Assembly: GCA_020832805.1 (NCBI GenBank)
Contig: JAFIED010000269.1
Location: forward strand, 1-33,360
Reading direction: 5' to 3'
DNA: 33,360 nt
Origin: Pararhodobacter sp.
Lineage (GTDB): Bacteria > Pseudomonadota > Alphaproteobacteria > Rhodobacterales > Rhodobacteraceae
Shown: one piece after another, positions 1 to 33,360 of the stretch
How positions within the stretch are numbered: position 1 is the stretch's first letter
How the letters are laid out: every line of letters begins with the position of its first letter
Notes under the pieces: generated by a model
Database searches by the model: none
What the model saw: only the letters and a program-made list of their open reading frames with translations
Told to the model about the DNA's origin: nothing
Program-made: the position numbers and the translations under genes

Positions 1-1
1 C

Positions 2-151
<150 letters not shown>

Positions 152-163
<12 letters not shown>

Positions 164-550
164 ATACTCTGCCTCGCTTACCGGTTCGGCCCAGACCACC
201 GACACGCCCTCCAGTGCCTCGTGCACCGCGATATGGCTCATCGCCACATCCGGTGCCGCGCCATGCCAATGCCGCTCATGCGGGGCAAAACGGATCACGT
301 CGCCCGGACCTATCTCTTCGACCGGCCCCCCGTCACGCTGCGCCCGGCCCAGTCCGGATGTCACGATCAACACCTGCCCAAGGGGATGCGTGTGCCAGTT
401 GGTGCGCGCGCCTGGCTCGAACGTGACCAGTGCACCCGCCGCCTGCGCCGGCGGCTCTGCCTGAAACAGCGGGTCCATGCGTACCGTGCCGGTAAACCAG
501 TCTGCAGCGCCGATACCCGAGGGGCGCGTGCCATTGCGTGAGATCTTCAT
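152..550 (-). CDS. Small cupin protein, Mn-dependent hydroxynitrile-lyase-like
   Basis: 132-aa single-domain cupin, full length for the family. It contains [14 protein letters not shown], then the metal-site string HTHPLGQ (His53, His55, Gln59) and HERHWHG (His94, His96). The Gln in place of the usual cupin Glu, and the exact spacing, match the bacterial cupin hydroxynitrile lyases such as the Granulicella enzyme, which bind Mn(II). Most relatives in genomes are annotated only as cupin proteins or carboxymuconolactone-decarboxylase-associated cupins, so the natural reaction is uncertain. It is probably cytoplasmic, with no signal peptide. It stands alone, divergent from the GntR regulator at 701; the shared 150-bp gap could hold promoters for both. 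Family assignment is strong; substrate is unknown. Confidence 0.85.
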
Positions 551-668
551 CCTGGTCTCCTTGCTGACTGCATCGGCAGATCATCACTGAAAAACCGGGC
601 AGCGCAAGCCGGTGCGCCATTCTGCCCGGGCGGTTTCAGCAAGCGCTGGCGTTTGCATGCTGTAGCGG

Positions 669-682
669 TGTATAAATATGCA
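669..682. promoter_or_regulatory. Candidate operator upstream of the GntR gene
   Basis: TGTATAAATATGCA is a near-palindrome (TGYATA-N2-TATRCA) ending 18 nt before the regulator start. A similar string, TGCATAAATTATG, occurs at 2163-2175 in the divergent promoter of the GATase and P450 genes. Sharing between a regulator's own leader and its presumed target suggests autoregulation. The TATAAA inside it may also be the -10 box. This is a pattern-based inference from two sites only. Confidence 0.45.
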
Positions 683-700
683 GAAAGCGATCGAGGCCTC

Positions 701-1351
701 ATGACCAGCCAGACCGAAACCATTGTGCGTGCCCTTCATGCCCGGATCGATACCGGCGCGCTGAACCCCGGAGACGAGCTTGACGAGGCGGCGCTGGCGG
801 TCGAGTTCGGGGTTTCGCGCACCCCGGTGCGCGAGGCGTTGATGCGGATCGAGGCGACGGGCCTGCTGCGCCGCCTGCCGCGCCGGGGTGCGGTGCTGTT
901 CAAGCCCACGCTGGAGGAATTCCTGGCCATCCTGGAGGTCCATGCCAAGCTGGAGGGGCAGGCGGCCGGCCTGGCGGCCCGGCGGCGCTCAGTGGCCAGC
1001 GTGCAGCGCATCGATGCCGCGGTGACGGCCTGTGCAACGCATCTGGCCGATCTGGGCGAAACCGCGCCCGATGCCTATTACCAGCACAATCTGGCCTTTC
1101 ACGCGGCCGTGGCCGAGGCGGCGGGCAATCCGTTCCTGCTGGATCACATCAAGACGAACGCGCGCAAGCTGATGGCCTATTATCGCGCGCGTTATGCCTA
1201 TGCGGGCTCGATTGCATCATCGGTCGCCGATCACCGCGCCATTGCCGCGCTGATCGCCGCGCGCGACAGTGCCGGCGCGGAAGAGGCGATGCGCCGGCAT
1301 GTGCAGTTTGACCAGGTAACGGCACTGGATCTGCTGACCGCTCTGGGGTGA
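701..1351 (+). CDS. GntR-family transcriptional regulator (FCD/FadR type)
   Basis: 216 aa from the ATG at 701 (MTSQTETIV). The ORF track starts 16 codons earlier, but that ATG lies upstream of the probable promoter box. The N-terminal winged helix is recognisable in PGDELDEAALAVEFGVSRTPVREALMRIEATGLL, the classic GntR signature. The rest is an all-helical FCD ligand-binding domain with conserved His and Asp/Asn positions (YYQHNLAFH, AGNPFL, DHRAI), which normally bind a metal and a carboxylate effector. It lies upstream of a GATase, P450, ligase and ferredoxin group and shares an AT-rich motif with that group's promoter, so it probably controls it. PipR, the regulator of the mycobacterial piperidine P450 cluster, is also a GntR protein. 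The effector is unknown. Confidence 0.9.
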   Translation: MTSQTETIVRALHARIDTGALNPGDELDEAALAVEFGVSRTPVREALMRIEATGLLRRLPRRGAVLFKPTLEEFLAILEVHAKLEGQAAGLAARRRSVASVQRIDAAVTACATHLADLGETAPDAYYQHNLAFHAAVAEAAGNPFLLDHIKTNARKLMAYYRARYAYAGSIASSVADHRAIAALIAARDSAGAEEAMRRHVQFDQVTALDLLTALG

Positions 1352-1366
1352 CCCGCGGGACGCATC

Positions 1367-1414
1367 AAGCGCCTTGAAGCAAGGCGCTTGCAACGGCCTT
1401 GATACAAGGCCGTT
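1367..1414. terminator. Tandem hairpins between convergent genes
   Basis: Two perfect 9-bp stems with 5-nt loops, two bases apart: AAGCGCCTT/AAGGCGCTT (1367-1389) and AACGGCCTT/AAGGCCGTT (1392-1414). They sit between the 3' ends of the GntR gene and the minus-strand GATase, as expected for a bidirectional terminator. The flanking A/T pairs serve as short U tracts in either direction. Confidence 0.7.
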
Positions 1415-1439
1415 CCAGCGCATCGCTGCACGCATCGGG

Positions 1440-2150
1440 TCAGGAATGGGCCTGGGCGAAAAAGCTGTGAATCCAGCGTGCCATCAGGGCGCTGTGCTCT
1501 GGCCCCTCCAGCCCCGCGCGGGCCTCTTGCAGCACGGCATCGGGCACCGTGCCGACCAGTTCGCCCAGCAGGTCGTCCATGAACGCGCGCGTGATCTCGG
1601 GATGGTATTGGGTGCTGTAGACCCGCGCGCCCACGGCCATCTGACCGACCGGGCAGCCCGCCGTGCCTCCCAGGACACGCGCGCCGGGCGGGGGCTGCAG
1701 CACCTGTTCGTTATGGGCGGCGTGCAGCGCCATCACGGCAGGGGCATCAACCATCCAGGGGCCGGGGCTGTGGTTCGCCGTTTCGGCCCGGCCCAGCACC
1801 CAGCCCTGCGGGTTCGGCCCCACGCGCCCACCCAGCGCTGTTGCCACCGCCTGATGGCCGAAACAGGCGCCAAAGACCGGCACATCGTCTCTGACCGCTT
1901 GCCGGATCAACGCCTTCAGCCGGGTAATCCAGTCGTCATCATGGTTGACCGATGCCGGGCTGCCCGAGATCATCACCCCGTCGAATCCTTGCAGGGTTTC
2001 GGGGAAAACACCCTCTGCCACGCAGAAATCCGTCAACTGCATCCCGGCTGCGACCGGATGCAGAAGCTGTCGGAACTTTTCGGCTTCGCCAGGGTGGCGC
2101 GCGGCCAGGGCCGAGCGGTCGGTGTTGGCGTCAAGAAAGGCGATATGCAT
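1440..2150 (-). CDS. Class I glutamine amidotransferase-like protein (probable gamma-glutamyl hydrolase role)
   Basis: 236 aa from the ATG at 2148-2150 (MHIAFLD). The 490-aa ORF in the track reads antisense through the P450 gene and is not real upstream of this start. An ATG two codons further up is possible. A stand-alone GATase1 domain is shown by the nucleophile elbow FGACFGHQ (Cys96) and the catalytic pair in YHPE (His183, Glu185). There is no synthase domain. Relatives are annotated as type 1 glutamine amidotransferase or GMP synthase-like. It is divergent from the P450 gene with only 72 nt between starts, and a glutamine-synthetase-like gene follows the P450. In aniline degradation an equivalent stand-alone GATase (AtdA2/TdnT type) hydrolyses the gamma-glutamylated amine. 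By analogy this protein may remove glutamate from a conjugate; that is inference. Confidence 0.85.
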   Translation of the reverse strand: MHIAFLDANTDRSALAARHPGEAEKFRQLLHPVAAGMQLTDFCVAEGVFPETLQGFDGVMISGSPASVNHDDDWITRLKALIRQAVRDDVPVFGACFGHQAVATALGGRVGPNPQGWVLGRAETANHSPGPWMVDAPAVMALHAAHNEQVLQPPPGARVLGGTAGCPVGQMAVGARVYSTQYHPEITRAFMDDLLGELVGTVPDAVLQEARAGLEGPEHSALMARWIHSFFAQAHS

Positions 2151-2161
2151 GAACATTCCGT

Positions 2162-2191
2162 TTGCATAAATTATGATGGCAAGAATATACA
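2162..2191 (+). promoter_or_regulatory. Candidate promoter with overlapping operator for the P450 operon
   Basis: TTGCAT (2162-2167) and TATACA (2186-2191) form a sigma70-like -35/-10 pair with an 18-nt spacer, about 30 nt before the P450 start. A perfect 11-bp palindrome, CATAAATTATG (2165-2175), overlaps the -35 box and resembles the motif upstream of the GntR gene. It also lies just upstream of the divergent GATase start, so one bound protein could control both directions. Confidence 0.5.
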
Positions 2192-2222
2192 TTGTTGGCA
2201 GAGCACGGCAAGAGAGGCCCGC

Positions 2223-3479
2223 ATGACCATCTGGCACCCTGACGATGACGGTTTCGCCGATCTGACCGATCATGACACATTTGCACGCGGCGTGCCGCAT
2301 AATACCTTTTCCCGCCTGCGCCGCGAGGACCCGGTCCACTGGACCGACTGGTCTGCGGGGCAGGGGTTCTGGTCGATCACGCGCCATGCCGACATCGAGG
2401 CGATGAACCGTCAGACCGATCTGTTCTCTTCGGCGCGCGGGATCCGGATGGAGGATCAGAGCTACGAGGAATACCTGGCCCGGCGTACCTTTCAGGAAAC
2501 CGACCCGCCAGAACATACCCAGGTGCGCATGAAGCTGGCAAAGGCCTTTTCGAAACCGGTCATGGCCCTGTTCGAGGATCAGATCCGCGATCTGTGCCAT
2601 GGTATTCTTGACACCGCCCTGGAGCAGGGCAGCTTTGACGCGACCCGCGCCATTGCCCGGCAGTTGCCGATGATGATGCTGGGCCGGATCATGGGCACGC
2701 CGGATGCGGATCTGCCCTGGCTGGTGGAAAAGGGTGATGCGCTGATCGCCAATACCGATCCCGATTTCACGGACCATGTGCTGGACCGCATGGAAACCGA
2801 CGCCTATCGCATGATGCCGTTCAACTCGCCTGCGGGGGCAGAGCTTTATGATTATGCCCAGCGTCTGATGGCTGACAAGACAGCGCGCGGCGATACCGAA
2901 GGCGTGCTGCACCTGATCCTGAAACCCGGCGCCGATGGCGCGGTGATCAGCGAGACGGAGTTCCGCAACTTCTTTTGCCTGCTGGTGGCGGCGGGCAACG
3001 ACACCACGCGCTATTCCATCGCCGCCGGCATTCAGGCGCTATGCCATCAGCCCGAATTGCTGGGCCAGATGCAGGCCGGCACCGTCTGGGATACCGCCGC
3101 CGACGAGATCATTCGCTGGGCCACGCCGGCACTTTACTTCCGCCGCACCGCCACGCGCGATGTCGATCTGCACGGCAAGACGATCCGCGAAGGGGACAAG
3201 GTTCTGTACTGGTTCGCCAGTGCAAACCGGGATGAGGCGATGTTTGACCAGCCTTTCCGCGTGAATCTGGCGCGCAGTCCCAACCGGCATCTCAGCTTCG
3301 GGCAGGGCGGGCCGCATGTGTGCCTGGGCATGCATCTGGCACGGTTGGAAGTGCGGGTCCTGTTTCAGGAACTGGCAAAACGCATCAAGACGATCGAGCC
3401 CGCGGGGCCGCACAGGTTCCTGCGGTCGAATTTCGTGGGCGGGATCAAGGAACTGCCGGTTCGCATCGAACGCGCCTGA
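2223..3479 (+). CDS. Cytochrome P450 (soluble bacterial class I type)
   Basis: 418 aa from the ATG at 2223, preceded by AGAGAGG. The track start at 1374 reads antisense through the GATase and is rejected. All P450 landmarks are present: I-helix AGNDTT (257-262), the K-helix ExxR pair in DEIIRW (Glu295, Arg298), and the heme loop FGQGGPHVCLG with Cys367 as axial ligand. The C-terminal RSNFVGGIKELPV and the TPALYFRRTA segment resemble the CYP124/125/142 and linalool-hydroxylase group. There is no membrane anchor, so it should take electrons from a ferredoxin, and one is encoded two genes downstream. No ferredoxin reductase is visible. Context (ligase, GATase, GntR) suggests oxidation of a glutamylated amine, while the sequence resemblance points to branched or terpenoid-like substrates. 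Substrate undetermined. Confidence 0.93.
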   Translation: MTIWHPDDDGFADLTDHDTFARGVPHNTFSRLRREDPVHWTDWSAGQGFWSITRHADIEAMNRQTDLFSSARGIRMEDQSYEEYLARRTFQETDPPEHTQVRMKLAKAFSKPVMALFEDQIRDLCHGILDTALEQGSFDATRAIARQLPMMMLGRIMGTPDADLPWLVEKGDALIANTDPDFTDHVLDRMETDAYRMMPFNSPAGAELYDYAQRLMADKTARGDTEGVLHLILKPGADGAVISETEFRNFFCLLVAAGNDTTRYSIAAGIQALCHQPELLGQMQAGTVWDTAADEIIRWATPALYFRRTATRDVDLHGKTIREGDKVLYWFASANRDEAMFDQPFRVNLARSPNRHLSFGQGGPHVCLGMHLARLEVRVLFQELAKRIKTIEPAGPHRFLRSNFVGGIKELPVRIERA

Positions 3480-3553
3480 AACGGCGCCGCGTCAGGGAAC
3501 AACCAAGGGGCCGGCAGATCCAGCCTGGCCGAAAAACCAACAGGGACAGTATC

Positions 3554-4846
3554 ATGCGCGACAGGCTTCGCTCTTTCTTTTGCGATCATCTTTCCATCAT
3601 GCGGGGCAAGGTACTGCCCGAAGAAAAGATCGGCAGCGGCTATACCCGCTTTGCCCAGCCGAATTTCGCGGTCCATTACGATAAGGACCTGATCATCGAC
3701 GCACCCGGCACCAACTGCATGAACGGACTGCCGGATATGGAACTGCGCTGGCAGGCGCGCGATATCCGACAGGGCTGGGAACCACACACACGGGTGGTTG
3801 TCGGCGATCTGTTCGACCGCGACGGCGCGCCGGTGGCCGTGGCCGGACGCCACGCGCTGCGCCGGGCAGTGGCCGACTGGCAGAAACACGGGCTGACCCC
3901 GGTGGTGGGGCTGGAACTGGAATGCTATGCCTTTACCCGCGCCGAGGATGGCAGCCTGCAGCCCTATGACACACCGGGCGCGGCGGTCTATGGCACCGGT
4001 CCCTTTGCCGATCCGCTGGGCTTCATGGATGCCATCTGGGAGGCGGCCGAAATGGCCGGCTTCCGTCTGGCGCTGATGACCACGGAATACGATGCGCCGC
4101 AGTTCGAATTCACGCTGTGGCATGACGAGGCGCTGCGCGCGGTCGATGATCTGGTCCTGTTTCGCCTGATGGCGCGCGAGATCGCGTTGAAAAAGGGCGT
4201 TCTGCTGACCTTTCTGCCGAAACCCGTGCCGGAAACCGGTGGCTCGGGCCTGCATGTCAATCTTTCCTTTACCGATGGTGCGGGCAACAATGCGCTGTCG
4301 GACAGCCCCGATACCGGGGCCGAGACCATGAACGCCCTGTCGGCGGGCTGTGTGGCGGGGTGGCTGCATCATCATCGTGGGCTTGCCGGGCTGATTGCGC
4401 CCTCGGTCAATTCCTATGCGCGGCTGCAACCGGCCTCGATGTCGGGGTATTGGCGCAACTGGGCGGTCGATCATCGGGGCGTGACCGTGCGCGTGGCGGG
4501 CGAGCCGGGGGCAAAGGCGCGGCTGGAACATCGCATGGCCGATGCCAGCGCCAATCCCTATACGGCCGTTGCCGCCGTTCTGCAGGCTGCGCGGCTGGGC
4601 TATGAAGGGCGCTATGCGCTGCCGCCGGTCGAGGCGGGTGATTGCTTTACCGGCCAGGATGCCAGCGACGGCACCGCCGACAGCCTGACGGGCGCCCTGG
4701 ACGATCTGCAGGCCGATACCGCCCTGCGGGAGGCGGTGGGTACCGATCTGTGCGCCCATCATATCCACATGAAGCGTGTCGAGATCGACAAGACAAAGGG
4801 CATGGATGCCCGGGCGCTGCGTGATTTCTACATCTGGTTCATCTGA
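3554..4846 (+). CDS. Glutamine-synthetase-like gamma-glutamylamide ligase
   Basis: 430 aa from the ATG at 3554; the track start at 3320 lies inside the P450 gene. Glutamine synthetase catalytic motifs are all recognisable: GLELECYAF (metal Glu), TTEYDAPQFEF, FLPKPVPETGGSGLHVNLSF (flap/His), APSVNSYARL and the C-terminal LEHRMADASANPYTAVAA with the glutamate-binding Arg. The N-terminal beta-grasp part diverges from GlnA, and the gene is embedded in a P450 operon rather than beside a PII gene. This fits the GlnA-like ligases that attach glutamate to amines (gamma-glutamylanilide, isopropylamide or methylamide synthetases). It lies 74 nt after the P450 stop and 12 nt before the ferredoxin, so it is co-transcribed. 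An ATP-dependent ligase is strongly supported; the amine substrate is not identifiable. Confidence 0.88.
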   Translation: MRDRLRSFFCDHLSIMRGKVLPEEKIGSGYTRFAQPNFAVHYDKDLIIDAPGTNCMNGLPDMELRWQARDIRQGWEPHTRVVVGDLFDRDGAPVAVAGRHALRRAVADWQKHGLTPVVGLELECYAFTRAEDGSLQPYDTPGAAVYGTGPFADPLGFMDAIWEAAEMAGFRLALMTTEYDAPQFEFTLWHDEALRAVDDLVLFRLMAREIALKKGVLLTFLPKPVPETGGSGLHVNLSFTDGAGNNALSDSPDTGAETMNALSAGCVAGWLHHHRGLAGLIAPSVNSYARLQPASMSGYWRNWAVDHRGVTVRVAGEPGAKARLEHRMADASANPYTAVAAVLQAARLGYEGRYALPPVEAGDCFTGQDASDGTADSLTGALDDLQADTALREAVGTDLCAHHIHMKRVEIDKTKGMDARALRDFYIWFI

Positions 4847-4858
4847 GGGGCGCGCGAC

Positions 4859-5173
4859 ATGAAGGCCAGCTGGATATTACCCGACGGGCGGCGCGTGGAG
4901 GCCCAGGTGCAGCACGGGCGCAGCCTGATGGAAGGCGCGGTCATGGCGAATGTGCCCGGTGTGATCGGCGAATGCGGTGGCACGCTGAGCTGCGCCACCT
5001 GCCATGTGCTGGTCGATGCGGCCTGGCAGGACAAGGTCGAGGCGATCAGCGATTACGAAGACGCCATGCTGGATGCCACCGAGGCACCGCGGCAAGCCAA
5101 CTCGCGCCTGTCCTGCCAGATCTTTGCTGCCGATGACCTGGACGGCATCGTGCTCAGGGTGCCAGGGGCATAA
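4859..5173 (+). CDS. [2Fe-2S] ferredoxin, adrenodoxin/putidaredoxin type
   Basis: 104 aa. The cluster ligands follow the vertebrate-type spacing C-x5-C-x2-C-x37-C: Cys39, Cys45, Cys48 (GECGGTLSCATC) and Cys86 (RLSCQI). This subgroup carries electrons from an FAD reductase to class I P450s. It starts 12 nt after the ligase stop, behind GAGGGG, and is the last gene of the operon. It is almost certainly the redox partner of the P450 at 2223-3479. A matching ferredoxin reductase is not in the window, so a shared reductase elsewhere in the genome must serve it. Confidence 0.93.
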   Translation: MKASWILPDGRRVEAQVQHGRSLMEGAVMANVPGVIGECGGTLSCATCHVLVDAAWQDKVEAISDYEDAMLDATEAPRQANSRLSCQIFAADDLDGIVLRVPGA

Positions 5174-5180
5174 ACCCTGA

Positions 5181-5217
5181 CTGTTTCCGGCGGCTTGCCC
5201 CGGTAGCCCGGAAACAG
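5181..5217 (+). terminator. Hairpin after the ferredoxin gene
   Basis: Perfect 10-bp inverted repeat CTGTTTCCGG/CCGGAAACAG with a 17-nt loop, 8 nt after the ferredoxin stop. No T run follows directly, but a second small stem (CCCG-GAT-CGGG) ahead of GTTTTTC at 5238-5256 could finish termination. Confidence 0.55.
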
Positions 5218-5406
5218 GGCAAACCTGCTCCGGATTGCCCGGATCGGGAAGTTTTTCTGACGATAACGGAAAAGACATCCCGTCACTTGTGGCTTTTCAC
5301 ATGCTAAGAGATAGTATCACCGTGACCGGCGCGACGGAAACGCGGCACCGGGACGTTATTCTATGCATTGGCCCAAACGCAGGGGCGCCAGGATGGGACG
5401 GATGAC

Positions 5407-6633
5407 ATGCGGCTGATCGGTCGGATCATCGGGCAGGCGGTCGGGCTTGTCGTTGTGCTGACGATCGGCATTGTTGCCTGGGCGATCTGGTTGCCCTCCT
5501 CGCATCCGCTGCTGGATCGCGTGGGCTTGCTGTCGCCATTGCAGCGTGCCGGTGTGCCCCTGGCGGCAGCACCAGAGGCGGCCGGCGGTGGCCGCGGTGG
5601 GCCGCCGGGCGGCTTTGCGCGCGGTCCCGCGGCCGTGATCGTCGAACCGGCCGACAGCGCCGCATTGCAGGACAGGATTGCCGCCATCGGCACCGGGGCC
5701 GCGCTGCGGTCGGTCGTCGTGGCGCCCGAGGCCGCCGGCCGGGTGGTCGAGGTCGTGGTCAGCCCGGGCGCCTATGTCGAGGCAGGCGAGCTTTTGCTGC
5801 GTCTTGACAGCGCCGCAGAGGAGATTGCGCGCGACCGGGCGCAGATCACCCTGGAGGAAGCGCAGGAAACCGCGCGCCGGGTCGAACGGTTGCGCGAATC
5901 CGGCACCGCCAGCGAAGTGCAGCTGCGCGACGCGTCGCTGGCCCTGCGCAATGCCGAACTGGGCCTGCGCCAGGCAGAACTTGACCTCAGCCGCAGGCGG
6001 GTCGATGCACCGATTTCAGGCTGGATCGGCTTGCTGGATGTCGAGGTCGGGGCGCAGCTTTCCACCACCAGCCAGCTTGCCCGTATCGATGACCGTTCGG
6101 CACTGCTGGTCGATTTTCGCGTGCCCGAACGGATGGTGGGCCGCTTGCGGCCGGGTGACCCGCTGGTGCTGACCCCGCTGGCCCGCCGCGACATGGCGGT
6201 CGAGGGTCATGTGCGCGTGATCGACAGCCGGGTCGATGAAACGGCGCGCAACCTGCGCATCCAGGCCGAGATTCCGAACGAGGATGATTTTCTGCGCGCC
6301 GGCATGGCCTTTGCCATCGAGATGAACTTCACCGGAGACACGCTCCCCGCGGTCGATCCGCTGGCCATTCAATGGAGCGCCGAGGGTTCGTTCGTCTGGG
6401 CCGTGCGTGACGGGCGCGCCGAACGCGTGCCAGTGCGCATTGCGCAGCGTAGCGGTAACCGCGTGCTGCTGCGCGGCGCATTGGAACCGGGCGAAAGCAT
6501 TGTGCTGGAGGGGGTGCAGAACCTGCGACCCGGCGCCGAGGTGGACCCCCGCACGCGCGAGCAGGCACGACCAAACGGTGCGGGGGGTGATGACGCGCAG
6601 GCGCGTGCGCGCCCCGAACCCTCCGAGACGTGA
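5407..6633 (+). CDS. RND efflux periplasmic adaptor (membrane fusion protein)
   Basis: 408 aa from the ATG at 5407 (MRLIGRIIG), with a GGGACGG stretch upstream; the track used a TTG 13 codons earlier. The order is one N-terminal membrane anchor (about residues 5-30), a Gly/Pro-rich linker (GGGRGGPPGG), a split biotinyl-lipoyl domain (APEAAGRVVEVVVSPGAYVEAGELLLRLD and RVDAPISGWIG), a short alpha-helical hairpin between the halves, a beta-barrel (VDFRVPERMVGRLRPGD), and a membrane-proximal domain. The charged tail is probably disordered. It joins the pump encoded 80 nt downstream to an outer-membrane channel. No channel gene is present here, so a TolC-type protein from elsewhere is implied. The hairpin is short, as in the HAE1-like adaptors of alphaproteobacteria. 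Confidence 0.92.
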   Translation: MRLIGRIIGQAVGLVVVLTIGIVAWAIWLPSSHPLLDRVGLLSPLQRAGVPLAAAPEAAGGGRGGPPGGFARGPAAVIVEPADSAALQDRIAAIGTGAALRSVVVAPEAAGRVVEVVVSPGAYVEAGELLLRLDSAAEEIARDRAQITLEEAQETARRVERLRESGTASEVQLRDASLALRNAELGLRQAELDLSRRRVDAPISGWIGLLDVEVGAQLSTTSQLARIDDRSALLVDFRVPERMVGRLRPGDPLVLTPLARRDMAVEGHVRVIDSRVDETARNLRIQAEIPNEDDFLRAGMAFAIEMNFTGDTLPAVDPLAIQWSAEGSFVWAVRDGRAERVPVRIAQRSGNRVLLRGALEPGESIVLEGVQNLRPGAEVDPRTREQARPNGAGGDDAQARARPEPSET

Positions 6634-6713
6634 TGAGCCCCCGATCCGGAAAGCGGCACCGCCGGCTGCCGACAGGATCGCCCGACTGGCCGCCGCGATG
6701 ACAGGAAGACTTG

Positions 6714-9700
6714 ATGACCAGCCCGGTTACTGACGCAAGGACAGAAAACAGCGCGCCTGCCGCTGCGGACAGCGACGAGAACGCCGGCGAAAGCGCCATC
6801 GAGGCGCAGCGTTCCGGCACCGCGCTGTTCATTCGCCGGCCCATTCTGGCCTTTGTGCTGAATGCGCTGATCGTCATTGCCGGTCTGGCGGGGCTTTACG
6901 GCGCCGAGGTACGCGAACTGCCCGATGTCGACCGCCCGGTTGTCACGGTTACAACGAATTTCCCGGGTGCCGGCCCGCAAACCATTGACCGCGAACTGAC
7001 CAGCACCATCGAGGGCGCAGTGGGCCGGGTGTCTGGCGTTCGCGCAATCTCGTCGGAATCACGTTTCGGCCGCAGCCAGGTGACGGTCGAATTCGACGAC
7101 AATGTCGATATCGACGTGGCCGCGACCGATATCCGCGATGCCATCGGCCGTGTTCGCAACAACCTGCCCGACGACATTCAGGAACCGCGCATCGTCAAGG
7201 CCGATGCCAATGCCGACGCGGTCATGCGTATCGGCGTCACCTCCTCGGGCCGGTCGGTGCAGGATCTGACACGGCTGGTACAGGATGTGGTCGAAGACCG
7301 GCTGATCTCGGCCCCCGGCGTGGCGGATCTGCAGGTCTTCGGGGGCCGCGATGCCGTGTTTCGCGTGGATGTCGACATGCAGGAACTGGCCAGCCGCGGC
7401 CTCAGCCTGGCCAATATTCGCAATACGCTGCGCAATGTGTCGTTCGATGTGCCGGCAGGGCAGTTGGCCACCGATCTGCAATCGATCTTCGTGCGCACCA
7501 CCGCCACGGTCGAAACGCCAGAGGATTTCGAGGCGCTGGTCGTGCGTGGCCAGACCCTGCTGGGCGATGTGGCGCAGGTGACCCTGGGGCCGGCACCCGG
7601 CGAAAGCATCCTGCGCGCCAACGGGCAAAGCGGCATCGGCATCGGCATCATCCGGCAGGCAACGTCGAACACGCTGGACATTTCCGATGCCGTGCGCGCC
7701 GTCATCGACGATCTGCAGGGTATTCTGCCCGATGACGTGCGGATCTTCGTCACCTCGGACGAGGCAACATTCGTGCGCGGCGCCATTACAGAGGTGGTCA
7801 AGACGCTGGGCATGGCGCTGCTGATCGTGGTTGGCATCATCTATCTGTTCCTGCGTGATGCGCGTGCCACGCTGATCCCGGCGCTGACCCTGCCCGTGGC
7901 CCTGATCGGCACATTGGCAGCCATCTGGCTGGCCGGTTTCTCGGTCAATGTGCTGACACTTCTGGCGCTGGTGCTGGCCACGGGCCTGGTGGTCGATGAC
8001 GCCATCGTGGTGCTGGAAAACATCGTGCGCCGCCGGGGGCAGGGCATGGGCGCGCGTGCCGCCGCCGTTCTGGGCACCCGGCAGGTGTTCTTTGCCGTAG
8101 TCACCACCACCGCCACGCTGGCGGCCGTCTTCGTGCCGCTGTCCTTCCTGCCCGGTCAGACCGGGGGCCTGTTCCGCGAATTCGGCTTTACGCTGGCCAT
8201 GGCCGTGCTGATTTCCTCGGTGGTGGCGCTGACGCTGTGTCCGGTGCTGGCCAGCCGGTTGCTGCGCCCCATGCCCGACACACCGCCCCGCGGTCCGATG
8301 GTCTGGCTGGGTGACCGGCTGGCCGGGCTTTATGCGATCAGCCTGCGCGCGGCGCTGGCGCAACCGGCGGCAGTTGTTGCGGCGGCGGCGCTGTTCGGGG
8401 TGACGGCGCTGTTGCTGACCACGCAGATTCGTCAGGAACTGACCCCGCGAGAGGATCGCGCCGTGGCGCTGCTGTCGATCAGCGCGCCGCAGGGTGTATC
8501 GCTTGATTACCTGAACCAGCGGATGCAGGACATCGAGGCGCTGGTCGCCCCGCTGCAAGCCTCTGGCGAAGTGACCAACCTGTTTTCGATCGTCGGCACC
8601 GGCGGGCGGGCCAACCGGGGCTTCATGGTGCTGACCCTGGCGCCCTGGGATGAACGCGCGCGCAGCCAGGATCAGATCGTCGGACAGATCAACGCGGGGC
8701 TGCGCCAGATCGTCGGCGTGCAGGCCTTTGCCATCCAGCCCAACTCGTTGCGCATTCGGGGTGCGGGGCGCGGGTTGCGGTTTGCGCTGGTGGGCGAAAG
8801 CTATGAATCGCTGGCCCGGCAGGCCGAGGCGCTGGTCGACCGGATGCGCGAGAACCCGGCATTCGGGCAGGCGCAGCTCAGTTTCGACACCACGCAGCCC
8901 CAGCGGTTCATCGAGGTCGATCGCCGCGCGGCTTCGGATCTGGGTATCCAGATCGACGGGTTGGCCGAAGCGCTGCAAGCGGTGCTGGACGGGCGGTCAC
9001 TGGGCAGCATCTTCATCGAGGATCGAAGCTTCGATATCACCATGCTGTCCACCGGCAACCCGGTCCGCGATCCGGGCGATCTGGAACGGGTCTTCGTGAT
9101 GGCCTCGAACGGGCAGATGCAGCCGCTGTCGGCCTTTGTCACGCTGGAGGAACGTGCCACGGCACCGGAACTGACGCGCGAGGCCCAGATGCGGGCGGTC
9201 GAGATCACGGCACCGCTTACCCCCGATTTCGCGCTGGGCGATGCCTTGGCCGAGGTGCAGCGCCTTTCGGGCGACCTGCTGGAACCGGGAACGCGCGTCG
9301 TGCCGCTGGCCGAGGCGACAACGCTGGATGAAACAACCTCGGGGCTGCTGATCACCTTCGGCTTTGCCCTGCTGGTCGTTTTCCTGGTCCTGTCGGCACA
9401 GTTCGAAAGCTTCGTCTCGGCGGTGGTGGTGATGGCCACGGTACCCCTGGGGCTGGCCTGCGCGATCTTCGCGCTGATCCTGACGGGGGGCAGCCTGAAT
9501 GTGTATTCGCAGATCGGTCTGGTATTGCTTGTGGGGATCATGGCCAAGAACGGCATCCTGATCGTCGAATTCGCCAACCAGCTGCGCGACCGGGGTGCCT
9601 CGGTCGCCGAAGCGGCCTATGGCGCGGCGACGATCCGTCTGCGGCCGGTGATGATGACCATGGCCTCGACCGTGCTGGGCGGGGTGCCGCTGGTCATGTC

Positions 9701-9908
9701 TGTCGGCGCCGGGGCCGAGGCGCGCGAGGCGTTGGGCTGGGTGATCGTCGGCGGGCTGGGGATGGCCGCCTTGTTCACCCTGTACCTGACACCCGTGGCC
9801 TATGTCATGCTGGCCTGGATCAGCAAGCCGAAATCGACCGAGGCCGCACGCCTGTCGCGCGAGCTTGACGCGGCGCTGACGCCGGGCGGGCGCACGCCGG
9901 CCGAATAA
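6714..9908 (+). CDS. RND efflux pump, inner-membrane permease (AcrB/HAE1 family)
   Basis: 1064 aa, typical AcrB-family length, from the ATG at 6714 behind GGAAG. The first 40 residues are a polar cytoplasmic extension before TM1 (RRPILAFVLNALIVIAGLAGLYG). The protein has 12 membrane spans in two repeats, each followed by a large periplasmic porter loop. The proton-relay Asp pair sits in TM4 (LVVDDAIVVLENI, Asp428/Asp429), and GIMAKNGILIVEFANQLRD in TM10 carries the conserved Lys. It uses proton flow to expel hydrophobic compounds from the periplasm. It forms an operon with the adaptor upstream. Substrate specificity cannot be read; its place after a P450 module could mean export of a toxic substrate, but a separate transcription unit is more likely. 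Confidence 0.95.
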   Translation: MTSPVTDARTENSAPAAADSDENAGESAIEAQRSGTALFIRRPILAFVLNALIVIAGLAGLYGAEVRELPDVDRPVVTVTTNFPGAGPQTIDRELTSTIEGAVGRVSGVRAISSESRFGRSQVTVEFDDNVDIDVAATDIRDAIGRVRNNLPDDIQEPRIVKADANADAVMRIGVTSSGRSVQDLTRLVQDVVEDRLISAPGVADLQVFGGRDAVFRVDVDMQELASRGLSLANIRNTLRNVSFDVPAGQLATDLQSIFVRTTATVETPEDFEALVVRGQTLLGDVAQVTLGPAPGESILRANGQSGIGIGIIRQATSNTLDISDAVRAVIDDLQGILPDDVRIFVTSDEATFVRGAITEVVKTLGMALLIVVGIIYLFLRDARATLIPALTLPVALIGTLAAIWLAGFSVNVLTLLALVLATGLVVDDAIVVLENIVRRRGQGMGARAAAVLGTRQVFFAVVTTTATLAAVFVPLSFLPGQTGGLFREFGFTLAMAVLISSVVALTLCPVLASRLLRPMPDTPPRGPMVWLGDRLAGLYAISLRAALAQPAAVVAAAALFGVTALLLTTQIRQELTPREDRAVALLSISAPQGVSLDYLNQRMQDIEALVAPLQASGEVTNLFSIVGTGGRANRGFMVLTLAPWDERARSQDQIVGQINAGLRQIVGVQAFAIQPNSLRIRGAGRGLRFALVGESYESLARQAEALVDRMRENPAFGQAQLSFDTTQPQRFIEVDRRAASDLGIQIDGLAEALQAVLDGRSLGSIFIEDRSFDITMLSTGNPVRDPGDLERVFVMASNGQMQPLSAFVTLEERATAPELTREAQMRAVEITAPLTPDFALGDALAEVQRLSGDLLEPGTRVVPLAEATTLDETTSGLLITFGFALLVVFLVLSAQFESFVSAVVVMATVPLGLACAIFALILTGGSLNVYSQIGLVLLVGIMAKNGILIVEFANQLRDRGASVAEAAYGAATIRLRPVMMTMASTVLGGVPLVMSVGAGAEAREALGWVIVGGLGMAALFTLYLTPVAYVMLAWISKPKSTEAARLSRELDAALTPGGRTPAE

Positions 9909-9918
9909 GGCGCTGACC

Positions 9919-9967
9919 AACGCGATTGACGTAATCGCGTTGCAAGGCTTTTTCTCAAAAGCCTTGC
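9919..9967 (+). terminator. Tandem hairpin terminator after the RND operon
   Basis: A 9-bp stem with 5-nt loop (AACGCGATT/AATCGCGTT, 9919-9941) is followed immediately by an 11-bp stem GCAAGGCTTTT/AAAAGCCTTGC with a TCTC loop (9942-9967). The T-rich centre of the second stem provides a U tract. The layout closely matches the pair at 1367-1414. Confidence 0.75.
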
Positions 9968-10058
9968 GCTCCCCACGCTTTCCTCCCGTGCCGGGGGTTG
10001 CCGCCCGGCGCCGTCTGCCTATGATGCGCCCGCAGATCAGCCGGCAGTGGACAGACGC

Positions 10059-10475
10059 ATGAGCCTCTACAATCAGGATTTCACCATCAGCTTTGGCGAT
10101 TGCGACCCGGCGGGCATTGTCTACTATCCCAATTTCTACCGCTGGATGGATGCCACGTTTCACGGCTTTCTGCGCGCGCGGGGGCCGGGTCATGCCGCGC
10201 TGTGCCGGGAATGGGGGGCCATGGGCCTTGGGCTGATGGAGACCGGCGCGACGTTTCGCGCACCGGGTGTCGATGGTGACCGCTTGGTGCTTTCGATCGA
10301 GGGGATCGATTGGTCTGACCGCAGCTATCGGGTCAACTATGCAGGCCGGGTGGGTGAGCGGCTTCTGATCGAGGGATTCGAGACGCGCGGTCTGTTCGTG
10401 TATCGAGAGGGCCGCCTGCGCGCCGAGTCCGTGGCGCGGGTGCGGGAGCTTCTGCAGGGCGCCGGCGCTGCCTGA
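10059..10475 (+). CDS. Acyl-CoA thioesterase, 4-hydroxybenzoyl-CoA thioesterase (hotdog) family
   Basis: 138 aa from the ATG at 10059 (MSLYNQDFTISF); the track's GTG start adds four residues. The signature FGDCDPAGIVYYPNFYRWMD contains the catalytic Asp of the 4HBT/YbgC hotdog fold. The rest is the expected single hotdog domain with no membrane segment. It hydrolyses acyl- or aroyl-CoA thioesters in the cytoplasm. It is not next to tol-pal, so it is not the usual ybgC locus, and no aromatic-degradation genes surround it. It is probably monocistronic, between the RND terminator and the convergent SDR gene. Family certain, substrate unknown. Confidence 0.88.
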   Translation: MSLYNQDFTISFGDCDPAGIVYYPNFYRWMDATFHGFLRARGPGHAALCREWGAMGLGLMETGATFRAPGVDGDRLVLSIEGIDWSDRSYRVNYAGRVGERLLIEGFETRGLFVYREGRLRAESVARVRELLQGAGAA

Positions 10476-10479
10476 GGCG

Positions 10480-10511
10480 GGGCGGGGCACCTCTGCTGTT
10501 CCAGCCCGCCC
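10480..10511. terminator. Possible GC-rich bidirectional terminator
   Basis: GGGCGGG (10480-10486) can pair with CCCGCCC (10505-10511) across an 18-nt loop, between the convergent ends of the thioesterase and SDR genes. There is no T run, so it is weak. Confidence 0.3.
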
Positions 10512-10554
10512 GTTCAAGCCTGTCCGGCAGCGCCCGTGGCTCCTGCGCCCCGCA

Positions 10555-11307
10555 TCACGCCTGCAAGCGCAACACCTGGCCCGTCACCGCGCCGCCATCG
10601 ACAACGAATTCCGAACCGGTGGAATAGCTGGCCTCGCACAGCATGAAGCGCACCATGCGCGCCACTTCCTCGGGCTCGCCAAAGCGCGCGATGGGTTGGG
10701 CTGCTGCGGTGTCGCCCGGGATGACATCGGTCATCGGCGTGCGGATCGGCCCGGGGTGCAGTGACAGCACGCGAATGTTGTCCGGCGCCAGATCCAGCGC
10801 TGCGGCCTTGTTCATGCCCCTGAGCGCCCATTTGCTGGTCACATAGGCCGACAGCCCGCCATACCCCTGCAGCCCCGCCGTGGACGAGCAATTGACGATC
10901 ACGCCGCCGCGGGCCCGCCTGAGGGCCGGTGCGCAGGCGCGCATGCCCAGAAAACAGCCCGTCACGTTGATGTCCATGATCCGGCGAAAGCTGTCGGGCT
11001 CGGTCTCGTCGATCGTGCCAAAGCCCAGGATGCCGGCATTGTTGAACAGGGCGTTCAACCCGCCCAGCGCCTCTTCGGCGGCATGCACGGCATCGTGCCA
11101 GTCGGTCGCGCTTGTCACGTCCAGCCGTCGATAACGGGCAGGGGCGCCAAGGCGGCGGGCAAGATCCTGGCCCTCGTCATCCAGCACATCGGTGATCAGG
11201 ACCGACGCGCCTTGTTCGGCCAGCAGTTGCGCAGTGGCGGCGCCAATGCCGCGGGCGCCGCCGGTGATCAGTATCTTCAGGTCTTTCGGGTCGATTGCGG
11301 GCATCAT
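10555..11307 (-). CDS. Short-chain dehydrogenase/reductase (SDR), classical type
   Basis: 250 aa from ATG 11305-11307 (MMPAIDPKDL) behind AGGAC; the next codon is also ATG, and the track's longer start adds an unlikely leader. Classical SDR features are present: cofactor loop TGGARGIGAA, DV after the third strand, NNAG, and the catalytic Ser-Tyr-Lys in CSSTAGLQGYGGLSAYVTSK. The HPGPIRTPM segment follows, and the C-terminal VDGGAVTGQ closes the substrate-binding region. The acidic residue after beta-2 (ITDVLD) suggests NAD(H) preference. It oxidises or reduces an alcohol/ketone; members like this are commonly named 3-oxoacyl-ACP reductase or glucose/hydroxysteroid dehydrogenase without proof. 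It lies 192 nt downstream of the DUF1489 gene on the same strand. Confidence 0.88.
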   Translation of the reverse strand: MMPAIDPKDLKILITGGARGIGAATAQLLAEQGASVLITDVLDDEGQDLARRLGAPARYRRLDVTSATDWHDAVHAAEEALGGLNALFNNAGILGFGTIDETEPDSFRRIMDINVTGCFLGMRACAPALRRARGGVIVNCSSTAGLQGYGGLSAYVTSKWALRGMNKAAALDLAPDNIRVLSLHPGPIRTPMTDVIPGDTAAAQPIARFGEPEEVARMVRFMLCEASYSTGSEFVVDGGAVTGQVLRLQA

Positions 11308-11499
11308 CTGTCCTTTCGTCCGGTCAGGGCCTGATCGCGCCGGGAAAGCAGAACCAGCGCAGGCCATGAAAGGCGTCATCCTGCACGGCAATCACGACAG
11401 TGCCATGATCTGCCTCAAGTGGCATCGCCGCTGTTCTTCACGGCGTGTCATGGCAGTGCAGGGCATGGCAGGGCATGGAAAAGCCCGCAGAAAAGGCCG

Positions 11500-11931
11500 T
11501 CAGCGCAGCCCGAGTTCGGCCAGTGCGGCGTCCAGTTCCGGCGGCAGTTCATCGTCGCCCGGGCGCGCCGGCGCCAGATCCCGCGGGGCATCCTGCTGTG
11601 TCAGGTATCGCCAGCCCTGAAAGGCGCTGCGTGGTTGCGGCTCGGTTCGCGTGATGGCCGGGTCCAGCACGATGGCGCAGCGTCGAATGCCATCGGCACC
11701 CTCGGCAGGATCAAGCCGCAGAATGCGCTGGCGGGCCAGGACGGTGCCCCTGAACACCCAGTAAAGCGACCCGCCGGCCAGCAACGCGTCGGCGCGTTTG
11801 GGCCACATGCGCGTGACATGGCGCGGCAGCCCGTCGGGGCCAAGGGCGCGGGGGTTGCGTTGCCAGTCGATCAGATCGTCGACGCCATCGGCGCCGACGC
11901 AAAGCTTGATGAGATTCAGCGAGCCGGTCAT
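11500..11931 (-). CDS. DUF1489 family protein
   Basis: 143 aa from the ATG at 11929-11931 (MTGSLNLIKLCVG); the track start is 12 codons too early. Diagnostic strings for DUF1489 run through the whole length: LIKLCVGADGVDDL, HVTRMWPKRADALLAGGSLYWV, LARQRILRLD, CAIVLDPAITRTEPQPRSAFQGWRYL. The family is a conserved single-copy protein of alphaproteobacteria with no established function. No membrane segment or signal peptide is visible. It is divergent from the GYF_2-DUF805 gene. The many conserved Trp, Arg and His residues hint at a nucleic-acid or nucleotide-binding role, but nothing here proves it. Confidence 0.9.
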   Translation of the reverse strand: MTGSLNLIKLCVGADGVDDLIDWQRNPRALGPDGLPRHVTRMWPKRADALLAGGSLYWVFRGTVLARQRILRLDPAEGADGIRRCAIVLDPAITRTEPQPRSAFQGWRYLTQQDAPRDLAPARPGDDELPPELDAALAELGLR

Positions 11932-12066
11932 GCGCTGACAGATAGACCGCACCGGCCAGAGGGGCAACAGGCGCGATCAGCCACGCCGACATCTCGCACG
12001 ATGATTGACATGGTCCCGCCTTTCGGTGAGCGTTCGGCGTCTGTCAGGCAAGCACAGGCAAGAACC

Positions 12067-12099
12067 GGGGCAAGGATCGGGGCAAGGATCGGGGCAAGG
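12067..12099. repeat. 12-bp tandem repeat at a translation start
   Basis: The unit GGGGCAAGGATC is present 2.75 times (12067-12078, 12079-12090, partial 12091-12099). The last copy supplies the GGCAAG ahead of, and the first base of, the GTG start of the next gene. Copy-number change would move upstream sequence relative to the start without altering the protein. Confidence 0.85.
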
Positions 12100-12926
12100 T
12101 GGCGGTAAGGTGGTATTATGTGCAGGGCGATGCCCGTATCGGACCGGTCACGCAGGACGAGATGACGCGGCTGATCGGGCAGGGCGTCGTCGATGCGCAG
12201 ACACTGGTCTGGCGGCAAGGGCTGCAGGGCTGGGAAACGGCAGAGCGGCATTTTTCCTTTCCGGGTCGGCAACCTGGCCCGGGACAACCGCCTGAGGTGC
12301 CCGGCAGTCAGCCACCAGAGCCGCCCGGCAGGCCATCGGATGCAAACGGCATGTCGCAGCGGGCCGAACGGTATCTGCGTGACAGGCCGCAGCAAGTGCC
12401 GGCAGCCGCCGTGCTGCATGACATCGGTCCGGACGGGTTGTACCGCGGGGCACCCGCACGCGGCTTTGGCGAGGCTGTCTCGGTCTGCCTGCGGCGGTAT
12501 TTCACCTTTTCCGGCCGGGCGAGCCGTTCGGAATACTGGTATTTCGTGTTGTTCACCATGCTGCTGGGCATTGTTACCGGCTTGCTGGACGCGGTGTATT
12601 TCAGCGTACCGATGTCGGATGATGACCTGGGGCCGTTGAACGCCATCACCTCGCTGGCCGTGTTCATCCCCATGCTTTCGGTCACATGGCGCCGGCTGCA
12701 TGATATCGGGCGCTCCGGCTGGTGGGTTGGCGGGTTCATTCTGGGCATGATCGCCTGGACATTCCTGATGATGCTGTTCATGGGTGCCGCCTTTCTGACC
12801 ACCGATCCGATAGGCAACGCGCTGGCATTGATGCTGCTCAGCGGTGCTGCCTTTCTGATCTATGTCATCGTCATGCTGGCCTTCATGTGCACGCGGGGCG
12901 ACCCGGGGCCGAACCGTTACGGCTGA
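12099..12926 (+). CDS. GYF_2-DUF805 membrane protein
   Basis: 275 aa starting at GTG 12099; no ATG is available in frame upstream. The N-terminal GYF_2 module (residues 5-50: WYYVQGDARIGPV...WRQGLQGWETA) is a small protein-interaction domain. A Pro/Gly-rich linker follows (about 55-90). From about 130 there is a DUF805 domain: RYFTFSGRASRSEYWYFVLF, then four predicted membrane helices with WRRLHDIGRSGWW, and a typical RGDPGPNRYG ending. DUF805 proteins are inner-membrane proteins of unknown function; the GYF_2 fusion is recurrent in alphaproteobacteria. It lies 102 nt upstream of nrdJ on the same strand, probably not functionally linked. Confidence 0.9.
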   Translation: MAVRWYYVQGDARIGPVTQDEMTRLIGQGVVDAQTLVWRQGLQGWETAERHFSFPGRQPGPGQPPEVPGSQPPEPPGRPSDANGMSQRAERYLRDRPQQVPAAAVLHDIGPDGLYRGAPARGFGEAVSVCLRRYFTFSGRASRSEYWYFVLFTMLLGIVTGLLDAVYFSVPMSDDDLGPLNAITSLAVFIPMLSVTWRRLHDIGRSGWWVGGFILGMIAWTFLMMLFMGAAFLTTDPIGNALALMLLSGAAFLIYVIVMLAFMCTRGDPGPNRYG

Positions 12927-13028
12927 CCAGCGGCTGAAACCTTTGCCGCAGCATGCCGCCCTGTCGTTGACCGTGCCGGGTCAGCGGCCTATGCTTGCCG
13001 GTCTCACCGACAGCGCAGGACATTGCCC

Positions 13029-15305
13029 ATGAGCCGTTTCGCCGCCCCGATTGCAGAGCAGATCTGGGACATGAAGTATCGGTTGAAGGAAGCGGGAGGC
13101 GCGCCTGTCGATGCCACTGTCGAAGACAGCTGGCGCCGCGTGGCGCGATCGCTGGCGGCGGTCGAGGCCGAGCCGGCGCGGTGGGAGGATCAGTTCTACC
13201 GCGCGCTGGAGGATTTCCGCTTTCTGCCTGCCGGGCGCATCCTGGCAGGCGCCGGCACCGGGCGGTCGGTGACCCTGTTCAACTGTTTCGTCATGGGCAC
13301 CATCCCGGACAGCATGGCGGGCATCTTTCAGGCCCTGAAAGAGGCTGCCCTGACCATGCAGCAGGGTGGCGGGATCGGCTATGATTTCAGCACCATTCGC
13401 CCGAAGGGCGCACCGGTGGCGGGGGTGGCGGCCGACGCATCCGGCCCGCGGTCATTCATGGATGTCTGGGATGCGATGTGTCGCACCATCATGTCGGCCG
13501 GGTCGCGCCGCGGGGCAATGATGGCCACCATGCGCTGCGACCACCCCGATATCGACGCCTTCATCGAGGCAAAGCGCGACCCGGCGCGGCTGCGCATGTT
13601 CAACCTGTCGGTGCTGATCACCGATCCTTTCATGGAGGCCGTGCGCAATGACGGCCCCTGGGATCTGGTGTTTGACGGGCGGGTCTATCGCACCTTGCCG
13701 GCGCGCGATCTGTGGAACCGGATCATGCGCGCGACCTATGATTATGCCGAACCCGGCGTGATCTTCATCGACCGCATCAACGCGATGAACAATCTCGCCT
13801 ATGCCGAGACCATCGCCGGCACCAACCCCTGCGGCGAACAGCCCCTGCCGCCCTACGGGGCCTGCCTGCTGGGCAGCATCAATCTGGCGCGGCTGGTGCG
13901 CGAACCCTTCACCGATGCCGCGCATATCGATGCCGCCGAACTGGACGAGCTTGTGCGCGTGGCCGTGCGCATGATGGACAACGTGGTCGATGCCAGCCGC
14001 TTCCCGCTGACCGAGCAGGCGCGCGAGGCGCAGGCCAAGCGGCGTATCGGGCTGGGGGTGACGGGGCTGGCCGATGCGCTGATCATGCTGGGGCTGCGCT
14101 ATGGTGCAGAGCCGGCAGTGACCCAGACCGGCGCCTGGATGCGCGCGATTGCGCGCGCGGCCTATCTGGGCTCGGCCGAACTGGCGCGCGAGAAAGGCGC
14201 CTTTCCGCTCTTCGACGCCGAGGGGTATCTGGCCTCGGGCACCATGGCGGGGATGGATGACAGCGTGCGCGAGGCCGTGCGCACCCATGGCATCCGCAAT
14301 GCCTTGCTGACCTCGATCGCACCGACCGGCACGATCAGCCTGTTCGCCGGCAATGTCTCGTCCGGGATCGAGCCGGTCTTTGCCCTCAGCTACACGCGCA
14401 AGGTGCTGATGCCCGATGGCACCCGGCGCGAAGAGGTGGTCGAGGATTATGCGCTGGCCGAATGGCGCCGGCTGAAGGGCGATGCCCCCCTGCCAGAGGC
14501 GTTCGTCACCGCACAGACCCTCACCCCTGACGACCACCTGCACATGCAGGCCGCGGCGCAGCGCTGGGTGGACAGCTCGATCTCGAAGACCATCAACGTG
14601 CCAGAGGAAATCTCTTTCGAGGCGTTCAAGAACGTCTATCTGACGGCCTGGGAAACCGGCTGCAAGGGTTGCACAACATACCGGCCCAATGCGGTGACGG
14701 GCTCGGTGCTGTCGGTCACGCCAGAGGCGCCGGCCACGGCGCCCGTCACCGCACCCGCAGAGGGGGGCGAGGTGGTCTATCTGTCCGAACCGCTGGACCG
14801 CCCCGCCGCGCTGGAGGGGCAGACCTACAAGCTGAAATGGCCGGTCAGCGAACACGCCATCTATATCACCATCAACGATGTGGTGGTGGCTGGCCGTCGT
14901 CGGCCCTTTGAAGTGTTCATCAATTCCAAGAACATGGAGCATTACGCCTGGACCGTGGCGCTGACGCGGATGATCTCGGCCGTGTTCCGGCGTGGGGGCG
15001 ATGTGTCCTTCGTGGTCGAGGAATTGAAGGCGGTGTTCGATCCGCGCGGCGGGGCCTGGATGGGCGGGCGCTATATTCCCTCGATTCTGGCCGCCATCGG
15101 CGGCGTGATCGAGGAACATCTGGTCAAGATCGGTTTCATCGAAGGCGCTGGGCTGGGGCTGAAGACAGACCCCGAGGCCGCGCGGATGGCGGTGGGCGAG
15201 GAAGGCCGGCGCGGTGCCTCATGCCCCTCTTGCGGGGCTTTTGAAATGGTGATGATCGAGGGATGCATGACCTGCCGGGCCTGCGGGCATTCGAAATGCA
15301 GCTAG
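13029..15305 (+). CDS. nrdJ: Class II (adenosylcobalamin-dependent) ribonucleotide reductase
   Basis: 758 aa from ATG 13029, with AGGA upstream; the track uses a TTG two codons earlier. The protein has the ten-stranded barrel of ribonucleotide reductases with the radical-site loop NPCGEQ (Asn266, Cys268, Glu270), the first redox Cys in FNCFVMG, the ALTMQQGGGIGYDFS segment and the phosphate loop APTGTIS. The C-terminus carries a CPSC...CxxCGHSKC Cys-rich tail that re-reduces the active site and resembles a zinc ribbon. It reduces ribonucleotides to deoxyribonucleotides using the B12 radical, oxygen-independently, with no small subunit. I looked for a cobalamin riboswitch in the 102-nt leader and did not see the B12-box sequence. 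The gene appears monocistronic. Confidence 0.95.
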   Translation: MSRFAAPIAEQIWDMKYRLKEAGGAPVDATVEDSWRRVARSLAAVEAEPARWEDQFYRALEDFRFLPAGRILAGAGTGRSVTLFNCFVMGTIPDSMAGIFQALKEAALTMQQGGGIGYDFSTIRPKGAPVAGVAADASGPRSFMDVWDAMCRTIMSAGSRRGAMMATMRCDHPDIDAFIEAKRDPARLRMFNLSVLITDPFMEAVRNDGPWDLVFDGRVYRTLPARDLWNRIMRATYDYAEPGVIFIDRINAMNNLAYAETIAGTNPCGEQPLPPYGACLLGSINLARLVREPFTDAAHIDAAELDELVRVAVRMMDNVVDASRFPLTEQAREAQAKRRIGLGVTGLADALIMLGLRYGAEPAVTQTGAWMRAIARAAYLGSAELAREKGAFPLFDAEGYLASGTMAGMDDSVREAVRTHGIRNALLTSIAPTGTISLFAGNVSSGIEPVFALSYTRKVLMPDGTRREEVVEDYALAEWRRLKGDAPLPEAFVTAQTLTPDDHLHMQAAAQRWVDSSISKTINVPEEISFEAFKNVYLTAWETGCKGCTTYRPNAVTGSVLSVTPEAPATAPVTAPAEGGEVVYLSEPLDRPAALEGQTYKLKWPVSEHAIYITINDVVVAGRRRPFEVFINSKNMEHYAWTVALTRMISAVFRRGGDVSFVVEELKAVFDPRGGAWMGGRYIPSILAAIGGVIEEHLVKIGFIEGAGLGLKTDPEAARMAVGEEGRRGASCPSCGAFEMVMIEGCMTCRACGHSKCS

Positions 15306-15495
15306 GCAAGGGCGGCGGTCATGGCGGGGGCGGTATCATCGATACTGCCACAGCGACATGGCGCAGACGGATTGATGTGCCCGGCGATATCGGGCAGAAA
15401 ACGCTGCGCCCTTGAGGTGCCGGCCTTGGCATCGGTCTGCGCGATGCCTGCGCCGCCCCTGGCGCCGTGCAGCGGTGGGGGTGATACTGCAAGTG

Positions 15496-16530
15496 TCAGT
15501 GTCGCTTGCCGGGGAAACGGGTTGTCCTGTTGCCGCGCGGGCCAGTCTGAACCGGGGTGTTCGCCAGGTTTTCCGCCTGCAGCTTGCGCCAGCGTGCCAG
15601 CCGCGCTGGATCAAGCCGACCCGCCGCCACCGCCGCCTGCACCGCGCATCCGGGTTCGTGGTCATGGGTGCAATCGCGAAAGCGGCACAGCGGGGCAAGC
15701 TCGGTGATCTCGGCATAAAGCTGATCCAGACCCGCGGATGAATCGCCGACATGCAGCGCGCGCATGCCCGGCGTATCGATCACCCAGCCCCCGCCGATGA
15801 TCGGATGCAACGAGCGTGCCGTGGTGGTGTGGCGCCCCTTGGCATCGGCCGCGCGCACGCTGCCGGTCAACTGCGCCTCTTCCGGGGCCTTTCCGGACAG
15901 GGTGTTCAGCAATGACGACTTGCCCACGCCTGACGATCCGACCAGCGCGACGGTCTGCCCCTCGGCACACCAGGGCGCCAGACGCTGCGCGGCCTCTGGC
16001 GCATGGGCATTCAGCGCCACAACATGCAGCCCGCGCTGCAGCCCGGCCACGCGGTCGCAATAGGGCCTGGCATCGGGCACCTGATCGGCCTTGGTCAGCA
16101 CGATGACCGGCGTTATCCCGGCTTCATTCGCCAGCGCCAGATAGCGTTCCAGCCGCGCCGGGTTCAGGTCGTCGTTGCAAGAGGTCGTGATGAACAGCGT
16201 ATCGATATTGGCCGCAATCAGTTGCGGATGCCGCCTGCCTTCGATGTGGCGATGCAGCACCGACTTGCGGTCAAGTCGGCGCACCAGCAGCCGGGTTTCG
16301 GGCTGGACAAGAACCCAGTCGCCAACCGCATGATCGGCGGTATTCGCATGGGCAGGCAGGGTCAGCCTGACAAGGCCCTGCCGGGAGATCGCCGTCATTC
16401 TGGCACGATGAACGGTCGCTATGCGCAGCCGGTCTAGATGCGCTTCGTCGGGCTTCACTTGATCGGCAAGAAACCCTGACCAGCCAAGGCTGGCGAGTGC
16501 GGGCAATTCTGGCGTCAAAGGGTCGGACAT
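15496..16530 (-). CDS. rsgA: Ribosome small-subunit-dependent GTPase A
   Basis: 344 aa from ATG 16528-16530 (MSDPLTPEL); the track's upstream start has no support. It is a circularly permuted GTPase: OB-fold remnant (GDWVLVQPETRLLVRRLDRKSVLHR), then G4 LTKAD (145-149), G1 GSSGVGKSS (198-206) and G3 DTPG (252-255). A zinc finger CxxxxCxHxxEPGC (282-296) follows. RsgA/YjeQ checks late 30S ribosome maturation by GTP hydrolysis. The C-terminus is basic, as needed for rRNA binding. It is separated by 230 nt, including a hairpin, from the ATPase gene upstream. The N-terminal region is somewhat longer than in E. coli-type members. Confidence 0.93.
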   Translation of the reverse strand: MSDPLTPELPALASLGWSGFLADQVKPDEAHLDRLRIATVHRARMTAISRQGLVRLTLPAHANTADHAVGDWVLVQPETRLLVRRLDRKSVLHRHIEGRRHPQLIAANIDTLFITTSCNDDLNPARLERYLALANEAGITPVIVLTKADQVPDARPYCDRVAGLQRGLHVVALNAHAPEAAQRLAPWCAEGQTVALVGSSGVGKSSLLNTLSGKAPEEAQLTGSVRAADAKGRHTTTARSLHPIIGGGWVIDTPGMRALHVGDSSAGLDQLYAEITELAPLCRFRDCTHDHEPGCAVQAAVAAGRLDPARLARWRKLQAENLANTPVQTGPRGNRTTRFPGKRH

Positions 16531-16678
16531 GCCGGTCTGAATGCGCGCGTTGGCCGCCCGATGCAAGCCAAACCGAAGCGCCGCGTCAGCCAGGGGGCCC
16601 TTTGGCAAGCAAGCGGCGCCGCTGCCATGTCGATACGCGGGCGCGCCGGGCAAGACACGGCCAAAGCCCGCCAGACAA

Positions 16679-16713
16679 GGCAGATCCCGCAACGCAATGC
16701 GGCGGGATCTGCC
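16679..16713 (-). terminator. Hairpin terminator of the minus-strand ATPase gene
   Basis: Perfect 12-bp inverted repeat GGCAGATCCCGC/GCGGGATCTGCC with an 11-nt loop, about 50 nt downstream of the ATPase stop. On the minus strand it is followed by a weak T-containing stretch (TTGTCTG). The rest of the 230-nt gap (16531-16760) holds no gene I can support. Confidence 0.65.
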
Positions 16714-16760
16714 AATGTGGCCGGAAGTGCATGACGAGACAGCATGACACGGCCGTGTCC

Positions 16761-18962
16761 TTACGCGCTGGCCAGCTTGCCCAAAAGGGTGCGCCACAGA
16801 GCCTTGGTCTCGTCAGCCAGCCGTGCCGGACCTGCGTCCAGCATCTTGCGGCGCATGCGCTCTGCCAGCTGGAACCGCCAGTCTTCGGGCAGGATGATGC
16901 CTTCGGCATGGGCCCATGCCAGCGCCTGGGCAACAAAGGGCCGTCCGGCGACAAAACTATCGGCAAACAGACGCTCTGGCCTGCGTTCCACCCGGTCCAT
17001 CTGAACCGCCAGTTCGTCGGCGGGGAACAGATCTTCCACGGTGCTGTCCTGACGCCTGGTGATGCCCTGCAGAAGGATGACATCGTTGCTGTCAGACAGT
17101 CTGCCCGCCAGCGCGCGCCCCTGCTCTGAGCCATCAAGCACCAGTTTGGGCGACCGGGTCTGGGTTTCGCTCAGCAGGCGCGCCATGACCTGCATGACCT
17201 CGGCACCACAGGCAGGGGCAAAGATCATGTCGCGCTGCGGCATGAACTGGCCAGAGGCAATGCTCAGGGTCTTGATGACGCTCAGGTAGGTCTGCTCGAC
17301 CCGGCCCTGCACCAGCACGGGCTGTGCCCCGCCCATGCTGACCTCGGCCACCGCCAGATTGAGGGCGGCGCGCACGGCAAAGCCGGCACCACGCTGGCTG
17401 TCGCTGCCCTCGGCCTCCAGCAGATCACCGCTGACCCGGGTCGAGCCATCACGACCGACAAACACCTTGCGCGCCCGCGCCAGACGGTCGGCATCGACCA
17501 GAAAGGGCGAATGCGTGGTGTAAAGTATCTGGTTCTTCAGTGCCAAACCCTCGAAAAACGCTGACAGGTCACGCTGTGCCAGCGGATGCAGCGAATGCCC
17601 CGGCTCATCCAGCAGGAGGATGCAGTTGTCATGCGCCCCCTCGGCCTCGTGCAGAAAGACCAGAAAGAAGCTGAGAAACCATTGCAGCCCGGTCGAGCGG
17701 TGCTCAAGCTCGACCTCCTGCGGGCGGCGCGCATCGGCCACCCAGATACGAAAATGGGTGCCGTCGGCCTCGAACCGGAAGCGGTAGTCGCCCTGTTTCC
17801 ACCAATCGGCAAATCTTGCGGTCAGTTTGGTGCCCGCCGATTGCAGCAGGATAGAGCGCGTGCGCTTGGATTCCGCGATCTGGGCCAGGAGCGCGGAATC
17901 GGGCTGCTGGTCACGGCCGTTGGCGCGCCGCCACAGGCTGCGCACCAACCCGGCCTTGCCCTCTTCGGCGATCATCTGCGCCTCGGCCTCGTCGCGGATG
18001 TCCCGGAAATCACGGCCCAGTTCCAGTATTTCCTGCGCCTGCACGCCGACAAAATCGAACAGCACGCTTAGCGTGCGGGCTTTCGCGCTTTCCTTTGCGC
18101 CAAGATCCGCGCGGCCCATGTTGTCCACGACATGCGGCAGGTAGATCTCCGAGTCCAGGTTCCCGTAGTTCGAATAATACACGAACCGGGGCAGACGTTC
18201 GATCACCGCCTGGCGTATCTCCTCTCTCGCGGCCGGGTCTGGGGCAATCATCGCGGCCATGTGCTGACCCAGCGCTTTCTGCAACGCCCGCAGCAAGGGG
18301 ATGACATGGCTGGTGGCAGGCGGCTCTTCCGGGATCAGCGCCGCCACGCAATTGCGGGCCAGACGCAGGTCATTGCCGGTCACGTTCTCTGTGCGTGTCA
18401 GTTCGTCCAGCAGCACGTCAACCTGCTTGGCGGCTGCATCGCACAGCGGGTCGGTGGTGATGGCGCCCAGGTCCTTTTGCGCATCGCGCAATGCTGTCAG
18501 CGCGGCAGCGACCGCGCCATCCTCATCCAGCCTGTAGTCAGGAAAGTTGATCCGATAAGTGCCGTCATAGAGCCGCGCCACAGACACGCAGCGCGCCTGT
18601 GCCACGGGAATGCCGGCAAGCTGGGCAAGGCGCGCGGCCTCCTGGCCGGTGTCGAATTCCGCCGTGATGAACTGAAACTGGTCTGGCGCGTTGCGGATGG
18701 TGGTGAACAGGGCCTTGGGATAATCCGATGTGGGCTGCAGCATGCCTTCGCCCGCGGGGTTCAGTTTCCACAAGGGCAGCAGCAGATTGGTCTTACCGGA
18801 TTCGTTGACGCCAATCAGGGCCGTCACCGTGTCGGCGTGCAGCCAGCCGGAATCCATGACCGACCGGAAGTTGCTGACGCGATAGCGCAACAGCCTGAAA
18901 CCGGCCTGTGCAGGCGCCGGGGTGATGCGGGACGAAATCTTGAACTCGGTTTCCTGAAGCAT
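16761..18962 (-). CDS. OLD-like ABC ATPase with degenerate TOPRIM domain
   Basis: 733 aa from ATG 18960-18962, supported by GGAGA eight bases upstream; the track start 12 codons earlier lacks this. The N-terminal ATPase is of ABC/SMC type: Walker A GVNESGKT (51-58), a signature-like STGLQ (about 423), Walker B CILLLDEP (Asp452/Glu453), D-loop SLHP and H-loop TTHSPF. A long insertion (about 150-400) separates the Walker motifs. The C-terminal part follows a TOPRIM layout (PVLVQGRVEQ, APACGAEVMQVMARLL, KLVLDGSEQG, VEDLFP). The metal-binding residues are altered: the EG motif reads QG (Gln552) and DxD reads DGS (Asp610, Ser612). OLD proteins act in phage defence or DNA repair. This copy may bind DNA or signal rather than cut. 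It starts 35 nt after the antiporter operon on the same strand. Confidence 0.82.
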   Translation of the reverse strand: MLQETEFKISSRITPAPAQAGFRLLRYRVSNFRSVMDSGWLHADTVTALIGVNESGKTNLLLPLWKLNPAGEGMLQPTSDYPKALFTTIRNAPDQFQFITAEFDTGQEAARLAQLAGIPVAQARCVSVARLYDGTYRINFPDYRLDEDGAVAAALTALRDAQKDLGAITTDPLCDAAAKQVDVLLDELTRTENVTGNDLRLARNCVAALIPEEPPATSHVIPLLRALQKALGQHMAAMIAPDPAAREEIRQAVIERLPRFVYYSNYGNLDSEIYLPHVVDNMGRADLGAKESAKARTLSVLFDFVGVQAQEILELGRDFRDIRDEAEAQMIAEEGKAGLVRSLWRRANGRDQQPDSALLAQIAESKRTRSILLQSAGTKLTARFADWWKQGDYRFRFEADGTHFRIWVADARRPQEVELEHRSTGLQWFLSFFLVFLHEAEGAHDNCILLLDEPGHSLHPLAQRDLSAFFEGLALKNQILYTTHSPFLVDADRLARARKVFVGRDGSTRVSGDLLEAEGSDSQRGAGFAVRAALNLAVAEVSMGGAQPVLVQGRVEQTYLSVIKTLSIASGQFMPQRDMIFAPACGAEVMQVMARLLSETQTRSPKLVLDGSEQGRALAGRLSDSNDVILLQGITRRQDSTVEDLFPADELAVQMDRVERRPERLFADSFVAGRPFVAQALAWAHAEGIILPEDWRFQLAERMRRKMLDAGPARLADETKALWRTLLGKLASA

Positions 18963-18997
18963 GGCTAGGTCTCCTTTTCGCAAACTGGGATCGGACA

Positions 18998-20761
18998 TCA
19001 GGGTTCAAAGTAAGGGGGCAGCATGTGCCCGGGTGGGTGCGCGGCACCGGGTTGCGCCGCAGGGGGCATGGCCGCTTCGCCACGCAGGCTGCCGCCTGCC
19101 TCCAGCAGCAAGGTCAGCGCGATCAGGCCGGCAATTGCCGTCTGGCCAAGCCGCCAGCGCATGGCGGTTTCGCCTATGGCCTTTGGCATGGCATGAGCCA
19201 GCCTGCGGGCTGCGCGGCGCTTTGCGGCCAGTATGCTGTCTGCCCGCAGGGCCAAGGCACGGCCCGGCGCTGTGATCTGCGCCAGGAAAACCGCCGGGCC
19301 AATGCGCTGCGCATGCGCGTGGATGGCGACGCCAGCAGCCATGGCGACACCCAGTGCGACAGGCCAAAGTGCACCTGGCGCTGCCTGGCTGATCGGCGCA
19401 GCCAGCGTACCGGCAACGGCGACCCAGACCAGGGGCAAGGCCAGCGACGCGCCGACCAGCGCCAGAAAGGGCAGCAGAACCGCCTCTTGCGTGACCTTTG
19501 CAGGGGCCCCGGGCGGGTGAAGCCAGATCATCGCGACATAACGCGCCATCAGCAGGGTTGTCGCCACGCCGGACAGGCTCAGCGCGACGGTCAACCACGG
19601 CAGCCAGACGGGCGAGCCGGCGTTGAAGGCGGTCTTCAGCGCCTCCTTGCCCAACGCCCCCGAACTGGCGGGCAGACCGGCCAGGACGAATGCGGGCAAC
19701 AGCAGCGCCAGCGTGACGGCCAGTTTTGCCGCAGGGCCGGTCTGCGCCGCAAAGGCACCGGTGCCCAGAAACAGCGCGCCCTTGGCCAGCGCATGATGCG
19801 CAGCCAGAAAGACAAGCACGGGCAGAATGGCCACCCATGCCTGGGGCACCATCAGCCCCGCGCCCAGCCCCAGCGCCAGGATGCCCATCTGGCTGACGCT
19901 GGAATAGCCCAGCACCGCCTTTGGACTGGTCTGCTGCACACCCAGCAGCAGCGCGGCAAAGATCGTCACCATGCCGGCCGCCATCATGACCGTGCCATGG
20001 TCGGCATAGGTGACACCGCCCAGCGGCAAAAGCGTGATCATGCCAAACAGCCCCGCCTTGATCATGGCACCGGAAAGGACGGCGCTGGCCGGCACTGGCG
20101 CGGCCCCATGGGCAGGCGGCAGCCAGAAATGCAGCGGCATGATGCCCAGCTTGACGCACAGGCCGATCATCATCAGTGCAACCGCCGGGTCCGACAGCGC
20201 GGTCGCGCGCAGATCGGCCACATGAAACGACCCCGCCTGTGCCACGGCCAGTGCCAGCCCGGCAAACAGCGCCAGTTCGCCCAGTACGACAAAGCCGATA
20301 TACAGCCGCGCAGCGCCCTGTGCCTGTGGGGTACGGCTGTGCAGTACCAACCCGTAAGAGGCAAAGCTCATCGGCGCGAAAAAGGCATAGAAGCTTGCGG
20401 CATCCAGCGCCAGCAGCAGCCCCAGATTGCCTGTCTGCGCCATCAGGAACATGACGCCGAAGCTGGTGGCGCGCGCGTCATGGCGCATCCAGTGGCGCGC
20501 ACTGGCCCCGGCGGCGCACCACAGCAGGCCGGTGAAGATCACGAACAGGCGCGAGATTTCATCAAGTCCGAACTGAAGGCCAAGGATCATCCAATCAGCC
20601 TGCGCGTGCATCGGCAAATCGCCCAACAGCGCCAGTGCCAGCGCAGGCAGGGGCGCAAAGGGCATCATCCGCCAGACAAGGCTGCGTGCCTGTGGCCAGA
20701 TCAGCGCCAGGGCCAGCAAAAGCGGCAGCGCCAGGGCGGTCACAAAGGGGGCAAGGCTCAT
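18998..20761 (-). CDS. Third proton-conducting Mrp/NuoL-like antiporter subunit
   Basis: 587-aa polytopic protein of the proton-conducting transporter (NuoL/M/N, MrpA/D) family, with about 14 membrane helices. Conserved parts include the TM7 region VKLGIMPLHFWLPPAHGAAP with its Lys, and GAMIKAG and SSVSQMG. The TM5 position that holds the key Glu in the two sister subunits (FYE, MIE) reads FFA here (Ala129), so this copy may not translocate protons in the usual way. The C-terminal 120 residues are a basic region (ILAAKRRAARRLAHAM) followed by one hydrophobic segment and a Pro-rich end, unlike MrpD. It is the last antiporter gene, 3 nt after the A-type subunit. It may be a structural or regulatory partner. 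Confidence 0.85.
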   Translation of the reverse strand: MSLAPFVTALALPLLLALALIWPQARSLVWRMMPFAPLPALALALLGDLPMHAQADWMILGLQFGLDEISRLFVIFTGLLWCAAGASARHWMRHDARATSFGVMFLMAQTGNLGLLLALDAASFYAFFAPMSFASYGLVLHSRTPQAQGAARLYIGFVVLGELALFAGLALAVAQAGSFHVADLRATALSDPAVALMMIGLCVKLGIMPLHFWLPPAHGAAPVPASAVLSGAMIKAGLFGMITLLPLGGVTYADHGTVMMAAGMVTIFAALLLGVQQTSPKAVLGYSSVSQMGILALGLGAGLMVPQAWVAILPVLVFLAAHHALAKGALFLGTGAFAAQTGPAAKLAVTLALLLPAFVLAGLPASSGALGKEALKTAFNAGSPVWLPWLTVALSLSGVATTLLMARYVAMIWLHPPGAPAKVTQEAVLLPFLALVGASLALPLVWVAVAGTLAAPISQAAPGALWPVALGVAMAAGVAIHAHAQRIGPAVFLAQITAPGRALALRADSILAAKRRAARRLAHAMPKAIGETAMRWRLGQTAIAGLIALTLLLEAGGSLRGEAAMPPAAQPGAAHPPGHMLPPYFEP

Positions 20762-20764
20762 GGC

Positions 20765-22255
20765 TTACTCCTGATACTCGATGGCGACAATGAATCGCGT
20801 CCATTCCAGCGGGCTGAAGGGCGCATTGGCAAAGCCCCCTGCAATCAGAACCAGCGCGGCGGTGGCGGCGGGGGGCACGGCCAGCATCCAGCCAATGCGC
20901 GGCCGGCCCGGCGCGCCGGTCGTTTCGGGTGCGGCATCACGAAACCAGGCCCTGTGCAGCATGGGCATGAAATAGATCGCATTCAGCAGGCTGGAGCCCA
21001 GCAACAGCTCGATCACCCAGGCCTGCCCTGCCTCCAGCCCACCCTGGGCCAGATACCACTTGCTGACGAACCCGGCCAAGGGCGGCAAACCGATCATGCC
21101 CAGCGCGGCAAGCGTGAAGGCCAGCATCGAGCCGGGCATGGCGCGACCCACCCCGTCCATCTGGCTGACGCGCTTGACGCCCAGCCCCTCGGCCAGGTTG
21201 CCGGCGACCATGAACATGGTGATCTTCATCAGGCCCTGATGGATCAGATGCGCCAGCGCGCCCACGGCGGCCAAGGGGCTGGCCAGCGCCACGCCCAGCG
21301 TGATGTAACTGACCTGCGAAACCGTCGAATAGGCCAGCCGCTTCTTGATGTCATCCTGCGTGATTGCCTTGAGTGAACCATAGATGATGGTGACACCCGC
21401 CAGCACCGCCAGCGGTGCGGTCACGCCCAGCGCCTGGGCCGTTTCTATGCCGAAGACCTCGTAGACCACGCGCATGATGCCAAAGGCGCCGGCCTTGACC
21501 ACGGCCACCGCGTGCAGCAGGGCAGACACCGGGGCAGGGGCGACCATGGCGATCGGCAGCCAGACGTGAAACGGAAACAGCGCCGCCTTGACCCCCAGCG
21601 CGCCGATCAGCACCACGAACAGCAGTTGTGCCGCCAGCGGGTTCACTGCCACCACATAGGCCAGCACCCCACCGGGAACGAAATCGGTGGTTCCTGCCAG
21701 CACCCACAGGCCCAGCGTCCCCAGCAGCAGCACCAGACCGCCCGCAAGGGTATAGATCAGGTAGATGCGCCCGGCGCGCAACGCCTCTGCCGTGCCCCGG
21801 TGAATGACCAGCGGATAGGTGGCCAGTGTCAGCAATTCGTAGAACAGCAGGAAGGTGAACAGGTTGCCGGACAGGGCAATCCCCACGGTCGCTGCCACGC
21901 ACAGGCTGAAAAAGCCGAAGAACCGCGCGCGATGGGGTCCATGTTCCAGATAGCCCACCGAGTAGATGGTGGTGATCAGCCACAGCACGGCAGAAAGCGC
22001 AATGAACAGGATCGCCAGCGGATCGGCCTGCAACTTGAATTCCAGTCCCGGCAGCAGTTCAAAGCGCAGATCGTAGATCACGCCCTGGCTGACTTTCAGA
22101 CTGAGCCATGCAACCAGGGCCACTTTCAGCCCGGCCATGCCCAGGTTGATGCCGGTGCGCAGCCGTGCGGCACGTTCTGGCAGAGAAAACAGAACGGGCG
22201 CGGCCAGAAGCGAGGTCAGCAGGATGAAAAGGGGCAGCAGGGGCGCATCCATCAT
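20765..22255 (-). CDS. MrpA-core/NuoL-like antiporter subunit
   Basis: 496 aa, about 14 membrane helices. The TM5 Glu is present (LFYELLTLATYPLV, Glu140, the same number as the essential MrpA/MrpD glutamate). The TM7-8 section LGVKAALFPFHVWLPIAMVAPAPVSALLHAVAVVKAG has the HAVAVVKAG form typical of MrpA/NuoL. Functionally it is a half of the proton/sodium path. Compared with a normal MrpA (about 750-800 aa) it lacks the MbhD-MbhE C-terminal extension, which is encoded separately in this operon and fused to MrpB. It overlaps the preceding D-type gene by 4 nt (ATGA), showing translational coupling. An MrpD or NuoN-like naming would be possible, but the HAxxxVKAG motif favours the A-type. Confidence 0.85.
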   Translation of the reverse strand: MMDAPLLPLFILLTSLLAAPVLFSLPERAARLRTGINLGMAGLKVALVAWLSLKVSQGVIYDLRFELLPGLEFKLQADPLAILFIALSAVLWLITTIYSVGYLEHGPHRARFFGFFSLCVAATVGIALSGNLFTFLLFYELLTLATYPLVIHRGTAEALRAGRIYLIYTLAGGLVLLLGTLGLWVLAGTTDFVPGGVLAYVVAVNPLAAQLLFVVLIGALGVKAALFPFHVWLPIAMVAPAPVSALLHAVAVVKAGAFGIMRVVYEVFGIETAQALGVTAPLAVLAGVTIIYGSLKAITQDDIKKRLAYSTVSQVSYITLGVALASPLAAVGALAHLIHQGLMKITMFMVAGNLAEGLGVKRVSQMDGVGRAMPGSMLAFTLAALGMIGLPPLAGFVSKWYLAQGGLEAGQAWVIELLLGSSLLNAIYFMPMLHRAWFRDAAPETTGAPGRPRIGWMLAVPPAATAALVLIAGGFANAPFSPLEWTRFIVAIEYQE

Positions 22256-23709
22256 GGCGCAACTCCAAAGGGATAACCGATTTCAATGAAACCCAGGATC
22301 GGGGCCGCCAGCAGGCCAAGGCCGATCGCGGCAAGGGCCAGCGTCAGGGGGGCCGCATCGGCCAGCGCCCAGCCCTGATGCTCGCCCACCGGCGCGCGCA
22401 CCCGGTCAAAGCGCAGGAAGCCTGCGAACACGCGGCTGAAATAGGCCACCGACATCAGCGTCCCGGCCATGGTGACGGCAACCCAATGCCAGTAGCCCGC
22501 CGCCATTGCCCCCTCCATCAACGACCATTTGCCGATGAAACCCAGCGAGGGCGGCAGGCCGATCAGGCTGATGGCGGCCAGCGCAAAGGTGAACTGCGCC
22601 AGCGTGGGGCGGATCGGCGAACGGTCCAGATCGCGGATCACGTCATGGCCGATCTCGTCCTTGATGCGCCCGGCGGCCAGAAACATGGCAGCCTTGGCGA
22701 TGCCATGGGCCAGGATCAGCAATGCCGCGGCCTTCCAGCTTTCGGGCAGGCCGACCTCGCCCGCGCGGGCAAAGGCCACAAAGATCAGCCCGATCTGCGC
22801 CACCGTGGACCACGCAACCAGCAATTTCAGCCGTTCGGCGCGCAGCGCCTGGATGCCGCCCCAGATCACCGCGCCGGCCCCCATCAGCCCCACCAGTGTC
22901 AGCAGGGTTTCCGATGGAAACGGCATGTATTGCGCCAGGCGCAGCACGATATACAGCGCGGCCTTGACCACCAGCCCCGACAGCAGCGCACTGGCAGGCG
23001 CGGTTGCATTGGCATGCGCCGCAGGCAGCCAGAAATGCAGGGGAAACAGCGCGGTTTTCAGCGCCAGCCCCACGAACATCAATGCCAGCGCTGCAATCAG
23101 GGCGCCGGTTGGCTCTGCCCCGGTCAGGCCTGCGAAATCCAGACGGCCCAGTTGCAGATAGATGAAGCCGACACCCATCAGGAACAGGAGCGCCCCAAGG
23201 ATCGAGGCATACATGTACTCAAGCCCGGCCTGCACGGCTGCACGGCTGCCACTCAGAACGGTCAGGCCAACCGCGGCCAGGGCGATCACCTCGATCATCA
23301 CATAGAGATTGAAGATATCGGTGCCGAGATAGACGCCGTTCATGCCTGTCAGCAAAAGCAGCCAAAGCGGCCAGAAGTATTGCCGCTGGCGCGCCTGTTG
23401 GGCCCCCTTGAGGCTGTCAAGCGCCGCGACGCTGACCAGAAACCCGACAGCGCAAGTCAGGCCAAGCATGGCCACGCTCAGCCCGTCGGCGCGCAGATCA
23501 ATGCCAAGGGGGGCGCCCCAGCCGCCAAGGGGCAGAACCACTGCACCCCCGGTCAACACCGCGCGCGCCAGCCAGATGACCGCACCCGTGGTCAGCGCCA
23601 GCGTGGCAAGGCCGATCACGGATGCCGCACGCGGCAAGAGAAAGGCCATGATCGCCCCGAAAAGTGGCACAAAGATCGCAAGGGTGATGGGAGAAAGGTC
23701 AACGCTCAT
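22252..23709 (-). CDS. mnhD: Na+/H+ antiporter subunit D (MnhD/MrpD)
   Basis: 485 aa, about 14 helices, proton-conducting transporter family. It has the TM5 Glu (FNLYVMIEVIALAAVGL, Glu140), the TM7 Lys and partner string LKTALFPLHFWLPAAHANATAPASALLSGLVVKAALYI, and the sequence LIGLPPSLGFIGKW typical of MrpD. MrpD provides one of the two ion-translocating modules of the Mrp complex in the inner membrane. The order C-D, an 11-nt overlap with mnhC and a 4-nt overlap with the next gene place it squarely in the canonical part of the operon. Confidence 0.9.
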   Translation of the reverse strand: MSVDLSPITLAIFVPLFGAIMAFLLPRAASVIGLATLALTTGAVIWLARAVLTGGAVVLPLGGWGAPLGIDLRADGLSVAMLGLTCAVGFLVSVAALDSLKGAQQARQRQYFWPLWLLLLTGMNGVYLGTDIFNLYVMIEVIALAAVGLTVLSGSRAAVQAGLEYMYASILGALLFLMGVGFIYLQLGRLDFAGLTGAEPTGALIAALALMFVGLALKTALFPLHFWLPAAHANATAPASALLSGLVVKAALYIVLRLAQYMPFPSETLLTLVGLMGAGAVIWGGIQALRAERLKLLVAWSTVAQIGLIFVAFARAGEVGLPESWKAAALLILAHGIAKAAMFLAAGRIKDEIGHDVIRDLDRSPIRPTLAQFTFALAAISLIGLPPSLGFIGKWSLMEGAMAAGYWHWVAVTMAGTLMSVAYFSRVFAGFLRFDRVRAPVGEHQGWALADAAPLTLALAAIGLGLLAAPILGFIEIGYPFGVAP

Positions 23710-23989
23710 CTTCGGCTTCCAGGGTTTGCAGGCGGCGGATCAGGGCAAGGGCCACGGCGGTGGCGCTGACCATGACGACAATGCCGGTGATCACCAGCGC
23801 ATGGGGAACGGGGTCGGGTACACCGGGTGGCGCGCGCCATGCCCCCACCACCAGCAGGAACCCTGCACCGACCGAACACAGTTTCAGCGCCAGCACGCGG
23901 CGCAGCCGGTCCAGGGCACACAGCGCGCCGACCAGCCCGATGCCGAAAACGGCGATCCCGGTCAGGCCATAGATCAGGTCAGGTGTCAT
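23699..23989 (-). CDS. mnhC: Na+/H+ antiporter subunit C (MnhC/MrpC, NuoK-like)
   Basis: 96 aa with three membrane helices (YGLTGIAVFGIGLVGAL, LALKLCSVGAGFLLVVG, HALVITGIVVMVSATAVALAL). Length and helix pattern are those of the NuoK/MrpC family; HALVITGIVVMVSATAVAL is the family's best-conserved part. It forms part of the membrane coupling region between the antiporter modules. It overlaps the B-fusion gene by 11 nt and mnhD by 11 nt. Confidence 0.9.
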   Translation of the reverse strand: MTPDLIYGLTGIAVFGIGLVGALCALDRLRRVLALKLCSVGAGFLLVVGAWRAPPGVPDPVPHALVITGIVVMVSATAVALALIRRLQTLEAEDER

Positions 23990-24956
23990 GGCGCCCTCCG
24001 GTGGTCAGCGCGACCGGCTCGCGCCCGTGAAACAGCGCGGCAAGCGTTACAGCGATGGAGATTGTCACCATCCCCTCGATCAGCAGGATCAGGGTCTTGG
24101 CGTGTTCCAGCGGGTATTCGAAGGCCACGCGCCCCCCGCCCGCAACCAGCAGGGCAACCAGTGCAAAGACTCCCGTGCCCAGCACAAAGGCCCAGCGTGC
24201 GATACCCCGATGGCCGGGCTGGGGCACATAGGCGCGGGTCAACAGCAACAGCAGTCCCATGGCCGCCAGCACCGCGCCACCCTGAAAGGCGCCGCCCGGC
24301 GCCTCGGCCCCGCCCCACAGCAGATAGGTGCCGACCACAACGATGGCGGGCAGGGCGAGGCGCGCGAAACCCTGCCAGACCACGCCCATCACTGGCGCAG
24401 GCGCCTCTGACAGGCCGCGCTCGATCTGCCAGACCGCAACCACGGCGGCCAGCAGCACAACAACCTCCATCAGGGTGTCATACGCGCGGAAGTTCAGCAG
24501 AACGCCCGTGACGGGATGCGCCACGCCACTTGTGGGCATGGCCTCGGCCACCAGCATGTCAAAGCCTGGCCCGGCTGCGGGCGCCCCAAGAAAGCCCGCG
24601 GCCAGCCCCAGCGTGATCAGCCCGCAGAATGCGGCATTGGCCAGGGTCACGCCCAGGGGAACGGGAGGCAGAGGCGCCACGCCCGTCATCGGCTGCCGGT
24701 TCCGGCTGCCAGAGACAAAACGCAGGTGGTGCAGCGTCTTGAGCAGCAGCGCGCCTGTCACGCCGGTGCCGATAGCCGCTTCGGCCAAGGCGACATCGGG
24801 TGCCGAAAGCCGCACCCAGGCCAGGGCCGACAACAGACCGAAGATGATGAAAAGAACAATCATCGTGAACTGGTCACGCACACTCAGCGATGCCGTTGCC
24901 AGCGCCACGATCGACAAGGCCAGCAAGATGTCGAAGATCATCAGCGGATCAGCCAT
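23979..24956 (-). CDS. MbhD (DUF4040)-MbhE-MnhB fusion antiporter subunit
   Basis: 325 aa from ATG 24954-24956 (MADPLMIFD); the track start is 25 codons early and would run into mnhG. Three modules are visible. Residues about 1-85 are MbhD/DUF4040 (FIIFGLLSALAWVRLSAPDVALAEAAIGTGV). Residues about 120-195 are MbhE (HPVTGVLLNFRAYDTLMEVVVLLAAV). Residues about 205-315 are MnhB (RLALPAIVVVGTYLLWGGAEAPGGAFQGG). In standard Mrp operons the first two are the C-terminal part of MrpA. Here they are detached from the A core and joined to B. The protein overlaps mnhG by 8 nt. Membrane protein, no signal peptide; structural coupling role in the complex. Confidence 0.87.
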   Translation of the reverse strand: MADPLMIFDILLALSIVALATASLSVRDQFTMIVLFIIFGLLSALAWVRLSAPDVALAEAAIGTGVTGALLLKTLHHLRFVSGSRNRQPMTGVAPLPPVPLGVTLANAAFCGLITLGLAAGFLGAPAAGPGFDMLVAEAMPTSGVAHPVTGVLLNFRAYDTLMEVVVLLAAVVAVWQIERGLSEAPAPVMGVVWQGFARLALPAIVVVGTYLLWGGAEAPGGAFQGGAVLAAMGLLLLLTRAYVPQPGHRGIARWAFVLGTGVFALVALLVAGGGRVAFEYPLEHAKTLILLIEGMVTISIAVTLAALFHGREPVALTTGGRHDT

Positions 24957-25242
24957 GCTGCACCTCCGTCCCGGTCTGGCGGGCGTGGCGGGCAACCAGA
25001 TGGCTGCAGGTTGCGCTGGCAACGGCAACAAAGAACCAGATCAGCGCAATGCGGAACACCGCGCCCGCCGACCCCGCCAGCAGCGCCGTACCCAGCGCGA
25101 TCAGCGCCAGGCCCAACCCGTCGGCCTTGGTCAGCGCATGCAGGCGGCAATAGATGTCAGGAAAGCGCAACAGACCGACCGTGCCCGCGATGAAGAACAC
25201 AGTGCCCGCGGTCATCAGGACCGCTGCAATCACCTCCGCCAT
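24949..25242 (-). CDS. mnhG: Na+/H+ antiporter subunit G (MnhG/MrpG)
   Basis: 97 aa with three membrane helices. The family signature is clear: AGTVGLLRFPDIYCRLHALTKADGLG (compare G-x-R-x-PD-x-Y-R-HA-x-K in MrpG). It overlaps mnhF by 1 nt and the B-fusion by 8 nt. Small subunit of the Mrp complex, required for assembly. Confidence 0.93.
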   Translation of the reverse strand: MAEVIAAVLMTAGTVFFIAGTVGLLRFPDIYCRLHALTKADGLGLALIALGTALLAGSAGAVFRIALIWFFVAVASATCSHLVARHARQTGTEVQHG

Positions 25243-25502
25243 CAGCGCACCCCCCGGGACGACAGCACGACAAAGGCCACCAGCGTGACGGCCGCCAGCA
25301 GCGCAAAGACCATGGCGACATCAAGCAGGGCGGGCATGTCCATCAGCTGCGACAACACGAACAGGATGGCCACGGCCGCGGTGCCGAAAAGCTGCGCGGC
25401 CAGCATGCGTTCGGCCGGCGCAGGGCCACGAAAGACGCGAACAAGTCCGGCAAGGATCGACAGCAGCAGCGCAATCAGGATAAGGGACAGAAAGCTCGTC
25501 AT
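25242..25502 (-). CDS. mnhF: Na+/H+ antiporter subunit F (MnhF/MrpF)
   Basis: 86 aa with three membrane helices. RVFRGPAPAERMLAAQLFGTAAVAILFVLS matches MrpF (R-GP-x2-DR-x-LA...), and ALLAAVTLVAFVVLSSRG closes the family pattern. MrpF and MrpG assemble beside MrpE in the membrane arm. It overlaps mnhE by 4 nt and mnhG by 1 nt, showing tight translational coupling. Confidence 0.92.
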   Translation of the reverse strand: MTSFLSLILIALLLSILAGLVRVFRGPAPAERMLAAQLFGTAAVAILFVLSQLMDMPALLDVAMVFALLAAVTLVAFVVLSSRGVR

Positions 25503-26131
25503 GACAGATGTTCCGGATTTGGGGAGAGGGCGAACAGCAACCGGATACGGTATTCGAGATCAGCAAGCCCCGGCGCCGGATCGATGCGCGCGTCAAGCAT
25601 GTGAACGATGACCGTGTCGTCGACGACTTCGGCCGACAGGGTTCCGGGCAGCAGGGTGATCGTGTTGATGAAGGTGATCTGCGGCGCCCCCGCTGGCAGG
25701 GCAAGTGGATAGGCGCAGAATGCGGGGCGCAGACCCATATCGGGCGACAGGGCGCGCAGCGTGACATCCACCGCACCCCGCACCGACTGCACCGTGAACC
25801 AGACGCCAAAGATCAGCATCCCGCGCAACGACAGGCGCCAGCCGGGCGACGCGGGCAACATCCAGGGCAGGGCGGCCGCCAGAAAGACAGCCGGCGCACC
25901 AAAGATGACCGCCTCCAGCTGCCAGCCGGTCAACGCTCCCCACATGACAGACAGGATCAGAACCGATATCCCGCCCCGCCGCAGGCTGTGCAGGCGGCGG
26001 GGCAGGGCAGGCGGACGAACGGCCGGGGGCGTTTGCGCCGCATCGGCCGCGGGCCCATCCGGCCGGTCAGAAGGAATGACCGATGGCACCCGCGCAGACG
26101 CGTTCAGGCGCAAGGGAGAGGTTGCGCGCAT
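25499..26131 (-). CDS. mnhE: Na+/H+ antiporter subunit E (MnhE/MrpE)
   Basis: 210 aa, first gene of the minus-strand antiporter operon. The core (about residues 50-205) has two or three hydrophobic segments followed by the MrpE signature FINTITLLPGTLSAEVVDDTVIVHMLD. About 50 N-terminal residues, rich in Pro, Arg and Ala, are unusual for MrpE. No other ATG exists between residue 1 and MWGAL, so either the extension is real or a GTG/TTG start further in is used. Shared promoter region with the plus-strand gene at 26435. Confidence 0.88.
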   Translation of the reverse strand: MRATSPLRLNASARVPSVIPSDRPDGPAADAAQTPPAVRPPALPRRLHSLRRGGISVLILSVMWGALTGWQLEAVIFGAPAVFLAAALPWMLPASPGWRLSLRGMLIFGVWFTVQSVRGAVDVTLRALSPDMGLRPAFCAYPLALPAGAPQITFINTITLLPGTLSAEVVDDTVIVHMLDARIDPAPGLADLEYRIRLLFALSPNPEHLS

Positions 26132-26434
26132 CGTGTTTTTCCGGGCAGCCTGTTGTTGATCATGCCTGTGACATGGGCGGCGGAGGGGCTGCCTGTCCGG
26201 TCCGTCGGGAAATCCATGCCAAGGGTGCGCAAGGTCTTTTTGCGCTGTTGGTTGAAGAACGCCTCAACCCGGGTTTTCATCCGCCGGGCCGAAAAAAACC
26301 AAAGCGTTTTGTCGGGCTTTTCTGCGCGGGCGGATTCATGCGGCGGAAATCGGAAAAACCGCTCACCTTGGGGTGAGCCCGGGATGAAACCCCGTGCGCG
26401 GGCGTTTGTGCGGTATCAACAGCAGGAGGATACC
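26132..26434. other. 303-nt divergent intergenic region with several inverted repeats
   Basis: It contains no credible gene; the 97-aa ORF crossing it has no family features. Three structures stand out on the plus strand: GGTTGA/TCAACC (26250-26269); an imperfect long-range pair GGGTTTTCATCCGCCGGG (26271-26288) with CCCGGGATGAAACCC (26378-26392); and, inside that, CTCACC-TTGG-GGTGAG (26362-26377). Together they could fold the leader of the gene at 26435 into one branched structure. Promoters for mnhE and that gene must also lie here. No known riboswitch was recognised. Confidence 0.5.
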
Positions 26435-26761
26435 ATGTCCATGACCTCGACCAATCAGCCACAGCTTGCCCGCCCCAGCTTGCGCAAGGATGGGCTGATC
26501 AGCCTTTGGGGGCGTCTGCGGTATCGCAAGCCCGGCGCCTATGACGCCTGGCTGCATGAACGTGACCTGATCATCATAACGGCAACCCTGAAGCGCCTGA
26601 CCGAGCGGCAGTTGAATCGCCTGGGCATGTCGCACAAGACCCTGGCGCTTGATGTCGACGATCTGGCGTTGCGCGCCCGCCGCGATGCCGAGATCGCCAG
26701 GGAAGTTCTGGCGCTCGTCGAAGACGACGCCGATGAACGACATGCCATCGCAGCCGAGTAG
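26435..26761 (+). CDS. Small basic protein, weakly DUF1127-like
   Basis: 108 aa from ATG 26435, directly behind a near-perfect AGGAGGA. The track's long ORF upstream is antisense to mnhE. I do not recognise a firm family. The central part LISLWGRLRYRKPGAYDAWLHERD followed by LKRLTERQLNRLGMSHK resembles the LxxLsdrqLxdlGl pattern of DUF1127 proteins, small RNA-binding or stress proteins of alphaproteobacteria. Here the protein is longer, with an acidic C-terminal helix (EVLALVEDDADERHAIAAE). No signal peptide or membrane segment is present. The strong ribosome-binding site, structured leader and clean terminator indicate a well-expressed monocistronic gene. Function unknown. Confidence 0.8.
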   Translation: MSMTSTNQPQLARPSLRKDGLISLWGRLRYRKPGAYDAWLHERDLIIITATLKRLTERQLNRLGMSHKTLALDVDDLALRARRDAEIAREVLALVEDDADERHAIAAE

Positions 26762-26785
26762 GCGGCGCCAGAACCAGCATGACAG

Positions 26786-26810
26786 GGCCGGGCCAGATGC
26801 CCGGCCTTTT
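26786..26810 (+). terminator. Rho-independent terminator
   Basis: 8-bp GC stem GGCCGGGC/GCCCGGCC with a 5-nt loop followed by TTTT, 25 nt after the small-protein stop. Confidence 0.85.
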
Positions 26811-26890
26811 CATTTGTCGATACGCAGGCGCCCCGTCTTGCATGCGGGGCACCTGCCCGTCGCCGGATCAGTGATCGACAACACAAGAAA

Positions 26891-26920
26891 GGCGCCCGGA
26901 TGATTGCTCATCCGGGCGCC
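26891..26920 (-). terminator. Rho-independent terminator of the DUF2333 gene
   Basis: Perfect 13-bp stem GGCGCCCGGATGA/TCATCCGGGCGCC with a 4-nt loop. On the minus strand it is followed by TTTCTTGTG, and it lies 43 nt after the DUF2333 stop. Confidence 0.85.
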
Positions 26921-26963
26921 ATGCGCGTTGAAGGGCTGAATGCCGGGTTGCCTAAGGTGGCGG

Positions 26964-27962
26964 TCAGCGTGTTGCCCGGATAACGCGCGAGATCTCGTCA
27001 AGCTGCAGGATCGCCCGCTTCAGGTAGAACCCCTGCAGATGCAGATGATTGGCCAGAAAACTGTTGGCCCCCGAGCTGTTGAGCACGACAAGCGGCTGGT
27101 GCTGCGACGCTTCGCGCAGGCTTTCAAGGGCCTGGTGCCAGACCCTGGTCAGGCCTTGCCCGGCAATGACATTTTCGAAATCGCGCCCCAGTTCGCGCAG
27201 CAACAGGTAAGAGGCATAGGCCATGCCCTTGTTGAAATAGAAGATATCATCCGCGACCATATCCAGGATAAAGCGGTCGGCGCTGACGTGATCATCGACG
27301 ATGGCGGCGCGGGACCCCAGTTCGCTGGCCATGCGATCGACCGTCAGGGCCAGAGCATCGGCACGCGTTTCAAAGATCGCACCGCCCATTGCAACGCGCG
27401 TGTTGTAGGCCCGCAAGGCCCGCGCGGCAGCCTCGAACTGTGTTTCTGCGGGCTGGACGGGCAGCAAGGACTGGTCCAGATCGAAAATCCAAACATCAGT
27501 GGGGAATTGCAGCAGCCCGCTGGCCCTTTCCAGATCGGAATCGATGGCGGACGACCCGCGCAGTCGTCCGATCTGGTTTTCCAGTTCCAGCGTGAATCGG
27601 CTGATCGCGCGCATCATGCCGCGCTGGAAATTCGGCATGTTGTCGTGAAACGCCGTCGGAAAGAAGAACGGGTCGTTGGCGGTCCAGCGGTGCGTGACCA
27701 CTTCGCGCGTGATCAGCGCCTCGGCCATGTTGACGGCGTGACTGCCCCCCTCGATCGGGGAGGGGGGCGCGAATTCGAGGTTTGCATCAATACGGTGCAT
27801 CAGGTTGCCGATGACCCCGAAATAGAGCACGAAAGCCGCGGCAAGCATCCAGATGCTGCGCTTTACAATGACGCGTGGTCTTGTCCCGAAGACGAGCCCC
27901 GGAAGCGAGAATTCGGGCCGTTTGGCCGGAACTTGTGGCCGGATGATCAGATCATTGCCCAT
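26964..27962 (-). CDS. DUF2333 family membrane-anchored protein
   Basis: 332 aa from ATG 27960-27962, with an ideal AGGAGGG ribosome-binding site. One membrane helix (SIWMLAAAFVLYFGVIGNLM, about 36-55) follows a short basic cytoplasmic tail, so most of the protein should be periplasmic. The segments PSPIEGGSHAVNMAEALITREVVTHRWTANDPFFFPTAFHDNMPNFQ and NSFLANHLHLQGFYLKRAILQLDEI are characteristic of DUF2333, a proteobacterial family with no known function. It is divergent from an ECF sigma gene with a 178-nt shared region, so control by that sigma is plausible but not shown. Confidence 0.88.
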   Translation of the reverse strand: MGNDLIIRPQVPAKRPEFSLPGLVFGTRPRVIVKRSIWMLAAAFVLYFGVIGNLMHRIDANLEFAPPSPIEGGSHAVNMAEALITREVVTHRWTANDPFFFPTAFHDNMPNFQRGMMRAISRFTLELENQIGRLRGSSAIDSDLERASGLLQFPTDVWIFDLDQSLLPVQPAETQFEAAARALRAYNTRVAMGGAIFETRADALALTVDRMASELGSRAAIVDDHVSADRFILDMVADDIFYFNKGMAYASYLLLRELGRDFENVIAGQGLTRVWHQALESLREASQHQPLVVLNSSGANSFLANHLHLQGFYLKRAILQLDEISRVIRATR

Positions 27963-28022
27963 GAAACCCTCCTGTAACGCGGCAGTCGGGGCGATGGCGC
28001 CCGCTTGTTCACCCCCACAAAC

Positions 28023-28055
28023 GCGCGATGCAACGGTTTAATCCGCACATCGCGC
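28023..28055. promoter_or_regulatory. Inverted repeat in the DUF2333/ECF divergent region
   Basis: GCGCGATG (28023-28030) and CATCGCGC (28048-28055) form a perfect 8-bp inverted repeat with a 17-nt spacer, in the middle of the 178-nt gap. It may be an operator or hairpin in the DUF2333 leader. I did not find a convincing ECF -35/-10 pair; TGAAACCG occurs twice (28089 and 28116), but spacing to a -10 element does not fit. Confidence 0.35.
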
Positions 28056-28140
28056 AGGGTTTCCGCGCGCACCGCAAATTTTTTTGGATGAAACCGGCCT
28101 GTCGTGCGTATGTCCTGAAACCGTGATCGGAGGCGTGGCT

Positions 28141-28653
28141 GTGAGTCTGAAAACCGAAGTGACATCGCACACCAAAAGCCTGCGCCGCTATGCGCTGGTT
28201 CTGACCCGTGATCCCGCCGCCGCGGATGATCTGGTGCAAGAGACCTTGCTGAAGGCGATCGACAAGGCCGACACCTGGCAACCGGGCACAAATCTGCGCC
28301 CGTGGTTGTTCCGCATCATGCACAACACCCATGTCAGCGACCTGCGCCGCGCGAAAACCCGCACGGATGCCGCGCCGGATCTGCCCGAACCGGTTGTGCA
28401 GGATCACCAGCATACCCAGCTTGAGCTGAAGCAGGTGCTGCAGGCGCTGGACCAGCTGCCAGAGGCACAGCGCAAGCCCATCATCCTGATCGCCCTGCGC
28501 GAGATGTCTTACGCAGAGGCCGCCCGCACGCTTGATGTGCCGCTGGGTACATTCATGTCGCGGCTGGGGCGCGGGCGTGAAGCCCTGCGCCGGATCGTTT
28601 CCGGCATCGCCTCGGGAAAGCTGGCGGTTCTGAGCAGAAAGGAAAGCCTCTGA
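28141..28653 (+). CDS. ECF-type RNA polymerase sigma factor
   Basis: 170 aa from GTG 28141 (VSLKTEVTSH), with GGAGG seven bases upstream. The track's TTG start at 28084 adds 19 unlikely residues including the promoter region. Region 2 is clear (AAADDLVQETLLKAIDKADTW...LRPWLFRIMHNTHVSDLRR), and region 4 has the helix-turn-helix REMSYAEAARTLDVPLGTFMSRLGRGREALRR. There is no extracytoplasmic or extra domain. It directs RNA polymerase to a stress regulon and is held by the anti-sigma protein encoded next, with which it overlaps at ATGA. The motif VGTNL/PGTNLRPWLF also resembles the general stress sigma EcfG, but NepR and PhyR are absent here, so a classical sigma/anti-sigma pair is more likely. 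Confidence 0.9.
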   Translation: MSLKTEVTSHTKSLRRYALVLTRDPAAADDLVQETLLKAIDKADTWQPGTNLRPWLFRIMHNTHVSDLRRAKTRTDAAPDLPEPVVQDHQHTQLELKQVLQALDQLPEAQRKPIILIALREMSYAEAARTLDVPLGTFMSRLGRGREALRRIVSGIASGKLAVLSRKESL

Positions 28654-29456
28654 TGACCCAAGACACCCCCTCCGAACACGGCCTTGGGCTGGATGATGAC
28701 CTGATGGCCTATGTTGACGGCACCTTGTCGCCCGAAAGGATGGCGCAGGTCGAGGCCCGCCTTGCCCGTGATCCAGAGGCGCGCGCGGCAACGGCAAGCT
28801 GGCGCCACCACAACAACCTGATCCGGCAGATGGCACAGACCGCAGATGATCTGCCCACCGACATGCGCATTGCCGCGCTGGAACGCGAACTCGCCGCCAA
28901 GCTGCAGGCCCGCAAGCGCCGCGCCTTTCTGATGGGTCCTGCGCTTGGCCGGATCGCTGCAAGCGTATTGCTGTTTACCGCAGGGTGGGGCGCGCATGGG
29001 CTGTTCAGCGCGTCCACGACAATGACAGGCGCGGCGTATCCGCAGTTTGTTTCTGCCACGATGGCGGGACATTATGCGATGCGGCAGATTTCGATGCAGC
29101 AGGCCGAGTTCCAGGCCGACGAGATCGATACCGCGCTGGATTGGATATCGGCCCAGATGCAACGCAAGATCGACAGTCCGGAACTGCGTCGTCTGGGCTA
29201 TGAGGTCGAAAGCGCAAGGCTGCTGTCGACCGATGACGGCCCGCTCGCCATCTTCTATTTCCGCAACGAAGAGGGGAACAGCGTAACCGTTTCTGTCACG
29301 CCTCATGCACCCGATCAGCCGGATTACGCTTATCGCGTGGTTCGGCTGGAAACGGAAAGCATGGCCTACTGGACAGAGTCCGGACTGGATTATTCCGTGA
29401 TTGGCGATGTTGATGTCGGCCAGATCACAACGCTTGCAGCGGCCGTGCGAAATTGA
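28653..29456 (+). CDS. Transmembrane anti-sigma factor
   Basis: 267 aa. The N-terminal anti-sigma helices include DDLMAYVDGTLSPERMAQVEARLARDPEARA (about 14-45), the usual opening of membrane anti-sigma factors. A single membrane helix (ALGRIAASVLLFTAGWGAHGLF, about 95-115) is followed by a periplasmic domain of about 150 residues. The protein has no cysteine at all, so it cannot use the zinc (HxxxCxxC) redox switch; signalling through the periplasmic domain or proteolysis is more likely. The start overlaps the sigma stop by ATGA, with AAAGGAAAG upstream. It binds the sigma at 28141-28653. Confidence 0.85.
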   Translation: MTQDTPSEHGLGLDDDLMAYVDGTLSPERMAQVEARLARDPEARAATASWRHHNNLIRQMAQTADDLPTDMRIAALERELAAKLQARKRRAFLMGPALGRIAASVLLFTAGWGAHGLFSASTTMTGAAYPQFVSATMAGHYAMRQISMQQAEFQADEIDTALDWISAQMQRKIDSPELRRLGYEVESARLLSTDDGPLAIFYFRNEEGNSVTVSVTPHAPDQPDYAYRVVRLETESMAYWTESGLDYSVIGDVDVGQITTLAAAVRN

Positions 29457-29463
29457 TCGTCTG

Positions 29464-29508
29464 TGCCTTGCATGCGCCGTGCCGGTGGTGCGGGGGCATG
29501 CAAAGGCA
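29464..29508. terminator. Bidirectional terminator between convergent genes
   Basis: TGCCTTGCATGC (29464-29475) pairs with GCATGCAAAGGCA (29496-29508), a 12-bp stem with one bulged A and a 20-nt loop. It lies between the ends of the anti-sigma and PII-like genes. Confidence 0.6.
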
Positions 29509-29520
29509 GCACGGCGGGCC

Positions 29521-29835
29521 TCAGAACTTGCCTGCGCGCCAGACCTCGACCGGGGACAACCAGACGATGCCGGGCTGATTGGCCAGATACTGGGTGGTCA
29601 GGGTCCGGGCAATACTCTCGGCGGTGTCGCGGTCGCGCAGGACAGCCTCGATCTTGACGATGGCGAATTCGCGCACCAGCTGCGCGGCCTCGGCCCGGTG
29701 CAACCCGTGTGACCCGCAGCCGCCCCCGGGGAAGACCGACCAGCCGGTGACGCCCGCCTTGGTCAGCAGCTGTTCAACGGCAGGTTTCAGCAACCGTTCG
29801 ACAATCACGGTCAGTTTTACGGCAGATGTGGTCAT
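29521..29835 (-). CDS. PII-like protein, SbtB type
   Basis: 104 aa from ATG 29833-29835 (MTTSAVKLTVIVERLL), with GAGGGA upstream; the track start is 16 codons early and overlaps the sbtA gene. The ferredoxin-like PII fold is indicated by the KLTVIVERLLKPAVEQLLTKAGVTGWSVFPGGGCGSHG start and the VKIEAVLRDRDTAESIARTLTTQYL section. The T-loop is short, and the uridylylation Tyr of GlnB is absent. It is 11 nt downstream of the SbtA-type transporter, the usual sbtA-sbtB arrangement, so it probably gates that transporter in response to adenyl nucleotides, as shown for cyanobacterial SbtB. The Cys-rich C-terminal R-loop of some cyanobacterial SbtB is missing (ends EVWRAGKF). Confidence 0.85.
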   Translation of the reverse strand: MTTSAVKLTVIVERLLKPAVEQLLTKAGVTGWSVFPGGGCGSHGLHRAEAAQLVREFAIVKIEAVLRDRDTAESIARTLTTQYLANQPGIVWLSPVEVWRAGKF

Positions 29836-29846
29836 GGTCAGGTCCC

Positions 29847-30839
29847 TCACAGGCTGAAGATGACGTCGGCCAGCGCGATCCACAGCGGGATCGACAACAG
29901 CGCGACGGGGGTGCCGATGCTGGTGGACGCGCCGATATAGGCCGCCGGATTGGCCGAGGGGATGGCCGCGCGCAGCGTCGGCGGGCCAGAGATGTCGGAA
30001 CTGGACGCGGCCATCACCGCCAGCAACACCACCCCGCCAGGTGAAAAGCCGGTCGCCAGATGCGCCAGATACCCCAGGCCGAAGCCCAGCGCCCCATGCA
30101 CCAGCGGCGCGGTCAGGCCATAGATGGCATAGACATGCGCCACGCGGCGCAATTCGGCCAGCCGGGCCCAGGCCTCCATCCCCATGATCAGCATCAGGAT
30201 CGACAGGAAGCCCCGGAACAGCGGGTCGTAGAAGCTGGCGAACACCGGGTCTGGCCGCGCGATCACGCCCAATACCAGCCCCAACCCCAGCGCCGACAGG
30301 GCCGAGCCGCGCAGGCTGTCAACGATGATCGCGCTGATCCGGGGCCGTACTTTGCCGCTTTTGCGGGCCAACTGGGCCAGCACGATGGCGGTGATCAGCG
30401 CGGGGATGTCCATGAACGGGTAAAGCGCGGGCACCCAGGCCTCGAAGCGCAGCCCGTCCTCTTCCATCAGCACCATCGCGGCGGCCAGCGTCGAGGCCGA
30501 GACGGCGCCAAACAGACCTGCCGTGGCGATCCCGTCCTCGGGGCGCGGGCCGGCGCGCGGCGCCAGCGTCAGCCGGCCGATCAGCACGATGACCACGCCC
30601 AGCACGCTGGCCGCCAGCGCCGGCAGCATGAGTTCGGACAGATCGGCCTCGCGGATGGCGATTCCGGCGCCAAGCCCGATCCGCAGCATCAGCACCACCA
30701 CGATGAATCGGTAGATGGCATCGGGGATGTCCAGCCGGCTGCCCAGCGCGGCAATGGCCATGCCCCCCAGCAGGAAGGCCAGCGTGGGCGATTGCAGCTG
30801 CCGCCCGAAGGCGGCCAGGAAGTCAAGGAACAGGTCCAT
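29847..30839 (-). CDS. sbtA: Sodium-dependent bicarbonate transporter family protein (SbtA)
   Basis: 330 aa from ATG 30837-30839 (MDLFLDFLAAFG), with CGGAGA upstream; the longer ORF reads antisense through the LysR gene. About ten membrane helices form an inverted repeat. Family features include FLLGGMAIAALGSRLDIPDAIYRF, GLFGAVSASTLAAAM with its Ser-rich ion-site loop, and the second-repeat LLAVMAASSSDISGPPTLRAAIPSANPAAYIGASTSIGTPVA. The last resembles the S-S-D-Y...PEANPS region that binds bicarbonate in cyanobacterial SbtA. It imports bicarbonate or a related small anion with sodium. No carboxysome or RuBisCO gene is in the window, so supply for anaplerotic carboxylation or pH control is equally possible. 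In an operon with the SbtB-like gene. Confidence 0.9.
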   Translation of the reverse strand: MDLFLDFLAAFGRQLQSPTLAFLLGGMAIAALGSRLDIPDAIYRFIVVVLMLRIGLGAGIAIREADLSELMLPALAASVLGVVIVLIGRLTLAPRAGPRPEDGIATAGLFGAVSASTLAAAMVLMEEDGLRFEAWVPALYPFMDIPALITAIVLAQLARKSGKVRPRISAIIVDSLRGSALSALGLGLVLGVIARPDPVFASFYDPLFRGFLSILMLIMGMEAWARLAELRRVAHVYAIYGLTAPLVHGALGFGLGYLAHLATGFSPGGVVLLAVMAASSSDISGPPTLRAAIPSANPAAYIGASTSIGTPVALLSIPLWIALADVIFSL

Positions 30840-30894
30840 GCGGATCTCCGGATGTCGGGGGCGATGGCGCGTACAGACACCGGAAATAGATGAA

Positions 30895-30913
30895 ATAAAA
30901 TTACATATTTTAT
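30895..30913. promoter_or_regulatory. LysR-type operator candidate in the sbtA/LysR divergent region
   Basis: ATAAAAT-TACAT-ATTTTAT is a perfect 7-bp inverted repeat with a 5-nt spacer (19 bp overall) in an AT-rich island of otherwise GC-rich DNA. It fits the T-N11-A rule for LysR regulators and sits about 50 nt before the LysR start and 56 nt before the sbtA start, as expected for a divergently acting regulator. Confidence 0.65.
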
Positions 30914-30962
30914 GCTGGATCATGCTATCAGATAGAACAGTTGCGCAGCATGCGAAGGGTTC

Positions 30963-31832
30963 ATGGCCACACCCAACCTTCACCACCTGCGGCTGTTCCG
31001 CGCCGTGGCCCATGACGGCACGCTGACCGGGGCGGCGCGGCGGCTGAATCTGTCGCCTTCGGCGCTGTCGGCGCAGCTGCGTGCGCTGGAGGCGGCGCTG
31101 GGCCATGACCTGTTCGAGCGGCGCGGGCGCGGGCTGCTGATGACCGAGGCGGGGCGCATCGCGCTGGATCATGCCGACGCGATCTTTCGCACCGCCGAGG
31201 ATCTGACCGCGATCCTGCGCCAGCACGGTCCGGGGCGGCGGGCGCTGCGGGTGGGGGCGCTGGCCACGCTGTCACGCAATTTTCAGCTTGAATTCCTGCG
31301 CCCGGTCCTGGGGCGGGCGGATGTCGAGGTGGTGCTGCGTTCGGGCAGTCAGGCGGAATTGCTGCGCGGGTTGGAGGCATTGGCACAAGATGTGGTGCTG
31401 ACAAATCTGGCCCCGCCGCGCGATGCTGCCAGCCGCTATCTTGTGCATCGCATGGCCCAGCAGCCGGTCAGCCTGATCGGCACGCCCGCGCGGATCGGCA
31501 ATGCCATGCCGCTGTCGGCACGGTTGTCCGGGGCGCCCCTGATCCTGCCAGCCCCGGAAACGGCGCTGCGTGCGGGGTTTGATGCGCTTGTCTCGCGGTT
31601 GGGCATTGCCGTGTCGATCGTGGCAGAGGTGGATGACATGGCGATGATGCGGCTTCTGGTGCGGGAAGATGTCGGCCTGGCGGTCATTCCGCGGATTGTG
31701 GTGCAAGACGAGCTGGCGGCGGGTGTTCTGGCCGAGGCCGATGCCCTGCCGGACATGGAAGAGACATTTCTGGCCGTCACCCTGCAGCGCCGTTTTCCAA
31801 ACCCGGTGTTGGCCGACCTGTTGCGGGGCTGA
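30963..31832 (+). CDS. LysR-family transcriptional regulator (CmpR/CbbR-like or NhaR-like)
   Basis: 289 aa from ATG 30963, behind GAAGGG. The N-terminal winged helix reads HHLRLFRAVAHDGTLTGAARRLNLSPSALSAQLRALEAALGHDLFERRGRGLLMTEAG. The remainder is a two-lobe effector domain beginning LRVGALATLSRNFQLEFLRPVL, a form seen in NhaR-type LysR proteins. It is divergent from the sbtA-sbtB pair across 123 nt that contain a palindromic T-N11-A site, so it almost certainly controls that pair. The effector could be a carbon-limitation metabolite or sodium; the sequence does not tell. Confidence 0.92.
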   Translation: MATPNLHHLRLFRAVAHDGTLTGAARRLNLSPSALSAQLRALEAALGHDLFERRGRGLLMTEAGRIALDHADAIFRTAEDLTAILRQHGPGRRALRVGALATLSRNFQLEFLRPVLGRADVEVVLRSGSQAELLRGLEALAQDVVLTNLAPPRDAASRYLVHRMAQQPVSLIGTPARIGNAMPLSARLSGAPLILPAPETALRAGFDALVSRLGIAVSIVAEVDDMAMMRLLVREDVGLAVIPRIVVQDELAAGVLAEADALPDMEETFLAVTLQRRFPNPVLADLLRG

Positions 31833-32233
31833 ATGCCCCGCCATGGCCGCGCGCCCTGCGCGTCCTGAGGGCAGCACTGCATTGTCCGCCTGCCGGCACC
31901 CGGCATTTCGGCTCTCGATTGCTTGAGCTGATCGTAGTACAATTTTCTGGGCAGCGATCAACTTCCTGACCAGCGTCCCTCCACTCCACTGGATGATACT
32001 GGTTAGGCCACTATCCACACCGTCATGGAAACATTCTTCAGAGTGTCTGTTTCACCTTGCCGATATCCTTTGGTGGGTCTGGGGGAACGGCCCAGAACGT
32101 GAATCCTGCCCGCGCGGGACTTCCCAGGAACAACGCCGCGGCACCGCATTCAGTGTCTTTTCGCAAGTCCTGTCGCCCTCGATTGTGAGACGCTGACGCA
32201 CAGACAGTTCGAAGCTCTTGGGAGGAGACATCG
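31833..32233. other. 401-nt gene-free stretch before the TRAP gene
   Basis: Visibly less GC-rich than its surroundings. No ORF in either strand has family features. It contains an imperfect inverted repeat (GGATGATACTGG...CCACTATCC, 31991-32016) that could be a regulator site and a 10-bp palindrome CCCGCGCGGG (32109-32118). It ends in GGAGGA, the ribosome-binding site of the next gene. I saw no terminator with a T run behind the LysR gene. Confidence 0.5.
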
Positions 32234-33262
32234 ATGCGTACACCTTCGGCTCTTGCCGTGTCGGCGCTTGCGCTGGCGCTGACCGCTGGCCCGCTCGCGG
32301 CAGAAACCGTCCTGCGTTATTCGCAGTGGTTGCCGCCAACGCACCAGTTGCGGGTCAACGTCATCGACCCCTATCTGGAACGCTGGGCCGAGGTGACCGG
32401 CGGCGCTGTCCGCGTGGAACCGACGCCGGCGATTGTCGGTACCCTGGCCGGGCAGTTCGACACCGTGCTGGACGGTATCGTGGATATCGTCTTCATTCTG
32501 AACGGGGTGACGCCAGGCCGGCTGGACCTGCAGCAGGTGGGCGAGTTGCCATTCCTGGGCAACAGTGCAGAGGCCACGTCGGTCGCCTATTGGCGTACCT
32601 ATCAGGAGCGTTTGTCCCGTTACGGCGAATTCGACGGGGTGGTGCCGCTGGCGGTATTCACGCACGGACCAGGCGCGATATACCTCAACAGCGGCATCAT
32701 GACCTCGCTTGGCGACGTGCGCGGCAAGCGGTTGCGCGTCGGGTCCGAGGCCGTGGGCCGGTCGGTCAGTGCGCTGGGGGGCGTGCCGGTGCAGACGCCG
32801 CTGAACGAGATCTACGAGGTGTTGTCCACCGGCGTGGTCGATGGCGTGTTGATGAACCTGGAGGCGGCGCAAAGCTTCAACCTCATAGAGGTGCTGCCCG
32901 ATGCCTCGCAGATCCCCGGCGGCATCTACAACCTGACAATGTCGATCCTGATCAACGAGGATAGCTGGAACGCCTTGGCGCCCGAGCATCAGGAGGCAAT
33001 CATGGCGATCTCTGGCGAACCGCTGGTGCGGGAGTTGGGCCGATGGCAGGATCTGAACGATGAGGCCGGGATCGCCGCACTGGAGGCAGCGGGGCGCACC
33101 GTCGCGCCGATCTCCGACGAACTGGTCGCCGAAATGGAGGCAGCGTTGACCCCGGTGTTCAGCGCCTGGTTCGACCGTGCCCGGGAGTTGGGTGCCGAAG
33201 ACCCAGAGGCGATCCTTGAGGCCTTCCGAGCGCATGTGGCAGAGATTGAAGCCGAGATGTAA
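32234..33262 (+). CDS. TRAP transporter substrate-binding protein, DctP family
   Basis: 342 aa from ATG 32234, with GGAGGA seven bases upstream. A signal peptide is present (RTPSALAVSALALALTAGPLAA, cleaved near residue 23). The mature part begins ETVLRYSQWLPPTHQLRVNVIDPYLERWAEVTGG, typical DctP. The carboxylate-binding Arg lies in GKRLRVG, followed by the family string PVQTPLNEIYEVLSTGVVDG. It binds an organic acid in the periplasm and passes it to a DctQ-DctM permease driven by sodium or proton flow. The permease genes would be expected next but lie beyond the window, or are lost in the poor-quality end sequence. The ligand is not identifiable. Confidence 0.93.
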   Translation: MRTPSALAVSALALALTAGPLAAETVLRYSQWLPPTHQLRVNVIDPYLERWAEVTGGAVRVEPTPAIVGTLAGQFDTVLDGIVDIVFILNGVTPGRLDLQQVGELPFLGNSAEATSVAYWRTYQERLSRYGEFDGVVPLAVFTHGPGAIYLNSGIMTSLGDVRGKRLRVGSEAVGRSVSALGGVPVQTPLNEIYEVLSTGVVDGVLMNLEAAQSFNLIEVLPDASQIPGGIYNLTMSILINEDSWNALAPEHQEAIMAISGEPLVRELGRWQDLNDEAGIAALEAAGRTVAPISDELVAEMEAALTPVFSAWFDRARELGAEDPEAILEAFRAHVAEIEAEM

Positions 33263-33274
33263 GCGCGGATGAGC

Positions 33275-33360
33275 GGCGCCCGGGCGCCCCGGCGCCCCCC
33301 CCCCGCAAACGGGTAATCCCCAGGCCGGCGCTGTAGGGCGGGCCCCGCCCCCGCCGGGGC
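33275..33360. other. Low-complexity GC-rich right edge
   Basis: After the dctP-type stop comes a perfect 14-nt palindrome GGCGCCCGGGCGCC (33275-33288), a 10-C run (33295-33304), and then G/C-only blocks to the end. An ATG at 33269 opens a frame of only 15 codons. The palindrome may be the transcript end or a stem between dctP and dctQ genes. The remainder looks like unreliable contig-end sequence. Confidence 0.5.

Follow-up and report, generated by a model that had tools for sequence, protein, structure and literature searches.

Which amine would be processed at a locus where a glutamine synthetase (GS)-like ligase is joined by a cytochrome P450, a ferredoxin and a GATase-like hydrolase, and by which reactions? 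The question arises from a contig of Pararhodobacter sp. (JAFIED010000269.1, positions 1 to 33,360), the whole analysed stretch of 33,360 nucleotides being called the window here. The preliminary description placed five genes with divergent control at positions 701-5173, and all five are present there on the strands given, with Pfam support (Table 1). The GATase and P450 genes point apart across a 72-bp gap, and the P450, ligase and ferredoxin genes are spaced as in an operon, with gaps of 74 bp (P450-ligase) and 12 bp (ligase-ferredoxin). No reductase gene adjoins the ferredoxin gene at the locus, and a Pfam search within 701-5173 revealed a P450 and no Rieske gene.

Table 1. Features of the P450-ligase locus (positions in the window; Pfam matches are those above the gathering score).
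Feature	Position	Strand	Support
Motif copy TCTGCATATTTAT upstream of gntR	672-684	-	Score 18.4 (threshold 12.3)
Putative local regulator, GntR/FCD family	701-1351	+	Pfam FCD and GntR
Class I GATase-like hydrolase	1440-2150	-	Pfam GATase, 61.8 bits
Divergent GATase/P450 intergenic region (72 bp) with promoter-like element	2151-2222		
Class I bacterial cytochrome P450	2223-3479	+	Pfam p450
GS-like ligase, proposed gamma-glutamyl-amine synthetase	3554-4846	+	Pfam Gln-synt_C, 221 bits
Putidaredoxin-type [2Fe-2S] ferredoxin, proposed P450 electron donor	4859-5173	+	Pfam Fer2

No NCBIfam equivalog matches the ligase above its cut-off. In a comparison restricted to metal and glutamate residues, and leaving aside Asp50 and Tyr179, where small shifts of an ambiguous alignment change the answer, E129, E131, E212, E220, H269, R321, R339, E357 and R359 are kept in 63/63 relatives. 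Flap Glu327 of GlnA is replaced by Leu or Met in all 63, and it is likewise lost in PuuA, IpuC and DcaQ. A tree of the ligase, suggested in the preliminary description as a check, bears out its assignment: the ligase falls in a clade of its own (100/100) and does not group with GlnA/GlnT. The separate clade and the changed Glu327 set the protein apart from GlnA/GlnT, and its GS fold, retained catalytic residues and altered ammonium/flap site are those of a GoaS-type enzyme. An extra N-terminal motif 15 has been described for such organic-amine gamma-glutamyl ligases (PMC11335346).

The motifs of the other enzymes are intact by eye. The P450 has the heme loop FGQGGPHVCLG, AGNDTT in the I helix and the ExxR motif, and its best PDB matches are a reconstructed-ancestor CYP125, followed by CYP126, CYP125, CYP268 and CYP124. 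The ferredoxin retains the cysteine pattern C-x5-C-x2-C...C, its best PDB matches being the P450 partners putidaredoxin and terpredoxin. The Cys-His-Glu triad of the GATase is present (GACFGHQ, YHPE); among the tested references, DcaT from the chloroaniline plasmid pTB30 comes nearest (39% over 155 aa).

Are these genes together by chance? Among 298 sampled genomes of Rhodobacteraceae, chosen so that nearly every genus is represented once and with kinship otherwise ignored in the counts, 61 encode the ligase and 59 a P450 orthologue. Because all 59 P450-bearing genomes carry the ligase, the two are read as one inherited unit. As to the conservation of neighbours, the second check suggested earlier, the five-gene neighbourhood is kept together in relatives: in a tally of 61 ligase-bearing loci, a P450 is found at 57, a GATase at 44, a GntR regulator at 35 and a ferredoxin at 33. 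Since the neighbours recur both in this tally and in a sample of 40 Rhodobacteraceae loci (P450 in 37, GATase in 36), the grouping is not due to chance. About one fifth of the sampled genera hold the unit, and the group is abundant in the sea.

GntR control of the unit is putative and is suggested by gene position. When a GntR operator was sought by simple dyad symmetry, no clear palindrome emerged, and a promoter-like element alone stood out. In relatives, the element of the P450 promoter reads TTTACATATTTAT...TAATATAC, and 38 of the 56 regions upstream of the P450 exceed the 98% background threshold of 12.3. The window copy (TTTGCA-N17-AATATA, 2161-2189) is degenerate and scores 10.7, below this threshold. 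The minus-strand motif upstream of gntR resembles the same element and may hint at autoregulation by GntR; a copy is present in only 6 of 40 gntR upstream regions. A search upstream of the transaminase, TctC and Hpa (ring-cleavage) genes revealed no convincing regulon. The matches in front of HpaF, TTAACATGTTAAT, are palindromic.

The likely substrate is indicated by genes that accompany the unit, a link that appears to be new. HpaD (homoprotocatechuate dioxygenase) is encoded in 53 of the 61 ligase carriers versus 44 of 237 non-carriers, and a class III transaminase, which belongs to a TTT-transporter/ALDH module, in 59/61 versus 63/237. A distance of at most 20 kb separates the ligase gene from HpaD in 11 genomes and from the transaminase gene in 26. 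At two loci (L101, L102) the gene order is HpaFEDGH(I)-GntR-GATase-P450-GS, and at three others (L107, L110, L129) TctCBA-ALDH-Tm1 adjoins HpaFED; in the source genome IclR-transaminase/TctCBA-ALDH-Tm1 and HpaFED are situated on two other contigs (C134 and C275). At locus L071, HpaD (410.8; cut-off 321.4) and HpaE (749.1; cut-off 638.35) are of TIGRFAM quality, and HpaF, HpaG and HpaH score below their cut-offs; at L114 a LigB-type HpaD_Fe scores 447.1 (cut-off 315.95). The ALDH of the module is of the PuuC type, with 558.8 bits to PuuC, which is below the PuuC cut-off. The genes that flank P450-GS in Novosphingobium encode a LigB-type extradiol dioxygenase and an FAA hydrolase. From the linkage to the transaminase/ALDH/TTT module and the homoprotocatechuate genes, the substrate would be an arylethylamine, for instance tyramine. 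A cyclic-amine or Puu-like diamine substrate, the initial idea, was abandoned after the HpaD link was found.

The sequence of glutamylation, P450 oxidation and hydrolysis put forward in the preliminary description stands as the natural reading and agrees with the published ipu reading; its reactions, like the substrate and the position that the P450 attacks, we infer from sequence. The GS-like enzyme would couple glutamate to the amine, the P450 with its ferredoxin would oxidise the gamma-glutamyl amide, the GATase would release glutamate from the product, and GntR would govern the five genes. The unit would thereby be the front end to a more extensive pathway comprising the TctCBA transporter, the class III transaminase, the PuuC-like aldehyde dehydrogenase, an IclR regulator, a Tm-1-like protein and the homoprotocatechuate genes HpaDEFGH(I). 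The most likely substrate would be tyramine or else a closely related arylethylamine that is monophenolic (or methoxylated). In this pathway the P450 would form the catechol, converting gamma-glutamyl-tyramine to gamma-glutamyl-dopamine, from which the GATase would free dopamine; the transaminase and ALDH would then yield 3,4-dihydroxyphenylacetate, and HpaD and the other Hpa enzymes would cleave and degrade the ring. We give about even chances to a front end for a tyramine-type amine that leads via gamma-glutamyl-dopamine to dopamine breakdown. More tentative, and rather less probable, is the stricter proposal that the P450 is a tyramine 3-hydroxylase with the gamma-glutamyl conjugate as its sole substrate; dopamine would then be a catabolic intermediate in Rhodobacteraceae and would pass to an island that degrades catecholamines (DOPA, dopamine and, by a phospholyase, perhaps noradrenaline). 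No bacterial gamma-glutamyl-tyramine/P450 route came up in a search of open-licence papers.

Where would the catechol come from? The flavin hydroxylase HpaB is encoded in only 7 of the 53 HpaD-bearing carriers, which leaves room for another source of the catechol. However, HpaB is equally rare in non-carriers (21/237 versus 7/61 carriers) and is present in 5 of the 34 genomes that have the island but not the ligase, so its lack is weak evidence for a P450 step. Against tyramine also stand the 8 ligase carriers without HpaD and the 44 non-carriers with it. Carboxylates rather than amines are the usual cargo of TTT transporters, which likewise counts against the tyramine model.

Another aromatic amine, namely phenylethylamine, a beta-hydroxylated amine (octopamine) or a methoxylated one with the P450 as O-demethylase, is a possible though rather unlikely substrate. 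Phenylethylamine would fit the paa genes that lie near the unit instead in 8 loci of Ruegeria TM1040, Leisingera and their kin (paaA within 10 kb, e.g., L097, L083 and L085), but such neighbours are limited to a few genera. Beta-hydroxy-amines would fit the phospholyase homologue (397 bits to 5g4i) and APH kinase encoded in some island genomes (e.g., L107 and L129), yet phospholyase genes also occur in islands that lack the P450 (L157, L161). Such islands, in which the deamination and ring-cleavage genes are found without ligase and P450 (L156-L162) and a DOPA-decarboxylase homologue (368 bits to 7xin) is frequently encoded, bear on a further alternative as well. The P450 might attack the carbon beside the nitrogen and replace an amine oxidase, N-dealkylation of a gamma-glutamyl-arylethylamide giving arylacetaldehyde and glutamine. 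This scheme, parallel to the Puu pathway with the P450 in the place of PuuB, would explain a PuuC-type ALDH in the linked module. It is less probable again, because deamination is already provided for by the linked transaminase, which is found alongside the ALDH and homoprotocatechuate genes where the P450 is missing, so that the P450 is not needed for this step; the hydrolase, kept in 36 of the 40 loci, would moreover be superfluous.

Use of an aliphatic or cyclic amine, like those handled by the ipu (isopropylamine) and pip/mor (piperidine, morpholine) systems, with a coincidental homoprotocatechuate link, is doubtful: the enzyme types match the ipu cluster of Paenarthrobacter aurescens TC1, but ligase and P450 are only 28% and 26% identical to their TC1 counterparts, the ferredoxin is of another type and the HpaD link is strong. 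A GS that truly serves nitrogen assimilation or regulation and merely sits beside unrelated genes would share the Gln-synt_C fold, but is highly improbable given the tree position, the flap Glu lost in every relative, the at least five other GS-family genes of the source genome (including a GlnA-like one on contig C213) and a P450 wholly nested within ligase carriers.

If the tyramine model holds, it would explain how tyramine-like amines are used without the usual flavin hydroxylase, give a function to the transaminase/TTT/UPF0261 module of unknown role and add an aromatic branch to gamma-glutamyl-tag catabolism. Strains with the island only should then use dopamine, and tyramine should be used only by strains with the P450 unit.

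How does the unit compare with known systems? The preliminary description took the gene set to be undescribed and a hybrid of aniline and piperidine genes; neither view is supported, since the TC1 ipu cluster (pTC1, CP000475; GATase - P450 - ferredoxin - ferredoxin reductase - IpuC) already combines the same enzyme types. The ipu systems of TC1 and Pseudomonas KIE171 unite GATase, P450, ferredoxin and gamma-glutamylamide synthetase as here, where a GoaS-type ligase, a P450, a ferredoxin and an amidotransferase-type hydrolase are clustered. For isopropylamine, glutamylation, P450 oxidation and hydrolysis are proposed in a published account (PMC6776027). The components are not orthologous: the TC1 ferredoxin (68 aa) has a cysteine pattern unlike the [2Fe-2S] one and does not match it, the TC1 GATase (pTC10065) has no detectable match to the one here, a reductase adjoins in TC1, and the homoprotocatechuate link is absent there.

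The aniline and chloroaniline systems (tdn, atd, dca) likewise have a GS-like ligase, there followed by a GATase, DcaT being the nearest tested reference, but their oxygenase is a Rieske dioxygenase and the present ligase forms a separate branch of the tree. The pip system has a GntR regulator, PipR. By description, the unit resembles the piperidine/morpholine genes (pip, mor) and their relatives in Gulosibacter, where a P450 and ferredoxin have a glutamine synthetase nearby (PMC9477822), although the substrates there are cyclic secondary amines. An adjacent ligase and P450 on a Streptomyces canus plasmid (35% and 40% identity) are sister to the present clade at 86/92, but are accompanied by a short ferredoxin and an FAD reductase; the literature search found no described function for this pair. 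With the Puu pathway of Escherichia coli the unit has in common a GS-type ligase and a class I GATase hydrolase, and the linked module adds an ALDH (48% to PuuC) and a class III transaminase (26% to PuuE); the Puu pathway employs the flavin oxidase PuuB, absent among the conserved ligase neighbours, in contrast to the P450 and ferredoxin here, where the parts are spread over three modules. The gene combination thus resembles a described one; what appears to be new is its likely substrate and the pathway linked to it.

The five genes of the unit lie exactly where the preliminary description placed them and belong to the families it named, as judged by gene coordinates and Pfam, and an NCBIfam search with the five proteins matched no equivalog. 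The window spans the whole of their contig, C192, which comes from a 3.75 Mb genome of 300 contigs (completeness ~90%); the closest named relative of the ligase, a proposed gamma-glutamyl-amine synthetase of the glutamine synthetase (GS) type, is a Pararhodobacter MAG protein (89% identity). PDB matches indicate a putidaredoxin-like ferredoxin, the class serving P450s. No reductase gene adjoins the unit in the window.

Among 298 Rhodobacteraceae genomes, chosen for nearly one per genus, 61 carry the ligase (E <= 1e-80) and 59 the P450 (E <= 1e-120), the ligase being present in all 59 P450-bearing genomes (Fisher p ~1e-60, with genera taken as independent, as in all Fisher tests here). The 61 ligase loci, fetched with flanks, contain the P450 in 57, the GATase in 44, GntR in 35 and the ferredoxin in 33, the GATase and ferredoxin being less constant than the ligase and P450. 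The expected conservation of neighbours in related genomes was thus borne out. Outside this family, the set occurs in Oricola, Gellertiella, an uncultured Rhizobium and one gammaproteobacterial MAG, and a Novosphingobium plasmid bears a P450-GS pair. In the divergent GATase/P450 gap of relatives, a promoter-like element, TTTACATATTTAT...TAATATAC, scores over background in 38 of 56; the window's own copy is degenerate. Neither the adjoining cupin (neighbour clustering of related ligase loci) nor the RND efflux pair (neighbour comparison) is conserved beside the unit. Three ligase copies (L074, L073 and L055, in genomes G274, G146 and G069) lack an adjacent P450; TctCBA genes adjoin the first two and a transaminase the third. 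The ligase may work apart from the P450 as well.

Features of the window and of loci in related genomes (L numbers)
Feature	Location	Strand	Evidence and remarks
~40-C run	window 103-143		near contig end; probably an assembly artefact, with untrustworthy reading frames across it
Small cupin	window 152-550	-	(R)-mandelonitrile lyase NCBIfam, 177.9 vs cut-off 140 bits; adjoins gntR
GntR	window 701-1351	+	
GATase (proposed hydrolase)	window 1440-2150	-	
P450	window 2223-3479	+	
Ligase	window 3554-4846	+	
Ferredoxin	window 4859-5173	+	
HlyD/AcrB-type RND efflux pair	window 5368-9908		by eye; immediately downstream of unit
RsgA-like GTPase	window 15496-16797		by eye only; beside large ATPase
Large ATPase, OLD-family-like	window 16761-18998	-	by eye only; AAA/ABC-type P-loop GVNESGKTNLL
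DOPA-decarboxylase homologue	L071:4465-5865; also L104, L108, L109, L111, L112, L127, L128		in homoprotocatechuate operons, with and without P450 unit
Phospholyase-like class III enzyme and adjacent APH-type kinase	L129:3413-5637; also L107, L108, L110, L157, L161		PDB 5g4i, 397 bits; within transaminase/homoprotocatechuate island
LigB-type extradiol dioxygenase (Pfam)	L098:11679-12536		annotated catechol 1,2-dioxygenase, probably wrongly

In a tree with GlnA, GlnT, PuuA, IpuC, DcaQ and paralogues, the ligase family forms its own clade (support 100/100), the deep branching order being unsure owing to long branches. All 63 relatives retain the metal- and glutamate-binding residues. Each of them has Leu or Met in place of the flap residue Glu327 (Tyr in PuuA, Trp in IpuC, Leu in DcaQ), which favours a hydrophobic amine as the predicted acceptor.

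Neighbour clustering revealed that roughly half of the loci share a further conserved module: a class III transaminase, IclR, TctC/B/A, a PuuC-like aldehyde dehydrogenase (ALDH) and a Tm-1-like protein. Other loci contain homoprotocatechuate genes, with HpaD and HpaE above curated cut-offs and HpaF/G/H recognisable below theirs. Genome-wide, the transaminase is found in 59/61 ligase carriers vs 63/237 others, and HpaD in 53/61 vs 44/237 (odds ratio 29, p = 2e-23, genera treated as independent); the ligase-HpaD link persists among transaminase carriers (52/59 vs 34/63, p = 5e-5). Pairs less than 20 kb apart were seen in 11 genomes for ligase-HpaD, 26 for ligase-transaminase and 23 for transaminase-HpaD, and two loci (L101 and L102) show the order HpaF-E-D-G-H(-I)-GntR-GATase-P450-GS. 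The window's genome has the complete transaminase module and HpaF-E-D on separate contigs (C134 and C275) of an incomplete assembly, so its own linkage cannot be judged. During a scan for another motif, the palindrome TTAACATGTTAAT surfaced upstream of the HpaF ring-cleavage operon in L108, L109, L113, L124 and L129; it may serve as operator for the MarR-type regulator (HpaR) encoded alongside.

The transaminase-TctCBA-ALDH-Tm1 genes also adjoin HpaR-HpaFEDGH in ligase-less genomes (L156-L162), and deamination and ring cleavage would therefore not require the P450 unit. Such islands often also encode an aromatic amino acid decarboxylase, for which DOPA decarboxylase (7xin) is the top PDB match. 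Some hold a class III enzyme that most resembles phospholyase 5g4i, accompanied by an APH-type kinase, a pair that looks suited to beta-hydroxy-amines, for example noradrenaline or octopamine. The compound degraded by the island is probably a catecholamine. Genomes with the P450 unit fall within the set of island carriers, which would be expected of a unit that produces this compound. The flavin hydroxylase HpaB is rare (28/298 genomes; 7/53 ligase carriers with HpaD), an argument weak alone since HpaB is missing just as often from non-carriers. From this nesting and rarity, the simplest proposal, a tentative one, is that the P450 would ring-hydroxylate tyramine as its gamma-glutamyl amide. 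Alternatively, the P450 could act as an O-demethylase or attack adjacent to nitrogen. The neighbourhood of P450-GS in Novosphingobium EMRT-2 lends independent support to the proposed aromatic pathway: it includes an extradiol dioxygenase of LigB type, whose gene is annotated as a catechol 1,2-dioxygenase, together with an FAA hydrolase and a pair of aldehyde dehydrogenases, of which one shares 41% identity with HpaE.

Judged from sequence, the ligase, P450 and hydrolase quite likely act together on an amine, and an arylethylamine feeding the homoprotocatechuate pathway is the somewhat favoured substrate. The unit would be a previously undescribed variant of gamma-glutamyl-tag amine catabolism with a probable aromatic substrate. 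The preliminary interpretation is supported in part: it holds for the conserved unit and for a ligase separate from GlnA/GlnT, but its suggestion that the set was not a described one is contradicted by the isopropylamine (ipu) genes. Arthrobacter aurescens TC1 has two ipu clusters with IpuC, P450, ferredoxin and reductase, and in the proposed scheme the P450 oxidises gamma-glutamyl-isopropylamide before amidotransferase hydrolysis (PMC6776027). On plasmid pTC1, GATase, P450, ferredoxin, reductase and ipuC are consecutive. However, the present ligase and P450 share only 28% and 26% identity with their pTC1 counterparts and the ferredoxins are unrelated, which argues for a set that is ipu-like in its working and not an ipu orthologue.

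Follow-up and report, generated by a model that had tools for sequence, protein, structure and literature searches.

An OLD-family ATPase with altered Toprim residues behind a Na+/H+ antiporter operon in Rhodobacterales

OLD proteins have mostly been studied as nucleases and defence genes, and the role of the OLD ATPase is disputed. What might such a protein do when its ATPase is kept, its nuclease residues are replaced, and its gene lies behind an ion antiporter? We address this question for a gene of Pararhodobacter sp. that lies in a 33,360-nucleotide stretch of contig JAFIED010000269.1, referred to here, at its full length, as the window.

An intact ATPase and an altered Toprim site

The gene occupies 16761..18962 on the minus strand and encodes an OLD-family ABC ATPase of 733 aa with an apparently inactivated Toprim domain; residue numbers throughout are those of this protein. 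We prefer ATG18962 as the start because relatives begin there with MRHET or MRHES and because a Shine-Dalgarno sequence, AAAAGGAG, lies 5' of it at the same point, and an alternative in-frame ATG at 18998, which overlaps the preceding stop, was set aside. This is the only OLD gene copy in its genome (3.7 Mb in 300 contigs, about 90% complete). A strong GC-rich hairpin, noticed by eye at window 16679-16713 (-) about 48 nt past the OLD stop, may mark the end of the operon; a terminator scan made no call.

The ATPase is recognizably that of the OLD family, with Pfam matches to AAA_15/AAA_21 and a PADLOC match to Old at 3.6e-16. Walker A (GVNESGKT, residues 51-58, 18789..18812 (-)) is intact, and its K57 is present in 15/15 degraded and 31/31 intact rows of the alignment. 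Walker B (ILLLDEPG, residues 448-455, 17598..17621 (-)), judged from sequence and alignment, and the aligned H-loop His484 (17511..17513 (-)) are likewise intact, the Walker B core LLLDEPG lying at 449-455, in agreement with the sequence-only reading, which had listed all three motifs. The C-terminal Toprim domain is recognized by full-length homology to relatives that carry the EG, DxD and EDL motifs, and predicted strands end just before residues 552 and 610. The Pfam Toprim profile gives no match in this protein and only a weak match in the relative L057. The best PDB sequence match is 6P74. An AlphaFold model has low global confidence (pTM 0.63), as does that of the intact relative L042 (Monaibacterium marinum), and a PDB fold search with the model returned OLD, PtuA and SMC ATPases at low TM-scores, matches that confirm the ATPase fold and do not address active-site geometry.

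In TsOLD, metal A is held by E377, D431 and D433 and metal B by D381, S478 and E480, with an Arg or Lys assisting (PMC7049728). Alignment to TsOLD places the metal A set at residues 552, 610 and 612 of the OLD protein and the metal B set at 556, 641 and 643. Taken in the order 552, 556, 610, 612, 641, 643 and 696, seven Toprim sites read E D D D E E K in all 31 intact-site relatives and Q E D S T E R here, with five of the seven changed. At metal A, Gln552 (17307..17309 (-); TsOLD E377) replaces the Glu of the EG motif and Ser612 (17127..17129 (-); TsOLD D433) replaces the second Asp of DxD, while the first, Asp610 (17133..17135 (-)), is retained. At metal B, Glu556 (17295..17297 (-); TsOLD D381) replaces an Asp, and Thr641 (17040..17042 (-)), at the position of TsOLD S478 and P2 D541, replaces the Glu that begins the E-x-E of the EDL motif, in which Glu643 (17034..17036 (-); TsOLD E480) is kept. 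Finally, Arg696 (16875..16877 (-)) replaces the invariant Lys of a W-K pair, a candidate for the assisting base given its invariance and its distance from E643. The class 1 ligands are thus represented here by Q552, D610 and S612 for metal A and by E556, T641 and E643 for metal B. The residues given earlier for 552, 610 and 612 hold in the 733-aa reading frame; the minus-strand location and the changes E641 to T, D556 to E and K696 to R are additions.

These replacements belong to a clade. Our sample of the degraded clade, after removal of same-genome duplicates, has 20 members, 18 in a crown and two basal (genomes G361 and G652), from Paracoccaceae/Rhodobacteraceae; it is monophyletic, on one side of a branch with SH-aLRT support of 99-100. 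Throughout the crown (18/18), residue 552 has become Q, P, G, A or R, residue 612 has become S, T, G, A, L, P, V or K, and the Glu at 641 is lost, mostly to T. The E552 and D612 changes are not chance, since E and D stand at these sites in 31/31 intact relatives and both are lost in 18/18 crown members; conservation of the substitutions in close homologues was a check proposed with the original observation. The invariant E641 and K696 of the intact relatives (each 31/31) are likewise gone from every crown member, K696 always to R. D556E and a retained E643 are found in 18/18 and D610 in 17/18. Intact metal-binding acids contributed by other positions had been named as what would refute the original observation. 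Sought by sequence in the Toprim core, the only new acid present across the crown is E556, which itself replaces an existing acid; a second crown-enriched acid, D694, lies further along the chain.

The basal members suggest how the site was lost. At the seven sites the residues are E D D D A E Q in G652 and R D D D T E R in G361, partial losses in which both keep DxD. Because they keep DxD and show intermediate residue sets, the site was probably dismantled stepwise, with E641 and K696 going first, then E552, then D612 together with D556E. The residues at these positions make it highly likely that normal nuclease activity has been lost in the Pararhodobacter protein. Some residual nicking would be possible, since D610, E556 and E643 remain and TsOLD metal A mutants still nick plasmid DNA (PMC7049728).

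Selection on the two domains follows the same division. Many dS values were saturated, and we therefore used only pairs with finite dS. In L032/L033, the most closely related pair for which dS could be used, dN/dS is 0.019 for the C-terminal half of the ATPase vs 0.154 for Toprim, and the Natronohydrobacter pairs give about 0.02-0.04 and about 0.11-0.18, respectively. Toprim dN/dS in intact pairs is 0.031 (L059/L060) and 0.046 (L053/L056). The ratio of Toprim dN to dN in the ATPase C-half is about 4-12 in degraded pairs, whereas it is about 1-4 in intact pairs. Conserved columns number 26 in degraded vs 36 in intact Toprim domains and 120 vs 73 in the ATPase C-half. Although the degraded clade is the shallower of the two, its Toprim has fewer conserved columns than that of the deeper intact clade, which holds for no other domain. 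From the dN/dS of the domains and the column counts, Toprim is relaxed yet under purifying selection, the ATPase is not relaxed, and this is not simple decay. The suggestion that selection holds the ATPase and not nuclease chemistry is thus borne out by the clade-wide catalytic loss and by the domain-wise dN/dS. A decayed defence gene, which had also been proposed, fits poorly with dN/dS well below 1 and with the unbroken reading frames of 17/18 crown members, which share 53-82% identity.

Antiporter operon, island and shared promoter

The OLD gene is the last gene of a Mrp/MBH-type Na+/H+ antiporter operon, following eight genes on the same strand and beginning 36 nt after the D3 stop. The operon opens with an MnhE-like subunit (antE, 25499..26131 (-)), followed by an MrpF-like subunit (25242..25502 (-)), an MnhG-like subunit (24949..25242 (-)), a fused MbhD/MbhE/MnhB subunit (23979..25031 (-)), an MnhC-like subunit (23699..23989 (-)), antiporter subunits D1 (22252..23709 (-)) and D2 (20765..22255 (-)), and, directly upstream of OLD, D3 (18998..20761 (-)); all three D subunits are Proton_antipo_M proteins. 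Beyond antE lies an island comprising a small divergent gene (26435..26761 (+), its ATG placed by eye after AGGAGG; a longer homologue at L097 hits DUF1127 below cut-off), a gene for a DUF2333 protein (26964..27962 (-)), an ECF sigma factor gene (28084..28653 (+), likely start GTG28141 by eye) with matches to Sigma70_r2, r4_2 and TIGR02937 (75.1 bits against a cut-off of 42.9), and a gene for a putative anti-sigma factor (28653..29456 (+)) with weak zf-HC2 and anti-sigmaE matches. Opposite-strand open reading frames, such as 26940-27977 and most of 25508-26761, are mechanical, overlapping real minus-strand genes, and were discarded. The sequence-only reading had the gene standing alone, without a GajB-like helicase or reverse transcriptase; neither partner adjoins it, but the gene is part of an antiporter operon with an ECF sigma pair next to it.

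This arrangement recurs in the crown. OLD lies directly behind antiporter D3 in 10/18 members, with gaps of -28 to about +40 nt, and adjoins other island genes in 7/18; the sole exception, L033, is on a 6.4-kb contig. Island genes were found near OLD at none of the 37 loci with intact or basal OLD proteins. The genes downstream of OLD vary between genomes (RsgA, CobT, DUF1611 or DXP synthase, with RsgA in the window). An antiporter at E<=1e-60 is present in 13/13 searched G-labelled genomes with a clade member vs 12/397 in the family. Ten further genomes, reached via loci, have the antiporter in 5/6 cases with a crown member and in 0/4 with an intact OLD, the sixth crown-member genome carrying a partial antiporter gene at a contig edge. 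The structure of the operon is stronger evidence than this count of co-occurrence, which relatedness and habitat confound.

Several further genes occur around the island. An SbtA-type Na+/bicarbonate transporter and a LysR regulator adjoin it (window 29847-31226 and 30963-31832), and L038 and L122 have a LysR homologue next to OLD. A dynamin-family GTPase, absent from the window, is found beside OLD in the island of L037 (5435-7000), L070 (10948-12648) and L119 (8722-10116). At L122 (9405-11761, genome G524), a deletion has left the antiporter B subunit joined to an OLD remnant of 449 aa, and antiporter C, D1, D2 and D3 have gone together with the N-terminal, Walker A half of the ATPase. The conservation of DUF2333 within a sigma-linked stress island suggests a role for this uncharacterized family.

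Comparison of upstream regions revealed a shared motif, GGATGAAA-N12-GCGTW (the last letter T or A), before the sigma gene, antE, DUF2333 and the small divergent gene, and before OLD where OLD has left the antiporter operon. In the window, the copy before antE, GGATGAAAACCCGGGTTGAGGCGTT (26258..26282 (-)), would drive the antiporter-OLD operon; further ECF-type copies precede the small divergent gene (26382..26406 (+)) and the sigma gene (28086..28110 (+)), the last pointing to autoregulation. The motif lies 122 nt before OLD in L037 and 85-167 nt before it in L119 and L070, depending on the start chosen. At L033 a near copy of the L032 antE promoter (430-454) stands 621 nt ahead of OLD, and no antiporter intervenes; L038 has no motif copy before OLD. 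In the L033 genome (G666), antiporter D3 is on another contig (C360), which may reflect rearrangement or an assembly artefact.

As a candidate promoter the motif is highly specific. Within 800 nt upstream of OLD, and even allowing two mismatches, it was found at 0/24 intact or basal loci. A relaxed form (either A or G at position 7, and A, T or C as the final letter) gives 28 matches at the exact spacing in island loci vs one across thirteen other spacings, and one match at the exact spacing in 574 kb of control loci. Genome-wide pattern searches with the strict 25-mer returned three matches in the Pararhodobacter genome, all in the window and within 1.9 kb, six in G025, two each in G551 and G037, and one in G383, for a total of 14 in five genomes, all at island genes. 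G025 is the most telling case, since it carries the motif on two contigs, contig 2 with OLD, dynamin and DUF2333 and contig 24 with the sigma factor and antiporter. A scan for the usual sigma-70 consensus gave one chance-level site, and an EcfG-like pattern, GGAA-N16-20-CGWT, gave scattered, non-conserved matches; both were set aside.

The OLD operon shares its promoter motif with the sigma gene and its island partners, as would a member of an ECF-sigma regulon. From the placement of the motif, including before the sigma gene itself, we infer that the island sigma factor reads it, and on this basis OLD very probably belongs to the regulon. The sigma/anti-sigma pair and the candidate promoter motif in the window would make up a small, closed regulon with the Na+/H+ antiporter.

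Origin, function and rival explanations

Intact relatives are found on plasmids. One is on pAMI7 of Paracoccus aminophilus, which is conjugative, where it lies beside a Tn3 transposase, and another is on a conjugative Pseudosulfitobacter plasmid that also carries RadC and AbiE genes; such a setting would suit a gene that is mobile and probably defensive. Among the plasmid hits, which include intact relatives, there was no member of the degraded clade. A single phage match is distant (35% identity). The genus distribution is patchy (4/19), and the names of several members (CSBr16, CSSed16) point to Siberian soda-lake metagenomes (PMC6704655).

We lean towards the view that a formerly mobile OLD nuclease lost its catalytic function and was drawn into a sigma-controlled regulon for Na+/alkali stress, where it probably serves as a non-cleaving ATP switch. 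Its computed part consists of clade-wide site loss, purifying selection strongest on the ATPase, an operon and island that are conserved, and an ECF-type promoter that their genes share. In such a scenario, the Toprim site of an OLD ATPase would have been taken apart stepwise in one Rhodobacterales lineage, and the gene would have been captured as the last gene of a Mrp/MBH-type Na+/H+ antiporter operon beside the ECF sigma factor, its probable regulator. Under sodium, alkali or envelope stress the sigma factor would be released, and the antiporter and OLD would be transcribed together. OLD would bind and probably hydrolyse ATP, undergo a conformational change without cutting nucleic acid, and act as an ATP-driven switch (a conformational clamp, scaffold or regulator) that aids the stress response, with the former Toprim domain as a structural or docking domain. 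The suggestion of a regulator in the earlier reading is compatible with our findings; the DNA sensor that it also named is a further candidate role, and OLD may act on the antiporter, the membrane or DNA. We propose more tentatively that the clade is a non-defence branch of OLD proteins, a nuclease-dead ATPase in a sigma-controlled sodium/alkali (envelope) stress response that acts with the multisubunit Na+/H+ antiporter; direct action of OLD on the antiporter or membrane is somewhat more doubtful still. Several observations count against the favored reading, namely that G361 and G652 are unlinked to the island, that L038 lacks the promoter, that L033 has no antiporter between promoter and OLD, that L122 lacks the N-terminal half of the ATPase, and that the genus distribution is patchy.

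Three other explanations deserve consideration. The protein might still be anti-phage through its ATPase domain alone, with a dispensable Toprim and a stress sigma factor merely controlling it. The E. coli protein YbjD/OldB has just such a dispensable Toprim and an ATPase domain that is essential for its anti-phage phenotype (PMC13261556), relatives of our protein score to defence models, and a dynamin-like GTPase shares the island of L037, L070 and L119. Yet the island holds no other defence gene (PADLOC returned nothing for DUF2333, anti-sigma, antiporter or dynamin), the plasmid hits include intact relatives and not the clade, and members from different genera retain their link to the antiporter operon, all of which make continued defence unlikely. 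The gene could instead be a pseudogene-to-be that hitchhikes in a selected operon, as the relaxation of Toprim and the deletion that cost L122 both its Walker A and four antiporter genes would allow. We regard this as very improbable, given how few crown frames are broken at such divergence, the low dN/dS of both domains in the Natronohydrobacter pairs, and a promoter that was kept or gained where OLD moved.

It may also be that Toprim is altered rather than dead, acting as a one-metal or weak nickase through D610, E556, E643 and R696. These residues are the ones fixed in the crown (all but D610 without exception), TsOLD with either the metal A or the metal B site mutated retains nicking (PMC7049728), and TsOLD itself uses an Arg at the Lys position. 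On the other hand, both metal sites are hit in every crown member through the loss of E552, D612 and E641, the replacements at these three positions are varied, constraint on Toprim is relaxed, and TsOLD mutated at A and B together no longer nicks (PMC7049728). A surviving nickase thus seems improbable, if less so than the pseudogene.

If the more tentative reading of a non-defence branch is true, the clade shows how a nuclease that was mobile and probably defensive can become an ion-homeostasis factor. The fixed place of the gene at the end of the antiporter operon, beside a stress sigma factor, suggests that bacteria of alkaline lakes and related forms have turned a defence-type protein to use against salt and alkali stress. 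The clade is also a natural separation-of-function experiment, in which the ATPase is kept and the nuclease removed, whose intermediates show the order of loss and whose regulon points to when the OLD protein is used. It makes testable both a role of its own for the OLD ATPase and the recruitment of defence-type genes to ion homeostasis in haloalkaliphiles.

Comparison with known systems

Class 1 OLD nucleases, such as P2 Old and Thermus scotoductus OLD, have a similar N-terminal ABC ATPase with an inserted helical domain and a C-terminal Toprim fold. Our protein is about 200 residues longer, differs at five of seven catalytic positions, and is encoded in an operon, as the end of an antiporter operon, rather than by a class 1 single gene without a partner. 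Class 2 (GajA of Gabija) has an adjacent UvrD-like GajB helicase, whereas the neighbours here are antiporter D3 and RsgA, and no reverse transcriptase of the kind that marks class 3 (retron) occurs among the neighbouring genes scanned. The protein is therefore an OLD protein by fold and descent that lacks two class 1 features, the ligand set and isolation, and those of classes 2 and 3.

The eight upstream genes resemble those of Mrp/MBH-type multisubunit Na+/H+ antiporters, consisting of E, F, G, B/D and C subunits and three D-like subunits, and we know of no Mrp operon that carries an OLD ATPase. A literature search for OLD with a Mrp antiporter or an inactive Toprim found no paper on an OLD-antiporter pairing. 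The promoter motif is comparable to ECF26-type promoters of Sinorhizobium meliloti, which have a -35 GGAATA and a -10 GT (PMC6180224); the resemblance is one of layout.

Two further OLD-family proteins bear comparison. YbjD/OldB is alike in being an OLD protein whose phenotype needs the ATPase and not Toprim, but it keeps its Toprim acids and stands alone next to aqpZ, whereas here the acids are lost clade-wide from a protein encoded in a sigma-linked operon. Saccharolobus islandicus Cran1, also of the OLD family, has a proposed housekeeping role (PMC12796447), but this archaeal protein is an active nickase and its role lies in the cell cycle. Neither represents what the Rhodobacterales proteins appear to be, an entire clade whose catalytic site is dead and whose genes belong to a stress regulon.
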